Of a stretch of 64,000 nt of DNA, positions 1 through 64,000 are shown piece by piece. The stretch is from Planctomycetota bacterium (GTDB taxonomy: Bacteria > Planctomycetota > Phycisphaerae > Sedimentisphaerales > Anaerohalosphaeraceae). The notes beneath the pieces are model-generated. The model saw only the letters and a program-made list of their open reading frames with translations. It made no database searches and was not told the DNA's origin. Every line of letters starts with the position of its first letter. Position 1 is the first letter of the stretch. Position numbers and translations under genes: made by a program. Location: assembly GCA_019456225.1 (NCBI GenBank), contig VRUI01000014.1, forward strand, positions 1 through 64,000, given 5' to 3'.

Positions 1-433
1 CAATCTGTTACTACTAAAGACATTCAAATCCATCGCAATATTGCAGCAAATTCAAAAAAAAAATAAAACCCTGCTTTACCGCCAAATAGGTGAAATACAC
101 ATTATTAACGTTTATCAACATTTTTTTATTTCTCAAAAAAAAAGATTTTTCAGCATTTTTAGGAACATTACGTATATATAGGCAAATAAGCATGCTTTTT
201 CTATCAGGCAGGTATACCCCTGATCTCTGGTTCGACTATTTATTGGACACCAACTTGAGCACGATGCCTAACTGTAGGCTTTGTCGACAGGGAAAACGGT
301 GATTGAAGGGGCAATAGAGAAACATACTGTCAATATGATTTGACATGCACAACCCGTATGCACTATAATGACAATCGCAAATTATTGAGTTGGACAAGTA
401 ATAAAAAATGAATCTTAAAAGAAAGGTTTTTTT
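1..433. other. AT-rich leader region before the PQQ-like gene
   Basis: No convincing gene is seen. A 70-codon open frame at 90-302 has no ribosome site and a composition typical of AT-rich noise. The only useful signal is a GAAAGG ribosome site at about 420-426, just before the ATG at 434. The left end of the window may cut off whatever lies upstream. Confidence 0.4.
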
Positions 434-1777
434 ATGAAGAACTTAATTTTATGTCAGATTATTGCGGTTGTTGTCTTACTTACTGCCGGGGCAAGTGGAG
501 GTTCGGATCCTGAATACTGGCCAACTTGGCGTGGTCCAAATATGATGGGTATCCCTGCCCAGGGCAATCCTCCTGTAAAATGGAGTGAGTCTAAAAATAT
601 TAAATGGAAAGTCAAACTGACCGGGGACGGTTCCGGTTCGTCGCCGATTATCTGGAAAGATAAGATATTTTTTCAGACTGCTGTCAACACTAACAAGAAA
701 GGAAAAGCTGCCCCAAAAAAAGAAGAGAGTAGTGGAAGGGGAGGCAGAAGAAGATTCGGTGGTAGAAAACCATCCACTATTTTCAAATTTAATCTGGTCT
801 GTTTGAACAGAAAAACCGGAAACCTAATATGGGAGAAGACAGTTAATGAACTTCTTCCTCATGAAGGTCATCACGGAGATCACGGCTTTGCTTCATACTC
901 ACCGGTAACAGATGGTAAACTCGTATGGGCCAGTTTCGGTTCGCGTGGACTGCATTGCTTTGATATGGATGGTAATCTGAAATGGAGCAAGGAACTGGGT
1001 AAGATGAGTACGGTGATGAGTTTTGGCGAAGGCAGTTCCCCATCGCTTGCAGGTGATGCGGTAATTGTTGTGTTTGACCATCAGGGGGATTCTTACATTG
1101 TCGCGTTTAATAAAAAGACAGGGGACCTAATATGGAAAAAGGACCGAGATGAAGGCACTTCCTGGGCGACACCAATACCTGTAGAAGTTAACGGGAAGAT
1201 GCAAGTGGTCGCCAGTGCGACAAATCTGATTCGTAGTTATGATGTTAAAACCGGGGATGTTATCTGGCAGTGCGGAGGGATGACTCGAAATGTGATTCCC
1301 TCGCCAGTGGTTGGATTTGGGATGATCTATTGTACCAGCGGTTTTCGAGGAAGTGCTTTAAAGGCGATCAAATTAGGCCGCACAGGGGATTTGACCGATA
1401 CCGATGCAATTCAATGGCATGTCGGAGAAGCGACGCCGTATGTACCATCACCGCTTCTTTATGGCGATAAGCTTTATGTCTGCTCTGTTAACAAGGGTGT
1501 AATATCCTGTTACAATGCCAAAACAGGAAAACCATATTTCATAAAAGAACAATTGGAGGATATCAAAGGGATCTATGCATCTCCGGCTGGTGCTGGGGGC
1601 CGTATATATTTTGTCGGCAGAAATGGAGTTACCTATGTGATTAAATCTTCTGAAAAATTTGAAGTTTTGGCGGTTAACAAGCTCGACGCTAAAATTGACA
1701 GTTCACCGGCATTTTTTGGCAATGAAATATATCTCAAAAGCAAACAGTATTTGTATTGTATTGCAAACTCAAAATAA
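434..1777 (+). CDS. PQQ-like beta-propeller repeat protein, exported
   Basis: A 447-residue exported protein with a Sec-type signal peptide (residues 1 to about 21, hydrophobic core VVVLLTAGA). It is followed by WPTWRGP, the usual entry motif of planctomycete outer PQQ-like propellers. Repeated blades carry the G-x-L/V-I-W signature (NLIWEK, DLIWKK, DVIWQC), as in the PQQ/WD-like family of quinoprotein dehydrogenases and BamB-like scaffolds. A very basic Gly/Arg/Lys insert (residues about 88-112) interrupts an early blade. No dehydrogenase catalytic residues or heme motif are visible, so a binding or scaffold role is as likely as an enzyme. It appears monocistronic. The GAAAGG site supports the ATG start. 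Confidence 0.85.
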   Translation: MKNLILCQIIAVVVLLTAGASGGSDPEYWPTWRGPNMMGIPAQGNPPVKWSESKNIKWKVKLTGDGSGSSPIIWKDKIFFQTAVNTNKKGKAAPKKEESSGRGGRRRFGGRKPSTIFKFNLVCLNRKTGNLIWEKTVNELLPHEGHHGDHGFASYSPVTDGKLVWASFGSRGLHCFDMDGNLKWSKELGKMSTVMSFGEGSSPSLAGDAVIVVFDHQGDSYIVAFNKKTGDLIWKKDRDEGTSWATPIPVEVNGKMQVVASATNLIRSYDVKTGDVIWQCGGMTRNVIPSPVVGFGMIYCTSGFRGSALKAIKLGRTGDLTDTDAIQWHVGEATPYVPSPLLYGDKLYVCSVNKGVISCYNAKTGKPYFIKEQLEDIKGIYASPAGAGGRIYFVGRNGVTYVIKSSEKFEVLAVNKLDAKIDSSPAFFGNEIYLKSKQYLYCIANSK

Positions 1778-1955
1778 AAGTGTGTTCTCAATCATGGCAA
1801 GCATAGCATGAAACCGAAAGGTCAGGTCGTAAAAAACAATGAAAACAAAACCCTGGATGATGTTGGTTGCCATGATGATTAGATGGATAAACCAACAACA
1901 GCAGGGCGTATTAATCTATCGATCTTATCGATATGTTGTGCATCTATCTTCCATA

Positions 1956-2738
1956 TCAGCCGCATTTGGGCAGTTGTGAACATGGGCAGGCACGGGGCCA
2001 TCGCAGCAAAGCAGCCGAGTTAGCCGAGTTAGCCGGACAGTGGTAGTCAGTTGATCTGCTGATTCTGGTCGACATAATAGTTGGCATGACACTGGCGATC
2101 ATCACTGCCGCCTGCATAGCTTCTCTCGTAGATTTTCCAGAGATTTCACCGTTTAAAATCCGCTCAATTCGTTCTTTGCGAGGTTTTAGTTCATCTTTGC
2201 CGAATATGGCAGGTAGAATATTTGAACTTTTTGCCAGTGATAGAAGAACAACGGTTTGCCCGTCGACATCGTCAGTATCGGTAAAGATAGTTTTCTTTAG
2301 ACGATCAATGATCAGTCTCTCTGGCTGTGAATTAATTTGAGGGTATATCTTTCGAGTAAACAGAAGCAATATTGTTTCTTCGTCCATCTTAAGAATACCT
2401 TGTTGACAAAGCTGCGTTGCAACTTTGTGCTTCAGGTCGCTTGTGCCGGCTATGCGAGCGACCCAGTACTGAAGAGATTTTCGCTTTTCAGAGATGCTCA
2501 TTTTATAGAGCCACTCATCGATCAACGCCCCATTGAGTTGTTCAGCATTGACAACAGAGATAAGTTTTTGTCTTCCGGTTTGTTCAATAACTATATTTTG
2601 ACTCAGCAGCAACTCAGCAATGATAGCTCCGGCAATAGCATAGTTATACATCGCCCCTGCCGCGACTGTCCCCTCCTCATCTTTCAGAGCCAATAACATT
2701 ATTTCTTCATATAAAAATAGATTATCTGTGTACTGCAC
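1956..2738 (-). CDS. GPP34 (GOLPH3/Vps74-like) family protein
   Basis: A 260-residue protein whose N-terminus (LFLYEEIMLLALKDEEGT) and following helices match the GPP34 fold. In eukaryotes this fold is the Golgi phosphatidylinositol-4-phosphate reader GOLPH3/Vps74; bacterial members are common in actinobacteria and planctomycetes and their role is unknown. An AAGGAG site lies just upstream of the ATG. The last 40 or so residues (after PTIM, about residue 220) are Cys/Pro/Trp-rich and unlike the helical body. They are encoded over a short 9-bp tandem repeat (agccgagtt) at about 2011-2034. A late frameshift or a run-on tail is likely, and the natural C-terminus may be near 2075. It stands alone, facing no obvious partner. 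Confidence 0.7.
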   Translation of the reverse strand: MQYTDNLFLYEEIMLLALKDEEGTVAAGAMYNYAIAGAIIAELLLSQNIVIEQTGRQKLISVVNAEQLNGALIDEWLYKMSISEKRKSLQYWVARIAGTSDLKHKVATQLCQQGILKMDEETILLLFTRKIYPQINSQPERLIIDRLKKTIFTDTDDVDGQTVVLLSLAKSSNILPAIFGKDELKPRKERIERILNGEISGKSTREAMQAAVMIASVMPTIMSTRISRSTDYHCPANSANSAALLRWPRACPCSQLPKCG

Positions 2739-3175
2739 TTTTTTCTCCTTGTCAGAAGGTTTATTACTTAACGCATCAAAGGCTTCAAGCGAAAAACTAA
2801 TTGTCGATTGGACGTTTTAAAATCGCTATAACATGCTTTGATGCTCCATAGGCCTGATTAGTATCAAAAGTACTAGTCAGTTCTCAACCCAGCTGCCCCA
2901 ATCCATTTGGAATTTGTTCCTTCAGTATTAAAGACGTATGATTCGCTGAAAAGTTACAAAGAATTCCGTTTTTTACAAAAAATATACAGAAAACCACGGT
3001 TTAAGCAGGTTTAAGAGGGGGTTAGGTGGTGGAAGATAAAACTGTTCTGACGCAGTCAGAAATGTTTTGAACATTTGTTTTTTGAATTTCGTGTTTGTTT
3101 AGCACTTAGAATTCGCTTGCGTCCCGGCTTTACGTCGGGATAGTGCTTAGGAATTGAGCAACAAGCCCTTACGCC
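2739..3175. repeat. Gene-free gap with one TCCCG..CGGGA palindrome
   Basis: A 437-bp gap between two minus-strand genes. The only clear structure is the inverted repeat TCCCGgctttacgtCGGGA at about 3122-3141, downstream of the helicase gene, flanked by near-identical copies of tagcacttagaatt and tagtgcttaggaatt. The same palindrome, in the other orientation, recurs at 55216-55234. It may act as a transcript end for the helicase gene but lacks a clean U-tract. Confidence 0.45.
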
Positions 3176-4375
3176 TTATGGTCTCTTTTTCCTTGATGGG
3201 CGTCTTCCCTTTGATTTTCCTCTATACGGGCGTCCGCCGCCTTTCCTTGGCTTTGTGTTATCCAGGTTGGGCGCGTCGCCAAGCCACTGCGGGTCTATGC
3301 GGTTTGATTTGATCAGCCTCTGGAGGTCATAGAGATCGCCTTTTGCGTAGAATGTCACCGCCGTCCCTTCGCGCCCCATCCGTGCTGTTCTGCCGGTCCT
3401 GTGTGTGTATGCTTCCCGTCCGCGCGGGAAGTCATAGTTGATCACATGCGAAGCGTGCGAGAAATCCAGCCCGCGAGAAGCAACATCGGTAGCGACCATC
3501 AGTGTGATCTTTTTCTTTTTGAAGCGGTTAAACAGTGAGGTTCGTTTTGACTGCTCCATACCGCCATGAATCGTTTCTGCCGAGATCTTTTTCTTCTTAA
3601 GATGGTCATAGAGCGAATCGCAGTTGTTTCTTGAGTTGCAAAAGATTATTGCCTGCGTCGGTTCTTCCTTTTTGAGAAAGTTGACAAGCGTTTCAAAATG
3701 ATTTCCGCGATTGATCTGCTTGAACTGATGCGTCAGATTCTGCGGGGCGATCTGCTGTATATTCAGTTCGATAGTAAGTGGGTCCTTCAGATATTTCTTA
3801 GCAAGCTGCTTGATAGGTTTCGGCATCGTCGCAGAAAACAGCAGCGTCTGATGCTCGTGGACCAGGCACGAGATAACAAATTCGATATCGGTAATAAAAC
3901 CCATATTCAGCATTTCGTCGGCTTCGTCGAGAACGAACGTGCGAACCTCCGACAGGCTAAGCGGGCTGTGATATATCAGGTCGATCAGCCTGCCGGGCGT
4001 AGCGACGAGGATATGAACACCGTGTTCCAGCTTGGACTTCTGGATGTCCATCGAAAATCCGCCATAAACAGCGAACGGAGCAACCTTGGTGAACTTGGCG
4101 ATCGAGGATATTTCGCTGACGTATTGAAGTGACAGTTCACGAGTGGGCACAAGGATCAGGGCCTGAATCTCGTTAAGAGATTCGTCAATAGATTGGACCA
4201 GGGGCACTGCGCATGCGGCTGTCTTGCCGGAGCCCGTTTCTGCTTTGGCGATCATGTCGCGCTCGCCCATGATATGCGGGAAAGTGTGTTCCTGAACAGG
4301 GGTTAAGTCCTCATAGCCGATTGCTTTGAGGCCCTTGAGTACTTTTGGTTTGAGGTCTAATTCTGTAAATTTCAT
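3176..4375 (-). CDS. DEAD-box ATP-dependent RNA helicase
   Basis: A 399-residue superfamily 2 RNA helicase. Visible motifs in order: Q motif region (LTPVQEHTFP, about 25-34), Walker A AETGSGKT (45-52), PTRELS (77-82), TPGR (126-129), DEAD (150-153), SAT (181-183), and HRTGRTAR (motif VI) in the second RecA domain. The C-terminus is a short basic Gly/Arg/Lys tail typical of RhlE/CshA-type enzymes that remodel rRNA or mRNA. It probably takes part in ribosome assembly or RNA decay; the exact subfamily cannot be set by eye. The ATG is the natural start, since the upstream DNA is AT-rich without an extension. Monocistronic. Confidence 0.93.
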   Translation of the reverse strand: MKFTELDLKPKVLKGLKAIGYEDLTPVQEHTFPHIMGERDMIAKAETGSGKTAACAVPLVQSIDESLNEIQALILVPTRELSLQYVSEISSIAKFTKVAPFAVYGGFSMDIQKSKLEHGVHILVATPGRLIDLIYHSPLSLSEVRTFVLDEADEMLNMGFITDIEFVISCLVHEHQTLLFSATMPKPIKQLAKKYLKDPLTIELNIQQIAPQNLTHQFKQINRGNHFETLVNFLKKEEPTQAIIFCNSRNNCDSLYDHLKKKKISAETIHGGMEQSKRTSLFNRFKKKKITLMVATDVASRGLDFSHASHVINYDFPRGREAYTHRTGRTARMGREGTAVTFYAKGDLYDLQRLIKSNRIDPQWLGDAPNLDNTKPRKGGGRPYRGKSKGRRPSRKKRP

Positions 4376-4518
4376 ATTTGCGTAATTATAGGTGTATACT
4401 GGGATTATGCCAGTTGATTCTCAATTTATCGGAATAATTGTTGTTAAATGTTCAATATTATAGCTAAACAGTTTATTTCAGGTTATTATATCGGATATGT
4501 ACGTGATTCTGGATGCAC

Positions 4519-4549
4519 AAAAAAAGCCCGCCATTTCTGACGGGCTTTC
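4519..4549 (-). terminator. Rho-independent terminator for the 96-residue Cys-rich gene
   Basis: On the minus strand, AAAGCCCG and CGGGCTTT arms enclose a short loop and are followed by seven T. It sits 35 bp after the stop codon of the small gene at 4584-4874. Confidence 0.85.
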
Positions 4550-4583
4550 CTGTTATTATCTAAAAAAGCTTGATTTCTGCTGC

Positions 4584-4874
4584 TTATTTGCCGCATTTGC
4601 CTTTGCTCTTGGAGCAGCTGGATTTTTTGCAGGAACATTTGCAGTCATCGTCTTTGCATTCGCATTTGCCGTCTTTGCAGCAGTCCTTACATTCGCAGTC
4701 TTTGCACTTGTCGCATTCAGCCTTTGTAGTTTCGGCTTTTGTGGAAGGGCAGCAACCCTTGGCTACGCTCTTATAAGAGGATTCGCCGGCGGCCTCAAAA
4801 GAAAAAGCCGGAGAAACAACAATAAACGCCATAGCGACCAGTAGAACTAACATTGATATAGAAAATTTACGCAT
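4584..4874 (-). CDS. Small secreted Cys/Lys-rich protein, possible metal binder
   Basis: A 96-residue protein with an N-terminal signal peptide (basic start, hydrophobic core to about residue 25, ending VSPAFSFEA). The mature part has about 17 Cys and many Lys/Asp in short CxxC and CxCxxCC patterns (CDKCKDCECKDCC). The spacing resembles metallothionein-like or disulfide-rich peptides but no named family is recognised. It has its own terminator and a GGTTTTTATT leader before the ATG, so it is probably a separate transcript. The next gene upstream on the same strand is another Cys/Lys-rich secreted protein, which suggests a related pair. Metal (copper or zinc) handling in the periplasm is a guess. 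Confidence 0.7.
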   Translation of the reverse strand: MRKFSISMLVLLVAMAFIVVSPAFSFEAAGESSYKSVAKGCCPSTKAETTKAECDKCKDCECKDCCKDGKCECKDDDCKCSCKKSSCSKSKGKCGK

Positions 4875-4962
4875 AATAAAAACCTTTCATTACTTTAGTG
4901 TGTTTGTCCCATTTGGGACTAGTTTGTTAAAAATTTAAGAATTGAGAATTAATGACTGATTC

Positions 4963-5364
4963 TCAGCACAAAAACACACAAAGCTCAGCGGCGCAAGGAC
5001 TTACAGTCGCCGCTTGACGCAAAGGTTTATTGGGAATTGTCAGGTTTTGAACACAAACCGAACGCAAACCGGCCCCTGCGGCGATCGCCGCGTTCGACTG
5101 GTTGTTTTCGATCATGCTGTCCTGTTTACGGTCAATCCTGCAGCAGAACTTTTTGCAGCAAACTTTCCTGGCCGGTTTTTTCGCCGGTTTATTGCAGCAT
5201 TGGTTGACTTGTTCCTTCTTGGCTTTATCACAGCAGGAAGCACGAGCGGTCTTGCTCTTTTTGGCCGCGCACCGGCAAGCCATCAAATTTGATGTACAGA
5301 AACCGGCCAGCGTCGCCAAAACCAAAAGCGCACGCACAAATTGTAAATAAGGTTTTTTTGCCAT
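4963..5364 (-). CDS. Second small secreted Cys/Lys-rich protein
   Basis: A 133-residue protein with a signal peptide (residues 1 to about 29, core VRALLVLATLAGFCTSNLMA). A Cys/Lys-rich segment at 30-76 has three CC pairs and KxxCCKKFCC, and a Cys-poor tail ends in CAAELCVFLC. It lacks the CxC periodicity of its neighbour but shares signal, charge and Cys content. It lies 88 bp upstream of that gene on the same strand, so the two could be co-transcribed. No family recognised. Confidence 0.6.
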   Translation of the reverse strand: MAKKPYLQFVRALLVLATLAGFCTSNLMACRCAAKKSKTARASCCDKAKKEQVNQCCNKPAKKPARKVCCKKFCCRIDRKQDSMIENNQSNAAIAAGAGLRSVCVQNLTIPNKPLRQAATVSPCAAELCVFLC

Positions 5365-5538
5365 AATCGTTGTAAAGTGTACGGCCTTATAGCCGTCTTG
5401 TTCGCCAAAATATCAAATAAAATTGTCCAGTAAAATACTCCTGAAACAGGCGTTACATGTACTAATTATAGCATACTTGCCGAAAAATTGCAAGAACCTT
5501 GTTAAAATCTCCCTTTGCCTTTTGCTTTTCGTTTTACG

Positions 5539-6522
5539 TCAAAAAACCTCCTGAATAAGCACTGGTCCTCGCTGCAAATATTTTGTTGCTTTTCGCTTAG
5601 AGTCAATATCCTTATAAACCCGCTCAAGCTGCTCAATGGTAAGTTCCGCAGCGGCTGCAACCTCTCCCATATCGATATTGTTATTTTTGCCGAACAAGCA
5701 AAGGTCCATTTTGTCATAAGGTACAGAAAAATAGAACTCCTCCTGGCTCTGCTCCATTGAATACGTATCGGTCGTAGGAGGCCGGTCCTGTATCTCCTGC
5801 GGGACACCTAGGTACTTTGCGAGTTGATATACCTGGGTCTTATACAAGTGTGCTATCGGTTTTATATCCGCCGATCCGTCGCCGTTTTTCACGAAAAATC
5901 CCTGGTCATACTCCTGCCGGTTAGGCGTTCCGGTTACGGCATAATTAAGCCGGTCGGCGTGATAATACTCGAACATCTTCCGTATCCGCTGCTTGAAGTT
6001 AGACGCCGCAACGATCCCCAGATATGCCTCTGCGCTTAGTCTTGCTTTAGTCTGAATTGACTCTGGTGATTCTACCACAACCGAAAATATCCTGTACTGG
6101 TCGTCGTCAAGCACTCCCGGCAGAACGATCTTGCATTTATAATCCGAGTCGTATTGGGGTATAACGCTTTTTATCGCCTCATCCCGCCGCCTGTAGCATC
6201 CCACAGACTCAAGCACTCCGGTAATATCCTCTCCGATCTTATCGATCCCGAGCGAATCGGCTACCAGTTTGCTAAGCATCAAAGTATCGGCGGACGAATC
6301 CTTTTCAGGCAGCGAAAGCCCCAAAACCCGCTCGCTGCCGACCGCCTGAACACACAACGCACCAACGACACTACTGTCGATACCCCCGGAAAGCGCTACA
6401 ACAAACCCGCGTTTTTTGTACATGTCAAGATATTCGTTAAGGCATTTACAAATCCGTTCGGTTTCCTTTGCGCAATCAATAACCAAAGCTTCGGCAGAAT
6501 ATCGTTTTGCAATAGTAGACAT
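5539..6522 (-). CDS. nadE: NAD(+) synthase / NadE-like ATP-pyrophosphatase
   Basis: A protein of 327 residues from the ATG at 6522 (MSTIAKR). This start has an AAAGGAAAG ribosome site; the longer frame to 6558 runs through a GTGGGC palindrome and is rejected. The PP-loop SGGIDSS (45-51) and the downstream GTPNRQEYDQGFFVKNGDGSAD block are diagnostic of NH3-dependent NAD synthetases, which adenylate deamido-NAD and amidate it. No glutaminase domain is present, so it needs free ammonia or a partner. It is the last gene of a four-gene run after an acyl carrier protein, an asparagine-synthase-like amidotransferase and an acyl ligase. It may therefore serve that pathway (amide formation on a carrier-bound or sugar substrate) as well as, or instead of, housekeeping NAD synthesis. 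No other nadE is visible here. Confidence 0.85.
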   Translation of the reverse strand: MSTIAKRYSAEALVIDCAKETERICKCLNEYLDMYKKRGFVVALSGGIDSSVVGALCVQAVGSERVLGLSLPEKDSSADTLMLSKLVADSLGIDKIGEDITGVLESVGCYRRRDEAIKSVIPQYDSDYKCKIVLPGVLDDDQYRIFSVVVESPESIQTKARLSAEAYLGIVAASNFKQRIRKMFEYYHADRLNYAVTGTPNRQEYDQGFFVKNGDGSADIKPIAHLYKTQVYQLAKYLGVPQEIQDRPPTTDTYSMEQSQEEFYFSVPYDKMDLCLFGKNNNIDMGEVAAAAELTIEQLERVYKDIDSKRKATKYLQRGPVLIQEVF

Positions 6523-6543
6523 AGTTCTTTCCTTTATAGTAGG

Positions 6544-6558
6544 GTGGGCTGTGCCCAC
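6544..6558. repeat. GTGGGC..GCCCAC palindrome
   Basis: A perfect 6-bp inverted repeat with a TGT loop inside tagTAGGGTGGGC. Related TAGGGTGGGC sequences occur at about 25235 and tagggtggac at about 29200, each next to other intergenic repeats. It lies in the 56-bp gap between the NadE-like and ligase genes, so it would be transcribed within the operon. Confidence 0.5.
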
Positions 6559-6578
6559 GCTGTTATCTTATTGGAGAT

Positions 6579-8156
6579 TCAATTTTTCAGTTTTTTCTTA
6601 TCGATCTTTCCATTTGGCGTCTTAGGCAGCGATTCCATGATCTCAACATATTTAGGAACCGCAAAAGACTCCATATTATTTGAACACAGCTTAAGCAGCT
6701 GTTTTTCGTCAAGCTTACTGTCCGGCGAAAGAACTACATACGCCTTGATAGCCTGTCCAAGTATTTCGTCGGCCACACCGATCACCGCGGTTTCTGCAAC
6801 CCCCTGGAAACTGGAGATATTGTTTTCAACTTCTTTCGGGCTAACCCGTTCGCCCCTGCTTTTTATCATGTCATCCTTGCGTCCGAGAAAATAGAGATAC
6901 CCGTCTTCGTCCATTTTAAAATAGTCTCCCGAATGCAGATACCTCTCATGCGGATGCCGTCCTTTCCGATATGTCTTTTCTGTAAGATCAGGCGCACGCC
7001 AGTACCCCTGCATGACATTTGAGCCTCGAATAACAAGCTCGCCGACCTCACCGGGCTTAACCTCGTTTCCGTCATCGTCGATTATATGCACCTGGCAGTT
7101 AGGCATTGCTTTGCCGACCGAACCGGGTCGCCTGTCAAGTTCCTCCGGCGGGAGATACCCGACACGTTTACACTCTGTAAGCCCAAACATCGAAAACAAA
7201 CTGGCGTCGGCGAACATCCCTCTAAGTTTGGCGATATGATCGACCGGAAGGGCGGCCCCGGTATTTGTAACGTATCGCAGCGAACTGAAATCATATTTAT
7301 GCAGGTCATCCCGGCGGATCAGCATTGCCGCGATCGTAGGGACGATAGGAAAACCCGTTACGTTTTCTTTCTCGATCCGTTCAAGTATCTTATGAATATA
7401 CACAAGCGATTTGTCCTCAACGACGGTCCCTGAGAACATAAAAGCCATGATAACCTGGTAAAGCCCGTAATCGAACGAAAGCGGCAAGACATTTAAAATA
7501 ATATCCTCCTGTTTGTTGCCGATATACTGGATTATGCTCCTCGCCGCCGTTATCATATTGTGATGCGTAGACATTACCCCCTTAGGCTCACCGGTCGAAC
7601 CGGAAGTATATATCAGGCACGCCAGGTCAACGTCGATAACAGTCGGCAGCTCCAAATCCCCGGCAGTAAACGTATTTTCCGAATAGCCCGCAAACTCCTC
7701 GTTCCAGATGTGTGATATTCCAGCGAGATCTTTCGGAATTTTCTTAGACGTCCCCGCCCACAAGATTTTACAGTCCTTGATATTTTCATCAAAAGCACCC
7801 GTAACAACCTGCGACTTACTCGTATCGGTTATAAGCACATTGGCTCCGGAGTTCTGTAGAATAAAGTTCAGCTTATTGCTCTTCATCGAACCTTCAAGAA
7901 CAACAAAAACCGCCCCTGCCTTTAGAACCCCATAGATCGACAGAATAGTTTTCGCAGAATCCTCAAGAAACACGACAACCCTGTCCTGTCGACAAACCCC
8001 CATCCCCATCAAGACACCGGCAAGATACTCGGTCTGATCATTGATCTGTTTATATGTCAACCGCTGATTATGAGTTATAAGTGCTTCCTTGTCAGGAAAA
8101 AGGCCCGCAGACCGGCTAAGCCATTCATGCACCAACACTGGATCAAATTGAAACAT
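6579..8156 (-). CDS. AMP-dependent acyl-CoA/acyl-ACP ligase
   Basis: An adenylate-forming enzyme of 525 residues from the ATG at 8156, which has GGAG 8 bp upstream; the frame is open for nine more codons without a site. Core motifs: YTSGSTGEPKG (183-193), FGLTECKR, LHSGDYFKMDEDGYLYFLGRKDDMIKSRGERVSPKEVE (hinge and A8), and the catalytic Lys motif NGKIDKKKLKN at the C-terminus. Such stand-alone ligases activate an acid as acyl-AMP and load it on CoA or a carrier protein. The acyl carrier protein two genes upstream is the obvious acceptor. The set resembles acyl-CoA ligase/amidotransferase pairs found in exopolysaccharide or exosortase-type loci. The substrate cannot be told from the sequence. 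Confidence 0.88.
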   Translation of the reverse strand: MFQFDPVLVHEWLSRSAGLFPDKEALITHNQRLTYKQINDQTEYLAGVLMGMGVCRQDRVVVFLEDSAKTILSIYGVLKAGAVFVVLEGSMKSNKLNFILQNSGANVLITDTSKSQVVTGAFDENIKDCKILWAGTSKKIPKDLAGISHIWNEEFAGYSENTFTAGDLELPTVIDVDLACLIYTSGSTGEPKGVMSTHHNMITAARSIIQYIGNKQEDIILNVLPLSFDYGLYQVIMAFMFSGTVVEDKSLVYIHKILERIEKENVTGFPIVPTIAAMLIRRDDLHKYDFSSLRYVTNTGAALPVDHIAKLRGMFADASLFSMFGLTECKRVGYLPPEELDRRPGSVGKAMPNCQVHIIDDDGNEVKPGEVGELVIRGSNVMQGYWRAPDLTEKTYRKGRHPHERYLHSGDYFKMDEDGYLYFLGRKDDMIKSRGERVSPKEVENNISSFQGVAETAVIGVADEILGQAIKAYVVLSPDSKLDEKQLLKLCSNNMESFAVPKYVEIMESLPKTPNGKIDKKKLKN

Positions 8157-8264
8157 AACAAAACTCCATAATATCGCCGGCATACCACCGACTAAACATT
8201 TATCTCTAGCACTTTCACACGTTTTCTTTCAAACGATCACTTTCACACGTTTTCTTTCGCACCT

Positions 8265-10238
8265 TTAAACCCTCCGATCAACAAGCAGATCGATAGAATC
8301 CGGTAAAAAACCATCAACCGGAAACTCTTCAACAAACTGGAGGTGTATCAACTGGCTCGAAAGTATCCCCACCAGTGCCATACTTTCCATCTCGTTAGCT
8401 GCTCCCGTACTTTTGATCTTCGCCAGCAGTTTCTCTGTTTTACCGGTATCGAAAAGCCCCGATTTTTTCAGGCTTTTTTCAGACATCATCTCGGCGGCAT
8501 ATTCTCCCGCTTTGCCTCTTAGCAATGATTGCGTAATAGGTGCACGGTAGGGGTGTTTGGATCTTGTAGTAATAGTTTCGGGCAATATCTTTTTAAACAC
8601 TTTTTTCAGAAGATGCTTTTCATTAAGCCCGAGTATTTTCCATTTGGAAGGAACCTGCCCCATGAAATCGACGACATTCGGGTCAAGGTACGGCAACCGG
8701 ATCTCCACAGAGTTAGCCATCGCCATCCGGTCCCCCTGACTGGAAAGCAGGTAGTTGCTCATAAAGATCGACATCTCAAGATATTGCGCCTTGGCAAGGT
8801 AATCTCTGCCGTCATAATCTTCCGGAAGCCTTCGCTTTATCTCTTCAAAACCGTCATAGGACCCGATCTCTTTTTTCAGATCATGCGAAAAGAATGTCTT
8901 TATCCTACTCGTATTACCCCACCTGATGGAATGCGAAAACAGCGGATCATTAAATTTGTTCAGTCCTTTCGCAAAGAAATGCTGCAGTGTGGATTTCAAT
9001 TTCTGGTTCTGGAAGATATAAGGATAAAGATACCCGATCAGATCCGCACGTTTATTAGAGTTGGGTTGACTCGACCAGAATCTCCTGATCTTAGCCTCAC
9101 GAAAAATATTGTAACCGCCGAACACCTCGTCGGCTCCTTCCCCTGTCAACACAACTTTAAGCCCGCTTTCCCTGACAAGCTTCGAAAGAAGATACAGAGG
9201 TATCGGAGATGTCCGAAGCACCGGTTTTTCGCCATGCCACAAAACATCCGGCAAAGCCGCCCCGATCTTTTCGTTCGTCGCGTGTATCTCGCAGTGCTTA
9301 GCTCCAAGGTAAGAAACCATTTGCTGCTGATGCGTCCCTTCGTCGTACGCATCCTCTTCAAACCGTATGCCGAACGTCCTGACATCCTTGTTGAAATTTT
9401 TAACCACCAGGGAAGTCAGCCCCGAAGAATCAAGCCCGCCGCTAAGATAACTGGCCACCGGAACATCGGCCCTCAAACGAATACGAACGGCCTCATGCAG
9501 CATGTCGTGTGCCTTCTCGCTGATCTCATGCGGCGAAAGTGTCAAACGCTCACTCTTATCATAATACGGTATATCCCAGTACCTCCCAACGTTCATCTCT
9601 CCACGGCAAATCGTCATATAATGACCGGGCTCGAGCTCATAAACATCTTTAAAAGCGGTCCGCCCCCCCAGCGTGGTCCAGAACGTGAATATTTCATCCA
9701 TCGCCAGCGGATCGATTTTTCGTTGAACATCTTTATGCTGAAATATCGACTTGATCTCCGATGAGAAGATCAGCATTCCGTTCTTTTCAGTATAATGCAG
9801 CGGGCGTATCCCCATCCGGTCACGAGCAAGGAACATACATTCTTTCCTGGCATCCCAGATAGCCATCGCAAATTGCCCGTTAAGATGATTAAGGCACTCA
9901 ACTCCGTATTCTTCATAAAGGTGAACGATAACCTCCGTGTCCGAAGTAGTGTAGAACCGGTGACCCTTGTCGACAAGCTCTGCACGCAGCTCAACATAGT
10001 TAAACACCTCGCCATTATAAACGATCCAGATCGTTTCGTCTTCGTTATGAATAGGTTGAACCCCCCCGGCAAGATCTATGATACTAAGCCGGGCGTGTCC
10101 AAGCCCGACGTCTTCATCTATGTAGATTCCCGTCTCGTCGGGCCCCCTGTGACACAGAACACCAGTCATACGAACAAGCGTATCAAATGAGATCTTATCG
10201 CTGCCTGACAAACGGCATATCCCCGCGATCCCGCACAT
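8265..10238 (-). CDS. asnB: Asparagine synthase-like glutamine-hydrolysing amidotransferase
   Basis: A protein of 657 residues starting MCGIAGI. Cys2 is the N-terminal nucleophile of the class II glutaminase domain (residues 2 to about 215). The synthetase half carries the PP-loop SGGLDSS in VASYLSGGLDSSGLTSL and the GEGADEVFGGY block. Length and layout match the AsnB family, which transfers ammonia from glutamine to an AMP-activated carboxylate. The start is unambiguous because the N-terminal Cys must be exposed. It lies between the carrier protein and the acyl ligase in one operon. This is the context of amidotransferases in exopolysaccharide or lipopeptide-like loci, so the acceptor may not be aspartate. 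Confidence 0.9.
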   Translation of the reverse strand: MCGIAGICRLSGSDKISFDTLVRMTGVLCHRGPDETGIYIDEDVGLGHARLSIIDLAGGVQPIHNEDETIWIVYNGEVFNYVELRAELVDKGHRFYTTSDTEVIVHLYEEYGVECLNHLNGQFAMAIWDARKECMFLARDRMGIRPLHYTEKNGMLIFSSEIKSIFQHKDVQRKIDPLAMDEIFTFWTTLGGRTAFKDVYELEPGHYMTICRGEMNVGRYWDIPYYDKSERLTLSPHEISEKAHDMLHEAVRIRLRADVPVASYLSGGLDSSGLTSLVVKNFNKDVRTFGIRFEEDAYDEGTHQQQMVSYLGAKHCEIHATNEKIGAALPDVLWHGEKPVLRTSPIPLYLLSKLVRESGLKVVLTGEGADEVFGGYNIFREAKIRRFWSSQPNSNKRADLIGYLYPYIFQNQKLKSTLQHFFAKGLNKFNDPLFSHSIRWGNTSRIKTFFSHDLKKEIGSYDGFEEIKRRLPEDYDGRDYLAKAQYLEMSIFMSNYLLSSQGDRMAMANSVEIRLPYLDPNVVDFMGQVPSKWKILGLNEKHLLKKVFKKILPETITTRSKHPYRAPITQSLLRGKAGEYAAEMMSEKSLKKSGLFDTGKTEKLLAKIKSTGAANEMESMALVGILSSQLIHLQFVEEFPVDGFLPDSIDLLVDRRV

Positions 10239-10276
10239 AAAAATCCCCCTGGATTTCGTAATTCGTAATTAATTAT

Positions 10277-10537
10277 TCAAGCTGATCGAAAGGTCAACTT
10301 GCTAACGAGGTATTTTTCGATACTCTCAAGGCAGTCCATATTCTCTGGAATGATCTCAGCATCGGCGATTTTGATCTGGTAGGTCATTTCCAGAAAAGTG
10401 ATCAGTTCAAGTATCCCCGTAGAATCGATAATTCCTTCAACCATAAAGGAGGTATTATTGGCCAGCCCGTCCCCGTCACCATAGAGAAAATTGTCGATGA
10501 TGAAATCCCGTGTTTGTTTGATACAGCAATTTTGCAT
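10277..10537 (-). CDS. Acyl carrier protein
   Basis: A small acidic protein of 86 residues from the ATG at 10537 (GGGGGT site); an in-frame ATG at 10549 gives 90. The GIIDSTGILELITFLE segment is the phosphopantetheine site, DS-T/L in helix II, with Ser as the attachment residue. The rest shows the four-helix PP-binding fold, ending IEKYLVSKL. It is the first gene of the operon with the amidotransferase, acyl ligase and NadE-like genes, 38 bp before the amidotransferase. It probably carries the acyl or aminoacyl group loaded by the ligase. It differs from fatty-acid AcpP (no DSLD motif), which fits a dedicated pathway. Confidence 0.85.
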   Translation of the reverse strand: MQNCCIKQTRDFIIDNFLYGDGDGLANNTSFMVEGIIDSTGILELITFLEMTYQIKIADAEIIPENMDCLESIEKYLVSKLTFRSA

Positions 10538-10549
10538 TTCTACCCCCAT

Positions 10550-11022
10550 TCAAGAAAAGGACCTCGGCCAAAGGCCAAATCTACCCCTAAAGACTTAAGA
10601 CTATAAACTAACGACTCTCAAACCGGCCGCAAGAGCGGTTTGACACGAACCACTCCTTATTCGGCAATACAAGGAGGCGGGTTAATCATTTACGCATAAA
10701 AATTGAAGAATTTAAATATGAGCAAATATCCGCAAATTACCTCGCAAAAACTTAAAGGTTGTAGAAAAGCCCGAATTAATAGTAAAAAAAAATCTGAAGA
10801 CTGCTCGTTTAATCAAAAAAAAAATCCAGAAACATTCCTCTTTAGCACGGCTATCAAGCCTATGGCTATATGAACTATAGGGTTTAGCTAGCCTCATTTC
10901 GGTCTCTGTGGTGCATGACCGACGTATACAGGAAAAACCTTTATATTAGTATTGAAAACGCAGATTCCAGAGGTAGCATGTTAGGTTTTTGTAATTTTTT
11001 TTTATTTTTTTAAAAAAAAATG
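10550..11022. other. Gene-free leader of the carrier-protein operon with hairpins
   Basis: A 470-bp gap between a minus-strand operon and the plus-strand RNA promoter. Visible structures: a GGCC-aaa-GGCC palindrome at 10565-10577 (a member of the dispersed TCGGCC family); CAAACCG..CGGTTTG at about 10619-10642; CTATA..TATAG at about 10873-10887; and TCGGTC..GACCGA at about 10899-10922. Transcribed on the minus strand, the last three would lie in a long 5' leader of the operon. They do not match any riboswitch consensus I know. A 61-codon frame at 10712-10897 looks like AT-rich noise. Confidence 0.4.
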
Positions 11023-11050
11023 TTGCAACCCCTTGTAGTTGGGTTATAAT
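11023..11050 (+). promoter_or_regulatory. Sigma-70 type promoter of the CTC-loop RNA
   Basis: The -35 hexamer TTGCAA (11023-11028), a 16-bp spacer and a perfect -10 TATAAT (11045-11050) predict a start at about 11056-11058. An A/T-rich stretch just upstream (10995-11020) could act as an UP element. This is one of the best sigma-70 promoters in the window. Confidence 0.75.
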
Positions 11051-11055
11051 ACTAA

Positions 11056-11160
11056 AGGTGGAATCGACGTTGATCTACTAGTAGTGCCGCTCGTGGCTTT
11101 TGTGGTTTTCTCCTCCTCCTCCTCCTCCTACCACGAGAGTTCGAGCGGTCTTTTTTTTTC
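11056..11160 (+). ncRNA. Candidate small RNA with CUC-repeat loop and intrinsic terminator
   Basis: About 105 nt from the predicted start to a nine-T tract at 11151-11159. The 5' arm GCCGCTCG (11086-11093) pairs with CGAGCGGT (11142-11149), directly before the T tract, giving a terminator. Inside, GTGG (11102-11105) can pair with CCAC (11131-11134). The apical loop is a run of CTC/TCC repeats (11109-11128), complementary to GGAGG ribosome-binding sites. The 5' arm can instead pair as CTCGTGG with CCACGAG (11090-11096 with 11131-11137). GCGGTCTTTT (11145-11154) can pair with AAAAGACCGC (11165-11174), so alternative folds exist. It could be a free regulatory RNA or a terminating leader of the oxidoreductase gene at 11308. 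No open frame is present. Confidence 0.6.
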
Positions 11161-11307
11161 TCCCAAAAGACCGCTTTAGGAAATCATACGCGCAAACCTT
11201 ACATTTTCATTATTCATCCCAATAATAATCATTGCCAATATTACCCCGGGCTTTACAATAATCAACAATAAGTAATCAATAATAAATCGAAAAGGGTTTT
11301 TTGCTAA

Positions 11308-12408
11308 ATGAAACAGGTTAAACTCGCCGTAATCGGTCTGGGGTATATCGGCCGCTGTCATCTCGAAAAAATTGCAATGGTCGGTAACATCGAAATTGTC
11401 GCCGTATGTTCTCGTCGTAAGCAGCACGCCCAGGAGATTGCCGCAAAATATAACTGCCGGGCGTTTACCGATTACCGCAAGCTTCTTGCCAGCAAAGTAA
11501 GCGATGCCGTGCTTATCGCAACTCCGCACTACTCGCACACAGCAATAGGCATTGACGCGTTGAAAGCCGGCTGCCATGTCCTTGTCGAAAAACCCATTTC
11601 CGTGCATAAAGCCGACTGCCAGAAACTCATCGCCGCCCATACAAACCAAAACCAGGTCTTCGCTGCAATGTTCAACCAGCGCACCCTCGGCGCCTACAAG
11701 AAGATCAAATCAATGATAGACGGCGGCGAACTCGGCAAGCTCATGCGAGTCAACTGGATCATAACCGACTGGTTCCGCACGGATGCGTATTATTCATCGG
11801 GTTCATGGAGAGCCACCTGGGTAGGAGAGGGCGGCGGCGTACTGTTAAACCAGTGTCCGCACCAGCTTGACTTATTGCAATGGCTTTGCGGTATGCCTTC
11901 AAAGGTCGCAGGATTCTGCGGACTCGGAAAACACCACGACATAGAAGTCGAAGACGAAGTAACCGCCTATCTCGAATTTCCCAATGGAGCAACCGGTGTA
12001 TTCATCGCTTCGACAGGCGAGGCGCCCGGAACAAACCGTCTGGAGATATGCGGCGAAAAGGGCAAAGTTGTTCTCGAAGGCGAAAACCTCCGCTTCTCTA
12101 GAAACGAAATACCCTGCAGCCAATTCCAGAAAACCTCGAAAGAACCAATGGCAAAACCCAGGGTATCTGAAATAGATATAGATATTGAAGTAACTTCCCA
12201 CGAGGACCAGCGAGCAGAGATCATAAAAAACTTCGCAAACGCAATCTTAAATGGCGAAAAACTAATAGCCCCAGCCGCCGAAGGAATAAACTCCGTAGAA
12301 TTGGCAAACGCGATACTATACTCCTCACTAACCCAAAAACCGGTACAACTCCCACTAAACGCCCAAACCTACGAAGCAAAACTCCAGGAACTTATAAACA
12401 ACCCGTAG
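11308..12408 (+). CDS. Gfo/Idh/MocA family NAD(P)-dependent oxidoreductase
   Basis: A 366-residue enzyme. The N-terminal Rossmann fold starts VKLAVIGLGYIGRCHLEK (GxGxxG-type, residues about 5-20). The family EKP motif sits at 94-96 (VLVEKPISVHKADC). The C-terminal domain carries GGGVLLNQCPHQLDLLQWL with the usual catalytic His/Asp. Members oxidise or epimerise sugars and inositols; the substrate cannot be assigned. The ATG is preceded by AAAAGGG. It stands between a candidate RNA leader on the left and a convergent gene on the right, with only 10 bp between the two stop codons. Confidence 0.92.
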   Translation: MKQVKLAVIGLGYIGRCHLEKIAMVGNIEIVAVCSRRKQHAQEIAAKYNCRAFTDYRKLLASKVSDAVLIATPHYSHTAIGIDALKAGCHVLVEKPISVHKADCQKLIAAHTNQNQVFAAMFNQRTLGAYKKIKSMIDGGELGKLMRVNWIITDWFRTDAYYSSGSWRATWVGEGGGVLLNQCPHQLDLLQWLCGMPSKVAGFCGLGKHHDIEVEDEVTAYLEFPNGATGVFIASTGEAPGTNRLEICGEKGKVVLEGENLRFSRNEIPCSQFQKTSKEPMAKPRVSEIDIDIEVTSHEDQRAEIIKNFANAILNGEKLIAPAAEGINSVELANAILYSSLTQKPVQLPLNAQTYEAKLQELINNP

Positions 12409-12418
12409 GGGCGTTACC

Positions 12419-13753
12419 TTATTCTATACCTGACATCCAGCTTTGTGCAAATATCGCAAAGTCACGTGCATCAACCTTGCCGTCACCGGTAAGATCAACT
12501 TCGTTTGCAGTGTCAAGCCAATGCAAAGCCAAAAAGCCAAGGTCCTCAAAAGAAACGCCATAAGGACATAAATAGTCTCCGGCTGCAATCTGTCTGACAA
12601 AACGAGGATAGTTGGTCCCCTCGCAAATATCCCATATATCATCAGTCCCATCGCCAGAGTCACCAACAAAATCCCAGCCGGCGAAGGTAGATTTGCTCTG
12701 CATTTCAATTATTGTCAAGCCTATCATCCCATCAGTATCTGTTCCTGTAAGCCCGCCTTCCGGGTCAGAGATTTTGGATGTATCCGTGTTCCAGAAGCAG
12801 TTGGAAATATTGCGAAAATCAGAGCCTCCACTGAATGGGATACCTGGACCGCCTTGGCTGGTATTCAAGCCAGTGCAATAGCAGTTGGTAATTGTTGCGT
12901 CATTCATTCCGCAAAAACCGGCAGCGGGACCAGTAGTGCCATGAACCGCTCCTGTTGCATAGCAATTTTCGATTTTACCAGGGTTGGAATTGACTCCGCA
13001 TACGCCGCCGGGTAAGAAATCCCCAGTGACTGACACGGAAGAAAAGCTTTTTGATATTTCCCCAAAATTCTTTCCGCTCAGACCGCCAATAAAATCATTT
13101 CCGGTAACCGATCCGTCGGCATAGCTGAAAGTGATTTTCCCACCGAATTCATTCGCTCCGCAAAGTCCGCCGAGCATTCCCCATCCAGTAATCGAAACGC
13201 TGGTGTTGCAGTTACTGATAGTACCTGTATTGACTCCGCACAGTCCGCCAAGAGTGATACCTCCGTTAATCGAACCGCTTGCATGGCAATTATCGATCGT
13301 TCCGCCATTATACCCGCAAAGTAAGCCGAAAATGCGAAAATGGGTCGTGTTAGTTATATTGCAGTTTAGAACGTCAAGATTTTTGACTTGGGCAGTATTG
13401 CTACTTATGCCCCTGAACAGTCCGAAATCATCATGATCTGACTCAGTGATATTGATTGTAATATTGCTGATCGTATGTCCATCACCATCGAAGATACCGG
13501 AAAAGTATCCTATCACTGATTTTGTGTATGTTTCTGTTGCTAAATTCGGGTCGCACGCCAGCTTTGTGTATACTCCTTCTGCCAGGTAAGTTTCCGAATT
13601 ATTCGGGTCGGCGAAAGTGTTGAAGTCCGCCATATCTTCTATCAGGAATGGATTCGTTTCTATCCCCGCTCCGCCGCCCATGTTTCCGCCTGCACTGAAT
13701 GCTGCTGCTGTAATTGCCATTATAACCGCAACTATAACGAGTACATTTCTCAT
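12419..13753 (-). CDS. Secreted GLUG-repeat protein with dockerin-like C-terminus
   Basis: A protein of 444 residues from the ATG at 13753, which has AAAGGAG; the frame open to 13804 lacks one. Signal peptide: MRNVLVIVAVIMAITAAAFS. The body has repeated GGL/VCG-x-N-x-G-x-I-x-N-C units, the GLUG-type right-handed beta-helix repeats seen in adhesins and IgA-peptidase-like proteins. The C-terminus DLTGDGKVDARDFAIFAQSW is one Ca-binding dockerin type I-like repeat, very common at the ends of secreted Phycisphaerae proteins, where it may act as a sorting or anchoring tag. It is probably a surface or matrix protein. Confidence 0.85.
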   Translation of the reverse strand: MRNVLVIVAVIMAITAAAFSAGGNMGGGAGIETNPFLIEDMADFNTFADPNNSETYLAEGVYTKLACDPNLATETYTKSVIGYFSGIFDGDGHTISNITINITESDHDDFGLFRGISSNTAQVKNLDVLNCNITNTTHFRIFGLLCGYNGGTIDNCHASGSINGGITLGGLCGVNTGTISNCNTSVSITGWGMLGGLCGANEFGGKITFSYADGSVTGNDFIGGLSGKNFGEISKSFSSVSVTGDFLPGGVCGVNSNPGKIENCYATGAVHGTTGPAAGFCGMNDATITNCYCTGLNTSQGGPGIPFSGGSDFRNISNCFWNTDTSKISDPEGGLTGTDTDGMIGLTIIEMQSKSTFAGWDFVGDSGDGTDDIWDICEGTNYPRFVRQIAAGDYLCPYGVSFEDLGFLALHWLDTANEVDLTGDGKVDARDFAIFAQSWMSGIE

Positions 13754-13904
13754 AACTCTCCTTTGTAATGACTGGATTATTGTTCCGTGGGGTACCTTTT
13801 GCACTTTTCCACAATGGGAAATCCTAATATGGTGGATATTTTATAGGACTTTCGGGTGAAATGCAAGGGAAAAAGTGAAATAATCTCTTTTAGGCCGGCT
13901 GTAA

Positions 13905-13938
13905 ACAAAAAAAGCCCGACAGTTGCCTGCCGGGCTTC
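13905..13938 (-). terminator. Intrinsic terminator of the permease gene
   Basis: On the minus strand, AAGCCCG (13931-13937) and CGGGCTT (13912-13918) arms are followed by a run of seven T. It lies about 150 bp beyond the permease stop codon and upstream of the GLUG gene, so it separates the two transcripts. Confidence 0.85.
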
Positions 13939-14090
13939 TTGTTGTTAAAAGGAGAGGAAGATGTTTGCTTATAATACGCTAAACACCGGCCAGGGTTCAT
14001 AAAATAATAATATTTCATTACAAAGCCGTTTTAAGCACGAAATTATACTTTTCACACTTGTCACCTTCGTACTTGTCACCTGCTACCATA

Positions 14091-16415
14091 CTAAATCCAC
14101 CGTCTGATCCAGGACCTCACGCCAATGCTGCTTTTGACCATAACCAATGGTTTTGACGTTCTGCAGGCGATCTTTTCCGGCAGCGACATTCTTCCCATCT
14201 GAGTCAGCAGTGGTTTGTGCGTAGTTCCCAGAACGATGAGGTCATAGTCCTTTGCTTCTTTCAGGATAGCTTTTACAGCTGATTTTGCCTCTATAGTTTT
14301 TGTCTTCAGATTTTCGGTGTCTATATCGAATTTCTTCGAGCTGTCGGCTATGAACTTATCGAGGTTGAGTTTCCCTCTGCCGGTATCTACGCTAAAGGCC
14401 GTAACCGTTCCTTCGTCGTCTTTTGTCAGGATCGAAGCGATCTCCAGTGCCAGCGCACCGTTAGGCCCGCCCGCGACGGGAACAAGTGCCTTCTTGAAAA
14501 TTTTATTGCCTCCGCAATCCTTAAGGACTACCACGTTACAGGGAGACTGTTCGATGATAGGGTCGATCTTAGAGCCAAGGTTGAAGATGCTCTTGTCGAC
14601 AACTCCGTGCCAGCCGAGCACCAGCATTTTGGTTTTCTTCTGGCGGATAGCCGACACGATCCCCCTGGCTATATTGCGGCAGTACCGGATTGTTGTGTTA
14701 ATAGGAAAATGCATCGCCAGCGACAGCATGATTTCAAAGAGCCCCTCTTTACCCGGCTGCGTATATTTCTCCGCATCATGCAGAGATACCTGGTCCGGTA
14801 CCTGAACCATGTGTATCAACTCAAGGTGAGCGTCCTTTGCCCCGCAAAGCCTGAATGTACTTTGTATAAGCTGCCCGGCATTGTCCGGGTTAGCCACCGC
14901 CACCATGATCGGATATTTGCCGGCCGGTCTTTCGTCATGGTGCTTTTGCTCTTCGAGAACAAGAATCTCATCTTCGGTTGTTATCGCTCGCGAGCGTGCG
15001 TAGAACCAATAGATGGCAATGCCTGTAACGATCCATATTGGTGCGATGATCCACGCGATAAGGCTCATGTGGACCATCCAGATGGCAAGGATAACCTGGC
15101 AGATGATCGCGAGTATCGGAAACAGCGGGAATAGCGGCATTAGAAAACCGTACGTCAGTTCGTCAGCCATAGAGCGGCGGATCTTGATGACGCAAAGGTT
15201 TACCATAAAGAACAAAAACATGAACATTATGCTCGCAGTTTTAACAATGTCCTCGGTTGGGAATATTGTCATTACGGCAAATATGATGGCGCCTGTCGCG
15301 ATGAGTGCTCCGTATGGAGTTTTCGTTACTTTGTGGATTCTGGCGAAAAAGCCCGGCAGCATTTTGTCACGGCCGAGTGCGTATGATGCACGAGTTGCCG
15401 AATACACCGTCGCGTTAAGGGCCGAAGTTGACGAGAAGATCACGGCGAGGGTAAGTATGAAGTTTCCTATGTTTTTGTAAGGCATCATACGGGCGACAGC
15501 TTCGCCGAATCCCTTTTCGCCAAAGCCGCCGACGAACTTCCAGGCCGGGCCTTCTACGCCTTGCGTGCCCGTCTTTACCGATACCACGGTTGCAAATGCG
15601 ACCATGACGTAAATTACAGTTACGATAAGGACAGAGTATATCATTGCCTTGGGCAGGTTACGGCGTGGGTCTATCGCTTCGTCGCCTGCCTGGGCGATAA
15701 CCTCAAAGCCTTCAAACGCGACATAAGTAAAGCCCATGGTCACCAATAGCTTCGTCCAGCCTAACGGCATGAATGGTTTGAAGTTTTCCAGGCGGGACGG
15801 ATCCTTTATGGCCGTTATTATTCCGACGATACCGATAGTTACCACGAAGATGATCTGGCCCATTGTTATGATCGCGCCGATCTTACCTGTCTCGCTAGAG
15901 CCTTTAAAGTTTATATATATGAATGCAAAGGCTGTTATGACGGCGAGAACCTTAATAAGGATTGTTTCAAATGACTCTGTGTCGGTGATGTTAAACAGAT
16001 TGAAAACGCCGTCGAGCCAATGCATCTGAACAGCTAAACGGACTGTATAGATTGCAAACGTAAGTGCGTACATACTTCCGGCCACTGATGACGCGAACCA
16101 CTCCATCCATCCGGCCAGGAAACTTGTCCCGCGTCCAAAGCCTACACGCGCAAAATTGTATGCCCCGCCTGCGCGCGGGATCGCCGAGCTTAGTTCTGCA
16201 AAACTCATAGCCGTAAGCATCGCCAGAAGTCCGTTAAGCGCAAAGGTCAGCACCACTCCGCCCGGACCTGCATCGCGGATAGATATACCCATCCCAAGGA
16301 ACACACCCGCACCGATCATCATGCCCAGGCCCATCATGGTTACGTGGAACAGGGAAAGTTCGCGTGAAAGTTCCGGGGTCGGATTGGAAGGGGAAGAGCC
16401 TCCGCTACTTGACAT
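14091..16415 (-). CDS. APC-superfamily amino acid permease fused to two UspA domains
   Basis: A protein of 774 residues from the ATG at 16415 (MSSSGGSS), preceded by AAGGA; the open frame begins 17 codons earlier without a site. The first 480 or so residues hold about 12 hydrophobic segments with the permease signature GMMIGAGVFLGMG near the start and GFEVIAQAGDEAIDPRRNLPKA in the middle. The remaining part is cytoplasmic and has two universal-stress-protein-like alpha/beta domains; the second shows the IVLGTTHKP nucleotide-binding type loop. Permease-UspA fusions are known and probably couple uptake to ATP or cyclic nucleotide sensing. Its start codon overlaps the end of a small membrane ORF upstream. 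An amino acid substrate is expected but not provable. Confidence 0.9.
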   Translation of the reverse strand: MSSSGGSSPSNPTPELSRELSLFHVTMMGLGMMIGAGVFLGMGISIRDAGPGGVVLTFALNGLLAMLTAMSFAELSSAIPRAGGAYNFARVGFGRGTSFLAGWMEWFASSVAGSMYALTFAIYTVRLAVQMHWLDGVFNLFNITDTESFETILIKVLAVITAFAFIYINFKGSSETGKIGAIITMGQIIFVVTIGIVGIITAIKDPSRLENFKPFMPLGWTKLLVTMGFTYVAFEGFEVIAQAGDEAIDPRRNLPKAMIYSVLIVTVIYVMVAFATVVSVKTGTQGVEGPAWKFVGGFGEKGFGEAVARMMPYKNIGNFILTLAVIFSSTSALNATVYSATRASYALGRDKMLPGFFARIHKVTKTPYGALIATGAIIFAVMTIFPTEDIVKTASIMFMFLFFMVNLCVIKIRRSMADELTYGFLMPLFPLFPILAIICQVILAIWMVHMSLIAWIIAPIWIVTGIAIYWFYARSRAITTEDEILVLEEQKHHDERPAGKYPIMVAVANPDNAGQLIQSTFRLCGAKDAHLELIHMVQVPDQVSLHDAEKYTQPGKEGLFEIMLSLAMHFPINTTIRYCRNIARGIVSAIRQKKTKMLVLGWHGVVDKSIFNLGSKIDPIIEQSPCNVVVLKDCGGNKIFKKALVPVAGGPNGALALEIASILTKDDEGTVTAFSVDTGRGKLNLDKFIADSSKKFDIDTENLKTKTIEAKSAVKAILKEAKDYDLIVLGTTHKPLLTQMGRMSLPEKIACRTSKPLVMVKSSIGVRSWIRRWI

Positions 16416-16563
16416 TGTTTTTGTCCTTAAGAGTTTCCCTCGCCGTTTTGCAACCATCAGAAGCAATGCGCTCGATCGAACTCCTCGTCACCACAGTAAG
16501 AGTAATGACTGCCAGTAAAGATAAAGCAGTTAAAATAATACCAATTAGAATATTAGTGTCCAT
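16405..16563 (-). CDS. Small single-span membrane protein overlapping the permease start
   Basis: A 52-residue ORF, MDTNILIGIILTALSLLAVI..., with one strong transmembrane segment (residues about 5-25) followed by a charged cytoplasmic tail ending KDKNNVK. Its stop codon (16405-16407) lies inside the permease coding sequence, so the two overlap by 11 bp in different frames, the arrangement of translationally coupled genes. The Shine-Dalgarno region before the ATG is weak, which lowers confidence. If real, it could be a small accessory subunit of the permease. Confidence 0.45.
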   Translation of the reverse strand: MDTNILIGIILTALSLLAVITLTVVTRSSIERIASDGCKTARETLKDKNNVK

Positions 16564-16643
16564 AATCCGGGGTTTATAACATAAGTAACGGCGAAATGCA
16601 ATAGTCGCAATAACTATAGACTGAAAACCATAAGCTAATAACT

Positions 16644-16676
16644 AAAAAAAGCCCCCTTGACCAATGTCAGGGGGCA
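16644..16676 (-). terminator. Intrinsic terminator of the DUF1097 gene
   Basis: GCCCCC-tGAC and GTC-a-GGGGGC arms around a short loop, followed on the minus strand by seven T. It begins 13 bp after the stop codon at 16689. Confidence 0.88.
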
Positions 16677-16688
16677 TAATTAATGTTG

Positions 16689-17258
16689 CTACGCAGATTT
16701 TTTTACTTGTTCTGTTGCTTCTGTCTGCGGCATTACCTTCTTTTCGTACCATTTCCTAAACGATACTGTGCAGTAACCGAAGGCCAGGCCAACAACGCAG
16801 GCGATCATTTCGGGGATGGCGATTTCTGCGTATTCAGCCATTGTGTCTGCACCGGACATGAATTGTAATGCGAAAAATACGGCAGCTCCCATGAACCAGG
16901 CCGGGATGAAGTTGAGGATTTCGACCTTTTCAGCACACATGACCGGGATGACTACGATGAAGACGGCAAGTGCCAGGCCCCAGTATTCGCCCAATGGACC
17001 CGCCAGAACGCCAAATAGTTTGAATATGGCGACAGCGGCAATAATTCCACAGGCATAACCAATGATGGTTTTGCCCGCCATTTTGAGAGTGCATCCGCCG
17101 AGGAAGTACATCGCCCACGACTGGAAAGAAATCCAGGTTATCAGGGCCGGACCGCTGATTGATTCAGGGCCGATGGCGATAAATTTGGCTATCAGCATCA
17201 TTGAAGCGGCTTGCAGAGCAACGAAGATCGGAAACACAATAAACTTAGAAAACGGCAT
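16689..17258 (-). CDS. DUF1097 family membrane protein
   Basis: A 189-residue protein with about five to six hydrophobic helices, beginning MPFSKFIVFPIFVALQA and showing WISFQSWAMYFLGG near residue 45 and GVLAGPLGEYWGLALAVF. The pattern matches DUF1097 (E. coli YcdZ type) inner-membrane proteins of unknown function. AAGGAG lies 6 bp before the ATG and a good terminator follows, so it is a single-gene transcript. The cytoplasmic C-terminus is short and charged. Confidence 0.75.
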   Translation of the reverse strand: MPFSKFIVFPIFVALQAASMMLIAKFIAIGPESISGPALITWISFQSWAMYFLGGCTLKMAGKTIIGYACGIIAAVAIFKLFGVLAGPLGEYWGLALAVFIVVIPVMCAEKVEILNFIPAWFMGAAVFFALQFMSGADTMAEYAEIAIPEMIACVVGLAFGYCTVSFRKWYEKKVMPQTEATEQVKKSA

Positions 17259-18569
17259 AACTTACTCCTTAAAAAATAAAATTAAAATTCAGAATTGAAG
17301 CTTAATTTCCCAATATTAACAATTGTGTCAATTTAATCAAGCAAAATCATTGGGTCTTCATCTAAATGCGTAAGTACTGATGTTATTGAGTGGATTCTTC
17401 GTTGAGGTCTTTCTCATCCTGATAAAGATTATTAGAGCATTTAAACTTTTTATATATAGGCTTAGGCCGTCGTGAGGACTTTGGCCGGCAAGGCAGAAAA
17501 CGCAAGCAATGTTATTCATTGCTGAGTATTTCTAACGCCGCTGGTCAAAGCCGCAACAGGCATAAGCCATACACTAAAAATTTAATTGCTCTAAAGCCCC
17601 TTGGAAACTACACCAACCTGGTCCACATCGCACCAATTGCGCTGGCACTATCTTGCTATCACACAAAATTTTTTTTTTAATCACTTACCTGCAAAGCACT
17701 TAGCGATTTCAGCCACTAATAAAATCCCCCATTTTCGCATCGATCACGCAGGTTCGTGCTAAATATGTAAGGGCTTGTTATTTTTGACAGCTACAGGATA
17801 TACTGGATATCGTTTTTCACGCAATTTCAAAAGCGGTAAAGAACGGTAAAAAACGGTAAACTTTCAGGACACAAATGTATTTTATATGAGTCAGGGAGGA
17901 TGGGTAATGCCTGATAACTACCAGACATTGCGGACAGTGTTTTCTGGGCTATTTCAAAAACGGTAAAAAACGGTAAAGAACGGTAAACATGTGCCATAAT
18001 CGCCTTTAAACGAGGCTAATGAAACAGATGAAATTGGAATTTGCATCAAAACGGTAAAGAAAATGTTAAAAATAGTGTAACCGTTCACGCTTTTTCCTGT
18101 TAATCACTCTAAGCTCTCATTTTTGACAGGATAACAGGATGATTATAAAACCTTCTTTCTTGTTTTTGCTCCTTTTTTTAAAAGCAAAACACCAAAAAAC
18201 GCCATAAGTTGTAAGCCTGTAATCACAAAACACCCAGTGACATTTTTAAATCTATTTTTTATCCTGTCATCCTGTCAAAAAACTCTGTGAACGGGTACAA
18301 AATAGTAAAGGAACGGTAAAAAACGGTAAACTTTTGGCACACTTTGACGACACCAATGCATTTACCGGATGAACCAAATCATTTCGCTCCGGTTTTATTC
18401 CGTGCTGCTGGCAAGATGCCCGCAGGACAAATAAATCAGGCAATATATTTAGTATTGTATCCGTCCATATTATATGATAGAATATAACTGCTTGGGTTAG
18501 GTGTTGAATTTGGCTTAAGTACTTTTATTATAAGAAGTTAACCTGCGTATCCTGTGAAAGGTCATTAGT
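17259..18569. repeat. 1.3-kb gene-free region with phased 10-bp iterations
   Basis: No coding frame of note. Three clusters of the 10-mer (a/g)AACGGTAAA in exact tandem lie at 17831-17860, 17958-17987 and 18311-18330 (plus a degenerate unit at 18301), with a single copy at 18048-18057. The first and third are followed by similar text (AAACTTT..GGACAC / GGCACA ... ATGCATTTA-like). Between them, TTTTTGACAGGATAACAGGAT (about 18121) and its inverted relative ATCCTGTCATCCTGTCAAAAA (about 18258) form long arms enclosing about 110 bp. The rightmost 200 bp should contain the promoter of the gene at 18570, but none is obvious. Confidence 0.6.
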
Positions 18570-20981
18570 ATGAGATTTTGTCTTTTAGTCGTTTTATCCA
18601 CAGTTTCAACGTTGTTTTGCAATCAGGCCGCCAGCGCCGCCACTGAAAACTTTGCATCAAAATTTGGCTTCAGTAAGTTTCTCGTCGTCCAGCGGCATCC
18701 GGTCAATTCCTCCCACGTATACACATATCATCAGGAAGGCATAAGGCCCGGCGGTGGTCTGTGGGTCGTAGACGTTTCTGGCGGTAAGGTCACTAAAAAG
18801 AAAATACTAGATTCATCCGAAGGCGAGATACTCGACGCTAATATTCACTACGATGGCAAAGCGATTATCTTCAGCTGGAAGAGAACAATGAAAGACCGCT
18901 TCCAGCTTTACACGATCAATGTTGATGGTAGTGGACTTAAGCAGGTTACCGATGATGAGTCGAATAATTTTAATGCAAGTTATCTGCCTGATGGCGGGAT
19001 AGTATTTTTGTCCGACCGCAAGCCCGCTTTTGCGTACTGTTGGAAGACGACAACGCCGATACTTTGGCGGAGCAATATCGACGGTAGCGATCCGCGTCGG
19101 ATAAGCTCAAATTATCTCAACGATTTTACTCCGGCCGTCCTGGCAAGCGGTAAGGTCATCTTCGGACGCTGGGAATATGTCGACCGGCCTGCGATCCCGA
19201 TCCAGAGCCTGTGGACGATCAACCCGGACGGGACCAGGCTGGAAGGTTACTTCGGAAACCGGTCGCTTAGCCCGGCGACATTTATGGACGCACGCGAAAT
19301 ACCAGGCTCCAAGGGAAAGGTCATCTGCGTCCTGACCGCCCACAACGGCCCGTGTCGCGGTGCAATAGGAATTATCGATCCGTCTATCGGCGGCAATTCA
19401 CAGGAGGCGATCACCAATCTAACGCCAGAGGTTAATATCGGCAGGGTGGACAAAGGCAGCGGCAATCACATACGCGGACCGTACCTGAATCCTTATCCCA
19501 TCGACGAAAAGTATTATCTCGTTTCAAAGGCAGGCGAAATTCAGCTTAGGGATTATAACGGCACTATCTGCGATACGATCGTAAATCCTGAAAAGGCCGG
19601 CGGCTTCTACAACCCTCAGCCAATACGCACCAGAAAGCTCGAAAGACTCGTTGCTTCCAGCGTTGATCCCGGCCTAAAAGCAGATGACGATAACTGGGCG
19701 ACGATAATTATGCAGGATGTTTACAACGGTCTCGGCAATGCAGTCAAACGCGGCGAGATCAAAAAACTCGCAATCGTTCAGGAGATCGAAAAGCCTGTCA
19801 GCATCGATCCGGATTTGCGAGCCTTTGGCTTCCAGTTTCCGGTTGTAAGCTGCGGGGCGACCTATGCTCCCAAAAAGATATGGGGATATGCAAAGGTCGA
19901 AAAGGACGGCTCGGCAAACTTCAAAGTTCCCGCGCAAAAACCGATCTACTTCTTACCGCTCGATGAAAAGGGAATGGCCGTCCAGCGAATGAGAACCTTT
20001 ACGCACCTAATGCCCGGCGAAGTTCAATCCTGCATCGGCTGCCATGCGAATCGCAATTACGCAATGGCAAAGACAACCGGAAAATCAATGCACAGACCCA
20101 CCGCGATGATGCGAAAGACCCAGCAGCTTGAAAAACCCGAATGGGGCGTCCACGGGTTCAGCTATCCGCATATCGTTCAGCCGGTTCTCGATAAGCACTG
20201 CATAAAGTGCCACGATAATGACGATCCGCCCGCCGGTCTTGAACTGACAGGCGACAAGACGGACTTCTTCAATGTCTCATACGAAAATCTTGCTCGTAAA
20301 GGCACCTCTGTTGAGGACAGATGGCTGGCCGGCTGGATTTCGGGTGAGTTTAAGTACAGCAAATATACTTCATGGATTTCAACTCACAACGGACAGGAAG
20401 AAAACATACTCGAGATCGAACCGGGCAGGTGGGGCGCAAAGGCATCGCTGCTTGCAAAGATCGTTGACGCCGGTCACCCGGATAAAGAAGGGCGGCAGCG
20501 GGTTGGTTTGACTCATGATGAAAAGGCACGCATATATGCCTGGCTGGATCTGAACTGCCCGTATTACGGAACCAGCGATTCAAATTACACCGAGCTTCGC
20601 GGTTGCCGCCAGCAGCTTCCGGAAAACTTCACCTCAACGATGAAAGACATCGCAAAGCGTCGCTGCATCTCATGCCACAAAGACGCCCTCAAGACCAAAG
20701 ACTGGGTCTTCAAGCTAAAGGATAATTTCTTTATACGCATAGACAACCCCGAGCGGAATAATTTCCTCAAGGCCCCGCTAGCCAAAAAAGCCGGCGGCTC
20801 ACAAAAATGCGGACAAGCTGTTTTCAAGGATACAAACGATCCCGACTACATGAAAATTATGACCGGCTTTAAAAAATTGCAGCAGAAACTACAGCAGCGT
20901 CCAAGGTTCGACATGATGAAACTTGAGGACCAAAAGGCCAGATGCCGGATAGAGAAGGGTGTTAGTATAAAAAAAGGCTGA
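18570..20981 (+). CDS. PD40/TolB-like protein with three CxxCH heme motifs
   Basis: An 803-residue exported protein (signal peptide to about residue 23, ending AASAATENF). The first 450 residues show WD40-like/TolB beta-propeller strands (IIFSWKRTMKDRFQLYTINVDGSGLKQVTDDE, IVFLSDRKPA, LWRSNIDGSDPRRIS). A heme-binding part follows with CIGCH (488-492), CIKCH (544-548) and CISCH (699-703). This layout matches the planctomycete family annotated with a hydrazine synthase alpha-subunit middle domain. That domain is widespread outside anammox bacteria, so hydrazine synthesis is not implied. It is probably a periplasmic electron-transfer or carbohydrate-associated protein. The stop codon lies in the terminator stem. 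Confidence 0.82.
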   Translation: MRFCLLVVLSTVSTLFCNQAASAATENFASKFGFSKFLVVQRHPVNSSHVYTYHQEGIRPGGGLWVVDVSGGKVTKKKILDSSEGEILDANIHYDGKAIIFSWKRTMKDRFQLYTINVDGSGLKQVTDDESNNFNASYLPDGGIVFLSDRKPAFAYCWKTTTPILWRSNIDGSDPRRISSNYLNDFTPAVLASGKVIFGRWEYVDRPAIPIQSLWTINPDGTRLEGYFGNRSLSPATFMDAREIPGSKGKVICVLTAHNGPCRGAIGIIDPSIGGNSQEAITNLTPEVNIGRVDKGSGNHIRGPYLNPYPIDEKYYLVSKAGEIQLRDYNGTICDTIVNPEKAGGFYNPQPIRTRKLERLVASSVDPGLKADDDNWATIIMQDVYNGLGNAVKRGEIKKLAIVQEIEKPVSIDPDLRAFGFQFPVVSCGATYAPKKIWGYAKVEKDGSANFKVPAQKPIYFLPLDEKGMAVQRMRTFTHLMPGEVQSCIGCHANRNYAMAKTTGKSMHRPTAMMRKTQQLEKPEWGVHGFSYPHIVQPVLDKHCIKCHDNDDPPAGLELTGDKTDFFNVSYENLARKGTSVEDRWLAGWISGEFKYSKYTSWISTHNGQEENILEIEPGRWGAKASLLAKIVDAGHPDKEGRQRVGLTHDEKARIYAWLDLNCPYYGTSDSNYTELRGCRQQLPENFTSTMKDIAKRRCISCHKDALKTKDWVFKLKDNFFIRIDNPERNNFLKAPLAKKAGGSQKCGQAVFKDTNDPDYMKIMTGFKKLQQKLQQRPRFDMMKLEDQKARCRIEKGVSIKKG

Positions 20982-21005
20982 AAGTTTTCGCTTTCAGCCT
21001 TTTGT
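20970..21005. terminator. Bidirectional intrinsic terminator between convergent genes
   Basis: AAAAAAGGCTGAAAG and CTTTCAGCCTTTT arms with a TTTTCG loop: A-run on one side, T-run on the other. It serves the plus-strand triple-CxxCH gene (whose stop is in the stem) and the minus-strand basic protein gene. Confidence 0.9.
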
Positions 21006-21024
21006 CTGTCATTTTATGTAAAGA

Positions 21025-21528
21025 TCATTTTTTCTTAGGGGTTTCAGCACCGCGTGTCCTTGCCGGCCTTACGTTTCTTGTCGGTCTCGATCCGTATGGT
21101 CTTCCTGCCGGGGCGTCTTTACTTCGTGGGGTTCGCTGCATTCTTTTCTTAAAATCTTCGGATCGCTTTTTTATTTGTTTGATCTTTTCCGCATTCTTGG
21201 TGTCTATCTTTTTGATCAAATCGCTGAGCATTGCCGCGGTTTTAGTGGCTTTTTCTTTATTGGCCTGCTTCAAAATAGCCTTCAATTCTTTCGTTTCTGC
21301 ATCGTGTACCTTGGTAAGGCGTGCGATTTCAGCTTCGATCCGCTGTATCATCCCCTCCAGACCCCTGGCTCTTTGCGGTCTCGCACCTCGGTTGCCGGAG
21401 GTTCTGACGCTTGGTCTTTCCGGGCGCCCTCTGCTGGGTCGCGGTTTGGCGGCATCTTCAGCGAAAAGAGTCGCGGCGATAACGGCAACTATAATAACGG
21501 CGGTCATAGGAATCAGGTTCTTCTTCAT
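21025..21528 (-). CDS. Secreted highly basic coiled-coil protein, unknown function
   Basis: A 167-residue protein with a clear signal peptide (MKKNLIPMTAVIIVAVIAATLFAED). It has two Arg/Pro/Gly-rich segments (about 27-55 and 130-167) flanking a predicted coiled coil (about 58-125, MIQRIEAEIARLTK to KKIDTKNAEKIKQIKK). GGAG lies before the ATG and it shares the bidirectional terminator. No family recognised. The basic tails suggest binding to acidic polymers (nucleic acid, polysaccharide or cell envelope), which is a guess. Confidence 0.7.
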   Translation of the reverse strand: MKKNLIPMTAVIIVAVIAATLFAEDAAKPRPSRGRPERPSVRTSGNRGARPQRARGLEGMIQRIEAEIARLTKVHDAETKELKAILKQANKEKATKTAAMLSDLIKKIDTKNAEKIKQIKKRSEDFKKRMQRTPRSKDAPAGRPYGSRPTRNVRPARTRGAETPKKK

Positions 21529-21968
21529 AATATCTCCAAAATAAGGTTAATAAAACAGTTTCACTTACGTAATATCGTCATAAGCGGTCAAATGTTTGAT
21601 ATATTTTAATTTTATCGAAAAAAAAAGGGTTTTCAATAGTGAACTAAATTAAAAGTGCCAGATAACCGCAAATAGTAACGAAACCTTTATTAATTTCCAG
21701 AAAAATATCCCACCCAACCTCCAAATACTCACTTCAAAACACAGTTCCTTTGCTCTGTAGACACATTCCGGAACAATATACACTTTAAATCCTGTAGGCG
21801 CCGCCGCGGTGACTATTATCTGCGTATTTTACGGATGAACCGTTTTTGCTGTTAACTTCAAAAAAAATCTTGCATGACAGGCCTATTTGAGGTACAATCC
21901 CCCGCTTATCGGCAGAATTAGTCTGCGCTAACAGTAATAGTATGTAAGGTTTTAGTCAGGATACGTCT
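21529..21968. other. Gene-free region upstream of ffh
   Basis: A 440-bp divergent spacer containing the promoters of the basic protein (minus) and ffh (plus). I see no strong sigma-70 match, repeat or RNA. The last 15 bp hold CAGGA before the TTG start of ffh. Confidence 0.35.
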
Positions 21969-23390
21969 TTGTTTGATTCGTTGACGGATAAATTTAATAG
22001 TGTTTTTAAGTCGCTCGCAGGCCGCGGCAGGATAACCGAGGCCAACGTCTCAGACGCGATGCGCGATGTTCGCAAGGCACTGCTCGAAGCCGACGTCAGC
22101 TATACGGTTGTCAAGCAGTTTTGCAAGGACGTAACCCAGGCCGCCTTAGGCGCAGACGTTGTAAAGAGTCTCCATCCGTCCCAGGTTATGGTCAAGATCG
22201 TAAACGACGAACTGACCAAGCTGATGGGCCCGGTAGACACCAAGATATATTTCGTCTCTCCGGGACCGACCATCATTATGTTAGCCGGTCTTCAGGGTTG
22301 CGGAAAAACTACAACCGCTGCAAAGCTCGCCAAGTATTTGATCGCCAAGGGCAAAAACCCCATGATGATCGCCGATGACCTCCAGAGACCGGCAGCTATC
22401 GACCAGCTCGTCACTTTAGGTGAGCAGATCGGTGTCGAAGTTTATACCGAGCAAATCAAGGACGCGGTCAAAGTCGCAAAGAACGGTGTCAAGCACGCCA
22501 AAAAGGGCGGCTATGATGTTGTGATACTTGATACAGCCGGCCGTCTCCATATTGACCAGGAGATGATGGCCGAGATAAGTAATGTCTCCAGGGCAGTGAA
22601 TCCGCACCAGATATTCCTGGTCTGCGACGCGATGACCGGTCAGGATGCCGTTAACTCGGCAAAGGAATTTAACGCCCAGCTCGAGCTTGACGGTGTCATA
22701 CTAACCAAGCTCGACGGTGACGCACGCGGCGGTGCCGCTCTCAGTGTCAAAGCCGTAACCGGCAAGCCTATCAAGTTTATCGGTGTCGGTGAAAAGCTCG
22801 ACAAGATAGAAGAGTTCCATCCCGACCGTATGGCAAGCAGGATCCTCGGCATGGGTGACGTCGTTACTCTGGTGGAAAAGGCACAGGAACAGTTCGACGC
22901 CGAAGAAGCCGAGAAGATGCAGAAGAAAATGGCTAAAGGAACTTTCGGTTTTGACGACTTCCTCAAGCAGATGTCGGCGATGAAGAAAATGGGCGGCATC
23001 GGAAGTATGATGAAGCTTATGCCGGGCATGGGCCAGATGAAGGATATGGACGTCGACGACGGCGAGATCGGCAAGATGGAAGGCATTGTCCATTCCATGA
23101 CAAAAGCCGAACGCCGCGAACCCGATCTTATAGACGCTTCGAGAAGAAGACGTATCGCCGCCGGTTGCGGCAGAGAAGTCCACGACGTCGCGTCTCTTAT
23201 CAAGACTTTTAAACGAAGCCGCGACATGATGAAGGCAATGAGCGGCGGCGGTTTAGGCGGACTGAAAAACCTGTTTAGCGGAAAAACGGATTTAATGGGC
23301 GCAATGGGCCAGATGAGCGGCGGCAAAAAGATCAAGCAGCGTTCAAAAAGAAAAAGAGCACCAAGAAAAAGAAAGGGCAGAAAACGATAA
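21969..23390 (+). CDS. ffh: Signal recognition particle protein Ffh (SRP54)
   Basis: A 473-residue GTPase that binds signal sequences and 4.5S RNA and targets nascent membrane proteins to FtsY. N domain 1-95; G domain with G1 GLQGCGKTTTAAK (107-119), DTAGR (188-192) and TKLDGDARGG (about 246); then the Met-rich M domain with the RNA-binding block DASRRRRIAAGCG. The tail is unusually basic (KKIKQRSKRKRAPRKRKGRKR region, last 25 residues). The start is a TTG preceded by CAGGA, with no ATG nearby. It heads an ffh-orf-rpsP-trmD run, a classic bacterial order. Confidence 0.96.
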   Translation: MFDSLTDKFNSVFKSLAGRGRITEANVSDAMRDVRKALLEADVSYTVVKQFCKDVTQAALGADVVKSLHPSQVMVKIVNDELTKLMGPVDTKIYFVSPGPTIIMLAGLQGCGKTTTAAKLAKYLIAKGKNPMMIADDLQRPAAIDQLVTLGEQIGVEVYTEQIKDAVKVAKNGVKHAKKGGYDVVILDTAGRLHIDQEMMAEISNVSRAVNPHQIFLVCDAMTGQDAVNSAKEFNAQLELDGVILTKLDGDARGGAALSVKAVTGKPIKFIGVGEKLDKIEEFHPDRMASRILGMGDVVTLVEKAQEQFDAEEAEKMQKKMAKGTFGFDDFLKQMSAMKKMGGIGSMMKLMPGMGQMKDMDVDDGEIGKMEGIVHSMTKAERREPDLIDASRRRRIAAGCGREVHDVASLIKTFKRSRDMMKAMSGGGLGGLKNLFSGKTDLMGAMGQMSGGKKIKQRSKRKRAPRKRKGRKR

Positions 23391-23398
23391 AGCCTCGG

Positions 23399-23701
23399 TT
23401 GACAATCGATGCGTTTCTGCAAAAGCTATCTGCTTTTGTCGGTGACGATTACGGCAGGCAGTTTCGTAATCAGTTCAAAGACAACGCCGGATCGAGCGAG
23501 CTTGCAATGCTCGCCGCTCCAAGCAGACAGGAATATGAAGAATTGAAAAGGGCCGTCGCGATCATGACCGCCGTCGAAAAAGAAAACGCCGCAAAGCTAA
23601 CAGACAGCCAAGTGGCAAAGATAGCAGAAGACGCCTGTATAGACCAGGGCAAGTTCGCGATATTCATAAACGGATTCGCCCTCGACTGCAGGCGAGGATA
23701 A
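23399..23701 (+). CDS. Small conserved-position protein between ffh and rpsP
   Basis: A 100-residue acidic/hydrophilic helical protein of unknown family, with a body like KAVAIMTAVEKENAAKLTDSQVAKIAEDACID. It begins with TTG 8 bp after the ffh stop, and the frame is also open upstream into ffh, so the true start is uncertain. In many bacteria this slot holds a short gene such as a KH-domain or YlxM gene; the sequence does not look like either. Codon use is similar to its neighbours, and the tight spacing argues for a real gene. Confidence 0.55.
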   Translation: MTIDAFLQKLSAFVGDDYGRQFRNQFKDNAGSSELAMLAAPSRQEYEELKRAVAIMTAVEKENAAKLTDSQVAKIAEDACIDQGKFAIFINGFALDCRRG

Positions 23702-23779
23702 AAAGATAACGTGTTTCATGACTGACGCTGTGTCGCTCATGGAAATTGATTTTATACTAAAGTTAGAAAGGACAGACAA

Positions 23780-24448
23780 ATGTCAGTAAAAATTAGAATG
23801 ATGAGGCTCGGTCGCAGACATAGACCATTTTACAGGATCAACGCCGTTGACGGCAGAACTCCTCGTGACGGTAGAATCCTTGAAAAACTCGGGCACTACG
23901 ATCCGATCGAAAAGGATCCGGCCAAGCAGTTGGTTCTCGATCTCGAACGTGTTCAGCACTGGCTTGGGCTTGGTGCTATTCCTTCAGAATCGGTTGACGA
24001 CATCCTCGCCAGGCAGGGCCTAAAGACCAAGTTCTACACCGAAAGAATTAAACGCCGTGAAAAGGCGAAAGCTATAGCACGTGCAAAGGGCAAACCTTTT
24101 AATACCGCTGAAAGAGTAGCCATCGAAAAGGCAGCAGAGGCCAAAGCGAAAGCAGTTGAAGAAGAAGCAAAGGCAGCTGAAGAGGCAGTAAAGGCAAAAG
24201 CCCAAGCCGAAGAAGCAAAAGCTAAAGCCGCCGAAGAAGCAGCAAAAGCTGCCGAAGAAGCCAAAGCCGCCGAAGAAGCAGCCAAGGCAGCAGCAGCCGA
24301 AGAAGCAAAGGCCGCCGAAGAAGCAGCTAAGGCCGCCGAGGAAGCAAAGCCTGAAGAAGAAGCTAAGCCCGAAGAAGAGGCAGCTCCTGAAGCAGAAGCT
24401 AAGCCCGCAGAAGAGGCAGCTCCCGAAGCAGAAGCTACAGAAGAATAA
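23780..24448 (+). CDS. rpsP: Ribosomal protein bS16 with long Ala/Glu/Lys tail
   Basis: The first 85 or so residues are standard bS16 ([41 protein letters not shown]), which binds 16S rRNA early in 30S assembly. The protein is 222 residues long instead of the usual 80-90. From about residue 110 it is an almost pure Ala/Glu/Lys helix of AKAAEEA-type heptads, then a Pro/Glu/Ala acidic end. AAAGGA precedes the ATG. The tail could bind rRNA or cations, or could reflect slippage at repetitive codons. Confidence 0.95.
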
Positions 24449-24462
24449 TTTGGTTGTTATCC

Positions 24463-24504
24463 AAAAGGCCTGTTCCTTTTTATAAGGTTCAGGCCTTTTG
24501 TTTT
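24463..24504 (+). terminator. Intrinsic terminator/attenuator between rpsP and trmD
   Basis: AAAAGGCCTG and CAGGCCTTTTG arms with a 17-nt loop, followed by TTTTATT. It lies between the rpsP stop and the trmD ATG (24517), so trmD would depend on read-through. Confidence 0.8.
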
Positions 24505-24516
24505 ATTGGGGTAAAA

Positions 24517-25194
24517 ATGAGAATTGATGTTCTTACACTTTTTCCTGAGATGTTTGTCTCGCCGCTTGGGTATTCTATAATCCAGCGGGCAATACAGCGG
24601 AAAATTATCCAGGTCGAGCTTACGAACATCAGGGATTTCTCAGAGGGCAATTACAACAAAGTCGACGACAAACCGTATGGCGGAGGCCCCGGCATGGTCA
24701 TGACACCCGGCCCTGTTTTCAAGTGTCTTGAGCACGTCCAAAAGCAGACCCCAGCCGCAGGCAGAGTTATCGCACTAACCCCGCAGGGCAAACCGCTAAA
24801 GCAGTCCCTTGTCGCCGAGCTTGGCAAAGAGCAGCGCCTGATCCTCATTGCCGGAAGGTACGAAGGTTTCGACGAGCGGATCATAGAAGGGCTTGGCTGC
24901 GAACAGATTTCTATCGGCGATTATGTCCTGAGCGGCGGAGAGCTTGCCGCGATGGTTATCATCGATGCTGTCACGCGTTTGCAGCAAGGCGCGCTTGGCG
25001 ACGACGTATCTTCAGCCGATGAATCATTTTCCGACGGACTCCTGGAATACCCCCAGTACACACGCCCGGAAGATTTCAGAGGAATGAAGGTGCCCGAGAT
25101 ACTCCTAAGCGGCGATCACGCAAAGATAGCCGACTGGAGAAAAAAGCAGAGCCTCGAAAAAACAAAAAAAATCAGACCGGACCTGCTAAAATGA
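24517..25194 (+). CDS. trmD: tRNA (guanine-N1-)-methyltransferase TrmD
   Basis: A protein of 225 residues from the ATG at 24517 (GGGGT site). An upstream in-frame start at 24454 would cross the terminator stem and is rejected. [26 protein letters not shown] and the deep trefoil knot block [20 protein letters not shown] are diagnostic. It transfers a methyl group from SAM to G37 of tRNAs with a G at position 36, preventing +1 frameshifts. It follows rpsP, as in most bacteria (the usual rimM is not in between). Confidence 0.96.
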
Positions 25195-25305
25195 TACCGT
25201 ACTGTCGGCATCTTGCCGACAGCATTAGAACTTGTAGGGTGGGCCATGCCCGCCATTTTCGCTAATTGCTAATAGCTAATTGCTAATTTATAATAGGAGG
25301 TGAAA
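25195..25305. repeat. Repeat-rich spacer (TAGGGTGGGC and ctaattg iterations)
   Basis: Contains tagggtgggccatgcccgcc (related to 6544) and four tandem gctaattg/gctaata words that end in the AGGAGG ribosome site of the next gene. Similar AT-rich iterations (attcgtaatt, tagcaatt) occur at other gene ends. Confidence 0.5.
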
Positions 25306-26064
25306 ATGATCGCGAAAAAATTTATTTTTGCAGTTTTGGCATTTCTAGTATGTTTTGCAGGCTGCGGCAAAAAGGCTGACAACGCAAAAAAACAGATCTT
25401 CATCATGTGCGACAGTTCTTTCATTCTTCCCGCCACCCGGTTATGCAAGGAATTTAAAGAAAAGACCGGCATAGATTCGGTGATAACTGTTAGCGGCAGT
25501 GCCGCCTTTCTTCCCATGGTAAAAGCTCGCAAAGAGGGTGACATACTGATCACTCACGACCCGTTTATTGAGCACGTTTCCGATACTGGCGCCCTTGCCG
25601 CAAACGCCGAGGTAGGTTTTGTTGCCGCGGTCATTGCCGTCCGGAAGGGAAATCCCAGGGGCATTAAGAGCATCGAAGACCTTACCGCCGAAGGCATTAC
25701 CGTCGCCCTTACAAATCCCCAATATTCAACTTTCGGCAAGAGGGCGTATCAGCTTCTCGAAAGCAAGTCGATTAAGGAGACAGTCTTAAAGAATGTAGGC
25801 ACCCGTTTCACAAAAGACGATACCGATCTGGCTAATTTTCTAAAACTCGGTGCAGTTGATGCTGTTATTATGTCCGGCGGAGCTGCGAAAGCTTTTGAAG
25901 ATTCGCTCGAAATTATCCGGATACCCAACGAAAACCACGGGTCCAGCCGCATCCACGTCATTGGTTTGAATTATTCGGAAAACAGCATGGCGATAATGCA
26001 GTTTATAGAGTTCGCCAGGGACCATGGCTCGGACATATTTGCAAAGCACGGTTACGCAAAGTAA
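25306..26064 (+). CDS. Molybdate/tungstate-type ABC substrate-binding lipoprotein
   Basis: A protein of 252 residues from the ATG at 25306; a GTG two codons upstream overlaps the AGGAGG site and is unlikely. Lipobox LVCFAGC gives a lipid-anchored Cys at about residue 20. The mature part is a type II periplasmic-binding fold (IFIMCDSSFILPATRLCKEF, VSGSAAFLPMV, GNPRGIKSIEDLT), closest in style to ModA/TupA oxyanion binders. A permease and an ATPase of the same system begin 1.2 kb downstream. The substrate (molybdate, tungstate or another anion) is inferred from family resemblance only. Confidence 0.82.
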   Translation: MIAKKFIFAVLAFLVCFAGCGKKADNAKKQIFIMCDSSFILPATRLCKEFKEKTGIDSVITVSGSAAFLPMVKARKEGDILITHDPFIEHVSDTGALAANAEVGFVAAVIAVRKGNPRGIKSIEDLTAEGITVALTNPQYSTFGKRAYQLLESKSIKETVLKNVGTRFTKDDTDLANFLKLGAVDAVIMSGGAAKAFEDSLEIIRIPNENHGSSRIHVIGLNYSENSMAIMQFIEFARDHGSDIFAKHGYAK

Positions 26065-27285
26065 CCAACTCAAACTGACCGATTGGTCAGTTTGACAATT
26101 ACGAATTACGAATTGAGGATTCGGCCTTACGGCCGAGGCAATTTTAATTAAAAAAAGGCTCTCATCCAAATAAGTTGGTTAATCATATAGATGAATACAC
26201 CATAAGTTCTTTCACTTAATAAGCTTAGAGTGTTATTTTACCCAATGCCTTCCATGTCTTAATTCATCGCTTTTCCGGGCATCCGAAAAATGGGTTTGTT
26301 TGGTAATTTTGTGTTTTTTACGGTTAAACGTAAATTTTCAATGACAACAAGTTCCAGTAATTTCTCTTACCTATTTTACCAAATGGGTTCGTTTGGTAAT
26401 TTTGTGTTTTTTGCATTCAATTTCATATATATGTACCTAATCTGGGCTGGCCTGAACCAATCATACTCCAACGAAACCAGCTTAACCGCCATAAAATAAT
26501 TGTCAAATTTTTGAAACTTCTTAAAATGCACCTCACGGGTATGTGTACCTGTCATGTCTTGATATATATCGAAACCTGTGTCAATTCGTAATAAAATTAA
26601 CCGATGCATTGACAATTTCTACCAACTTTATTGGAGTTGAGCCTTAAAAAATGAATACGATGTAAACTCCTAAGTTGTATAGGGTTAAATTGTTTTTTGG
26701 GCTGATTTCGGTCAGTTTGGGTAACCAATAACCAACAAAGGTAACAAGCTCCATACTGCCTTGCCCCTCGCGCCTTTGCCTTGCCCCTCGCGCCTTGGTA
26801 TTACACTTTGCGCGCTTGCCTTGCCCCTCGCGCCTTGGTATTACACTTTGCGCGCTTGCTTTGTCCCTCGCGCCTTGGCCTTTGCCTCGCGCTTTACGCC
26901 TCACACCTTCTGTCAAGTCCTGACAACTTTCCTACCTGTCACTTTCGCACTTGTCACTTGTAACCAGAAAGCGCGCTATGTCGACGAGTGACATTCTGGC
27001 TATACATATACTATAGTCATTTTGAGACTTCTGGATTTTACTTAAACCAGTGTTTATAGCTTGTAAGATGGTTACTAAAAGAAACAAAAAGACCTGAATA
27101 TTCCCCTGCGGACAAAAGATTTGAAACCGATACTGACAATACTTGTAATTGTATATTAAATAGAGTATATTATGGGACGGAAATTCAAAACATGGGGCCT
27201 TTTGAATCAGATAGGATTGTAACGGTTATAACGATTGCAGTGGAACCCCTGGAGCACTGTTTTTTAAAAGAAGAAAAGTGGCATT
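26065..27285. repeat. 1.2-kb repeat region inside the ABC transporter locus
   Basis: No real gene. (1) Composite palindromes at 26071-26136: CAAACTGACC gatt GGTCAGTTTG (26071-26094), AT iterations, then TCGGCC ttac GGCCGA (26121-26136). (2) A 32-bp direct repeat, 31 of 32 identical, at 26288-26319 and 26381-26412, the second preceded by a TTACCAAA..TTTGGTAA inverted repeat. (3) A tandem array of seven 20-bp units at 26761-26900, two types alternating around a CTCGCG or TTGCGCG core. The rest (26910-27285) has AT-rich text and no clear promoter for the permease. Confidence 0.6.
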
Positions 27286-28107
27286 TTGAAGACTCGTTTT
27301 CCAACCAGTGATTGGCAAAGTACATTGTTCAAAGCGGCAACGCTTTTGTTCGTCGCTATCTTTGTAGTCTTTATCATCGCCCTCATTCTAACCGACATTT
27401 TCCACATAGACCGCCAGGCGTTCAAAACCGTTCTCACCGCTCCCTTCATCCGCCAGTCACTTTGGATAAGCATCTGGACCAGCTGCACTGCAACGGCACT
27501 GTCGCTTTTGTTTGCCATCCCTGCCGGTTACGCCCTGAGTCGCTATCGTTTTCCCGGCCGCTTGCTGGTCGATACGATAGTCGATCTTCCGATAGTTTTT
27601 CCTCCGTTTGTCGTTGGTCTTACCCTTTTAATTTTCTTCAGGCAGTCAGCCCTCGGCATTTTCATAGAGGACACTCTCGGACTCGAGTTTGTTTTTCAGC
27701 CCAGGGGCATTGTCCTTTGTCAGTTTGTTGTCGCTGCCGGTTTTGCTATTCGTTTCGCCAAGATCGCCTTTGACGCAGTTGACATTCGCGCAGAAAACAT
27801 AGCTCTTACGCTGGGATGCACCCGCTGGGGCAGTTTCAGATATGTCGCTCTCCCCCAGGCCGCAAACGGCATCATCGCCGGAGGGATCCTTACCTGGGCG
27901 CGTTCGTTCGGTTTGTTCGGTCCGCTGTTTGTATTCGTCGGTTTCATGCGGGGCAGCACAGAAGCTTTGAGTTCGACGATCTATCTTGAACACGCCGCCG
28001 GCAATCTGGAAGTCGCCTTAGCCGCCGCACTGCTGGCCGTCTTTATCGCTCTAATCTCCATCCTGACAATTCGCATCATCAGCCGAAAGGCGGTGGCCAG
28101 CATATGA
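27286..28107 (+). CDS. ABC transporter permease, molybdate/sulfate type
   Basis: A 273-residue inner-membrane protein with about six hydrophobic segments (first at about 15-37, LFKAATLLFVAIFVVFIIALIL). The cytoplasmic loop EENIALTLGCTRWGSFRYVALPQAANGI has the EAA-type coupling sequence that contacts the ATPase. Length and loop resemble ModB/CysT-type permeases. The start is TTG at 27286 with a poor ribosome site, and no better start is visible in frame. The stop overlaps the ATPase start (ATGA, 4 bp), so the two are translationally coupled. Confidence 0.85.
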   Translation: MKTRFPTSDWQSTLFKAATLLFVAIFVVFIIALILTDIFHIDRQAFKTVLTAPFIRQSLWISIWTSCTATALSLLFAIPAGYALSRYRFPGRLLVDTIVDLPIVFPPFVVGLTLLIFFRQSALGIFIEDTLGLEFVFQPRGIVLCQFVVAAGFAIRFAKIAFDAVDIRAENIALTLGCTRWGSFRYVALPQAANGIIAGGILTWARSFGLFGPLFVFVGFMRGSTEALSSTIYLEHAAGNLEVALAAALLAVFIALISILTIRIISRKAVASI

Positions 28108-29171
28108 TACAGTTAAAGGACATCAGTTGCAGAGTCGGCGATTTTAAGCTGCGGAACATTTCGATGACGATTGCGGGCGGAAGTTATTTTGTACTTCTCG
28201 GCCCCGCAGGTTCCGGCAAGAGTATTTTACTGGAGTGCATCTGCGGCATCCGGCCCATCGAAAGCGGCAGAATATTGATTGACGGAAAAGACATAACCAA
28301 GCTTCCGCCTGGAACCCGAAACATCGGTTACGTGCCCCAGGACTACGCATTATTTAAGCATCTAAGCGTCGCCGACAATATCGGTTTCGCTCTAAAAATA
28401 CAGGGCCAAACCAGAACCCAAAGAACCCGCCAGGTCTCAAGAGTCGCCGAAATGCTCTCGATAGAAAACATCCTCGACAGGCCCATACACCGACTAAGCG
28501 CCGGCCAGCAGCAGCGGATCGCTCTCGCCCGCGCACTGGTAGCAGAGCCAACGGTACTCCTCCTCGACGAGCCTGTCTCAGCACTCGACGAAGCAAACCG
28601 CCAGGAGATTTGCGCCTTGCTTCGGATCATAGCCAAGGATTTCAAGTTCACTGTTCTCCACGTCAGTCACAATCTTGAGGAGTCATTCACCGTAGCCGAA
28701 TCCGCGGCAGTTATGCGCGATGGCATGATCGAACAGTCCGGAATTCTCAAGGACCTCCTTCGAAAACCAGGGACAGAATTTGTCGCTAGGTATATGCGTT
28801 GCGAAAACATTTACTCATGCGAGGCCACCGGCGCGATTTTCCCCGGCGGAACTGAGGTCAAGTTCGGAAACAAACTCCTTGTCCTGCCAGGCAGTCTCAA
28901 TACTAATGTGAAATTCATGATTCGCCCGGAAAATATTCGTGTGTTTATGAAGTACGCCGGATGGCGCGAAGACGAAAATACGATCCCGGTAAAAGTTCTC
29001 GGATTCAGGGATTTCGGAAGCCATATAAGGATCGAACTCGACGGACCGGCACACATGGTCGCTCACATGCAATACAGTGATTTCCAGGACCTCGGCATCC
29101 CAAGCGAAACAAACATGCTCGCCTGGCTGCCAAGAGAAGCAATACATGTACTGGAAGACGAACAACCATAG
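28104..29171 (+). CDS. ABC transporter ATPase with C-terminal TOBE-like domain
   Basis: A 355-residue protein: Walker A GPAGSGKS (33-40), signature LSAGQ (131-135), Walker B VLLLDEP (151-157) and switch His in VLHVSHN (about 185). A C-terminal region of 100 residues (about 240-350) is rich in beta strands (IPVKVLGFRDFGSHIRIELDG), like the TOBE/MOP oxyanion-sensing domains of ModC and CysA. It energises the permease encoded just upstream. The 4-bp overlap with that gene shows co-expression. Confidence 0.9.
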   Translation: MIQLKDISCRVGDFKLRNISMTIAGGSYFVLLGPAGSGKSILLECICGIRPIESGRILIDGKDITKLPPGTRNIGYVPQDYALFKHLSVADNIGFALKIQGQTRTQRTRQVSRVAEMLSIENILDRPIHRLSAGQQQRIALARALVAEPTVLLLDEPVSALDEANRQEICALLRIIAKDFKFTVLHVSHNLEESFTVAESAAVMRDGMIEQSGILKDLLRKPGTEFVARYMRCENIYSCEATGAIFPGGTEVKFGNKLLVLPGSLNTNVKFMIRPENIRVFMKYAGWREDENTIPVKVLGFRDFGSHIRIELDGPAHMVAHMQYSDFQDLGIPSETNMLAWLPREAIHVLEDEQP

Positions 29172-29321
29172 AAATTGATTATTGATAATTGATTATTAGT
29201 AGGGTGGACCGAGGAGATGCTGCTAAAATAAAAATAGTCTCGGCCGCAAGGCCGATTCCTTTAATAATCAATAATCAATTATCAATAATAAATCCCATAC
29301 TGACCGTCAGGTCAGTATGGG
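29170..29321. repeat. Composite palindrome module (AT iterations + GGCC + CTGACC hairpins)
   Basis: attgattattgataattgatt iterations, TCGGCC gcaa GGCCGA (29240-29255), a second stretch of ataatcaataatcaatt iterations, then CCCATACTGACC gtca GGTCAGTATGGG (29294-29321), a perfect 12-bp stem. The same parts recur together at 26071, 55172 and 63150 in varying order. Confidence 0.7.
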
Positions 29322-29834
29322 ACTGTCTGCGCAGTATTCTTTTCTGCCGCAATCCTTGCAGTGTTTTCCCATCCAGATGTTGTCGAACTGGTCCATCAGT
29401 TTGTCGATCATTTCCGGATCGGTTGTCAGTATTCCTGCTTCGAAGTTTCTCCGTCTTTTACTTTTCGCTCCCATCCCCGCCCCGGTAAGATTTGCACTGC
29501 CGGTATAGGCTATCCGTCCATCGACTACTACTGTCTTTAGATGTATCCGCGGGCAAAGTATCCTTTCCATTCCGTTGATCAGGTTCGGATATCTGTCAAA
29601 GTCCGCCCTAAAAGCCGGCCCCGGCTCTTTCGCATGGATCAGCCGGATCTCCACACCCTGCTTGATAAGGTCGGAAAGAACCTCCAGAAACGGAACCATT
29701 TTCCCATTCTTATCGACATGCAGATCCTTAAGGTCAGACGTACCGATCCACAAAAAACGCTCCGCCCGACGAACTTCGCCCAGCAGAACCTTTTCATATA
29801 TTTCATAATCCGTTATGATCTCTGTTTTACCCAT
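29307..29834 (-). CDS. Phospholipase D-like domain protein, single HKD motif
   Basis: A 175-residue protein with one HxK active-site block, RIHLKTVVVDGRIAYTGSANLTGAG (about 97-121). This is half of a normal PLD dimer, as in Nuc-type endonucleases, which act as homodimers. The C-terminus has a Cys cluster (CKDCGRKEYC) that may bind a metal. It could be a nuclease or phosphodiesterase; no partner gene suggests a substrate. Its 3' end overlaps the arm of the CTGACC palindrome, so the stop region may also be the transcript end. Confidence 0.72.
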   Translation of the reverse strand: MGKTEIITDYEIYEKVLLGEVRRAERFLWIGTSDLKDLHVDKNGKMVPFLEVLSDLIKQGVEIRLIHAKEPGPAFRADFDRYPNLINGMERILCPRIHLKTVVVDGRIAYTGSANLTGAGMGAKSKRRRNFEAGILTTDPEMIDKLMDQFDNIWMGKHCKDCGRKEYCADSPILT

Positions 29835-29874
29835 AATCGTTAAAATCCATTTTGTCTTAAGTAAATGCGAGTTT

Positions 29875-30162
29875 TCATTTTAAGCGGTCATTGTCAGGTT
29901 TCCTGGATTCCGGCATCTTCCGATGATTCGGAATGCCGTAATCAATCGTGGAAGATTCATTCATCCGCCATGTCTGCCCGCAGTATGTGTCGACAATGAA
30001 GATCGTATCCTCAGAATTTCCCGCGGAAATTGGAATATATCTTCCCAGGTACCTTTGTCCGCTTTGATGCCCTGAAGCCAACAAAACCATCATTCCGACC
30101 AGCAAGCCGATTATCAGTGACCGCCAATCCAGATTCCGACTAATATTTAATGAAGTTTTCAC
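29875..30162 (-). CDS. Small membrane-anchored protein, unknown
   Basis: A 95-residue protein with one N-terminal transmembrane helix (about 14-32, LIIGLLVGMMVLLASG) and a Thr/Ser/Asp-rich outer part ending in a charged tail (PESRKPDNDRLK). Alone between the PLD-like and nnrD genes. No family recognised; the gene is plausible from its position and composition. Confidence 0.45.
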   Translation of the reverse strand: MKTSLNISRNLDWRSLIIGLLVGMMVLLASGHQSGQRYLGRYIPISAGNSEDTIFIVDTYCGQTWRMNESSTIDYGIPNHRKMPESRKPDNDRLK

Positions 30163-30236
30163 TTTTTAATCCTCCAATATCACACCTGTATTATGCTTTT
30201 CCAACTGGCTAATCTGTCAGTTGCAGCCTTTCGGTA

Positions 30237-31097
30237 TTATACGATTCGCATGAAGGCTTTGGGCAGTTTTTTTAGAATATCTTTTGCGGTCAAGGAGATT
30301 TGTCCATATTTTTCGGCAGCGATGTCTCCGGCCAGCCCGTGGATATAAACCCCCAACTGCGCCGCGTCAAAATCACAAAGCCCCTGTCCTGCGATACCCG
30401 CGATCACACCTGTAAGCACATCCCCAGACCCCGCCGTCGCCATCCCTGCGTTCCCGGTAGTATTGACATAAACCTTTTCCGAGTCAGCGACGACTGTCTG
30501 CGCCCCCTTTAGCACTACCGTGCACCCCGTTTCTTCGGCAAGCATCACAGCCTGGTCATTTCTACCAGCCGGCATATCTTTACGGAAAACCGATTTCCAT
30601 ATCCGCCCCATTTCCCCCGGATGCGGTGTCAGGATCACAGACGCTTTTTTTCGTTCGTGCCAGCCGTTTTCCTTCGCCAGACAGTTAAGCCCGTCGGCAT
30701 CGACAACTAATCGAAGCCCTTGAATCTCTATCAGCGAATTAACGATCCGTCTGGCTCCGCGTCCCGTGCCAAGCCCCGGCCCGGCGGCAATAACGTCGTT
30801 ATCCTTGCAAAGTTCCATCACGCACCCGACAGCCGTTTCCGACACCTCACCGTTTTCATTGTCGGCAAGTGCGATAGTCGTATAGCAGGGATCAAACGAA
30901 GCGACGACGTTCAGTATGCTTTTCCCGACGGCGACTCTGACCAAACCGGCTCCGCTGCGAAGTGCCGCCATACCCGAAAGCGCAGGCGCACCAGACATAC
31001 CAACCTGCCCGCCGATAACACAAACTTTTCCGAATGTACCTTTATGGGAGTCAGTCTCCCTAACCGGCAATCGAGCAACATCACTAACAGTCCGCAT
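30237..31097 (-). CDS. nnrD: ADP-dependent NAD(P)H-hydrate dehydratase
   Basis: A 286-residue ribokinase-fold enzyme that repairs hydrated NAD(P)H using ADP. Visible: VIGGQVGMSGAPALSGMAALRSGAGLVRVA (N-terminal region), LTPHPGEMGRI, GNAGMATAGSGDVLTGVIAGIAGQGL near the C-terminus. The NnrE epimerase domain is absent, so this is the separate dehydratase form. It is the last of a loose minus-strand run tsaD-larB-nnrD, each separated by about 120-270 bp of repeat-containing spacer. Confidence 0.93.
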   Translation of the reverse strand: MRTVSDVARLPVRETDSHKGTFGKVCVIGGQVGMSGAPALSGMAALRSGAGLVRVAVGKSILNVVASFDPCYTTIALADNENGEVSETAVGCVMELCKDNDVIAAGPGLGTGRGARRIVNSLIEIQGLRLVVDADGLNCLAKENGWHERKKASVILTPHPGEMGRIWKSVFRKDMPAGRNDQAVMLAEETGCTVVLKGAQTVVADSEKVYVNTTGNAGMATAGSGDVLTGVIAGIAGQGLCDFDAAQLGVYIHGLAGDIAAEKYGQISLTAKDILKKLPKAFMRIV

Positions 31098-31366
31098 AAC
31101 AATCTCCTATCCCAGATAAAATCCCCGGCATCTCGCCGGCTTTTCCGTAGTGTGGGCTTCCAGCCCACAAATAAAAATAGTCCCCGCCGAAGGCGGCTTC
31201 CTTTTTCTTTTTAATCTTTTCTCTTTTAACTTTTTTCTCTCGTTTTCCTCTGTGGCAAAATAACCACCAAAAACAAAACAGCCCTAACAAAAGTTGTAAG
31301 CAGTATTCCACAAGACAAACACCGCTGTCTTTACTTCATAATTCGATATTCCTTGTTGGGTATTGG
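31098..31366. repeat. Spacer with GTGGGCT and CCGCC palindromes
   Basis: GTGGGCT tcc AGCCCAC (31152-31168) and CCGCC gaa GGCGG (31184-31196) sit in the text ataaaaatagtcc..ttcc shared with the TCGGCC family. Further right, ttcataattcgatattcc and tattggctattcgtttttt (about 31334-31378) match 60860-60902. Confidence 0.55.
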
Positions 31367-32140
31367 CTATTCGTTTTTTAGCTTCTTATTGATAACGCTC
31401 CCAGCATACCCGGCCCCAAACCCATTGTCAATATTAACAACAGTAACCCCCGCCGCACAGCTGTTAAGCATCGCCAGAAGCGCCGCCAGCCCGTCGAAGC
31501 TCGCTCCATACCCCACGCTCGTCGGAACCGCTATCACCGGGCAATCCACCAGCCCGCCGACCACGCTCGCCAGCGCACCTTCCATCCCCGCGATAACTAT
31601 TATCACGCTCGCCTTTGCCAGCGTTTCCATGGTCTCCGGATGCCCGAGCAAACGGTGGATCCCGGCAACCCCCGCATCGCATACCATCTTCGTTTTTTGG
31701 CCCATCGCCCGGCACGTAACCTTCGCCTCCATAGCTACTGGCGCATCCGCCGTCCCAGCCGTCACGATCGCGATATAGTTTTCGCTGTCTGCCATCGTCT
31801 CCTGTACAAGCAGGATCGTTCTGCCCAGTTCGTCATATTCGGTCTTGGGAAATTTTCCCGTCGCCGCTATCGCCTCGAACACTTCTTTTTCCGCGCGAGT
31901 TCCAAGCACATTATGTCCCTTGTCCGCAAGCCGGGCGAATATCTCAACGATATGCTCAGTAGTTTTACCCTTACAGTAGATCACTTCCGGAAACCCGCAC
32001 CGAATCTGCCGATGATGATCAAGCCGAGCAAAAGAAATATCCTCAAAAGGAAGATGTCGCAAAGTCTCAACAGCCTCATCGATAGAAATCTCACCATCCT
32101 TAACCCGTCCCAACAATAACTGAATCTGTTCGTTATTCAT
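31367..32140 (-). CDS. larB: LarB: pyridinium-3,5-biscarboxylic acid mononucleotide synthase
   Basis: A 257-residue protein with the LarB/AIR carboxylase-like core: LDHHRQIRCGFPEVIYCKGKT (about 41-61) and VAVPTSVGYGASFDGLAALLAMLNSC near the C-terminus. LarB carboxylates and hydrolyses nicotinic acid adenine dinucleotide as the first step of the nickel-pincer nucleotide cofactor. LarC and LarE, which complete the cofactor, are not in this window, so the partner genes must lie elsewhere or be missing. Adjacent to nnrD, another NAD-related enzyme. Confidence 0.9.
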   Translation of the reverse strand: MNNEQIQLLLGRVKDGEISIDEAVETLRHLPFEDISFARLDHHRQIRCGFPEVIYCKGKTTEHIVEIFARLADKGHNVLGTRAEKEVFEAIAATGKFPKTEYDELGRTILLVQETMADSENYIAIVTAGTADAPVAMEAKVTCRAMGQKTKMVCDAGVAGIHRLLGHPETMETLAKASVIIVIAGMEGALASVVGGLVDCPVIAVPTSVGYGASFDGLAALLAMLNSCAAGVTVVNIDNGFGAGYAGSVINKKLKNE

Positions 32141-32259
32141 AAAATAGCCTCGGCTGTAATTTTTGTCATCCCGGGCTTGACCCGGGAACCAGAATATAAA
32201 AGTTTCCGCCGAAGGCGGTTTCCTTAATTTTGCTTTTTACAATTTGCTTTTTAATTTAT
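32141..32259. repeat. CCCGGG and CCGCC palindromes between larB and tsaD
   Basis: TCCCGGG cttga CCCGGGA (32169-32187) and CCGCC gaa GGCGG (32206-32218), the latter in a context (agtttccgccgaaggcggtttcc) like 31180. They probably end or stabilise the tsaD transcript. Confidence 0.5.
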
Positions 32260-33288
32260 CTACGATCTAGCGGAGGGTTCAAGCGAAAGATCGGCAAACA
32301 TTTTTGCTTCGTATTTGTAATATGCCAGTGAGGCGATCATCACCGCGTTGTCGGTACAAAGCGATCTCGGCGCCGTCAGCAGTTTAAGTCCTTCGCCGTT
32401 GCACATATCTTCAAGTGCATTTCTAAAAGTAGTATTCGCTGCCACACCGCCGCCAAGCAGAACAGTTTTCGCATTGATCTTTTTCGCCGCCCGCTGAGTC
32501 TTTTTCACCAGCACTTCAACGACGGCCGCCTGGAAGGATGCCGCGATGTCGGCAACCTCCTGCTCGCTCATGGACGCTGCCCGGTTTTCACCCTTCATAT
32601 CCTGTCCCTGACAGTGATACAATACTGCCGTTTTTATCCCGCTGAATGAAAAGTCCAGCGACTCCTTGCCAAGCATAGACCGCGGAAAATGCACAGCTTT
32701 GGGGTTTCCGTTCTTCGCGGCTTTTTCAATGCTTGGTCCGCCGGGGTAGGGCAGTCCAAGTATTTTCGCGACCTTGTCGAAAGCCTCGCCGGCCGCATCG
32801 TCTATGGTTGATCCCATCAGTGTAAGGTCCAGCGCAGACTCGCAGTCGAACAAGCTCGTATGCCCGCCCGAGACGACCATCGCTACTGCCGGAAGCTCTA
32901 CATTTTCCTCGGCAAGCATCGCCGCCTGCAGGTGTGCATGAATATGATTGATCGCGATAAGCGGTTTTTCCAACGCAAACGCCAGGGTCTTAGCAGCCGT
33001 CACACCGACGATAAGGGCAACGGTCAGCCCCGGCTGGTTAGCCACCGCGATAGCGTCGATATCTCCAAGAGCAACCCCGGATTTCTCGACCGCTTCGCTG
33101 ATTACCGGGTAGATCGCCTCGATATGCGCACGGCTGGCAACTTCCGGAACAACCCCGCCAAACCGCGCATGAATATCAACCTGCGAAGCAACAACCGAAG
33201 ACTTAACCTGTCGCCCATTACAAACAACAGCCGCCGCAGTCTCATCGCAGCTGGACTCAATACCCAATATGTTAATATCTTCACTCAT
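32260..33288 (-). CDS. tsaD: tRNA N6-threonylcarbamoyladenosine synthase subunit TsaD
   Basis: A protein of 342 residues from the ATG at 33288; the longer frame to 33357 is AT-rich and hydrophobic without a site. ILGIESSCDETAAAVV at the start, the metal-binding NHIHAHLQA (His115 and His119) and VVSGGHTSL are family hallmarks. Together with TsaB, TsaE and TsaC it makes t6A37 in ANN-decoding tRNAs. Upstream genes of the complex are not seen here. Confidence 0.96.
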   Translation of the reverse strand: MSEDINILGIESSCDETAAAVVCNGRQVKSSVVASQVDIHARFGGVVPEVASRAHIEAIYPVISEAVEKSGVALGDIDAIAVANQPGLTVALIVGVTAAKTLAFALEKPLIAINHIHAHLQAAMLAEENVELPAVAMVVSGGHTSLFDCESALDLTLMGSTIDDAAGEAFDKVAKILGLPYPGGPSIEKAAKNGNPKAVHFPRSMLGKESLDFSFSGIKTAVLYHCQGQDMKGENRAASMSEQEVADIAASFQAAVVEVLVKKTQRAAKKINAKTVLLGGGVAANTTFRNALEDMCNGEGLKLLTAPRSLCTDNAVMIASLAYYKYEAKMFADLSLEPSARS

Positions 33289-33357
33289 AGATGTTCCACA
33301 GATAACAAATAAACAACCCCCAATAATAGCCCAAAACCCCAAAACTGTCAATAACAT

Positions 33358-33914
33358 TACTTATTACAAACAGAAACCCGAAGCGCGAGCGCAGGGATAA
33401 TCCCGTAGTGTAGGCTTCCAGCCTACATCACTGTGCTTTACAACTTAAAAACCCTAAAACAGCAGCCCCGCCAGCGCCGGGCTGCTGAGCAAATTGAAGT
33501 CCCGATTTATCGGGATATTCAAAAAAACGCAACAATCAAAATTAACAAAAACATTTCGCATCTTTCACACCTTTCCCTTAGTGACTTTTGGAAGGTTTTC
33601 CCTTGGTGAAACCAAGAAAGCAGGTGTAATAGACACACTGTATCAAAATCATTGAGGGTTTCCCAATAACCCCGTAGCGGATTTCAAATGACGAAACCAA
33701 GGGATATAATGGGTATTGAAAATTCCGCAAAATAAAAAACGTACCAGAAACGTACCAGTTTCATACCAGTTTTTCGAGGAGTTACCTATGCGAAATTCGC
33801 GGGATATGCTTTCGATTTATTATATATTATTGTTTTAATTCGGATTGTTTTCGGTTAACATAAAGGGTTGAACAGTTACCTTGATTTTGCGTGAATATTA
33901 TAAAGGTTTTTAAG
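33358..33914. other. Gene-free divergent region between tsaD and nifU
   Basis: From left: CCCGAAGCGCGAGCGCAGGG-type repeat (about 33378, second copy about 60763); gtgtaggcttccagcctaca palindrome (about 33405); the hairpin at 33460-33487; TCCCGA..TCGGGA at about 33500; CTTGGT gaa ACCAAG (about 33602-33616); and an 11-bp iterated repeat aaacgtaccag (33737-33769). A tiny ORF with GAGGAG site (33788-33838, 16 codons) precedes nifU. No tRNA or known ncRNA recognised. Confidence 0.5.
33460..33487 (-). terminator. Strong hairpin reading as a minus-strand terminator with no gene upstream
   Basis: A perfect 9-bp stem CAGCAGCCC / GGGCTGCTG with a 10-nt loop. On the minus strand it is followed by TTTTagggTTTTT. 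tsaD begins downstream of it at 33288, and no minus-strand coding gene precedes it, so it may end an unannotated transcript arising between 33490 and 33890. Confidence 0.6.
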
Positions 33915-34790
33915 ATGTGGGATTATACTGACGATGTTATGGATCATTTTCTTAAGCCCCGTAATGTGGGGTATATAGAAGATGCAGATGGTGTTGGCGA
34001 GGTTGGTTCGCTGGCTTGCGGGGATGCTTTGACTTTTACTTTCAAGCTCGGCGACGACGACAGGATCGCAGACGCGAAGTTTAAGACCTTCGGATGCGCA
34101 AGTGCCGTTGCTTCGTCTTCTGTGCTTACCGAACTGGTTAAGGGTATGACCCTCGAAGAGGCCGCCAGGGTTACCAACGAAGATATTGTCGATAAGCTCG
34201 GCGGTCTGCCCGACCAGAAGATGCACTGCTCTGTTATGGGGCAGGAGGCGCTTGAAGCGGCTATTGCCAATTACCGCAACAAGGGCAAGGTCGTCATGCC
34301 AAAGGAAGGTCATATTCTCTGTACTTGTTTTGGTGTCACCGAAGAAGAGATTCGCAAAGTTGTTACCGAGCACGGTCTTACCAGGGCCGAGCAGGTTACT
34401 AATTTCTGCAAAGCCGGCGGCGGATGCGGTGGGTGTGTCGGTCAGATCGAAAAGATCATCGAAGAGGTGCAAGGAGCAAAAGCAGAGACTAAGCATGTCA
34501 CCGCTGCTGTTCGCCCGGCAAAGCTGACCAATATTCAGAAGATCCAGCTGATCCAGCAGACCATTAACGAGCAGATTCGCCCGGCATTGCGTGCCGATGG
34601 CGGCGATATTGACTTGATAGACGTTGACGGCAGCAAGGTTATCGTGGCGTTTCGCGGGATGTGCTCGCAGTGCAAGATGGCCGAGATCACTATGAAAGAT
34701 GTCGTTCAGGCAAGGCTCAAAGAGTTTGTCAGCGAAGACCTAATCGTTGTGGAAGAAGGCAAAGAAGATCAGCAGGGAGGTACAGAATAA
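33915..34790 (+). CDS. nifU: NifU-type Fe-S cluster scaffold protein
   Basis: A protein of 291 residues from the ATG at 33915 (AAAGG site); a GTG eight codons upstream is possible. Three modules: an IscU-like N-terminal scaffold (LACGDALTFTF, FKTFGCASAVASSS, MHCSVMG; residues about 20-120), a BFD-like [2Fe-2S] domain (CTCFGVTEEEIRKVV...CKAGGGCGGC, about 133-180) and the C-terminal NFU domain (GMCSQCKMAE). Together these are the full modular NifU. The downstream nifS (TAATG overlap) supplies sulfur. No nitrogenase genes are visible, so it probably acts in general Fe-S assembly. Confidence 0.95.
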   Translation: MWDYTDDVMDHFLKPRNVGYIEDADGVGEVGSLACGDALTFTFKLGDDDRIADAKFKTFGCASAVASSSVLTELVKGMTLEEAARVTNEDIVDKLGGLPDQKMHCSVMGQEALEAAIANYRNKGKVVMPKEGHILCTCFGVTEEEIRKVVTEHGLTRAEQVTNFCKAGGGCGGCVGQIEKIIEEVQGAKAETKHVTAAVRPAKLTNIQKIQLIQQTINEQIRPALRADGGDIDLIDVDGSKVIVAFRGMCSQCKMAEITMKDVVQARLKEFVSEDLIVVEEGKEDQQGGTE

Positions 34791-35947
34791 TGACTACTGT
34801 ATATATGGATAATAATGCGACTACTAAAGTCGCCGACGAAGTTGTCGAAGAGATGCTGCCGTATTTCGGCCAGTTTTACGGCAACCCTTCGAGTATGCAT
34901 ACATTCGGCGGGCAGGTTGGCAAAAAGATTGTTGAGGCTCGAGAGCGGATCGCGTCGCTGCTTGGGTGTTCGCCCGATGAGATCGTCTTTACCAGCTGCG
35001 GTACCGAAAGCGATAACACCGCCATACGTGGTGTGCTGGAATCGGTCGGGATGCGCCGTAAGATCATTACCAGCCGCGTTGAGCATCCGGCGGTTCTCGG
35101 GATGTGCAGGCAGCTTGAAGGGCATGGGTATATGGTCGTTGAAATCGGCGTCGATAAGCAAGGGCGGCTCAATGTTGATGAGCTTAAAAACTGTGTCGAT
35201 GACGATACGGCACTGGTAACTATCATGCATGCAAACAATGAGACGGGGGTTATCTTTCCTGTCGAAGAGATCGCCCGGTTTGTTAAATCCAAAGGCGTCG
35301 TTTTTCATACCGACGCGGTTCAGTCTGTCGGTAAGATACCGGTAAATCTCAAGGACAGCGCGAGCGACCTGTTGAGTATTTCCGGCCATAAGCTCCACGC
35401 TCCAAAGGGCGTCGGCGTTCTTTATGTACGCAAGGGTACACGTCTTACGCCGTTTATGGTTGGCGGTCACCAGGAGTCCGGCAAACGCGCAGGCACCGAA
35501 AATGTTCCCGGTATTATCGCACTCGGCAAGGCGTGTGAACTTGCCGAACAAAATATTGTCCATGAAAATACTGTTGTTAAGGGGCTTCGTGATCGCCTTG
35601 AGAAGAAAATCCTCGAGACTTGTCCCGATAGTTTTGTCAACGGCGATGTTGAAAACCGGCTGCCGAATACCTCGAATATCAGCTTTGAGTATATCGAAGG
35701 CGAGTCGATCCTGATGATGCTTGACAGGTATGGAATTTGCGCAAGTTCGGGGTCGGCCTGTACGAGCGGTTCACTGGAGCCTTCGCACGTTTTGCGGGCG
35801 ATGGGTGTTCCGTTTACGGCTGCTCACGGTTCGATACGTTACAGCCTCAGTCGCTACACCACCGAGCAAGAGGTAGACTTCGCAGCCGAAAAAATGCCGG
35901 CGATAGTAAACCGCTTGCGAGAACTGTCACCGTTCGTCAAAACCTGA
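34790..35947 (+). CDS. nifS: Cysteine desulfurase NifS/IscS
   Basis: A protein of 385 residues from the ATG at 34790, overlapping the NifU stop (TAATG) with GGGAGG upstream; a longer frame to 34661 lies inside nifU and is spurious. MTTVYMDNNATTK start, PLP-binding Lys in SGHKLHAPKG (about 201), and persulfide Cys in SSGSACTSGSLEPSH (about 324). It releases sulfur from cysteine for Fe-S clusters built on NifU. The next gene is convergent, 16 bp away. Confidence 0.96.
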   Translation: MTTVYMDNNATTKVADEVVEEMLPYFGQFYGNPSSMHTFGGQVGKKIVEARERIASLLGCSPDEIVFTSCGTESDNTAIRGVLESVGMRRKIITSRVEHPAVLGMCRQLEGHGYMVVEIGVDKQGRLNVDELKNCVDDDTALVTIMHANNETGVIFPVEEIARFVKSKGVVFHTDAVQSVGKIPVNLKDSASDLLSISGHKLHAPKGVGVLYVRKGTRLTPFMVGGHQESGKRAGTENVPGIIALGKACELAEQNIVHENTVVKGLRDRLEKKILETCPDSFVNGDVENRLPNTSNISFEYIEGESILMMLDRYGICASSGSACTSGSLEPSHVLRAMGVPFTAAHGSIRYSLSRYTTEQEVDFAAEKMPAIVNRLRELSPFVKT

Positions 35948-35963
35948 TTCCTGGGCCTTTCGC

Positions 35964-36329
35964 TTACTTTGCCTTGTCGACGGCTGTTTTCTTATGTGGA
36001 ATAAAATACAAAGACAGTTTCATGTTTGCAGGATCAATGCCTACATTCTTTAAACCGGTCGCGAAATCTGCCGATGTTGGAGACTGGGAAAATTCAAAAG
36101 TTTCGTTTGGTGTCATTGTTTTGGTCATGAGTGTCTTTTTTGAAACTTTGTCGGCGAAAATGATAGTACCTCCTGTCTCCTGAGTGCTGTACTCCACGCT
36201 AAATCCGCCGCCGACATAATACTGCTGCTTCGGAATTCCATCGGAATCGAACGCGCTGCCTGAACCCGTTATTGCGCATCCTCCTATGAGAATTGTTAAT
36301 ACTAAAGCAATTAGCAATGATGTCTTCAT
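35964..36329 (-). CDS. Small lipoprotein, unknown
   Basis: A 121-residue protein with lipobox LIGGC (Cys18). The mature part begins AITGSGSAF and has a Thr/Ser-rich single domain (GGTIIFADKVSKKTLMTKTM). GAAAGGATC before the ATG. Convergent with nifS, with its neighbour upstream also a lipoprotein. No family recognised. Confidence 0.6.
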   Translation of the reverse strand: MKTSLLIALVLTILIGGCAITGSGSAFDSDGIPKQQYYVGGGFSVEYSTQETGGTIIFADKVSKKTLMTKTMTPNETFEFSQSPTSADFATGLKNVGIDPANMKLSLYFIPHKKTAVDKAK

Positions 36330-36395
36330 TTCATGATCCTTTCGTGATCTCTATTATAATAATAGTTCTAAGCAGTAAAGTTGGTATTTAAGGTG

Positions 36396-36427
36396 AAAAA
36401 GGGCCGAACGCTGTTTGCTCACGGCCC
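36396..36427 (-). terminator. Intrinsic terminator of the 149-residue lipoprotein gene
   Basis: GGGCCG / CGGCCC stem with a 15-nt loop, then five T on the minus strand. It begins 20 bp after the stop codon at 36447. Confidence 0.8.
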
Positions 36428-36446
36428 GGTAAGATTTAATCTGCTA

Positions 36447-36896
36447 TCAATTGACAGGCTTAAAGTACATCTTAAATTGGACAGCACCTGTGCTGGGAAT
36501 GCAAATATACTTTCCAGATTTGATAAATGTGCTAACTTCTCCGTCTTTGCTCTCTGCAACAATGGTATTTGCGTCAGGTCTCTCGATGATTTTATAGGTA
36601 GAGGATTTTCCGGCTCCTATCCCTGATATGGATGTAATCTTTTCAGCGGTAATATGAAACTTAATGTTATTCATCTGGTTCATAAGCTGAGTTACAAGCT
36701 GTGCACCCATCTTCTCTGCCATGCTGTCCGGAACGCCCTGGGCTTTGATATTTGGCGGCAGATTTGCTTTTGTCGTTTCCGAGTCGAAGCCCCATTTGCC
36801 AATGAGCCAGTTGTCGCTTTTTTTAGAACAGCCCGTAAATACGGTCAATGCTGACAATGTTACAAACAAAACAGATACTCTCAAAAATGTAGTCAT
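36447..36896 (-). CDS. Lipoprotein with a lipocalin-like or stress-type domain, unknown
   Basis: A 149-residue protein with lipobox VFTGC (Cys23) then SKKSDNWLIGKWGFDSETT; the GKW motif followed by beta strands is common in small lipocalin-like lipoproteins. A Met/Gln-rich helix (about 60-76) and strands follow. It ends at its own terminator. No family can be named with confidence. Confidence 0.65.
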   Translation of the reverse strand: MTTFLRVSVLFVTLSALTVFTGCSKKSDNWLIGKWGFDSETTKANLPPNIKAQGVPDSMAEKMGAQLVTQLMNQMNNIKFHITAEKITSISGIGAGKSSTYKIIERPDANTIVAESKDGEVSTFIKSGKYICIPSTGAVQFKMYFKPVN

Positions 36897-37341
36897 TTCT
36901 TCTTTCCTGTAATTGGGGGTGATTTTTATTTATTGAATATTTTCGTTCTACCATCAATATAGACGCAATTGCATGGTTAACGTTACAAATAAAAAGGATA
37001 TTTTGAATTTTTGTCAAGTGAGTGTAAACGGCGGAGCAAAATTGTCCCATCTGGCGGGCGGTTTTAAATTATACCACTGCGGGGTGGTTGAGTGGCGGAA
37101 TGTTGCCGTGTCAACTAAAGGCTCCATGTCAACTAAAGGCTCCAGGAGCCTTTTTCGGGGGTTTAGGTAGTTTAGCCCGAAAAATCGCTGTTTTTGGCGA
37201 GATAGCGGGAGATATATTGGATGTATAAAATTCCACAAAATGAAAAACGTACCAAAAACGTACCACTTGCCCGAGCGCTTACTTCTCGGATTAAACTGTA
37301 CTGGGTATGGTGCTCTGCTCAAAGGTCGTTATTGGGGTGGT
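36897..37341. repeat. Gene-free region with 18-bp tandem repeat, terminator and 11-bp iterations
   Basis: The 18-bp perfect tandem repeat TGTCAACTAAAGGCTCCA (37109-37126, 37127-37144) is followed by GGAGCCTTTTT. An 11-bp-phased aaacgtacca repeat lies at 37245-37266, with flanks like 33712-33769. The text ggggtggttgagtggcgg (37081) looks faintly like the 5' part of a tRNA but no full tRNA folds. No gene. Confidence 0.5.
37117..37155 (+). terminator. Plus-strand hairpin-T terminator with two possible 5' arms
   Basis: AAAGGCTCC occurs twice (37117-37125 and 37135-37143) and both copies can pair with GGAGCCTTT (37145-37153), which leads into TTTTT. A short RNA transcribed from the left would end here. 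A TTGAGTGGC..GCCGTGTCAA partial stem lies just upstream. Confidence 0.55.
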
Positions 37342-38961
37342 TTATTTTGGTGTGGATGTTGGTTGCTTTTTCGCTCTTTTGTTGAGCCACTCCAGGATTG
37401 TTAGCTCGGAGGCGTCTTTTGTTCTTTGTGATTCCATCTGGTCTACCAGGTCTTTTGCTTGTTCGGCCAGGGTAGCTTTGTTCTTTGTTCCTTTGGTTGC
37501 GATGTCCAGTTCCCTCTGGAGCATTTTTGCTTTTTGCTGGGCGTGTATTTTTTCGATCTCAGCCCGAATTCTCAAGGTTTCGGCGTGTGTTGCCTGCTTT
37601 TCGATGTAGTCTGTATATATATTCCGGCCAAGCGGGTCCGATAAAGTCTTAAGTATGCTGCTGTCAATATTTAGCATTTCGTGCTTTTTACGGATACTGT
37701 CGATCATCGCCGTGTTGGGAGTACCGCCCGATGAGATCGTTGGAGTTAGTATAAAAAGCACTTCCTTTCCGCGTTCCTCAAAGTCCTTGCTGGAAAACAG
37801 TATGCCTATGATCGGTATGTCTTTCAGGAAGGGTACGCCGCGAATAACCGAGCGTTTTTCTGTCTTTGTTATCCCGCCGATAATCAGGCTTTCACCGGCA
37901 CGAATCCTGTTTTCTTCGATCTTGATCTCTCGCTTTGTGACGATTGGGACCTGCTTTACGCCTTCCGGAGTGGATTTCGAACTGATGACCGCTTTCGTTT
38001 TAATGCCAATGTAACCGTCACCATAGACTGTCGGGGTTATTTCCAGCGAATCTACGACCGATTCATATCTTGTAGAATGTGAAATGACACCACTGACAGG
38101 GTGGACGTTGGATATCTGGTCCAAGGGTACCTTTTCTTCGGTGATGATCGTCGCGGTTTTGCCATTTACTACTTCCAGTGTCGGATTCATGAGGATCTTG
38201 AGGTATCCCCTGGAGACGAGCAGGTCAACGAGGGCACTAACCTGTTTTCCCTGTTTTCCGTGAACAAAACCGGCTTTTAGGCCGAAAGTCGACCTTGCCA
38301 CGTCACGCAGGGCGGCACCGGGGAAGGCCGGCAGTATGCTTCCATTGACATTCTTTCCGCTTAAGTTAAGATCGCTGCCGAAGAGTTCCTGAATGTCAAT
38401 AGTCGTCTCCCAGTCCATGGTATGGTCTGCGTAAACTTCGGAAATAATACAGTCGATCTTGACCTGAATGGGAGGGACGTCGACTTGCTCAAGAAAAGCT
38501 ATGACCTCCTCGGCATCGGCAACGGAAGGGCAGCGTACGATCAACTGGTTGGCGCCTGCGTTAATGCTTACGTTATAATCCATGACGGGGTATGGTTTGC
38601 CCTTTGCGGTGAAGAATTTCTTTATGAATTGTTCGTTTATCAGCTTTGAAAGATCGGAAGGGGAGTGATAACGTGTAAAATAGAAGAGTTTGGCGTCTTT
38701 TTTCTCTCCAATTTTTCCTTCGATGATCCTGGGGGGCATTTTGTAGATGTCTGGTACCTGAATGGCGGTATCGGGAGAGTATTCGATCTTACTGATCTCG
38801 CGGAGGATATTCTTTGACTCCATCTCAGTACCCTTTTCCGAAAAGAAATCTCCACAGCCGGAAAATGCTGAAATTGCGCCGAATATAAGTGAAAGAAATG
38901 CAATTTGCCGCAAGAAATCGGCGGCATGGTTACTAAATCTAGTTGTTCGCTGAGTATTCAT
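37342..38961 (-). CDS. Secretin-like type II/III secretion protein, lipoprotein
   Basis: A 539-residue protein with a lipobox (AFSGC, Cys36) after a long N-terminal segment. N-domain strands (GANQLIVRCPSVADAEEVIAFLEQVDVPP) precede the secretin channel domain (VPLDQISNVHPVSGVISHSTRYESVVDSLEITPTV, then RAGESLIIGGITKTEKRSVIRGVPFLKDIPIIGILFSSKDF, the conserved C-terminal secretin block). A coiled-coil tail follows. It forms an outer-membrane ring for type II secretion or pili. Other genes of such a system are not adjacent, so it is an isolated secretin-like gene near the flagellin locus. A type IV pilus or T2SS partner must lie elsewhere. Confidence 0.85.
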   Translation of the reverse strand: MNTQRTTRFSNHAADFLRQIAFLSLIFGAISAFSGCGDFFSEKGTEMESKNILREISKIEYSPDTAIQVPDIYKMPPRIIEGKIGEKKDAKLFYFTRYHSPSDLSKLINEQFIKKFFTAKGKPYPVMDYNVSINAGANQLIVRCPSVADAEEVIAFLEQVDVPPIQVKIDCIISEVYADHTMDWETTIDIQELFGSDLNLSGKNVNGSILPAFPGAALRDVARSTFGLKAGFVHGKQGKQVSALVDLLVSRGYLKILMNPTLEVVNGKTATIITEEKVPLDQISNVHPVSGVISHSTRYESVVDSLEITPTVYGDGYIGIKTKAVISSKSTPEGVKQVPIVTKREIKIEENRIRAGESLIIGGITKTEKRSVIRGVPFLKDIPIIGILFSSKDFEERGKEVLFILTPTISSGGTPNTAMIDSIRKKHEMLNIDSSILKTLSDPLGRNIYTDYIEKQATHAETLRIRAEIEKIHAQQKAKMLQRELDIATKGTKNKATLAEQAKDLVDQMESQRTKDASELTILEWLNKRAKKQPTSTPK

Positions 38962-39234
38962 AAATTTTGATAGCGATTAGTTTCGGTTGTGTAATTTTCA
39001 TTATTATAGTCGAATTTCGGGGCAGATGTATTGCAAAGTGTGAAGATTTTGAGGAATTCTTGTTTGGTAGCCACTTTGCGGGTTTTTGGGCTGATTTCAG
39101 GGTTTTTTCGTATTTTGAAAAGCTGGATGCGTTTTATTGGTTTTTGTGTGGATTTTTGGGCGTTTATATTTTATCATCATTTTTTATGTAAACAGGTTTA
39201 TTACTTGAAACGATCAAATCGAAAGGATTCGTTT
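38962..39234. other. Spacer between secretin and FkbM genes
   Basis: A 273-bp divergent region with no recognised signal except GAAAGG before the GTG start at 39235. A long frame starts here at 39031, but the stretch up to 39234 is Phe/Leu/Val-rich with no ribosome site and is taken as upstream noise. Confidence 0.4.
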
Positions 39235-40188
39235 GTGATAGCTCCAAAATATATACAGCTTGTGTCGTATTGGATGTCTGTATGGACGCAATATCTTAAA
39301 GATCATGACTATAAATCTTTGTTATCGGATCTATGCACTGATCTCGACAAAATATCAGTTGAGCATTTAGACCGTGTTGTTTGGCTGTACGATCGTTTTT
39401 TTAATTATGACAAGCTTCACGAAAAGACTGCCATAGAGCAGCATCATGCCTGGTGCAGTGAGGATATGCGAAAGTCGCTATTATTCGAGCAATTCAAGTT
39501 ACAAACATTGCCTGGGATAGTGCAAAAGTATAAATTGCCGAATGGTGGTATAAATCCATATTTATTTTTCAATAAATATTGCCTTGACGAAGTCCAAGCT
39601 GACATATCGGCGCGTATTGATGGTAAGACTATTATTGACGGGGGTGCTTTTGTTGGTGATTCAGCGGTATTGTTCTGTGACAATTATGCTCCAAAGAACA
39701 TACTCGCTTTTGAACCGGCCCGCGCTTCGTTTGCTATGTTAAAGCAGGTCATAGAAAACGCTGGTTTGACCGATAAGGTGGTCCCCATCTTCAAGGGCCT
39801 GGGTAACAAGCCCGATTTGATGCCTCTTCTAAATACTGGTGAAGACGCTATCAACGCTGGAGCAACATTTTTCACGTCTTCAGACTTATTGCTCAAGGCC
39901 GGCGAAAATGTGGAGATATCCACGATCGATGCTGAGGTATCGGCCGGTGATTACGAGGTTGGTCTTATCAAGTTGGATATTGAGGGTTTTGAGAAGAAAG
40001 CGATAGAGGGTGCTTTAGAAACGATCAAGCGTGACAAGCCGGTTCTGGTAATAAGTTTATATCACAACCCCGTCGATTTCTTTGAGATTAAGCCGTTGTT
40101 GGAGAGCCTGGAGCTTGACTACAAATTCATGGTCCGCCGTGCAGAGGCAATAATACCTCTTGGCGACATCATTTTAATAGCCTACTAA
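39235..40188 (+). CDS. FkbM family SAM-dependent methyltransferase
   Basis: A protein of 317 residues from a GTG at 39235 (GAAAGGA site). The FkbM fold shows IIDGGAFVGDSAVLFCDNYAPKNILAFEPA (motif I and acidic strand beta2) and GLIKLDIEGFEKKAIEGALETIKRDKP. These enzymes O-methylate sugars of glycans, polyketides or lipids. The same domain occurs as the C-terminal part of the 1020-residue protein downstream, so both probably methylate the same kind of surface glycan. Its location just before flagellin suggests flagellin glycan methylation. Confidence 0.87.
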   Translation: MIAPKYIQLVSYWMSVWTQYLKDHDYKSLLSDLCTDLDKISVEHLDRVVWLYDRFFNYDKLHEKTAIEQHHAWCSEDMRKSLLFEQFKLQTLPGIVQKYKLPNGGINPYLFFNKYCLDEVQADISARIDGKTIIDGGAFVGDSAVLFCDNYAPKNILAFEPARASFAMLKQVIENAGLTDKVVPIFKGLGNKPDLMPLLNTGEDAINAGATFFTSSDLLLKAGENVEISTIDAEVSAGDYEVGLIKLDIEGFEKKAIEGALETIKRDKPVLVISLYHNPVDFFEIKPLLESLELDYKFMVRRAEAIIPLGDIILIAY

Positions 40189-40923
40189 ACATCGCAATTA
40201 TAGGGGTTACCTGCCGGTATTGCTCGTCCTGGTGACAGAGCGTCAATGAGCTTTTTCCGGTGGTCCGTACAGTTATCCACTTGAAAAGGTTGTCCATAGT
40301 TGTCCGTTTTTGACCGATTTTTCGGTTGCGTTTTTTTAAATATCCGTAATATCCTTTGAATATTGCGATTATCGCCCGCTGTCGGGGTTTTTTACCTTTA
40401 TGGAGTTTAAGGGCCTGTTGATGCTACTTTATCGGCTTTTGTGCTTGAATTATGCTGTCAAGAGTAAAAAAGCATGCTTGATTCGGTAAATTCGCAGGTG
40501 ATCCGGGTTTGCCAATCATTTCAGTTTTTCGGATATTAATTGACCAACGTATTGTCCGTAAGAGCCGTAAAAAGCAATAAAATGATCTGCTGATTTTAGC
40601 GTTTATTATCAGACTATATATTGTTTTTTTAATTTTTTTAATTTTATCTTATAAAAAAAACCAGGCTTTGTCCTATATAAATTTGTTTTTCCATACTGAT
40701 AATTCGCTATTTTGAGAAACCGGAAATTCCTTGTTATTTTTGCATGTAAAAGCCTTAAGTTTTTGCTATTTCGTTCGATAAATATTGTAAGCAGGCCAGT
40801 TATTAATTGGTCTGGTGTTTGTCATTGGAAATTTAATAATGGATTTTGGTCCCTGTGTTGGGGGTTGAAATATAAAGTGTGTTAGTGGAGTGTTAGTTTT
40901 ATTATTTTTAAGGAGTTAGTAAC
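40189..40923. promoter_or_regulatory. Leader of the flagellin gene with AT-rich tracts
   Basis: A 735-bp region before flagellin. It holds a tandem word (gttgtccata, gttgtccgtt; 40289-40308), long A/T tracts (40640-40670) and the sigma-28-like promoter listed separately. TTATCCACT at about 40273 is a one-off DnaA-box-like word, not a cluster. No gene. Confidence 0.4.
40755..40781 (+). promoter_or_regulatory. Sigma-28 (FliA)-like promoter of flagellin
   Basis: TTAAGTTT (40755-40762), exactly 11 bp, then TTCGATAA (40774-40781). The E. coli FliA consensus is TAAAGTTT-N11-GCCGATAA, so the match is 7 of 8 and 6 of 8. It is about 140 bp before the flagellin ATG. Confidence 0.65.
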
Positions 40924-42237
40924 ATGGGTTTAGCAATTAAGAATAACATTATGGCATCCAATGCCGCCCGTCATTTGGGCAAGAGTTTTGGTGCGTTGGC
41001 CAGTTCAGTTGAGAGACTCTCATCCGGTCTTCGGATCAACAGTGCCAAGGACGATGCAGCCGGCCTGGCTGTTCGCGAGTTGATGCGAGCGGACATTGCG
41101 GTACTGCAGCAGGGAGCACGAAACGCGTCTGACGGCATTAGTATGTTGCAGACGATGGAAGGTGCGATGGCTGTTATGGATGAGAACCTCATCCGAATGA
41201 AAGAGTTGGCTGAGCAGGCCGCAACGGGTTCGTATTCGGTAGCACAGCGTTCGATTATGAATAATGAGTTCGCAGAAATGGCCGATGAGATCGAACGTAT
41301 CGCAAGTTCGACTGCGTTTAATGGTATCACGATGCTGAACTCAAATACCGGCATAGTGGACATTCACGTTGGTACAACTGCAACTATTGAAGTTAGTAAG
41401 GTTGATATGACCAAGAACGGTCTCAATATTGCAACGGGTAATGGCGAATGGGGTGCTATAACTGACAATGCAGCTGCGTATGCAGATACAGGCACAACTA
41501 CAGTTCTTACTACGGGTACCACAAATGATTTTATTGTTGAACTCGACTTTCTCGGTGCTACTAACCAGCAGGTGATTTCCGTTAACTTTGGACAATCGGC
41601 AAGTATGACACTTGAAGATGTTATGGATACCATCAATGCTGCTTCGCAAAACCCGAGTAATATGTATGATGCCGATGGTAACAAACTTGGTTATGCGGCT
41701 GCTTCGATCTATACCAATGCCGCGGGTACATATCAGTTGGAGATCAAGGCCAGAGACGCCATTGCAACTTCAATGAGTTTTACGGTTGAAACAACTGGTG
41801 GTGTGGTCTCGGCACTTGCTGGGATATTTGGTACAACAACAACAGATGGAGAAGACCTGATGGGTGCTAACCTGTTCGAGTCGATGGATACAGATGGTGC
41901 CTGGGCAGCTGACACTGCCGGTGGCGCTACTGCCGGTCTGAACATCCTTACTGAGACTTCTGCAGTCAGTGCTCTTCTTACTGTTGGTTCTGCTATTGCA
42001 ACTAAGGATGAATCTCGTGCGGCGTTCGGTTATAAGATGAACCGTCTTGAGAGTACCCAGTCAGTACTGAATATTCAGGCTGAAAACCTAATGACAGCGG
42101 AATCCCGGATTTCTGATGTTGACGTTGCTACCGAAATGGCAACGATGACCAGAAACCAGGTACTGTCTCAAGCTGGTGTTGCCATGTTATCACAGGCAAA
42201 CACAATGCCGCAGATGGCTCTGTCGCTGCTTAGGTAA
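40924..42237 (+). CDS. fliC: Flagellin
   Basis: A 437-residue protein. The conserved N-terminal D0/D1 region (IKNNIMASNAARHLGKSFGALASSVERLSSGLRINSAKDDAAGLAV, ~5-50) and C-terminal D1/D0 (ESRISDVDVATEMATMTRNQVLSQAGVAMLSQANTMPQMALSLLR, last 45) form the filament core. The central part (about 150-370) is Thr/Ala/Gly-rich, variable and surface-exposed, a good site for glycan attachment. AAGGAG before ATG. It is followed by fliS and a run of glycosyltransferase and methyltransferase genes. Confidence 0.97.
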   Translation: MGLAIKNNIMASNAARHLGKSFGALASSVERLSSGLRINSAKDDAAGLAVRELMRADIAVLQQGARNASDGISMLQTMEGAMAVMDENLIRMKELAEQAATGSYSVAQRSIMNNEFAEMADEIERIASSTAFNGITMLNSNTGIVDIHVGTTATIEVSKVDMTKNGLNIATGNGEWGAITDNAAAYADTGTTTVLTTGTTNDFIVELDFLGATNQQVISVNFGQSASMTLEDVMDTINAASQNPSNMYDADGNKLGYAAASIYTNAAGTYQLEIKARDAIATSMSFTVETTGGVVSALAGIFGTTTTDGEDLMGANLFESMDTDGAWAADTAGGATAGLNILTETSAVSALLTVGSAIATKDESRAAFGYKMNRLESTQSVLNIQAENLMTAESRISDVDVATEMATMTRNQVLSQAGVAMLSQANTMPQMALSLLR

Positions 42238-42289
42238 ACTGATCATTCTAAACTCGAAATGGATTTCGGGTATGATTAGATATATCCGG

Positions 42290-42320
42290 AGGACGGCCGC
42301 CTTACAAGTGGCGGTCGTTC
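42290..42320 (+). terminator. Hairpin after flagellin
   Basis: ACGGCCGCC / GGCGGTCGT stem with an 8-nt loop, followed by TCTTCGG, a weak T tract. It lies 55 bp after the flagellin stop and 70 bp before fliS, so it could reduce read-through or stabilise the flagellin mRNA. Confidence 0.6.
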
Positions 42321-42387
42321 TTCGGAGTTTGTCATGTCGCAATTATAATTTCACTATGCCCATGGGGGTTTATTAAGGATTTTTCAG

Positions 42388-42747
42388 ATGAATGGAATCG
42401 GTACTTATCAGGAAACAGCAGTTCTTACACAGGACAAGGGTAAATTGATCGTTATGCTTTATGAAGGAGCGATCAAGTTTTTAAAGCTCGCTCAAAAGGA
42501 TATGCAAGCATGCAATTACGAATCCAAGAACACATATATCAATAAAGCGTGGGATATTATTAATGAGCTAAATGTCAACCTCGACATGAAAGCCGGCGGG
42601 GAAATATCCGAGAATTTGCGTAAGCTTTATTGCTTTATGCTGACGCATTTATCTACGGCAAACTTCAAGAACGACCAGCAAGCAGTTCAGGAAGTGATCG
42701 ATATGCTTAGCGAATTGAAGCAGGGTTGGGAAGCTATTGCAGGCTAG
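42388..42747 (+). CDS. fliS: Flagellar export chaperone FliS
   Basis: A 119-residue all-helical protein. MNGIGTYQETAVLTQDKGKLIVMLYEGAIKFLKLAQKDM matches FliS, which caps the flagellin C-terminus until secretion. AAGGA before the ATG. Position directly after flagellin is the classic order. Confidence 0.95.
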   Translation: MNGIGTYQETAVLTQDKGKLIVMLYEGAIKFLKLAQKDMQACNYESKNTYINKAWDIINELNVNLDMKAGGEISENLRKLYCFMLTHLSTANFKNDQQAVQEVIDMLSELKQGWEAIAG

Positions 42748-42816
42748 CAATTAGAAATTAGCAATTAGCTCTTTACGAAAAGTTTGACTTAGATATGGGG
42801 AGTATTTCCAGGTACT

Positions 42817-43701
42817 ATGCAAGTTCCACAATTTATTCTAGATAATTCTGAAGGTACGGTAAAGTCGCCCGACAAAGTTTGTGTCAGATGTGCATTGTAC
42901 GCAAACTATGATCTTCGTGTAGTTATTACTAACGATATGGGTTTTGTCAAGGAGTTTCACATCGGACGTGGTTCGATCGGGGCGTTTGACGTTGTAAGTA
43001 GTTATTTACTCGATGATAATGTATCTCCGATCCTGGAGGTGGGTAGAATGTGTTGTATTTCAGCATCTTCTGATATTATTATTGACGGAGAACATCCCAA
43101 TGAAGAAGTGTTGAATAGTGATTTTGCCATGTATCCGGTTGCTCGTATGAGGTTGCGGCTAAATAAACGATATGTTAACCCTTTGAGATCAAAAGGGAAG
43201 ACGATCATTGGAAGTAATGTTGTTATAAGTAAGCGGGCAATGGTCTTGTCGGGTGTTAAGATCGGTAATGGCGCGGTAATCGCCGCAGGTGCTGTTGTTA
43301 CAAAAGATGTTCCGGCATTTTCTATTGTTGGCGGAAATCCGGCAAAGGTGCTTAATTTCCGTTTTGACGAGAAAACGATCGAAAAACTGGAGGAGATTCG
43401 GTGGTGGGATTTCGAATTCAAGTATTTATTTTCAAATCTCTATGAAATTCAGCGAATGTCTACAGATCAATTCATTGAAAAGTTTTCCGATATCAGCAAG
43501 AACAGGTATCATACCGGTAAGGACAGGTTTGTCTTTGGAATTGGCGGGCCAATGGCGGGATGCATTGGGTGCGATCTTGACGGTAAATTTGTTCCTTATG
43601 ATCAGCTTAGCGAAACAATAAGATTTTATCTTGACCAGGCCAAACTGCCGCCAAGTACAGATGTTCATATGGTCAGAAATATTCTTGACTATAGGGAATA
43701 A
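42817..43701 (+). CDS. Hexapeptide-repeat acetyltransferase (CatB/WbbJ-like)
   Basis: A 294-residue protein with a left-handed beta-helix of hexapeptide repeats in the middle ([49 protein letters not shown], about 128-180), the usual acyltransferase pattern with a C-terminal extension. It resembles xenobiotic/CatB-type O-acetyltransferases used to acetylate sugars. The N-terminal 60 residues are atypical for the family. Right after fliS, it fits acetylation of a surface glycan. It follows an AT-rich attagcaatt-type spacer. Confidence 0.82.
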
Positions 43702-43916
43702 ATAGTCGCAATTCTTTGCTTTTTTTGTGATACGGATTCCTAACGATAACGGGTAATGCCTGGGTTTTCCCAATAGTAAAAAGAGCAAGGGCGGGAAGTT
43801 TATTTAACATTTCTTGTTGTATTGACCGATAATAATGTCATATGTAGTGGTTTTGTTGCGTTTTGAGGGCGTAAACTGCTATTAAGGATGTATTTTGGCT
43901 AAATTAGAAAGAATAA

Positions 43917-45680
43917 ATGACTAATTCCGAAAAAATTGCGGACACTTTTCCAGATCAGGATACGTTATTAAAGCAGTGGCGATCACATGTCTCACCGTGG
44001 GTTGATGATGTTTTTGCCGATATTGGTTATGGTGCAATTGAAAGGGCCGAGAGGATTCTTAGTCCCGAGAGGATAGATCAGCTTTTGGGTGAGGAGGATA
44101 CTGCGCAGAAGGTTTTTGATGTGTTCGGTGTCGCAATGATGCTTAATATGCTTAAAGATCCAGTTCGTGCTAAAGACCTGCTGATCGAATTGATAAAGAT
44201 AGTTCCTTATGCGGCTATTGAAGTGAGTATTGCCGGGATTTGTACCCAGACAGGCAGTATGTTTGAAAGAGCGAGTTTTATGGAGAGTGCTTATGCCAAA
44301 GAACCAGAAAATCCGGTGATCTGGAATTTTCTTGGCTCCGCTCTAATGAGTATAAATGAGCAGGAAAGAGGCATCGAATTTCTGCGGAAGTCTGTTGAAA
44401 AAACTCCTGAGAATCAAATGGTACATTCAAATTACTTGTTTTTTACTCATCACTCGGCGGAATTTGATTGCCAGAGGATATTTGAGGACCATAAGCGATG
44501 GGCGCAGTTTAATGTTGTCAAAGAGTCTGTCATAAAAGACCATAAGAATGATCGCGATCCTGACCGCAAACTTCGTATCGGTTATATATCTCCGGATTTC
44601 CGTGCGCATCCTGTCGGACTTCTTATCAAGCCGATTCTTGATAATCATAACAGAAGTGACTTTGAAATTTTCGGTTATGGGAGCGTTGGATGCTGGGATC
44701 ATTTTACAAAGACTTTAGAAACCAGGTTCGATCATTACCGTAATATTATGGGTATTGAGGATATGAAGGTTGTCGAGATGGTCATGGCTGACGGTATCGA
44801 TATACTGGTTGACCTTGCCGGTCATACCGGAGGAAATCGGTTGGGTGTGATGTCTTATAAGCCAGCTCCGATACAGGCGACTTATCTTGGTTATTTTGAC
44901 ACTACCGGGCTGGAGCAGGTAGACTATTTTATAACCGACAGCCAAATGTCTCCGCCCCAATCGCAACAGTATCATACCGAAGAGATCTTTCCGCTGCCGG
45001 ACACTTGTTTTTGCTATAACATTCCAGCTGAAACTCCAGACGTGGCTGCAAGCCCTGTTATCGAAAACGGATATATTACTTTTGGTATGTTTAGCAACCC
45101 AACCAAGCTTACACCGAAGGTCGCCGGACTTTGGGCCAGGATTATGCAAAACACCAAGGGTTCCAGGCTGAAAATGATAAGTAAGGGTACCCAGAATGAG
45201 AAATTGGCATCGATATTTTTGAAAGTTTTGGAAGATGCCGGGATATCGCGTGACAGGGTTAATATTCGCGGTAAGATGCCAATGGGGCAATATCTCAGTG
45301 AATATGGCAAGGTCGATATAATACTGGATACTTTTCCGTATAATGGCGGGGTTACTACCTGTGATGCGTTTTGGATGGGTGTTCCCATTGTTTCGCTTGT
45401 CGGCGAGCATCACTTTTCGCGTGTTGGATTGAGTTTGCTGACTTCGGTTGGGCTGGAATTTTTTGCGGCTAAGACTGAAGATGAATATGTTGCTAAAGCC
45501 AGTGTTCTTGCCGGCAAGCCTGAGGCGCTTGCAAGTATTCGTGTTCAGTTGCGCCAGAGGATGCTGGCCAGTGCGACTTGTAATATGCAACTGCAGACTA
45601 AGAGCATTGAAAACGCATACAGACAGATGTGGCATCGATGGTGCACAGCGGAAAAACAATTAGCAATTACAAATTTATGA
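43917..45680 (+). CDS. TPR-containing O-GlcNAc transferase-like glycosyltransferase (GT41)
   Basis: A 587-residue protein. N-terminal helical TPR-like repeats (about 20-190) precede a GT41/SPINDLY-type catalytic half. That half shows LRIGYISPDFRAHPVGLLIKP (~219), ILVDLAGHTGGNRLGVMSYKPAPIQATYLGYFDTTG (about 294-330) and YNGGVTTCDAFWMGVPIVSLVGEHHFSRVGLSLL (~474). The family attaches sugars (GlcNAc and relatives) to Ser/Thr of protein targets. Genes next door encode flagellin and modification enzymes, which makes flagellin the likely substrate. The next gene is a longer paralog on the same strand. Confidence 0.93.
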   Translation: MTNSEKIADTFPDQDTLLKQWRSHVSPWVDDVFADIGYGAIERAERILSPERIDQLLGEEDTAQKVFDVFGVAMMLNMLKDPVRAKDLLIELIKIVPYAAIEVSIAGICTQTGSMFERASFMESAYAKEPENPVIWNFLGSALMSINEQERGIEFLRKSVEKTPENQMVHSNYLFFTHHSAEFDCQRIFEDHKRWAQFNVVKESVIKDHKNDRDPDRKLRIGYISPDFRAHPVGLLIKPILDNHNRSDFEIFGYGSVGCWDHFTKTLETRFDHYRNIMGIEDMKVVEMVMADGIDILVDLAGHTGGNRLGVMSYKPAPIQATYLGYFDTTGLEQVDYFITDSQMSPPQSQQYHTEEIFPLPDTCFCYNIPAETPDVAASPVIENGYITFGMFSNPTKLTPKVAGLWARIMQNTKGSRLKMISKGTQNEKLASIFLKVLEDAGISRDRVNIRGKMPMGQYLSEYGKVDIILDTFPYNGGVTTCDAFWMGVPIVSLVGEHHFSRVGLSLLTSVGLEFFAAKTEDEYVAKASVLAGKPEALASIRVQLRQRMLASATCNMQLQTKSIENAYRQMWHRWCTAEKQLAITNL

Positions 45681-45722
45681 CACGGCCCTTCGGCCGATAT
45701 ATTTTTATTTTACAGGATTCGA
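45681..45722. repeat. CGGCC..GGCCG hairpin between the two GT41 genes
   Basis: CGGCC cttc GGCCG (45683-45696) flanked by attagcaattac and tatatttttattt. It is the same family as the TCGGCC palindromes at 26121, 29240, 55260 and 63150. It may separate or tune expression of the two paralogs. Confidence 0.5.
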
Positions 45723-48700
45723 ATGGGCCGAAAAAAAAATAATCGCAGACGTAAACGTTCTCCAGTGACACTACAAAGCAGCCAGGTCAATAATCCTGCA
45801 GAGGTTGAATTATTAAGACAGTGGGAAAGTCGAATGCCTCAATGGCTGAAAGATGCTGAAGCGGTATTCGATTCCGGAGATAAAGATCGGGCTTTGGAAC
45901 TGCTTACCGAAAGCCGGATCGATAAGGCGATTGAGAATCTATCGCACCCAGAGAGGGTTTTTGTTCTCTATGGTATTGCCCAGGTGCTCAAGAAGTTTGA
46001 GCAGAAAGAATCTGCCGAAAAATATTATAAGGAACTGGATAAAACAACCAGCTACTCAGTAGTGAATTATGAAATCGCGGCGATTTGCAAGGCGTACGGC
46101 CGGATAACCGAATCGATCGGCTATCTGGAGAAGGCCGCTCAGTTAAGACCAAATTCCAATATTATATGGAACAGCATGGGGGTTGCCCTGATGTCGACAG
46201 GGCAAAAGGAAAGATCTGTAGAGTGTATCAGAAAAGCGGTCGAACTTGAGCCCGGCAATTCAAAATTTCATTCTAACCTGTTGTTTTCAATGCATTATTT
46301 ATCTGAAATTGGTCTCGATGTAATATTTCAGGAGCATAAGAAATGGAGTCAGATACATACGCCCGCATCTTTGCAGAGAACATCTCACAGTAATGATGCC
46401 GCTGGAGACCGTCGTCTTCGTATTGGTTATGTCTCTTCCGATTTTCGAACACATTCGGTGTCATATTTTTTTCCGCCGCTTCTTAGCGCCCATGATCGCG
46501 GAAAGTTTGAGATATACGGCTATGGCAATGTTGAAAGCCCGGACGATGTAACAAACTGTCTCAAGGCCGGTTTCGATGTGTATCGGGATATTTTTGAGAT
46601 TGACGATGAATCGGTTGCAAATATGATAGCTGATGACAGAATCGATATACTGGTTGACCTTGGCGGGCATACCGGTGATAATCGTTTGCCTGTTTTTGGG
46701 TACAAACCGGCTCCGATCCAGGTATCTTATCTTGGGTATCCTGATACTACCGGGGCTGATGCTATCGACTATCGTTTGACAGATACTTTTGCAAATACGC
46801 CTCAGTCACAGAAATATTACAGTGAAGAGCTGGTCTTTTTGCCGCAATCCTTTTTGTGCTATTTGTATAACAATTCTGCGCCTGCAATTGCGATTTCTCC
46901 TGTTATGAAAAATGGATATATTACATTTGGTTCGTTTAACACTAACCATAAAATTAATCGCCCGCTTATTTCTCTTTGGTCACAGATCCTTAAGGCGAAT
47001 GAAAATTCTCGATTTATTTTGAAGTTTCTCGGGGGTAACGACAAGGAACAGGCAGAATATTACTATCAACAATTTGCCGAGTTTGGCATAGATCGTAAGA
47101 GGGTTGCAATCTGCGGCAAACGACCATTTACCGATCATCTGGCGATGTATGAAAAGATAGATATTGCACTTGATACATATCCCTATAATGGGACCACTAC
47201 TACTTGTGAGGCGTTGTGGATGGGAGTTCCGGTTATATCTCTTGTCGGCCAGATGCACATGTCCAGGGTTGGGTTTAGTATACTGTCTAATATGGGTCTG
47301 GAGTTTTTTGCGGCTAAGACGCCCCAGGAGTATGTTGCCAAGGCCACTGCGCTTGCCCTAAAGCCTGAGGCTCTTAATAAGATTCGTGGTTCTATGCGAT
47401 CAAGAATGTCTGCCAGTCCGGTTTGCAATAAAAATTTGCTGGCTCGAAATATTGAGGATGCTTACAGGAAGATGTGGGTCAAGTGGTGCCGTCAGCAGAA
47501 TAGTTCTGCAGCAGTTGTCTGTGATAGTTTGTCGGAAGGGCGTCACGATCAGGTTCTCTCGGGCCAATTGAGCAGTATCGCGAAACTTGCAGTGCTTGTC
47601 GATGAGTTTCTTAGAGCAGGCCGGCGAGCCGAAGCATATAAATGTGCTGCTGAAGGCTACGAGCGTGTCTCTAAGGGTGAAAAGGCTCCCGATGTCCCGG
47701 ATGCTATTTTCAGGAAATGGGATGTGGCTAATGAGGCGATTCTTTTTCTCAAGATTTGCATAGCGCTGAATGCGTTCAGCAGTTATTTTAATGTGCCGCA
47801 TTATATGCAGATGTTTAAGACGTGGCTTAAGATCGAGCCTGATAACATGGAGCCTTATATCCGCCTTGGTTTGGCGTCGGCTTTGCAGTACTTACAACAG
47901 GGGCGGGCTGCTTCAGAGCAGACATTGGAATTGCTTGAGTACGTCGACGGGCGAATGAAGAGTGACAGGTCGGCGGCGGCGCTGGGTTTGGCCAGGGGCG
48001 AGATTTCCGGGTTGTCTTTGCCTTATGACGGGTGCAGGATACATGTTTATCCGGAACTTACGAATATTACAACTTATGTTTTGCTGGAGCAGCAAGACTG
48101 GTTTGAGCAGGGCGACCTGTCGCTATTTAGAAAGCTTATACGCCACGGCGACCGCGTTCTTGATCTTGGCGCCAATGTTGGGGTTTATTCGTTAAGCGCC
48201 GCTGTGCGAACGGGCGATGACGGTTGCGTTGTTGCTGTTGAACCTTCAAGCAGGACGTTTAGGTATCTCAGAGAGTCGGCAAAACAATTTGACCATATGC
48301 AATGTTTTCATTGTGGAGTAAGTGACTCTAGCAGTATTGGATCGCTTAGTTTTGGCGGTTCATCGGAACTGAATAAGTTCAGTGAAGACGAAGGCGCCGG
48401 CAACTGCGAAAAGGTCGAGCTTATGTCTGTCGATGATGTGGCGGCAATGGCCGGGGTAGACAGTTTTGATATTATCAAGATGGACGTGGAAGGGTTTGAA
48501 AAGAAAACTATTGCAGGTGCCGTCAAGATCATGCATGAAAACTCTCCGATTATTTTTTATGAGATCAAAGAAGCGAAAGATGTGCATTTTGAGCTAATCG
48601 ATTCTTTCAAGGACATCGGGTACGATTCGTATTTCTATGTTCCCGGACGATCGATGCTGGTTAAATACAGCCGCGGGACGGAGATTGACGATTATCTGCT

Positions 48701-48785
48701 TAATATGATAGCGGTCAAGCCGGAGTCGTTGGGTCGGTTTGAAGGCGTTGCAAGTATTGAAGAGTCTTTACAAGTTACTGTGTGA
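45723..48785 (+). CDS. Fused GT41 glycosyltransferase and FkbM methyltransferase
   Basis: A 1020-residue three-part protein. TPR-like helices (about 25-190) precede a GT41/SPINDLY catalytic region with LRIGYVSSDFRTHSVSYFFPP (about 230), ILVDLGGHTGDNRLPVFGYKPAPIQVSYLGYPDTTG (about 306-340) and YNGTTTTCEALWMGVPVISLVGQMHMSRVGF (about 489-520). A helical linker follows (about 600-800). The C-terminal FkbM methyltransferase has RVLDLGANVGVYSLSAA (about 811), then a DIIKMDVEGFEKKTIAG strand (about 915). GT41 parts share long identical stretches with the 587-residue paralog upstream. The fusion suggests that adding and methylating a sugar on the same acceptor are coupled. Confidence 0.92.
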   Translation: MGRKKNNRRRKRSPVTLQSSQVNNPAEVELLRQWESRMPQWLKDAEAVFDSGDKDRALELLTESRIDKAIENLSHPERVFVLYGIAQVLKKFEQKESAEKYYKELDKTTSYSVVNYEIAAICKAYGRITESIGYLEKAAQLRPNSNIIWNSMGVALMSTGQKERSVECIRKAVELEPGNSKFHSNLLFSMHYLSEIGLDVIFQEHKKWSQIHTPASLQRTSHSNDAAGDRRLRIGYVSSDFRTHSVSYFFPPLLSAHDRGKFEIYGYGNVESPDDVTNCLKAGFDVYRDIFEIDDESVANMIADDRIDILVDLGGHTGDNRLPVFGYKPAPIQVSYLGYPDTTGADAIDYRLTDTFANTPQSQKYYSEELVFLPQSFLCYLYNNSAPAIAISPVMKNGYITFGSFNTNHKINRPLISLWSQILKANENSRFILKFLGGNDKEQAEYYYQQFAEFGIDRKRVAICGKRPFTDHLAMYEKIDIALDTYPYNGTTTTCEALWMGVPVISLVGQMHMSRVGFSILSNMGLEFFAAKTPQEYVAKATALALKPEALNKIRGSMRSRMSASPVCNKNLLARNIEDAYRKMWVKWCRQQNSSAAVVCDSLSEGRHDQVLSGQLSSIAKLAVLVDEFLRAGRRAEAYKCAAEGYERVSKGEKAPDVPDAIFRKWDVANEAILFLKICIALNAFSSYFNVPHYMQMFKTWLKIEPDNMEPYIRLGLASALQYLQQGRAASEQTLELLEYVDGRMKSDRSAAALGLARGEISGLSLPYDGCRIHVYPELTNITTYVLLEQQDWFEQGDLSLFRKLIRHGDRVLDLGANVGVYSLSAAVRTGDDGCVVAVEPSSRTFRYLRESAKQFDHMQCFHCGVSDSSSIGSLSFGGSSELNKFSEDEGAGNCEKVELMSVDDVAAMAGVDSFDIIKMDVEGFEKKTIAGAVKIMHENSPIIFYEIKEAKDVHFELIDSFKDIGYDSYFYVPGRSMLVKYSRGTEIDDYLLNMIAVKPESLGRFEGVASIEESLQVTV

Positions 48786-48927
48786 CGGATAAATGAGAGT
48801 GACTAAACGATCTTCTGTGGCAGCATCATCTTTGCTTGTTGGTGTTTCTGGCATGGGAGTTGCGGCAGGTTGGTTTCTGTAAAGGTGCGGATGTCTAATT
48901 TTGACTTTTGTTTGGGGGCGAGTTTTT

Positions 48928-49680
48928 TTATTGAGGCAATACTTTCTTGAAGGTGTTCATTATTTCTTCTACATCTTGCGGTGTTTGCATGTGTCCGTTG
49001 TCGGCGAGGTCTCTGTAGAGGTTTCCGTTTAGCCACTTCATTCCGAAATAGTACATGTCGTGGATCTTTATGGCTTCGATTGCCGGGTCGGTTGTGGTGC
49101 TTGTGACTCCGTGTTCGTGTGTTCCGCGGGCCGATGCGATGGCCCATATCTGCCAGCCCCTGGATCTCGCGGTAAAGGAGTAGTCGCTGTCGCTGCCTAT
49201 GAGTACGAAGTTTTCGTCCATCAGTCCGATCTGCCGTATCATTTCTTTTCTGAGGATCATGCATGCCCCGTTTGCCCAGTGTATCATTTTGTCTTCTGCA
49301 AAGTCGGAGAGGTTGCCGTGCAGGTGTATTCCGTGCGGGAAGGCCTGTGTGCCGCCTGCGCAGATGACGATCTCCGGATTATTGCAGCTTAACTGCAGCG
49401 GCATTGCGATACCGCATTCGGGGTGGTTGTCCATGAATTTTATCATTTCCTCGACGGCGTTTGGCTTGAGGTACATGTCCTGATTGAGGACTATCATGTA
49501 CTTGCAGTCCGAGTCGAGATAATTGGCGATCCCTTCGTTGAGCGCCGCGGTGAAGTAGCGGTTGTCTGTATTGTTGTCGCGAACGAAAATATCTACTGTA
49601 ACGGTCTGGTCGCTTAGGTGTTGCTTGCATTTATTCAGTTGGTCTTCGCTGCCGAAAAACGGGATTATTACGGGAATCAT
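48928..49680 (-). CDS. Glycosyltransferase family 2
   Basis: A 250-residue GT-A enzyme. MIPVIIPFFGSEDQLNKCKQHLS at the start, ILVRDNNTDNRYFTAALNEGIAN with the nucleotide-binding region, and MIVLNQDMYLKPNAVEEM as the DxD-like stretch (NQD). WANGACMILRKEMIRQIGLMDENF matches the acceptor-loop/His block of GT2 members such as rhamnosyl transferases. It overlaps the upstream TPR gene by 4 bp (ATGA), so the two are translationally coupled. Confidence 0.85.
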   Translation of the reverse strand: MIPVIIPFFGSEDQLNKCKQHLSDQTVTVDIFVRDNNTDNRYFTAALNEGIANYLDSDCKYMIVLNQDMYLKPNAVEEMIKFMDNHPECGIAMPLQLSCNNPEIVICAGGTQAFPHGIHLHGNLSDFAEDKMIHWANGACMILRKEMIRQIGLMDENFVLIGSDSDYSFTARSRGWQIWAIASARGTHEHGVTSTTTDPAIEAIKIHDMYYFGMKWLNGNLYRDLADNGHMQTPQDVEEIMNTFKKVLPQ

Positions 49681-51776
49681 TTGTGCTTCTCCGGTGTTTT
49701 GCTGTTTTTGATTTTGTGAATTTCACTGCAAATATCTTCAAAGACGCTATTCCATTTGCCCCACTCTTTTTGCCTGAAGATTTTCATGGTAGGATACCAC
49801 GGCGATCTGTCGGTGTTAAGCAGCCATCTCCAGTCGGGATTGCAGGGGATTAGCGCGAAGGTTTTTTTGGCCATTGCTCCGGCAAGGTGAAGGACAGAGG
49901 TGTCTACGGAAACTATCAGGTCGAGATTGTCGATAGCGGCGGCAGTATCGCTGAAGTTTTCGAATTCAACGCCGAGATTTTCAACCTGTATCTGATCGGC
50001 GTACCGGGCGATCTCTGCCTCGGCGCTGCCTTTTTGGAGGCTGTATATTTTTAGTCCTTCGATGGCGGTTAGCGGGGCAAAGTTGGTGAGAGAACACGAG
50101 CGGTTGAGGTCGTTTCCGTGTTTTGGTGCGCCTGCCCATACTATGCCAACTTTAAAGTCAGGCGTGCTTAGCCTTTGTTTCCAGCGATCGGTTTTCTGTT
50201 TGTCGGGTATTATGTAGGGAACTTCGGCGTCCAGCGAATCTATTGTTGTCTTCAGTACCGCCGGCAGATCCATTATCGGGGCGTATAGATCAAAATCGAC
50301 TTGGGGTTTTCTGTTTGACCGGTGGGTTATAAGTTCATCGATTCCTTCCAGGTTTTGGAAAATGTCTACGAGGACGTTTCGTTCTTCGTAGATAATATGT
50401 GCTCCGAGTTTTTTCAGGAGCGGCAGGAACCTGACGAATTGTATGCTGTCGCCGAGTCCCTGTTCCCAGTGGACCAGAAGGCGTTTGCCTTCCAAAGAGC
50501 CTCCTTCGTAAAGGGGTTTGTCGAATTTGTTCGGGTAGGTGAAGATTTCCAGTCGGCTGTCGCGGCGTTTTTTGTATTGCTCAAATCCGTCTGCCAGATT
50601 CCCTGACCGCAGCAGGTTTATTGCCCTGTTCCAGACCGCCTCCGGGTAATCGGGTTTAAGTGATATTGCCAGATCGTAACTTTTCATGGCCTCCGGGCAA
50701 TTGCCCATTTCCTGTAGAGCGTTTGCAAGATTGTAATGGTATTCGGGTATTTCTGGTGAAAGGTCAGTTGCTTTTTTTGCGTGTTCACAGGCGTCAACAA
50801 GTTGGCCGGTTTGGGTTTCGGCGATGGCAATGTTAGTTAGAGCGTCGCAGAAATCAGGTTTTAGTTGGATCGCTTTTTTATATTGTTCAATGGCCTGTTC
50901 TTTTTGGCCGGAGTCGTTTAAAATAATTCCGAGGTTGCTGTATGCCTGCGGGTAATCGGGGTTTATCTGTATGCATTTTCGGTAGAGATCGACAGCTTCG
51001 GAGGCCCTGTTTAAGGTGTTGTAGGCATCTGCGAGGTTGAAATATGCCAGATGCATTTGCGGGTTTGCATTTATTGCCGCGATAAAATATTTAATGGCTT
51101 GCTGGTTTTTGTTTTGCGAGGCGAGTGCGATGCCAAGATTGTTCGATGCTTCTGCGTAGTGTGGATCGGCGAGCAGTGCTTTTTCGAAATACTCTATCGC
51201 AGAGTCTGTTTGTTCGGTGTCCTTTAAAATTACCCCGATATGGTTATAGGGTTCAGCGAGTGAGGGCTGAATAGCTATAGCTTTTTTGTAGCTTGCAATC
51301 GCCTGTTCGGGTTTGTTCTGTTGTTCGAGGCAGTATCCCAGCGTGTTGTGGGCGATTGCGAAATCCGGTGCGATCTTCAGGGCCATGCGGCAGTTTTGTT
51401 CGGCATCGGGGTATTGGTTAATGGAAATTAGAGCGATAGCAATGTTGTGGAAAGCTTCGAAGTGATCGGGCTTCATGGTAATAGCGTTTTTATATGATTT
51501 CAGAGCGTTGGGGATGTCTGCGAGTTCCTCCAGTACGATTCCAAGTGTGTTATGAAACTGTGGAATATTCGGATCGTGAGCGATTGCCTGTTTTATGAGA
51601 GTTGCTGCTGCCTGGGGCTTGTTTTTGGCGAAAGCGATCTTTCCGAGAGCATGGTACGCCCACGGGTTTGCCGGTTCTTTCAGGATGACTTGCTGATATA
51701 TGTCGAAGGCCTGTTCGATTCGGCCTGCCCTGTAACAGGCATCGGCGTCTGCCAAGATTTTGTCAATATCTACCAT
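49677..51776 (-). CDS. TPR-repeat protein with GT9-like C-terminal domain
   Basis: A protein of about 699 residues from an ATG at 51776 (a TTG lies two codons upstream). About twelve TPR units of ~34 residues (typical: YPQAYSNLGIILNDSGQKEQAIEQYKKAIQLKPD) occupy 1-400. The C-terminal region (LEGKRLLVHWEQGLGDSIQFVRFLPLLKKLG, then IVWAGAPKHGNDLNRSCSLTNFAPL and DLIVSVDTSVLHLAGAMAKKTFALIP) has the GT9 (heptosyltransferase-like) pattern. Similar TPR-GT9 proteins are frequent in planctomycetes. It pairs with the GT2 gene by a 4-bp overlap. The gene lies opposite the GT41 run and probably acts in the same glycosylation region. Confidence 0.85.
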   Translation of the reverse strand: MVDIDKILADADACYRAGRIEQAFDIYQQVILKEPANPWAYHALGKIAFAKNKPQAAATLIKQAIAHDPNIPQFHNTLGIVLEELADIPNALKSYKNAITMKPDHFEAFHNIAIALISINQYPDAEQNCRMALKIAPDFAIAHNTLGYCLEQQNKPEQAIASYKKAIAIQPSLAEPYNHIGVILKDTEQTDSAIEYFEKALLADPHYAEASNNLGIALASQNKNQQAIKYFIAAINANPQMHLAYFNLADAYNTLNRASEAVDLYRKCIQINPDYPQAYSNLGIILNDSGQKEQAIEQYKKAIQLKPDFCDALTNIAIAETQTGQLVDACEHAKKATDLSPEIPEYHYNLANALQEMGNCPEAMKSYDLAISLKPDYPEAVWNRAINLLRSGNLADGFEQYKKRRDSRLEIFTYPNKFDKPLYEGGSLEGKRLLVHWEQGLGDSIQFVRFLPLLKKLGAHIIYEERNVLVDIFQNLEGIDELITHRSNRKPQVDFDLYAPIMDLPAVLKTTIDSLDAEVPYIIPDKQKTDRWKQRLSTPDFKVGIVWAGAPKHGNDLNRSCSLTNFAPLTAIEGLKIYSLQKGSAEAEIARYADQIQVENLGVEFENFSDTAAAIDNLDLIVSVDTSVLHLAGAMAKKTFALIPCNPDWRWLLNTDRSPWYPTMKIFRQKEWGKWNSVFEDICSEIHKIKNSKTPEKHK

Positions 51777-51841
51777 TACCAATTAATCTCACTTTGGAAT
51801 ATCATCGAAAATTCCTTCATAGTTAATCGCCACTTGCTAAG

Positions 51842-53557
51842 CTATTTTTTTTGCTGCTTTTGTATTTTTGCCCATGTGTCTCTTAGGTTCAGTGTTCTGT
51901 TGAAGACGATATTTTCGGGTGTTGAGTCTTTGTCTATGCAGAAGTATCCCGTTCTTTCGAACTGGCAGTAGAAGTCTGGTTCGGTGTTGGCTAATGATGG
52001 CTCGAGTTTGCAGTTTGTCAGGACTTTTAGCGAATCGGGGTTCAGGTTTGCCGTGAAGTTTTCGCCTTCTTCGGTGTCGTCCGGATTTTCTTTTGTAAAG
52101 AGGTGGTCGTATAGTCTGACTTCTGCGTCGACTGCGTGCTCGGCGGATACCCAGTGGATCGTTCCCTTTACCTTTCTTCCGTCCGGTGCGTCTCCGCCCT
52201 TTGTTGCCGGGTCGTATGTGCAGCGCAGTTCGACTACCTCGCCGTTTTCGTCTTTTATCGCTTCGTTGCAGGTTACGAAATATGCGTATCTAAGGCGTAC
52301 TTCGCGGCCTTCTGTGAAGCGGTAGAATTTTCTTGGCGCGTTTTCCATGTAGTCGGTTTTTTCGATGTAGAGGACCTTCGAGAAGGGGACGCTCCTTGTG
52401 CCGGCTGACGGGTCGTTGGGATTGTTGATCGCTTCGAGCTCTTCGGTCTGGCCTTCGGGGTAGTTTTCTATTACGACTTTAAGCGGGTCCAGGACGGCCA
52501 TTACCCGCGGTGCGTGGTCGTTCAGATCCTTGCGGACGCAGTGTTCCAGCAGGGCGATGTCGATGGTGCTGTTGAATTTAGCCACGCCTACTGTTTTGCA
52601 GAAGTCGCGTATTGACGCCGGCGTAAAGCCCCTGCGGCGCATTCCGCTTATCGTCGGCATGCGGGGATCGTCCCAGCCGAGTACGTGGTTTTGCTGTACG
52701 AGTTCCAGGAGTTTTCGTTTGCTCATTACCGTGTATGTGATGTTCAGGCGGGCGAACTCGATCTGTTGCGGGTGGAAGATTTCGAGTTGGTCAAGGAACC
52801 AGTCGTAAAGCGGTCTGTGGTGCTCGAATTCCAGCGTGCATATCGAGTGGGTTATTTTTTCGATGGAGTCTTCCAGCCCGTGAGCCCAGTCGTACATCGG
52901 ATAGATGCACCATTTGTCGCCGGTTCGGTGGTGTGTCGCGTGGAGGATGCGGTACATTACCGGATCGCGCATATTCATATTTGGCGACGACATATCTATT
53001 TTCGCCTTTAGCGTTTTTGTCCCGTCCGGGAAATCACCGTTTTTCATCTTCTCGAAAAGCTCGATATTTTCCTGAGCGCCGCGCCCGCGGTAGGGGCTGT
53101 TCTTGCCCGGCTCTGTAAGCGTTCCGCGGTACTCGCGGGTTTCTTCGGCGGTCAGGTCACAGACGTACGCCTTACCGTTCTTAATTAGTTGGGCGGCCCA
53201 ATCGTACATCTGCCCGAAATAGTCAGAGGCGAAGTACAGGCGATCCTCCCAGCCCCAGCCCAGCCATCTAATGTCTTCCTGGATCGAGTCTACGTATTCC
53301 TGTTCTTCCTTGACGGGGTTAGTGTCGTCAAAACGAAGGTTGCAAAGCCCCTCAAATTCCTGTGCAATTCCGAAGTTCAGGCAGATGCTCTTAGCGTGGC
53401 CGATGTGGAGATACCCGTTCGGTTCCGGGGGGAAACGCGTGTGGACGCGGGATTCGTGCTTGCCGGTTTTGTTGTCTTCGGCTATGATAGAGCGTACAAA
53501 GTCCAGGGATTTGGTGTTTTCGCCTGAGTTGGATTCGTTTGTGTTTTCGGCCATCAA
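51842..53557 (-). CDS. glnS: Glutaminyl-tRNA synthetase
   Basis: A 571-residue class I synthetase with HIGH motif [15 protein letters not shown] (HIGH 51-54) and [11 protein letters not shown] (KMSKS variant). A C-terminal two-beta-barrel region recognises the anticodon ([21 protein letters not shown]). It charges tRNA-Gln directly, so this organism has a GlnRS and does not depend solely on GatCAB amidation. Such bacterial GlnRS are of eukaryotic-type ancestry by known family history. Monocistronic. Confidence 0.96.
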
Positions 53558-53714
53558 ATTACTTCCTTATATATCGTAAAAACAGTGTTTCAGCGGTATT
53601 TTAACAAAGAGAGATTGTTCTGTATATCAAAAAACCGCATTTGTAGCAATATATCGGCATTATCAGGCGTTTTATAGAATGTTACTGAAAATTTGTTGTT
53701 TAAGGGGACTGATT

Positions 53715-55169
53715 ATGATGGATAGACGTGATTTTTTGAAGATCAGCGGTATTGCAGGTTTATTGTCAGCTTGCGGTAGTTTTGCAACTGCCGTTTCCGG
53801 CGGCAAGTCCAAACGTCCGAACATACTGTTCTGTATCGCCGACGACTGGGGTTATCCCCATGCAACCCCTTACGGTGACGAGGTTGTCAAAACTCCGGCA
53901 TTTAACCGCCTTGCCAAAGAGGGCGTTCTGTTTGAGCATGCCTATGTGTCCAGTCCGTCGTGTACGCCGTGCCGCAATGCCATCCTGACCGGTCAGTACC
54001 ACTGGCGTCTGAAAGAGGGCGCAAACCTATGGTCGACGCTTGATGTCAATATACCCGTCTATCCGCTGCTGCTGGAAAAGGCCGGCTATCAAATTGGCTA
54101 CTGGCGAAAGAGCTGGGGCCCGGGCAACCTTAAGGTCGGTGGATATACCGACACGCACCCGGCAGGTAAGAGATATAAAAAAGGGTTCAAACAGTTTCTC
54201 GATGCTCGCAAAGAAGGTCAGCCGTTCTGTTTCTGGCTTGGCGCACACGATCCGCATCGCGGCTATAAAAAGGGCAGCGGGGCCAAGTCAGGCATCCCTG
54301 TCGACAAGGTCAAGGTGCCGGATTTTTATCCCGATGTCGAGGAGATTCGCTCGGATATTGCCGACTACTATTTCGAGGTACAGCGTTTTGACAGCGACTG
54401 CGGCAAAGCGATCAAGATGCTTGAAGATATCGGCGAACTTGACAATACTATCATCGTGATGACCGGCGACCATGGTATGCCGTTCCCGCGGTGCAAGACT
54501 AATCTATACGATTGGGGCGTGCGCGTTCCGATGGCGATGCGGTGGGGCAGTAAGGTAAAGGCAGGCAGGCGTGTAAGTGATTTTATGTCGTTTACCGATC
54601 TTGCTCCTACATTCCTCAAGGCGGCAGGTGTCGATGTGCCGGCGGATATGACCGGGCGGTCGCTGCTGGATATATTGTTATCGAAAAAGCAGGGTCGTGT
54701 CGACGCTAAACGCGATCATGTTATTTTCGGCAGGGAAAGACACACACCCGCCCAGGCCAAACCGTCCACAGAAGGCTACCCATGCCGCGGAATTCGAACC
54801 GATGAGTATTTGTACATTCGAAACTTTAAACCCCAACTATGGCCTGCCGGTGTTCCCGAAGGTGCGACTCATCGGTTTGGATCTTTTGCAGATTGTGATA
54901 ACAGCCCGACAAAAAGTTATCTAATCGCCAATAAAGATAATCCGGCAGTAAAAAAATATTACGATCTGTCGTTTGCCAAACGGCCCGGCGAGGAACTCTA
55001 CGACATCACCAAAGACCCGGACAATATCAAAAACATCGCAGCCGACCCGAAATACGCAAAGGTAAAGGCCAGACTCTCAGCAATGCTGATAGCCGAATTA
55101 ACGGCAACGAAAGATCCGAGAGTTATAGGAGGCGGCGAAAAATTCGACCAATACAAATACAGACCATAG
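53715..55169 (+). CDS. Sulfatase (arylsulfatase family, exported)
   Basis: A protein of 484 residues from the ATG at 53715 (GGGGA site); an ATG at 53679 has none. Twin-arginine-like start MMDRRDFLKISGIAGLLSA. The active-site signature SPSCTPCRNAILTG puts Cys83 as the residue converted to formylglycine. RPNILFCIADDWG before it and MTGDHGMPFPRCK after it bind calcium and sulfate. This is a formylglycine sulfatase that desulfates polysaccharides, a large family in marine planctomycetes. The maturation enzyme and sugar-specific partners are not in this window. Confidence 0.93.
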   Translation: MMDRRDFLKISGIAGLLSACGSFATAVSGGKSKRPNILFCIADDWGYPHATPYGDEVVKTPAFNRLAKEGVLFEHAYVSSPSCTPCRNAILTGQYHWRLKEGANLWSTLDVNIPVYPLLLEKAGYQIGYWRKSWGPGNLKVGGYTDTHPAGKRYKKGFKQFLDARKEGQPFCFWLGAHDPHRGYKKGSGAKSGIPVDKVKVPDFYPDVEEIRSDIADYYFEVQRFDSDCGKAIKMLEDIGELDNTIIVMTGDHGMPFPRCKTNLYDWGVRVPMAMRWGSKVKAGRRVSDFMSFTDLAPTFLKAAGVDVPADMTGRSLLDILLSKKQGRVDAKRDHVIFGRERHTPAQAKPSTEGYPCRGIRTDEYLYIRNFKPQLWPAGVPEGATHRFGSFADCDNSPTKSYLIANKDNPAVKKYYDLSFAKRPGEELYDITKDPDNIKNIAADPKYAKVKARLSAMLIAELTATKDPRVIGGGEKFDQYKYRP

Positions 55170-55309
55170 TCGAACTGACCAGTTGGTCAGTTTGAATTTA
55201 TGATTTATAATTGATTCCCGACGTAAAGCCGGGATGTTCCATATTTATGATTGAAGGATTCGGCCTTTCGGCCGATACTTTGAATTTGCCCCGGCAAGAT
55301 GAAACCGTT
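55170..55309. repeat. Composite palindrome module after the sulfatase gene
   Basis: AACTGACC agtt GGTCAGTT (55173-55192), AT-rich text, TCCCG acgtaaagc CGGGA (55216-55234), attgaaggattCGGCC and TCGGCC tttc GGCCGA (55260-55275). Another member of the module seen at 26071, 29170 and 63150. It probably ends the sulfatase and greA transcripts (convergent). Confidence 0.7.
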
Positions 55310-55792
55310 CTATGCGATATCTGATTTCGTTATGTCAATTATCTCAAAACTGAACTCGCCGCGAGGGATCGTTACCGACGACTTTTCTCCTACGGCCAGA
55401 TCATAAATAGCATCGCCAACCGGTGAGAGAAATGAAATACTTCCATTGTCGAAATCAGCATCGTTAGGGCCGAGCAATTGATAGGTCACCTCGTCTTCAG
55501 TGTTCAGGTCCAGCAAAGTCACGACGGTGCCGAAGTTGGCCTTGTCGCATTGAACGGCAGTGCAGTCAACAACCTCTGAGAGGTTGATCGAACCCCTCAA
55601 TTCACCGAGACGCCCGTCGATAAAGCCCAGCCGCTCGCGACCGTAAATATACTCGCCGTTTTCCTTCAGATCGCCCATCTCACGAGCTATGCCAACTCGT
55701 TTACTGACTTCTGCACGTTCGATTTCAAGATCTGACAACTCTTCTTTGAGTTTGTCGTAACCGGTTTTTGAGATTGGAATAAGGTTAACCAT
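55310..55792 (-). CDS. greA: Transcription elongation factor GreA family protein
   Basis: A protein of 160 residues from the ATG at 55792 (GGAG upstream; a longer frame exists to 55885). MVNLIPISKTGYDKLKEELSDLEIERAEVSKRVGIAREMGDLKENGEYIYGRERLGFIDGRLGEL is the coiled-coil domain with the acidic tip (GDLKENGEY). The C-terminal FKBP-like domain shows NFGTVVTLLD and FLSPVGDAIYDLAVGEKSSVTIP. It restarts stalled RNA polymerase by stimulating transcript cleavage. Confidence 0.93.
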   Translation of the reverse strand: MVNLIPISKTGYDKLKEELSDLEIERAEVSKRVGIAREMGDLKENGEYIYGRERLGFIDGRLGELRGSINLSEVVDCTAVQCDKANFGTVVTLLDLNTEDEVTYQLLGPNDADFDNGSISFLSPVGDAIYDLAVGEKSSVTIPRGEFSFEIIDITKSDIA

Positions 55793-55915
55793 ACTGCTAT
55801 AACTCCATAAATTAAATTGCTCTAAAGTAACTTCGCCAATTATTTTATCAAAAGCCCCACCCAAATGCAATAGTGGATTTGGCAAATTTAACAGCGGAGA
55901 TTAAAGAGAGCGGGC

Positions 55916-56212
55916 ATGTCCTTTCTGCAAAAACAGACCATAAATCAAATTACCATGGTTTGGGTATTGGTGGGGGTGTTTTTTTTAATTTTTTATGATA
56001 TTTTTATCTTTGCCGGTTCTCGCCAGCAAATTCAATATGTTGTGGTTTACAGGGGTATTTATCGAGATGTAGTGGCTGTTTCGCTGTTTCTTTGCTCCAT
56101 TGCCTTGCTGAGATACAGTAAAAATATCATTTTTTCAAAAAAAATGGTTTTGGTTGTTGACTTAGTGGGAGAAAGTGGTATTATTTCCCATATTAAATGT
56201 ACGAAGTGGTAA
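55916..56212 (+). CDS. Possible two-span membrane ORF overlapping the mraZ promoter (doubtful)
   Basis: A 98-residue frame with two hydrophobic segments (about 14-34 and 53-70) and a charged end. No clear ribosome site (GGAG is too far). Its last third contains the -35 and -10 of the mraZ promoter, so it may be incidental T-rich sequence. Listed with low confidence. Confidence 0.2.
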   Translation: MSFLQKQTINQITMVWVLVGVFFLIFYDIFIFAGSRQQIQYVVVYRGIYRDVVAVSLFLCSIALLRYSKNIIFSKKMVLVVDLVGESGIISHIKCTKW

Positions 56213-56220
56213 AGAAGTGG
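56157..56220 (+). promoter_or_regulatory. mraZ promoter with MraZ-box-like TGGGA repeats
   Basis: TTGACT (56157-56162), 16 bp, TATTAT (56179-56184). TGGGA at 56166-56170, TGGTA at 56176-56180 and TCCCA at 56186-56190 follow a 10-bp period, and AGTGGTAAAGAAGTGGGG lies at about 56204-56221. Known MraZ binding sites are tandem TGGGN repeats with 5-bp spacers upstream of mraZ. The overlap with the promoter predicts autorepression of the division cluster. Confidence 0.6.
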
Positions 56221-56230
56221 GGCAATAGTC

Positions 56231-56728
56231 ATGCTGATGTTAACAGGTGAATATGAACACACGCTTGATGGAAAGGGCAGACTGTTCGTCTCGAACAAAC
56301 TTCGCAGCCAGATAGACTCTGAAGAATACGGCAGCAGTTTTTATCTGGTATTGGGGGCAAATGGGATCCTTTGTCTCTACCCCGAGAAATATTTCCAGCA
56401 GATCGCCCTTGCCGGTGCGCCAGGGATGGCCGCCCCGGATGAAGCGGTAGTCTTCGAGAGACTTAGTTTCGCCCTAGCCAGCAAGGTTGAGCTGGATCGG
56501 CAGGGACGTCTACTCCTCAGCGAAAAGATCAGGCGAAGGGCGAACCTTGCCGCTAACCTGACGCTTGTGGGAGTGCGGGATCATGTTGAATTGTGGAATA
56601 CTGAAAATTGGGAAAAGTACCTCGCCGACAATCTTCAGCAGTACCAGAGCCAGATGATGAGTGCGAGAAAAACGGTTCTTCAAAAGCAGAGCAGAGATAT
56701 GGATATCCAGGGAGATAGCTATGAATGA
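56231..56728 (+). CDS. mraZ: Transcriptional regulator MraZ
   Basis: A 165-residue protein with two tandem SpoVT/AbrB-like DNA-binding repeats (GEYEHTLDGKGRLFVSNKLR at 6-25, and ALASKVELDRQGRLLLSEKIRRRANL at about 80-105). A Gln-rich helix (LQQYQSQMMSARKTVLQKQS) follows. MraZ oligomerises into rings and represses its own dcw operon. The gene begins the division cluster mraZ-orf-rsmH-LysM-ftsL-ftsI. The end overlaps the next small ORF by 8 bp. Confidence 0.93.
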   Translation: MLMLTGEYEHTLDGKGRLFVSNKLRSQIDSEEYGSSFYLVLGANGILCLYPEKYFQQIALAGAPGMAAPDEAVVFERLSFALASKVELDRQGRLLLSEKIRRRANLAANLTLVGVRDHVELWNTENWEKYLADNLQQYQSQMMSARKTVLQKQSRDMDIQGDSYE

Positions 56729-56927
56729 TCAAGGAATAGAATTAATGGAAGTTTCAGACTGTATTTCGGGCCGCAAACCCTTGGACGAGGGTGTGCTTGC
56801 TTCGGTTGCGATCTTGTCGGATCGCCTTGAGAGACTCAAAAGCAGCAGCAGTCTTTTTGCAGGCATCTCATTATCGGACGATGTTGGGGCTCTGGCTCAA
56901 TGCCACCTGCCAACAGCACTTTGTTAA
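56721..56927 (+). CDS. Small ORF between mraZ and rsmH, unknown
   Basis: A protein of 68 residues from the ATG at 56721 (MNDQGIELMEVSDCISG), with GGGAGA 5 bp upstream and an 8-bp overlap with mraZ. The body is helical (ASVAILSDRLERLKSSSSLFAGISLSDDVGALAQ). No family recognised. The tight spacing and ribosome site make it credible. It could be a small division factor or a leader for translation of rsmH, which starts 100 bp later. Confidence 0.5.
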   Translation: MNDQGIELMEVSDCISGRKPLDEGVLASVAILSDRLERLKSSSSLFAGISLSDDVGALAQCHLPTALC

Positions 56928-57027
56928 TAAGGCATCGGACATAAGTGCGTATCCGAAACATGCCGCGATTTCAAAATAGGGATTAGACAGCCAATCACTA
57001 ATCGCTAATTGCTAAGGTATTTTTATT

Positions 57028-57951
57028 TTGACCGGTCCAGGACAACAAGATCCATCGATAGAACATGTGCCGGTACTAGCCGATATTTTACCCAAACTGA
57101 TAAGCCTGCCCACGGATGGGTCTATGGTTGATGCGACTGTCGGACACGGAGGTCACAGCTATCTGTTTGGAAAACAACTGGGCCCTGACGGATTGATTCT
57201 AGGTTTAGATGTCGACAAAAATTGCATCATCAGGGCTCAGGAAAAATTGAACAGCCTTTCATGTAAAGTTATACTCGTTCGGGAAAATTTCTCGAACGTC
57301 GCCGAAGTGATGGCCGGCAAGGGTATTGGAAAGGTTGATTTTATATTAGCCGACCTTGGATTTTGTTCCGGTCAGTTGACCGATTCTTCCAAGGGCCTTA
57401 GTTTTCAGGAAAATATGCCGTTGGATATGCGGCTTGATAATCGGCTAAAGATAACAGCGTCCGATATTATCAATAATGAAGAAGAAGAAAGCCTCGCGAA
57501 CCTGATATTCGATTATGGCGAGGAACGTGCTTCACGACGTATCGCACGATTCATCGTGGAGTATCGCCGCAGTCAGCCGATCACAACGACCGGTCAGCTT
57601 GCCGCGATAATTTGCAAGTCACTTAATCAGCCGGTCAGGGGGCGACGGCATCAGAAAGTGCATCCTGCAACTAAAACTTTTCAGGCACTAAGGATCGTTG
57701 TCAACGACGAACTTGGTCGGCTGGAAAAATTACTCGCTGACAGCCCGCGGCTTTTGAAGGAAAACGGTTATATTGGAATAATAAGTTTTCATAGTCTGGA
57801 AGATAGAATAGTAAAATTAAATTTTAAGGAAAATGCGGCCAAAGGTTTTTATGAAATTATTACCAAAAAGCCGATAGTACCTTTAAGAGAAGAAGTAATT
57901 TCTAATCCTAGAGCAAGAAGCTCGAAGCTGCGGATAGCTCGACGAATTTGA
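57028..57951 (+). CDS. rsmH: 16S rRNA (cytosine(1402)-N4)-methyltransferase RsmH
   Basis: A 307-residue MraW-family protein starting with TTG (AAGG in a gctaaggtattt leader). HVPVLADILPKLISLPTDGSMVDATVGHGGHS (SAM motif I, about 14-44), DFILADLGFCSGQL (109-122), LVRENFSN and PATKTFQALRIVVNDELGRLEKLL are diagnostic. It N4-methylates C1402 of 16S rRNA. It lies in the dcw cluster next to mraZ, as usual. Confidence 0.96.
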   Translation: MTGPGQQDPSIEHVPVLADILPKLISLPTDGSMVDATVGHGGHSYLFGKQLGPDGLILGLDVDKNCIIRAQEKLNSLSCKVILVRENFSNVAEVMAGKGIGKVDFILADLGFCSGQLTDSSKGLSFQENMPLDMRLDNRLKITASDIINNEEEESLANLIFDYGEERASRRIARFIVEYRRSQPITTTGQLAAIICKSLNQPVRGRRHQKVHPATKTFQALRIVVNDELGRLEKLLADSPRLLKENGYIGIISFHSLEDRIVKLNFKENAAKGFYEIITKKPIVPLREEVISNPRARSSKLRIARRI

Positions 57952-57995
57952 CGAGTGTAAAGATGATAGAAAAAACAGAAAAAGGAGTTTCATAT

Positions 57996-58787
57996 ATGAC
58001 GTCGGACGCGAAAATAGGACTGTTGCTGGGTTTTGTTTTCATCCTCGTCATTGTGTCTTTAGTTAACGGGATCCCCGGTCTTATCGGCAAAGATTCCTCC
58101 AGTAAAGGTATAAATAGGTCTGTACCCCATCTTGATAGTAATTATGGTTTTGGCGATAAGGCCGGGGATGTCGTTCATATCATCGAGCAAATGGATGGGT
58201 TTAAGTTTAAAAAACGCAAGTCCGAAGACAATGACGATCCTCGTTATAAAGGCGGTGATGGTAAGAGCAAAAGTCGTAAGAAAAAAAAGTCCGATAAAAA
58301 GTTGCCTGCCAGTAAGAAGAAATTTTACGTTGTAAAAGACGGTGACAATCTTGGTAAGATCGCCAGAAAAGTTTACGGCGGCGAGATCGGCAACAAGCAG
58401 GCTACGGTTGATATGATCTATCAGGCGAATACGCATATCCTGACCTCTCCCGACGATCTTTCGATAGGTCAAAAACTTATCATGCCCTCCCTTGACGGCA
58501 ACAAAGAAGAGATGCCTGTTTCAGGAGACACCGATACCGCAAAGAAAACCACCGGCCCTTTAGGCAAGTTAACCAAAGCAGTAAAGAATGTATTCGGTAG
58601 AAAGAAGAAACCATCGCCCCTCTATGCGGTTTATGTTGTCAAGGACGATGATAACCTGTGGGGCATCTCTTACAGGAAGCTTGGCAAAGGGACGAGATGG
58701 CAAGAAATTCAGAAAATTAACAACAGCATTCTTAAGGGTTCCAAAGTGGTGTTGCCCGGTATGGAACTTAAAATACCTCAGAAATAA
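57996..58787 (+). CDS. Membrane-anchored LysM-domain protein inserted in the division cluster
   Basis: A protein of 263 residues from the ATG at 57996 (AAGGAG). One transmembrane segment (about 6-28), a Lys-rich segment (about 75-110), then two LysM modules (VVKDGDNLGKIARKVYG..ANTHIL, about 115-170, and VVKDDDNLWGISYRKLGKGTRWQEIQKIN..ILKG, about 212-260). LysM binds peptidoglycan. It sits between rsmH and ftsL where most bacteria have no such gene. A frame open to 57948 overlaps the rsmH stop, so it may be translationally coupled. Confidence 0.82.
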   Translation: MTSDAKIGLLLGFVFILVIVSLVNGIPGLIGKDSSSKGINRSVPHLDSNYGFGDKAGDVVHIIEQMDGFKFKKRKSEDNDDPRYKGGDGKSKSRKKKKSDKKLPASKKKFYVVKDGDNLGKIARKVYGGEIGNKQATVDMIYQANTHILTSPDDLSIGQKLIMPSLDGNKEEMPVSGDTDTAKKTTGPLGKLTKAVKNVFGRKKKPSPLYAVYVVKDDDNLWGISYRKLGKGTRWQEIQKINNSILKGSKVVLPGMELKIPQK

Positions 58788-58808
58788 CACTTAAGCGGTA
58801 AGAGGGTA

Positions 58809-59045
58809 ATGTCTCGGTCTCGATTAATCTTTATTGTTTTTTATTTGACGGCTGTTCTAATCGTGACCGTTTTGCTCAGAACCAATTCCAGCAGGATATT
58901 CAAAAATTACCGTACGTCTGATGTTGCGCACAAGCGTCTTAATCAGCAACTCCGTCAGCACCAGCTTACGATGGCATTCCTGACGACTCCGGGTGAGATC
59001 TCGCGTAGAGTCAATGAGTCTAAAAGCGAATCGGATGGCCAATAG
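58809..59045 (+). CDS. ftsL: FtsL-like small membrane/coiled-coil protein
   Basis: A 78-residue protein with one membrane segment (about 6-23, LIFIVFYLTAVLIVTVLL) and a charged Gln/Leu-rich helix (HKRLNQQLRQHQLTMAFLTTP) typical of FtsL, a divisome subunit with FtsB and FtsQ. The gene position between rsmH/LysM and ftsI is the classic one. Homology is by pattern only. Confidence 0.6.
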   Translation: MSRSRLIFIVFYLTAVLIVTVLLRTNSSRIFKNYRTSDVAHKRLNQQLRQHQLTMAFLTTPGEISRRVNESKSESDGQ

Positions 59046-60759
59046 TATGCGGATTAATGTTGCGGTAACTATAATTCTCATCGTTGTGATCGCTGTCTTT
59101 GCGCTTCTGGGCACTCGGTTGTTTTATCTGCAAAAATACAAGGCTGACGATTATGAGATCGAGTCACAATCGCGTCAGCTTGCGATTATTACGATCAAAC
59201 CGCCAAGGGGGATTATTGTCGATCGAAACAACAACATCCTCGCAGCCAGCAATATTGTGGAAGTTGTATACGCCGAACCCAGGCTGATGAGCGATCCGGA
59301 TGTGGCAAAACTCATCGCCGGGAGGCTTTCGAAGATACTGGGGATGTTTGGACCTGAAATCCTCAAAATAATCTACAAAAGCAAAAATCCGGGCTATGTA
59401 AAGATCAAGGAAGGTGTTACGCGTATCCAGCGTGAGGCGATCGATAAGGGTATCACCAATGGTTCCCTCAGAGGGATCGGTTTGATGCCTAAGTGGCAGA
59501 GGTATTATCCGACCGGTTCGCTCATGAGTCATATCATCGGGTATACCGGTTACGAAGAGGTGGGGCTTGAGGGTTTGGAACTAAAATTTAATTCGCAATT
59601 GGAAGGCGGCAAGGGGCAGGATATTTTTCGTGTTGACGCGCACCGTAAACCTATCGGGCTTGAGCATTCTGTCGGCAATATGAAGGAAGGCTCCAGCCTT
59701 ATACTGACGGTTGATTCCACGATACAGGAGTTTACGCGGTCGGCTTTGATCAAGCAGTGGAAGGCTTTCGAGGCCGAGTCTGCCACCGCCGTTGTCATGG
59801 ACCCGTGGACAGGGGCGATACTGTCACTGGTTTCGGTTCCGGATTATGACCCGGCAAAATATTCGACCGCGACCGATTCGATGCGCCGAAACCGTGCGCT
59901 TACCGATCCGTTCGAGCCGGGCAGTATTTTTAAGCCTATCGTAGCCACTATCGGCCTCGATTGCAAAGCGTTCGGATACAATGCCAGTTTCTTTTGCGAG
60001 CATGGCAGCTATTCCGGAAAGTTCGGTACTATAGGAGAATGGGCCGGGCACCGATTCGGCAATCTGACCGTTTATGATGTCCTGGTTCGTTCAAGCAATA
60101 TCGGCATGGCGAAGATAGGCCGCAAGATAGGGTACAAAAGGCTTCACAAGGGTATTAAGATGTTTGGTTTTGGCAGTAAGACTGGTATTGACATTCCCGG
60201 TGAAGCCGCCGGCACCGTGCGGAATCTAAAGGACTGGAACAGCTACAGTATTCGTGTTTCGTTTGGGCACGAAGTTTCGGTCACTGCGATACAGATGGTT
60301 CGTGCTTATTCTATACTGGCTAACGGCGGCAGCATTATTACCCCGCATATCGTTCGGGCGATCGTAAACGGCGAAGGTCAGATCACAGAAATCAAGAGGC
60401 CCGACGCGCTTACCGGGCATGTGATCAAAACGGAGGTGGCTAACTGGGTTGTTCGCAAACCGCTTGTCGGTGTGGTCGCAGATAAGAAGGGGACGGGTAA
60501 AAAAACGGCTCTTGAGAAATGGCAGGTCTTCGGAAAAACAGGTACCGCCAACATTTCCGGAAGGGGCGGCTATGACGAGACAAATTACGTAGCCTCTTTC
60601 GCCGGCGGGGCACCCGCTGAAAAACCGAAGATTGTCGTCCTCGTGTCGGTCAGAAAGCCTAACAAGTCGCTCGGTAAAGGCTACAGCGGAGGAATGGTGG
60701 CCGCGCCTGCGGTTAAAGAAATCATCGAAAAGACGCTAACCTACATGGAAAACATATAA
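59035..60759 (+). CDS. ftsI: Class B penicillin-binding protein, FtsI-like (PBP3)
   Basis: About 574 residues from the ATG at 59035, which overlaps ftsL by 11 bp; other in-frame ATG codons at 58993, 59014 and 59047 are possible. Membrane anchor near the start (VAVTIILIVVIAVFALLGTRLFYLQ), dimerisation domain, then a transpeptidase with SIFK (Ser297), SSN (353-355) and KTGT (501-504). No PASTA domain. It catalyses septal peptidoglycan crosslinking. Its presence shows that this planctomycete makes peptidoglycan and has at least part of a divisome. Confidence 0.93.
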   Translation: MANSMRINVAVTIILIVVIAVFALLGTRLFYLQKYKADDYEIESQSRQLAIITIKPPRGIIVDRNNNILAASNIVEVVYAEPRLMSDPDVAKLIAGRLSKILGMFGPEILKIIYKSKNPGYVKIKEGVTRIQREAIDKGITNGSLRGIGLMPKWQRYYPTGSLMSHIIGYTGYEEVGLEGLELKFNSQLEGGKGQDIFRVDAHRKPIGLEHSVGNMKEGSSLILTVDSTIQEFTRSALIKQWKAFEAESATAVVMDPWTGAILSLVSVPDYDPAKYSTATDSMRRNRALTDPFEPGSIFKPIVATIGLDCKAFGYNASFFCEHGSYSGKFGTIGEWAGHRFGNLTVYDVLVRSSNIGMAKIGRKIGYKRLHKGIKMFGFGSKTGIDIPGEAAGTVRNLKDWNSYSIRVSFGHEVSVTAIQMVRAYSILANGGSIITPHIVRAIVNGEGQITEIKRPDALTGHVIKTEVANWVVRKPLVGVVADKKGTGKKTALEKWQVFGKTGTANISGRGGYDETNYVASFAGGAPAEKPKIVVLVSVRKPNKSLGKGYSGGMVAAPAVKEIIEKTLTYMENI

Positions 60760-60911
60760 AAGCCCGAAGCGCGAGCGCAGGGATAAAACCCAACAATTCA
60801 AAAGTTACCCAAAAAAACTGTATGAAAATCTGCAAAACAAGCGCCGCTGTTTTTTACTTCATAATTGGATATTCCGTGTTGGATATTCGATATTCGTTTT
60901 GTACCTTAACA
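60760..60911. repeat. Spacer with CGAAGCGCGAGCGCAGGG and gatattcc repeats
   Basis: aaagcccgaagcgcgagcgca (60763) matches 33375. A cataattggatattcc...gatattcgttttg block (60860-60902) matches 31334-31378, each preceded by an agcgccgctgt-like word. It separates convergent ftsI and mrdA. No terminator with a clean T tract is visible. Confidence 0.55.
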
Positions 60912-63140
60912 CTACGGAGTTGATACTTTTTCCGGTTTATCCCCGATGTACCCCATCTCGTTGCAAATTTCCAGTATTCTCAGACCCTTAGGTGCGGCGT
61001 GTTTTGATCCGCTTGCGCCTCTTTTGACTACTATCGCAAATGCCAGTGCTCTGTTGGATTTGTCTTCGGCAAAACCTGCGAACCAGGCATTGTATGGTTG
61101 TTGAGTTGATCCGGTTTTACCGAATAGCGTGATATTTCGTTTAGCGAACTTTTTGTTATATTTGAATTTGCTGTTTCTGAAAGCATTATATGCGGTTCCG
61201 CCTTTTTTATAGACAACCGCACTCATTCCGTCGCGAATGACACGAATTGTCGAGTTGGAAATTTTAAGGTCGATGGGGCGGTATTTTTTGTTTTCGGTGT
61301 CGCCGAGGAACAGACGCGGATTTCTAAACGTCCCTCCCCGTGCAAGGGTGGCCATCCCGTTTGCAACCTGCATAACGGTTACTCGCATAGATGCCTGTCC
61401 GATCCCAAAGCGCCTTTTTTCGTGTGCCTCAAGCCTCGGCAGATCCTCTATACAATTGATGCGGTGCTCGTAACCAGCCGTATAGGTTATTCCGCCTGCC
61501 TCCTGAAGTCTTCGGCCAGCTGCTTCGCTTTCGGTTCGTTTTAGTGCTTTAAGCAGACCGGGATAATGAGGCGGCATCAGGGTTTTGCGCCCGAACCCGA
61601 ACCTGTAGAGCCAGCTTTGTATGACCTCCGATGGCATTCTGTCGGCTAACCTGGAAAAATAGATATTGCAGCTTCCGCGAATTGCATTTCGACTGTTGTT
61701 ACCACCCTGGCCTGCCCAGCGGCCATCGTGGTTGTATTTGTGGACGCGGTGGATAATGCAGTCGGGCCAGCCGCTTGGCGGATTGCTGCCGTCACAATGG
61801 ATGACCTCACCGGCTGTCACCTTGCCGGTTTCCAGTCCCATCGCCAGGAAGAAGGGCTTTATTACCGAACCTGGCGGGTATGTTTCGTAGAGAGCCTTGT
61901 TTATGAACGGCTGGGTGGACGCGTCTTTGACAGCATCATTTACTTTCTTCTTTCGTATCTCTCTCAGGTCGTATGTAGGTACCGAGACCATCGCCAGTAT
62001 TTCACCGGTGGCTACGTCGATCACTACGGCCCCCATTTCGGCATTGGGGTCGGGGAAAATCGTTTTGTCAGATAGATAATAATTGATGCGGTGCTGCAGT
62101 TCAATGTCGATCGAAAGGTGGATGTCTTCGCCAAACTGGGTTGGTTTTCTGCTTAGCAGTTCGTCGTCTCTGTTGTAGGTGACCTCGCCTCGTTTACCGC
62201 GAAGGATAACCTCGCATGCTTCTTCGATACCGTTCTTGCCGGAATAATCCTCAGCGTTATAGAGCGAGTATACGTCTTTAGGGAAGAGGGCGTTTTCGTC
62301 GGTTTGTGCCGGGCCGACCCAGCCGATAAGCTGGCAGGCAGACGATGATTCGGGCTTGTATACTCTTTCGGTTATCGGTGAGATCTTTAGGCCTTCTATG
62401 CCCGTAAATTCTTCCTGGACTTCAAGCAGCAGTTCTTCGGGGATCTCGTAGATAGGGTGGAGCTGACGCATCTCTAAGAGATCCAGATTCAACGCAAGTT
62501 TATATCGCTGGGCGTGGGCATTTGCTTTGCGCTGGGATGGGTGAGATGTTGTGTCTTTCGCGGCGAGACGTTCTTCAAAATCTTTCATTGCCTGACTGTA
62601 AGGAACCTCTTTCTCTCTCGCCTTAAATTCCAGGTACAATTCGGATTGAGGAAAGGTCTTTTTCCACATGACGACTTCGCGAAGCTTCCATATCCCCCTG
62701 TTGATCTTGCCAATTTGTGACAGAAGCTTTTCCCTGCCAACGCCAAGTAGGCTGGTGCATTTGTCTATTGCGTTGTTAATGGCTGCGGTCTCTTCGGCGT
62801 ATGTTTGGTGCATTTCAAATTTAGCATCATCAAAGCTCTTACCGTCTTTCATATTATTATAAATTGTCGCCGCCCAGAAATCTTTATCCTTATATTTTGT
62901 CAGTTTATAACTGGCCATGACATAAAACTGGGGTTTGTCGATTGCAAGTTCCTTCATGCAGCGGTCATATATAGTCCCGCGAACCGTAGGCAGTTGTTCG
63001 GGGTTTTTTATCCGGGAATCGTGGATGATCTTCCTGGCCTCGGCTTTGCCGAAAACCTGCATATACGCCAGCCGACAAAAACATAACGATATCGCGATGA
63101 AACAAAGAAATATAAAAAAATATAGTCGCTGTCTATACAT
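60912..63140 (-). CDS. mrdA: Penicillin-binding protein 2 (elongation transpeptidase)
   Basis: A 742-residue class B PBP with a membrane anchor (YFFIFLCFIAISLCFCRLAYMQ), a long dimerisation domain and a transpeptidase domain: PPGSVIKP (Ser425, Lys428), SCN (490-492; SxN) and KTGS (675-678). It makes side-wall peptidoglycan with RodA, MreC and MreD. It precedes mreD and mreC on the same strand but is listed after them in transcription (mreC-mreD-mrdA), the standard order. RodA is not in view. Confidence 0.95.
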   Translation of the reverse strand: MYRQRLYFFIFLCFIAISLCFCRLAYMQVFGKAEARKIIHDSRIKNPEQLPTVRGTIYDRCMKELAIDKPQFYVMASYKLTKYKDKDFWAATIYNNMKDGKSFDDAKFEMHQTYAEETAAINNAIDKCTSLLGVGREKLLSQIGKINRGIWKLREVVMWKKTFPQSELYLEFKAREKEVPYSQAMKDFEERLAAKDTTSHPSQRKANAHAQRYKLALNLDLLEMRQLHPIYEIPEELLLEVQEEFTGIEGLKISPITERVYKPESSSACQLIGWVGPAQTDENALFPKDVYSLYNAEDYSGKNGIEEACEVILRGKRGEVTYNRDDELLSRKPTQFGEDIHLSIDIELQHRINYYLSDKTIFPDPNAEMGAVVIDVATGEILAMVSVPTYDLREIRKKKVNDAVKDASTQPFINKALYETYPPGSVIKPFFLAMGLETGKVTAGEVIHCDGSNPPSGWPDCIIHRVHKYNHDGRWAGQGGNNSRNAIRGSCNIYFSRLADRMPSEVIQSWLYRFGFGRKTLMPPHYPGLLKALKRTESEAAGRRLQEAGGITYTAGYEHRINCIEDLPRLEAHEKRRFGIGQASMRVTVMQVANGMATLARGGTFRNPRLFLGDTENKKYRPIDLKISNSTIRVIRDGMSAVVYKKGGTAYNAFRNSKFKYNKKFAKRNITLFGKTGSTQQPYNAWFAGFAEDKSNRALAFAIVVKRGASGSKHAAPKGLRILEICNEMGYIGDKPEKVSTP

Positions 63141-63239
63141 AAAAAAGCCTCGGCCAAAGGCCGAATCCTAAATTAGTAATTAGTAATTCGTAATTCGTAA
63201 TTCGTAATTACAAACTGACCGCCAGGTCAGTTTGACAAG
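63141..63239. repeat. Composite palindrome module between mrdA and mreD
   Basis: TCGGCC aaa GGCCGA (63150-63164), tagtaattcgtaattcgtaatt iterations (63174-63210), then CAAACTGACC gcca GGTCAGTTTG (63211-63234). Transcribed, it lies between two genes of the same operon, so it would form strong hairpins inside the mRNA. Confidence 0.7.
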
Positions 63240-63764
63240 CTATCTGTCTGTTTGCCTGGCGTAGTGGGGCGGTTCGATTACGAGCATATTGAATATTGCT
63301 TTCAGCCCCAGCCAGATCAACGGGCCAATTAACGCCGAATACAGTGTGGTCATCACGATTACCGCAAAGCTGTTTAGCGTCTGACCGGATAGTTTCCTGT
63401 ATATCATCGCTTCTGCCATTGTCCCTGCCAGAAGACCCGACACAAAAATGCATATCGCCTGGAAGATCAGCCTCTTCATGATGACCTGGCCCCGCAGAAA
63501 GGAGATCGCTGTCCCTATAATCCCAAAGCTTACCGTGTGCGGGCCCATAACCATCGAAGATGAGGATATATCGGCGGCGAGACCTATGGCAAAAGAACAG
63601 GCCATAGCTTCGGAAGTTTCGCAATTGATCGCAAAGAAGACCATCACAATAAGCATCAGTTCAGGCTTGATGTTATAGTCGCCAAAAGAGATGAAATCCA
63701 GTACGCTGCTCGACGCGACAAGCATGAAGACCGCAAGGACGATAATAAACGGTATCCATCTCAT
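63240..63764 (-). CDS. mreD: Rod shape-determining protein MreD
   Basis: A 174-residue protein with five to six hydrophobic helices (MRWIPFIIVLAVFMLVASSSVLDF, then LMLIVMVFFAINCETSEAM), as in MreD. MreD links MreC to PBP2/RodA in the elongasome. It abuts mreC (63765). Confidence 0.85.
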   Translation of the reverse strand: MRWIPFIIVLAVFMLVASSSVLDFISFGDYNIKPELMLIVMVFFAINCETSEAMACSFAIGLAADISSSSMVMGPHTVSFGIIGTAISFLRGQVIMKRLIFQAICIFVSGLLAGTMAEAMIYRKLSGQTLNSFAVIVMTTLYSALIGPLIWLGLKAIFNMLVIEPPHYARQTDR

Positions 63765-64000
63765 TTATTCGCCCTCTTCGTCGCTGGTAGTGTCCATGTC
63801 GATGATTACAATCGCAACGTCTGTCAGTGCTCTGATGTCGACGACAGGTGTGATGGTAATGTCCCAGAGCAGTGGGTCCTGATCGTCGGGCTTAATCGCA
63901 ATTATTTGACCGACCACCAGCGGAGTCTCAAGAAAACCGAATTTGCGTTTGGCGTATACTGAATCATCGACTCGTATATCATATTGTTTTCTCACGATCA
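63765..64000 (-). CDS. mreC: Rod shape-determining protein MreC, C-terminal part (cut by window end)
   Basis: Only the C-terminal ~78 residues are present; the gene continues beyond 64000. Beta-rich segments YDIRVDDSVYAKRKFGFLETPLVVGQIIAIKPD and LLWDITITPVVDIRALTDVAIVI are typical of the MreC C-terminal domain. An acidic tail (DMDTTSDEEGE) ends the protein. It shares a strand with mreD and mrdA. Confidence 0.8.
   Translation of the reverse strand, partial: IVRKQYDIRVDDSVYAKRKFGFLETPLVVGQIIAIKPDDQDPLLWDITITPVVDIRALTDVAIVIIDMDTTSDEEGE

Follow-up and report, generated by a model that had tools for sequence, protein, structure and literature searches.

A putative small RNA gene with an anti-Shine-Dalgarno terminator loop and RNAs of similar design in Sedimentisphaerales

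Organization of the locus

The window, by which we mean the whole 64-kb stretch of DNA that was analysed, contains a 757-bp gap bounded on its upstream side by a 90-aa ORF and then an asparagine-synthase gene, both on the minus strand, and on its downstream side by a Gfo/Idh/MocA oxidoreductase gene starting at 11308 on the plus strand. Within this gap, on the plus strand, lie the elements named in a preliminary description of the sequence, i.e., a promoter, a predicted transcript of about 105 nt, a terminator stem, a loop with CUC repeats and a T9 tract, all of which are present where they had been reported. The sigma-70-like promoter (11023-11050) can be read directly as the −35 box TTGCAA (11023-11028), a 16-nt spacer and the −10 box TATAAT (11045-11050), with 10 of 12 positions matching the consensus. 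Taken alone, it does not exceed chance: 4 kb of sequence contain 9 promoter-like sites, where 5.8 ± 2.6 are expected. An A/T-rich tract that adjoins the −35 box on its upstream side (10990-11019) may serve as an UP element, and a similar tract also precedes the promoter of one of the copies in another genus (G002 C287).

The transcript would begin at approximately 11057, judging from the −10 box, with a 5′ leader predicted to form a small hairpin (11057-11079). The terminator stem follows, with a 5′ arm of GCCGCTCG-T-GGCTTTTGTGGT (11086-11106) and a 3′ arm of ACCACGAGAGTTCGAGCGGT (11130-11149). Its outer arms, GCCGCTCG (11086-11093) and CGAGCGGT (11142-11149), are read directly, and the predicted stem of 20 bp with one bulge is longer than previously stated. 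The arms enclose a 23-nt, all-pyrimidine CUC-repeat loop, TTTCTCCTCCTCCTCCTCCTCCT (11107-11129), which is unpaired with a probability of >0.999 in the predicted fold and which we propose as the anti-Shine-Dalgarno seed; the T9 tract of the intrinsic terminator occupies 11151-11159. The 104-nt transcript (11057-11160) has a predicted folding energy of −35.2 kcal/mol, compared with −23.3 ± 3.1 kcal/mol for shuffled sequences (z −3.8, 0/200). In a home-made scan, the 64-kb window yielded 39 terminator-like hairpins whose loops measure 10-40 nt, and in this one alone the loop consists wholly of pyrimidines.

An 11-bp perfect inverted repeat, AGCGGTCTTTT (11144-11154) and AAAAGACCGCT (11165-11175), spans the T tract and would contribute about −14 kcal/mol alone. 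In this terminator (repeat at 11144-11175) and in those of three other loci (L043, L058, and L002), the T tract is often succeeded by TGCGCA or runs of A, with which it makes up an inverted repeat.

RNAs of similar design in the genome and across the order

A DNA search of the same genome identified a diverged paralog (C113:28895-28965, minus strand). It has a promoter (TTGACT-17-TACTAT) at the same place as in the window gene, a 5′ arm CCGCTCG.GGCTTTTGTGG, a pyrimidine loop UUUAUCUUCUCC that lacks the CUC repeat, a 3′ arm closing the stem, and a T9 tract. Three further copies (C287, C106, and C339) are present in another genus of the family (G002), also with promoters at the same place (TTTACA/TTGACT-16/17-TATACT/TATAAT), and the C339 copy was recovered at an E value of 9e-14 though it had been left out of the model. 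The 5′ arm of the window stem is kept in the paralog and in all three G002 copies. These five copies in two genera constitute what we refer to as class A; no further copies of C339-like strength were found in a search of all 39 genomes of the family. In other orders, the class A model gave weak matches at noise level (E 0.003-0.05), and weak matches within the order were accepted only where the sequence itself had the design. In the copies G002 C106 and C339 (L091, L151), the leader and the lower stem are interrupted by a dispersed GGCTTCGCTGAAAGC...GGCGGGACA repeat.

Class A copies adjoin unrelated genes: the paralog lies next to a BadF-type ATPase and a small lipoprotein-like ORF, the C106 copy next to an ABC ATPase and the C339 copy next to a large ORF, none of them related to the neighbors of the window gene. 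Position before the same downstream gene, as expected of an attenuator or riboswitch, is therefore not kept, and trans action is argued on the basis of these unrelated contexts. Within the apical 12-bp helix, pairing is retained in 59 of 60 cells of the five copies, every variable column being a transition that retains a G-C, A-U or G-U pair. Covariation is nevertheless not demonstrable in class A, because the 3′ arms can be swapped between copies with hardly any loss of pairing to the G/U-rich 5′ arm (11.75 of 12 pairs form) and shuffled controls equal the observed values.

The general design is shared across the order: a promoter is followed by a short leader and by a terminator hairpin whose pyrimidine loop, 15-30 nt in length, contains CCUCC. 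In class B, found in many genomes of the window's family, the stem reads CCGCCYG...CRGGCGG and UCCUCCUUCUGC lies between the helices; this class retains CCUCC and has pairs altered on both sides. In class C, UCCUCCUCCUCCU stands immediately before the terminator, as exemplified by two tandem RNAs on contig C27 of the same genome (L149, at 3750 and 3949) with a UCCUCC run just before near-identical terminators (CCGGAUUCGA/UCGAAUCCGG). The further CUC-rich candidates in this genome are one on C94 and one on C64 with the loop UUUUCUCCUCCUCCUU. Class D consists of tandem arrays in another family. Tandem arrays of family f2 (L049-L056, L156, L157) comprise 3-5 units of about 140 nt outside long ORFs, each unit carrying UUUUCUCCUCCUCCC beside a CAGUGAUA-containing hairpin in a cuckoo-like manner (see below), and none of them exceeded the threshold in Rfam.

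Class E is the largest class. Of its 15 distinct sequences, all but one share the 27-nt loop UUAUCUCGCUUUCUCCUCUCCCUCCGC, and its 12-bp stem occurs as three unrelated sequences (ACAGGGYUGGGN, AGCCCCUGUGGN or GCCCCCGCGGGU). In these 15 sequences, nine of the 12 stem pairs are altered on both sides and 96.4% of the cells are paired, with a covariation of 0.67 vs. 0.21 in shuffled controls (0/500) and no more than 0.28 when slid. An alignment of 76 distinct sequences, which was fitted to the model, gave 95.4% paired cells and a covariation of 0.82 vs. 0.20, and CCTCC is present in 72 of the 76 loops. The preliminary description had taken a variable loop combined with randomly varying stems as evidence against its reading. 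Class E presents the reverse, with the loop fixed and the stems changing with compensation; in class A, the length of the (CUC)n run does vary, and covariation cannot be demonstrated.

At a cut-off of E up to 0.01, the class E model matched 85 of the 161 genomes searched in the order, almost all of them members of one family; E values go down to 3e-24, and a single genome holds up to 13 copies. Phylum-wide, the model yielded weak matches in three of 392 sampled genomes, approximately the number expected by chance, and none of the three shows the design. When 84,980 species genomes were scanned for the exact pattern, at least 119 stretches were returned; among the 80 matches listed, 78 have titles naming Planctomycetota, Phycisphaerae, Phycisphaerales or Sedimentisphaerales, and the other two are a Pacearchaeota bin and a Zixiibacteriota bin, both of which carry the normal RNA and are probably cases of binning contamination. 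The class E model, built without the window sequence, has its sole match in the 64-kb window at 11082-11159 (E 0.007 over 219 kb). Judged from these alignments and searches, class E (loci L088, L215-L242, L243-L322) is strong enough for a new covariance-model family, which could be built directly given its strong covariation, near-invariant loop, multiple copies, and confinement to the order. Class A may function like class E and may share its origin or targets.

Upstream of the class E copies, GAAC-N17-GTATA, which resembles an ECF sigma promoter, occurs in 20 of 81 cases compared with 5 in shuffled sequences, and some of the remaining copies are preceded by TTGAC...TATAAT. A stress regulon is possible.

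Proposed function and alternative explanations

The 3′ end of the 16S rRNA in this genome is the canonical GGATCACCTCCTTT, and a minority of genes use Shine-Dalgarno (SD) sites: 12 of 41 window genes have one, compared with 1 of 41 in a mid-gene control, and genome-wide there are 484 GGAGG-N4-9-ATG sites vs. 312 for the reversed pattern. The computed duplex between the window loop and SD sequences amounts to −10 to −12 kcal/mol. Matches to the extended target AGGAGGAG in the same genome lie mostly within coding sequence and no specific target was found among them; among 30 loci checked, AGGAGGAG occurs near a start codon at one kind of gene start only, in two copies. Hfq (PF17209) was detected in none of 59 genomes of the order, including this one, although positive controls worked; therefore, the RNA must act alone or with another chaperone.

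We consider it probable that 11057-11160 (plus strand) is a free-standing small RNA gene whose terminator loop pairs with ribosome sites elsewhere and represses translation without Hfq. The gene would run from a promoter of its own through a short leader to an intrinsic terminator, the latter also serving as the effector domain. The terminator stem would keep the 23-nt pyrimidine loop permanently single-stranded, so that it could bind GGAGG or GGAGA ribosome-binding sites on mRNAs encoded elsewhere and compete with the 16S rRNA tail, resulting in repression of translation. For the window RNA, transcription, mRNA pairing, repression, and the identity of its targets are inferred.

The strongest of the alternatives, which we regard as improbable, takes the hairpin for an ordinary strong terminator that ends a short or unknown transcript, holds a CTC microsatellite in its loop by chance, and has no trans function. 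The chance-level promoter of the window gene would fit this explanation, as would class A, in which loop length and repeat number vary between copies and the paralog has no repeat; a (CTC)n run can lengthen by slippage, which could account for the exact CUC pattern. It is difficult to reconcile, however, with the paralog and the other-genus copies, which have unrelated surroundings yet retain the promoter, the leader, the stem, and a pyrimidine loop, or with a class E loop that is non-repetitive and invariant while the stems change. In addition, no same-strand gene ends shortly upstream, the upstream flanking genes being on the minus strand.

Slightly less plausible still is the view that the pyrimidine loop, as part of an sRNA or decoy, binds a protein, such as Rho at a primary site or a cold-shock protein, instead of mRNA ribosome sites. 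Rho prefers YC-rich single strands, and the loops of all classes are long, unstructured, and nearly pure pyrimidine; the multiple copies are as expected of a titrating decoy, and the invariance of the class E loop over 27 nt exceeds what SD pairing needs. Yet CCUCC is kept both in class B and in nearly all class E loops, and a Rho site would need no such base order.

A cis-acting attenuator or leader of the oxidoreductase gene at 11308, operating through a terminator/antiterminator switch, is very unlikely: although the RNA lies on the same strand, with 148 bp from the end of the T9 tract to the start codon, and the sequence holds two alternative pairings, the first of these, the CTCGTGG/CCACGAG stem (−9.1 vs. 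−29.2 kcal/mol for the main fold), would cost about 20 kcal/mol and is absent from the paralog, the second (AGCGGTCTTTT/AAAAGACCGCT) appears only when read-through extends the transcript to 11300, and then costs the terminator stem no more than its last three pairs, the leader of the oxidoreductase gene lacks an SD site and shows poor pairing to the loop (−4.4 kcal/mol), and the other copies adjoin different genes. Thus, of the earlier interpretation, the trans-acting sRNA with an anti-Shine-Dalgarno terminator loop is well backed by the copies beside unrelated genes and by the order-wide design, while the fold switch and the attenuator are rejected.

Extending the reading as a trans-acting anti-Shine-Dalgarno RNA beyond the window, we tentatively suggest, with somewhat more doubt than confidence, that Sedimentisphaerales may run a lineage-specific, Hfq-free translation control through many minimal terminator-hairpin RNAs displaying the ribosome's own anti-Shine-Dalgarno sequence, a principle that classes A, B, C, and E and the tandem arrays of class D would share and that class E would carry to its highest copy number. 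If true, anti-Shine-Dalgarno loop RNAs evolved independently in Hfq-less bacteria, where the pairing domain is the terminator itself, and the question of how a generic anti-SD loop acquires target specificity becomes testable.

Relationship to known anti-Shine-Dalgarno RNAs

The preliminary description knew of no matching Rfam family, in agreement with our searches: there was no match in the window at gathering thresholds, nor in 20 related loci at relaxed thresholds (E up to 1), and no described sRNA family of Sedimentisphaerales was found in Rfam or the literature searched. By its predicted fold and gene structure, the window RNA would be of the functional kind of anti-SD C-rich-loop sRNAs, with an accessible, CU-rich, SD-complementary loop in a free-standing gene that has its own terminator. 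By the features tested, it belongs to none of the alpha-r14/cuckoo, LhrC, and 6C families, which are among the nearest to it in mechanism.

The alpha-r14, NfeR1 or cuckoo RNAs of alphaproteobacteria (e.g., SmelA075 and SmelA099) have three or four hairpins that all bear CCUCCUCCC, and they keep this loop while their stems vary (PMC3927594, PMC10746234). The same conservation of an anti-SD pyrimidine loop on diverging stems is found in class E, though not in class A itself. Unlike the cuckoo RNAs, the window RNA has one pyrimidine-loop hairpin (the terminator) and a leader hairpin, and its loop is longer and without the exact CCUCCUCCC; it has no Rfam match, although Rfam may hold no cuckoo model.

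LhrC of Listeria is a multicopy RNA with CU-rich sites, including the terminator loop, that pairs with SD sequences and does not need Hfq, with three UCCC sites and two stem loops (PMC4132741). The window RNA is likewise multicopy with a CU-rich terminator loop, but this loop has UCC/CUC repeats and no UCCC, the sequence and phylum are unrelated, and no Rfam match was obtained. By definition, 6C RNA has two stem loops that contain runs of at least six C. In mycobacteria, the C-rich open loops of 6C RNA/B11 pair with ribosome-binding sites independently of a chaperone (PMC10470900). The window RNA differs from these actinobacterial RNAs and their two C-run loops in its fold, has no run of six C in its transcript, and has no Rfam match.

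The staphylococcal C-rich sRNAs (RNAIII, RsaE, SprD) use an unpaired UCCC motif to block SD sequences (cited in PMC4132741). They share with the window RNA a C-rich unpaired motif facing SD sequences, and differ in that theirs is a short UCCC within larger RNAs, whereas the window RNA is minimal, with a continuous pyrimidine loop of 23 nt.
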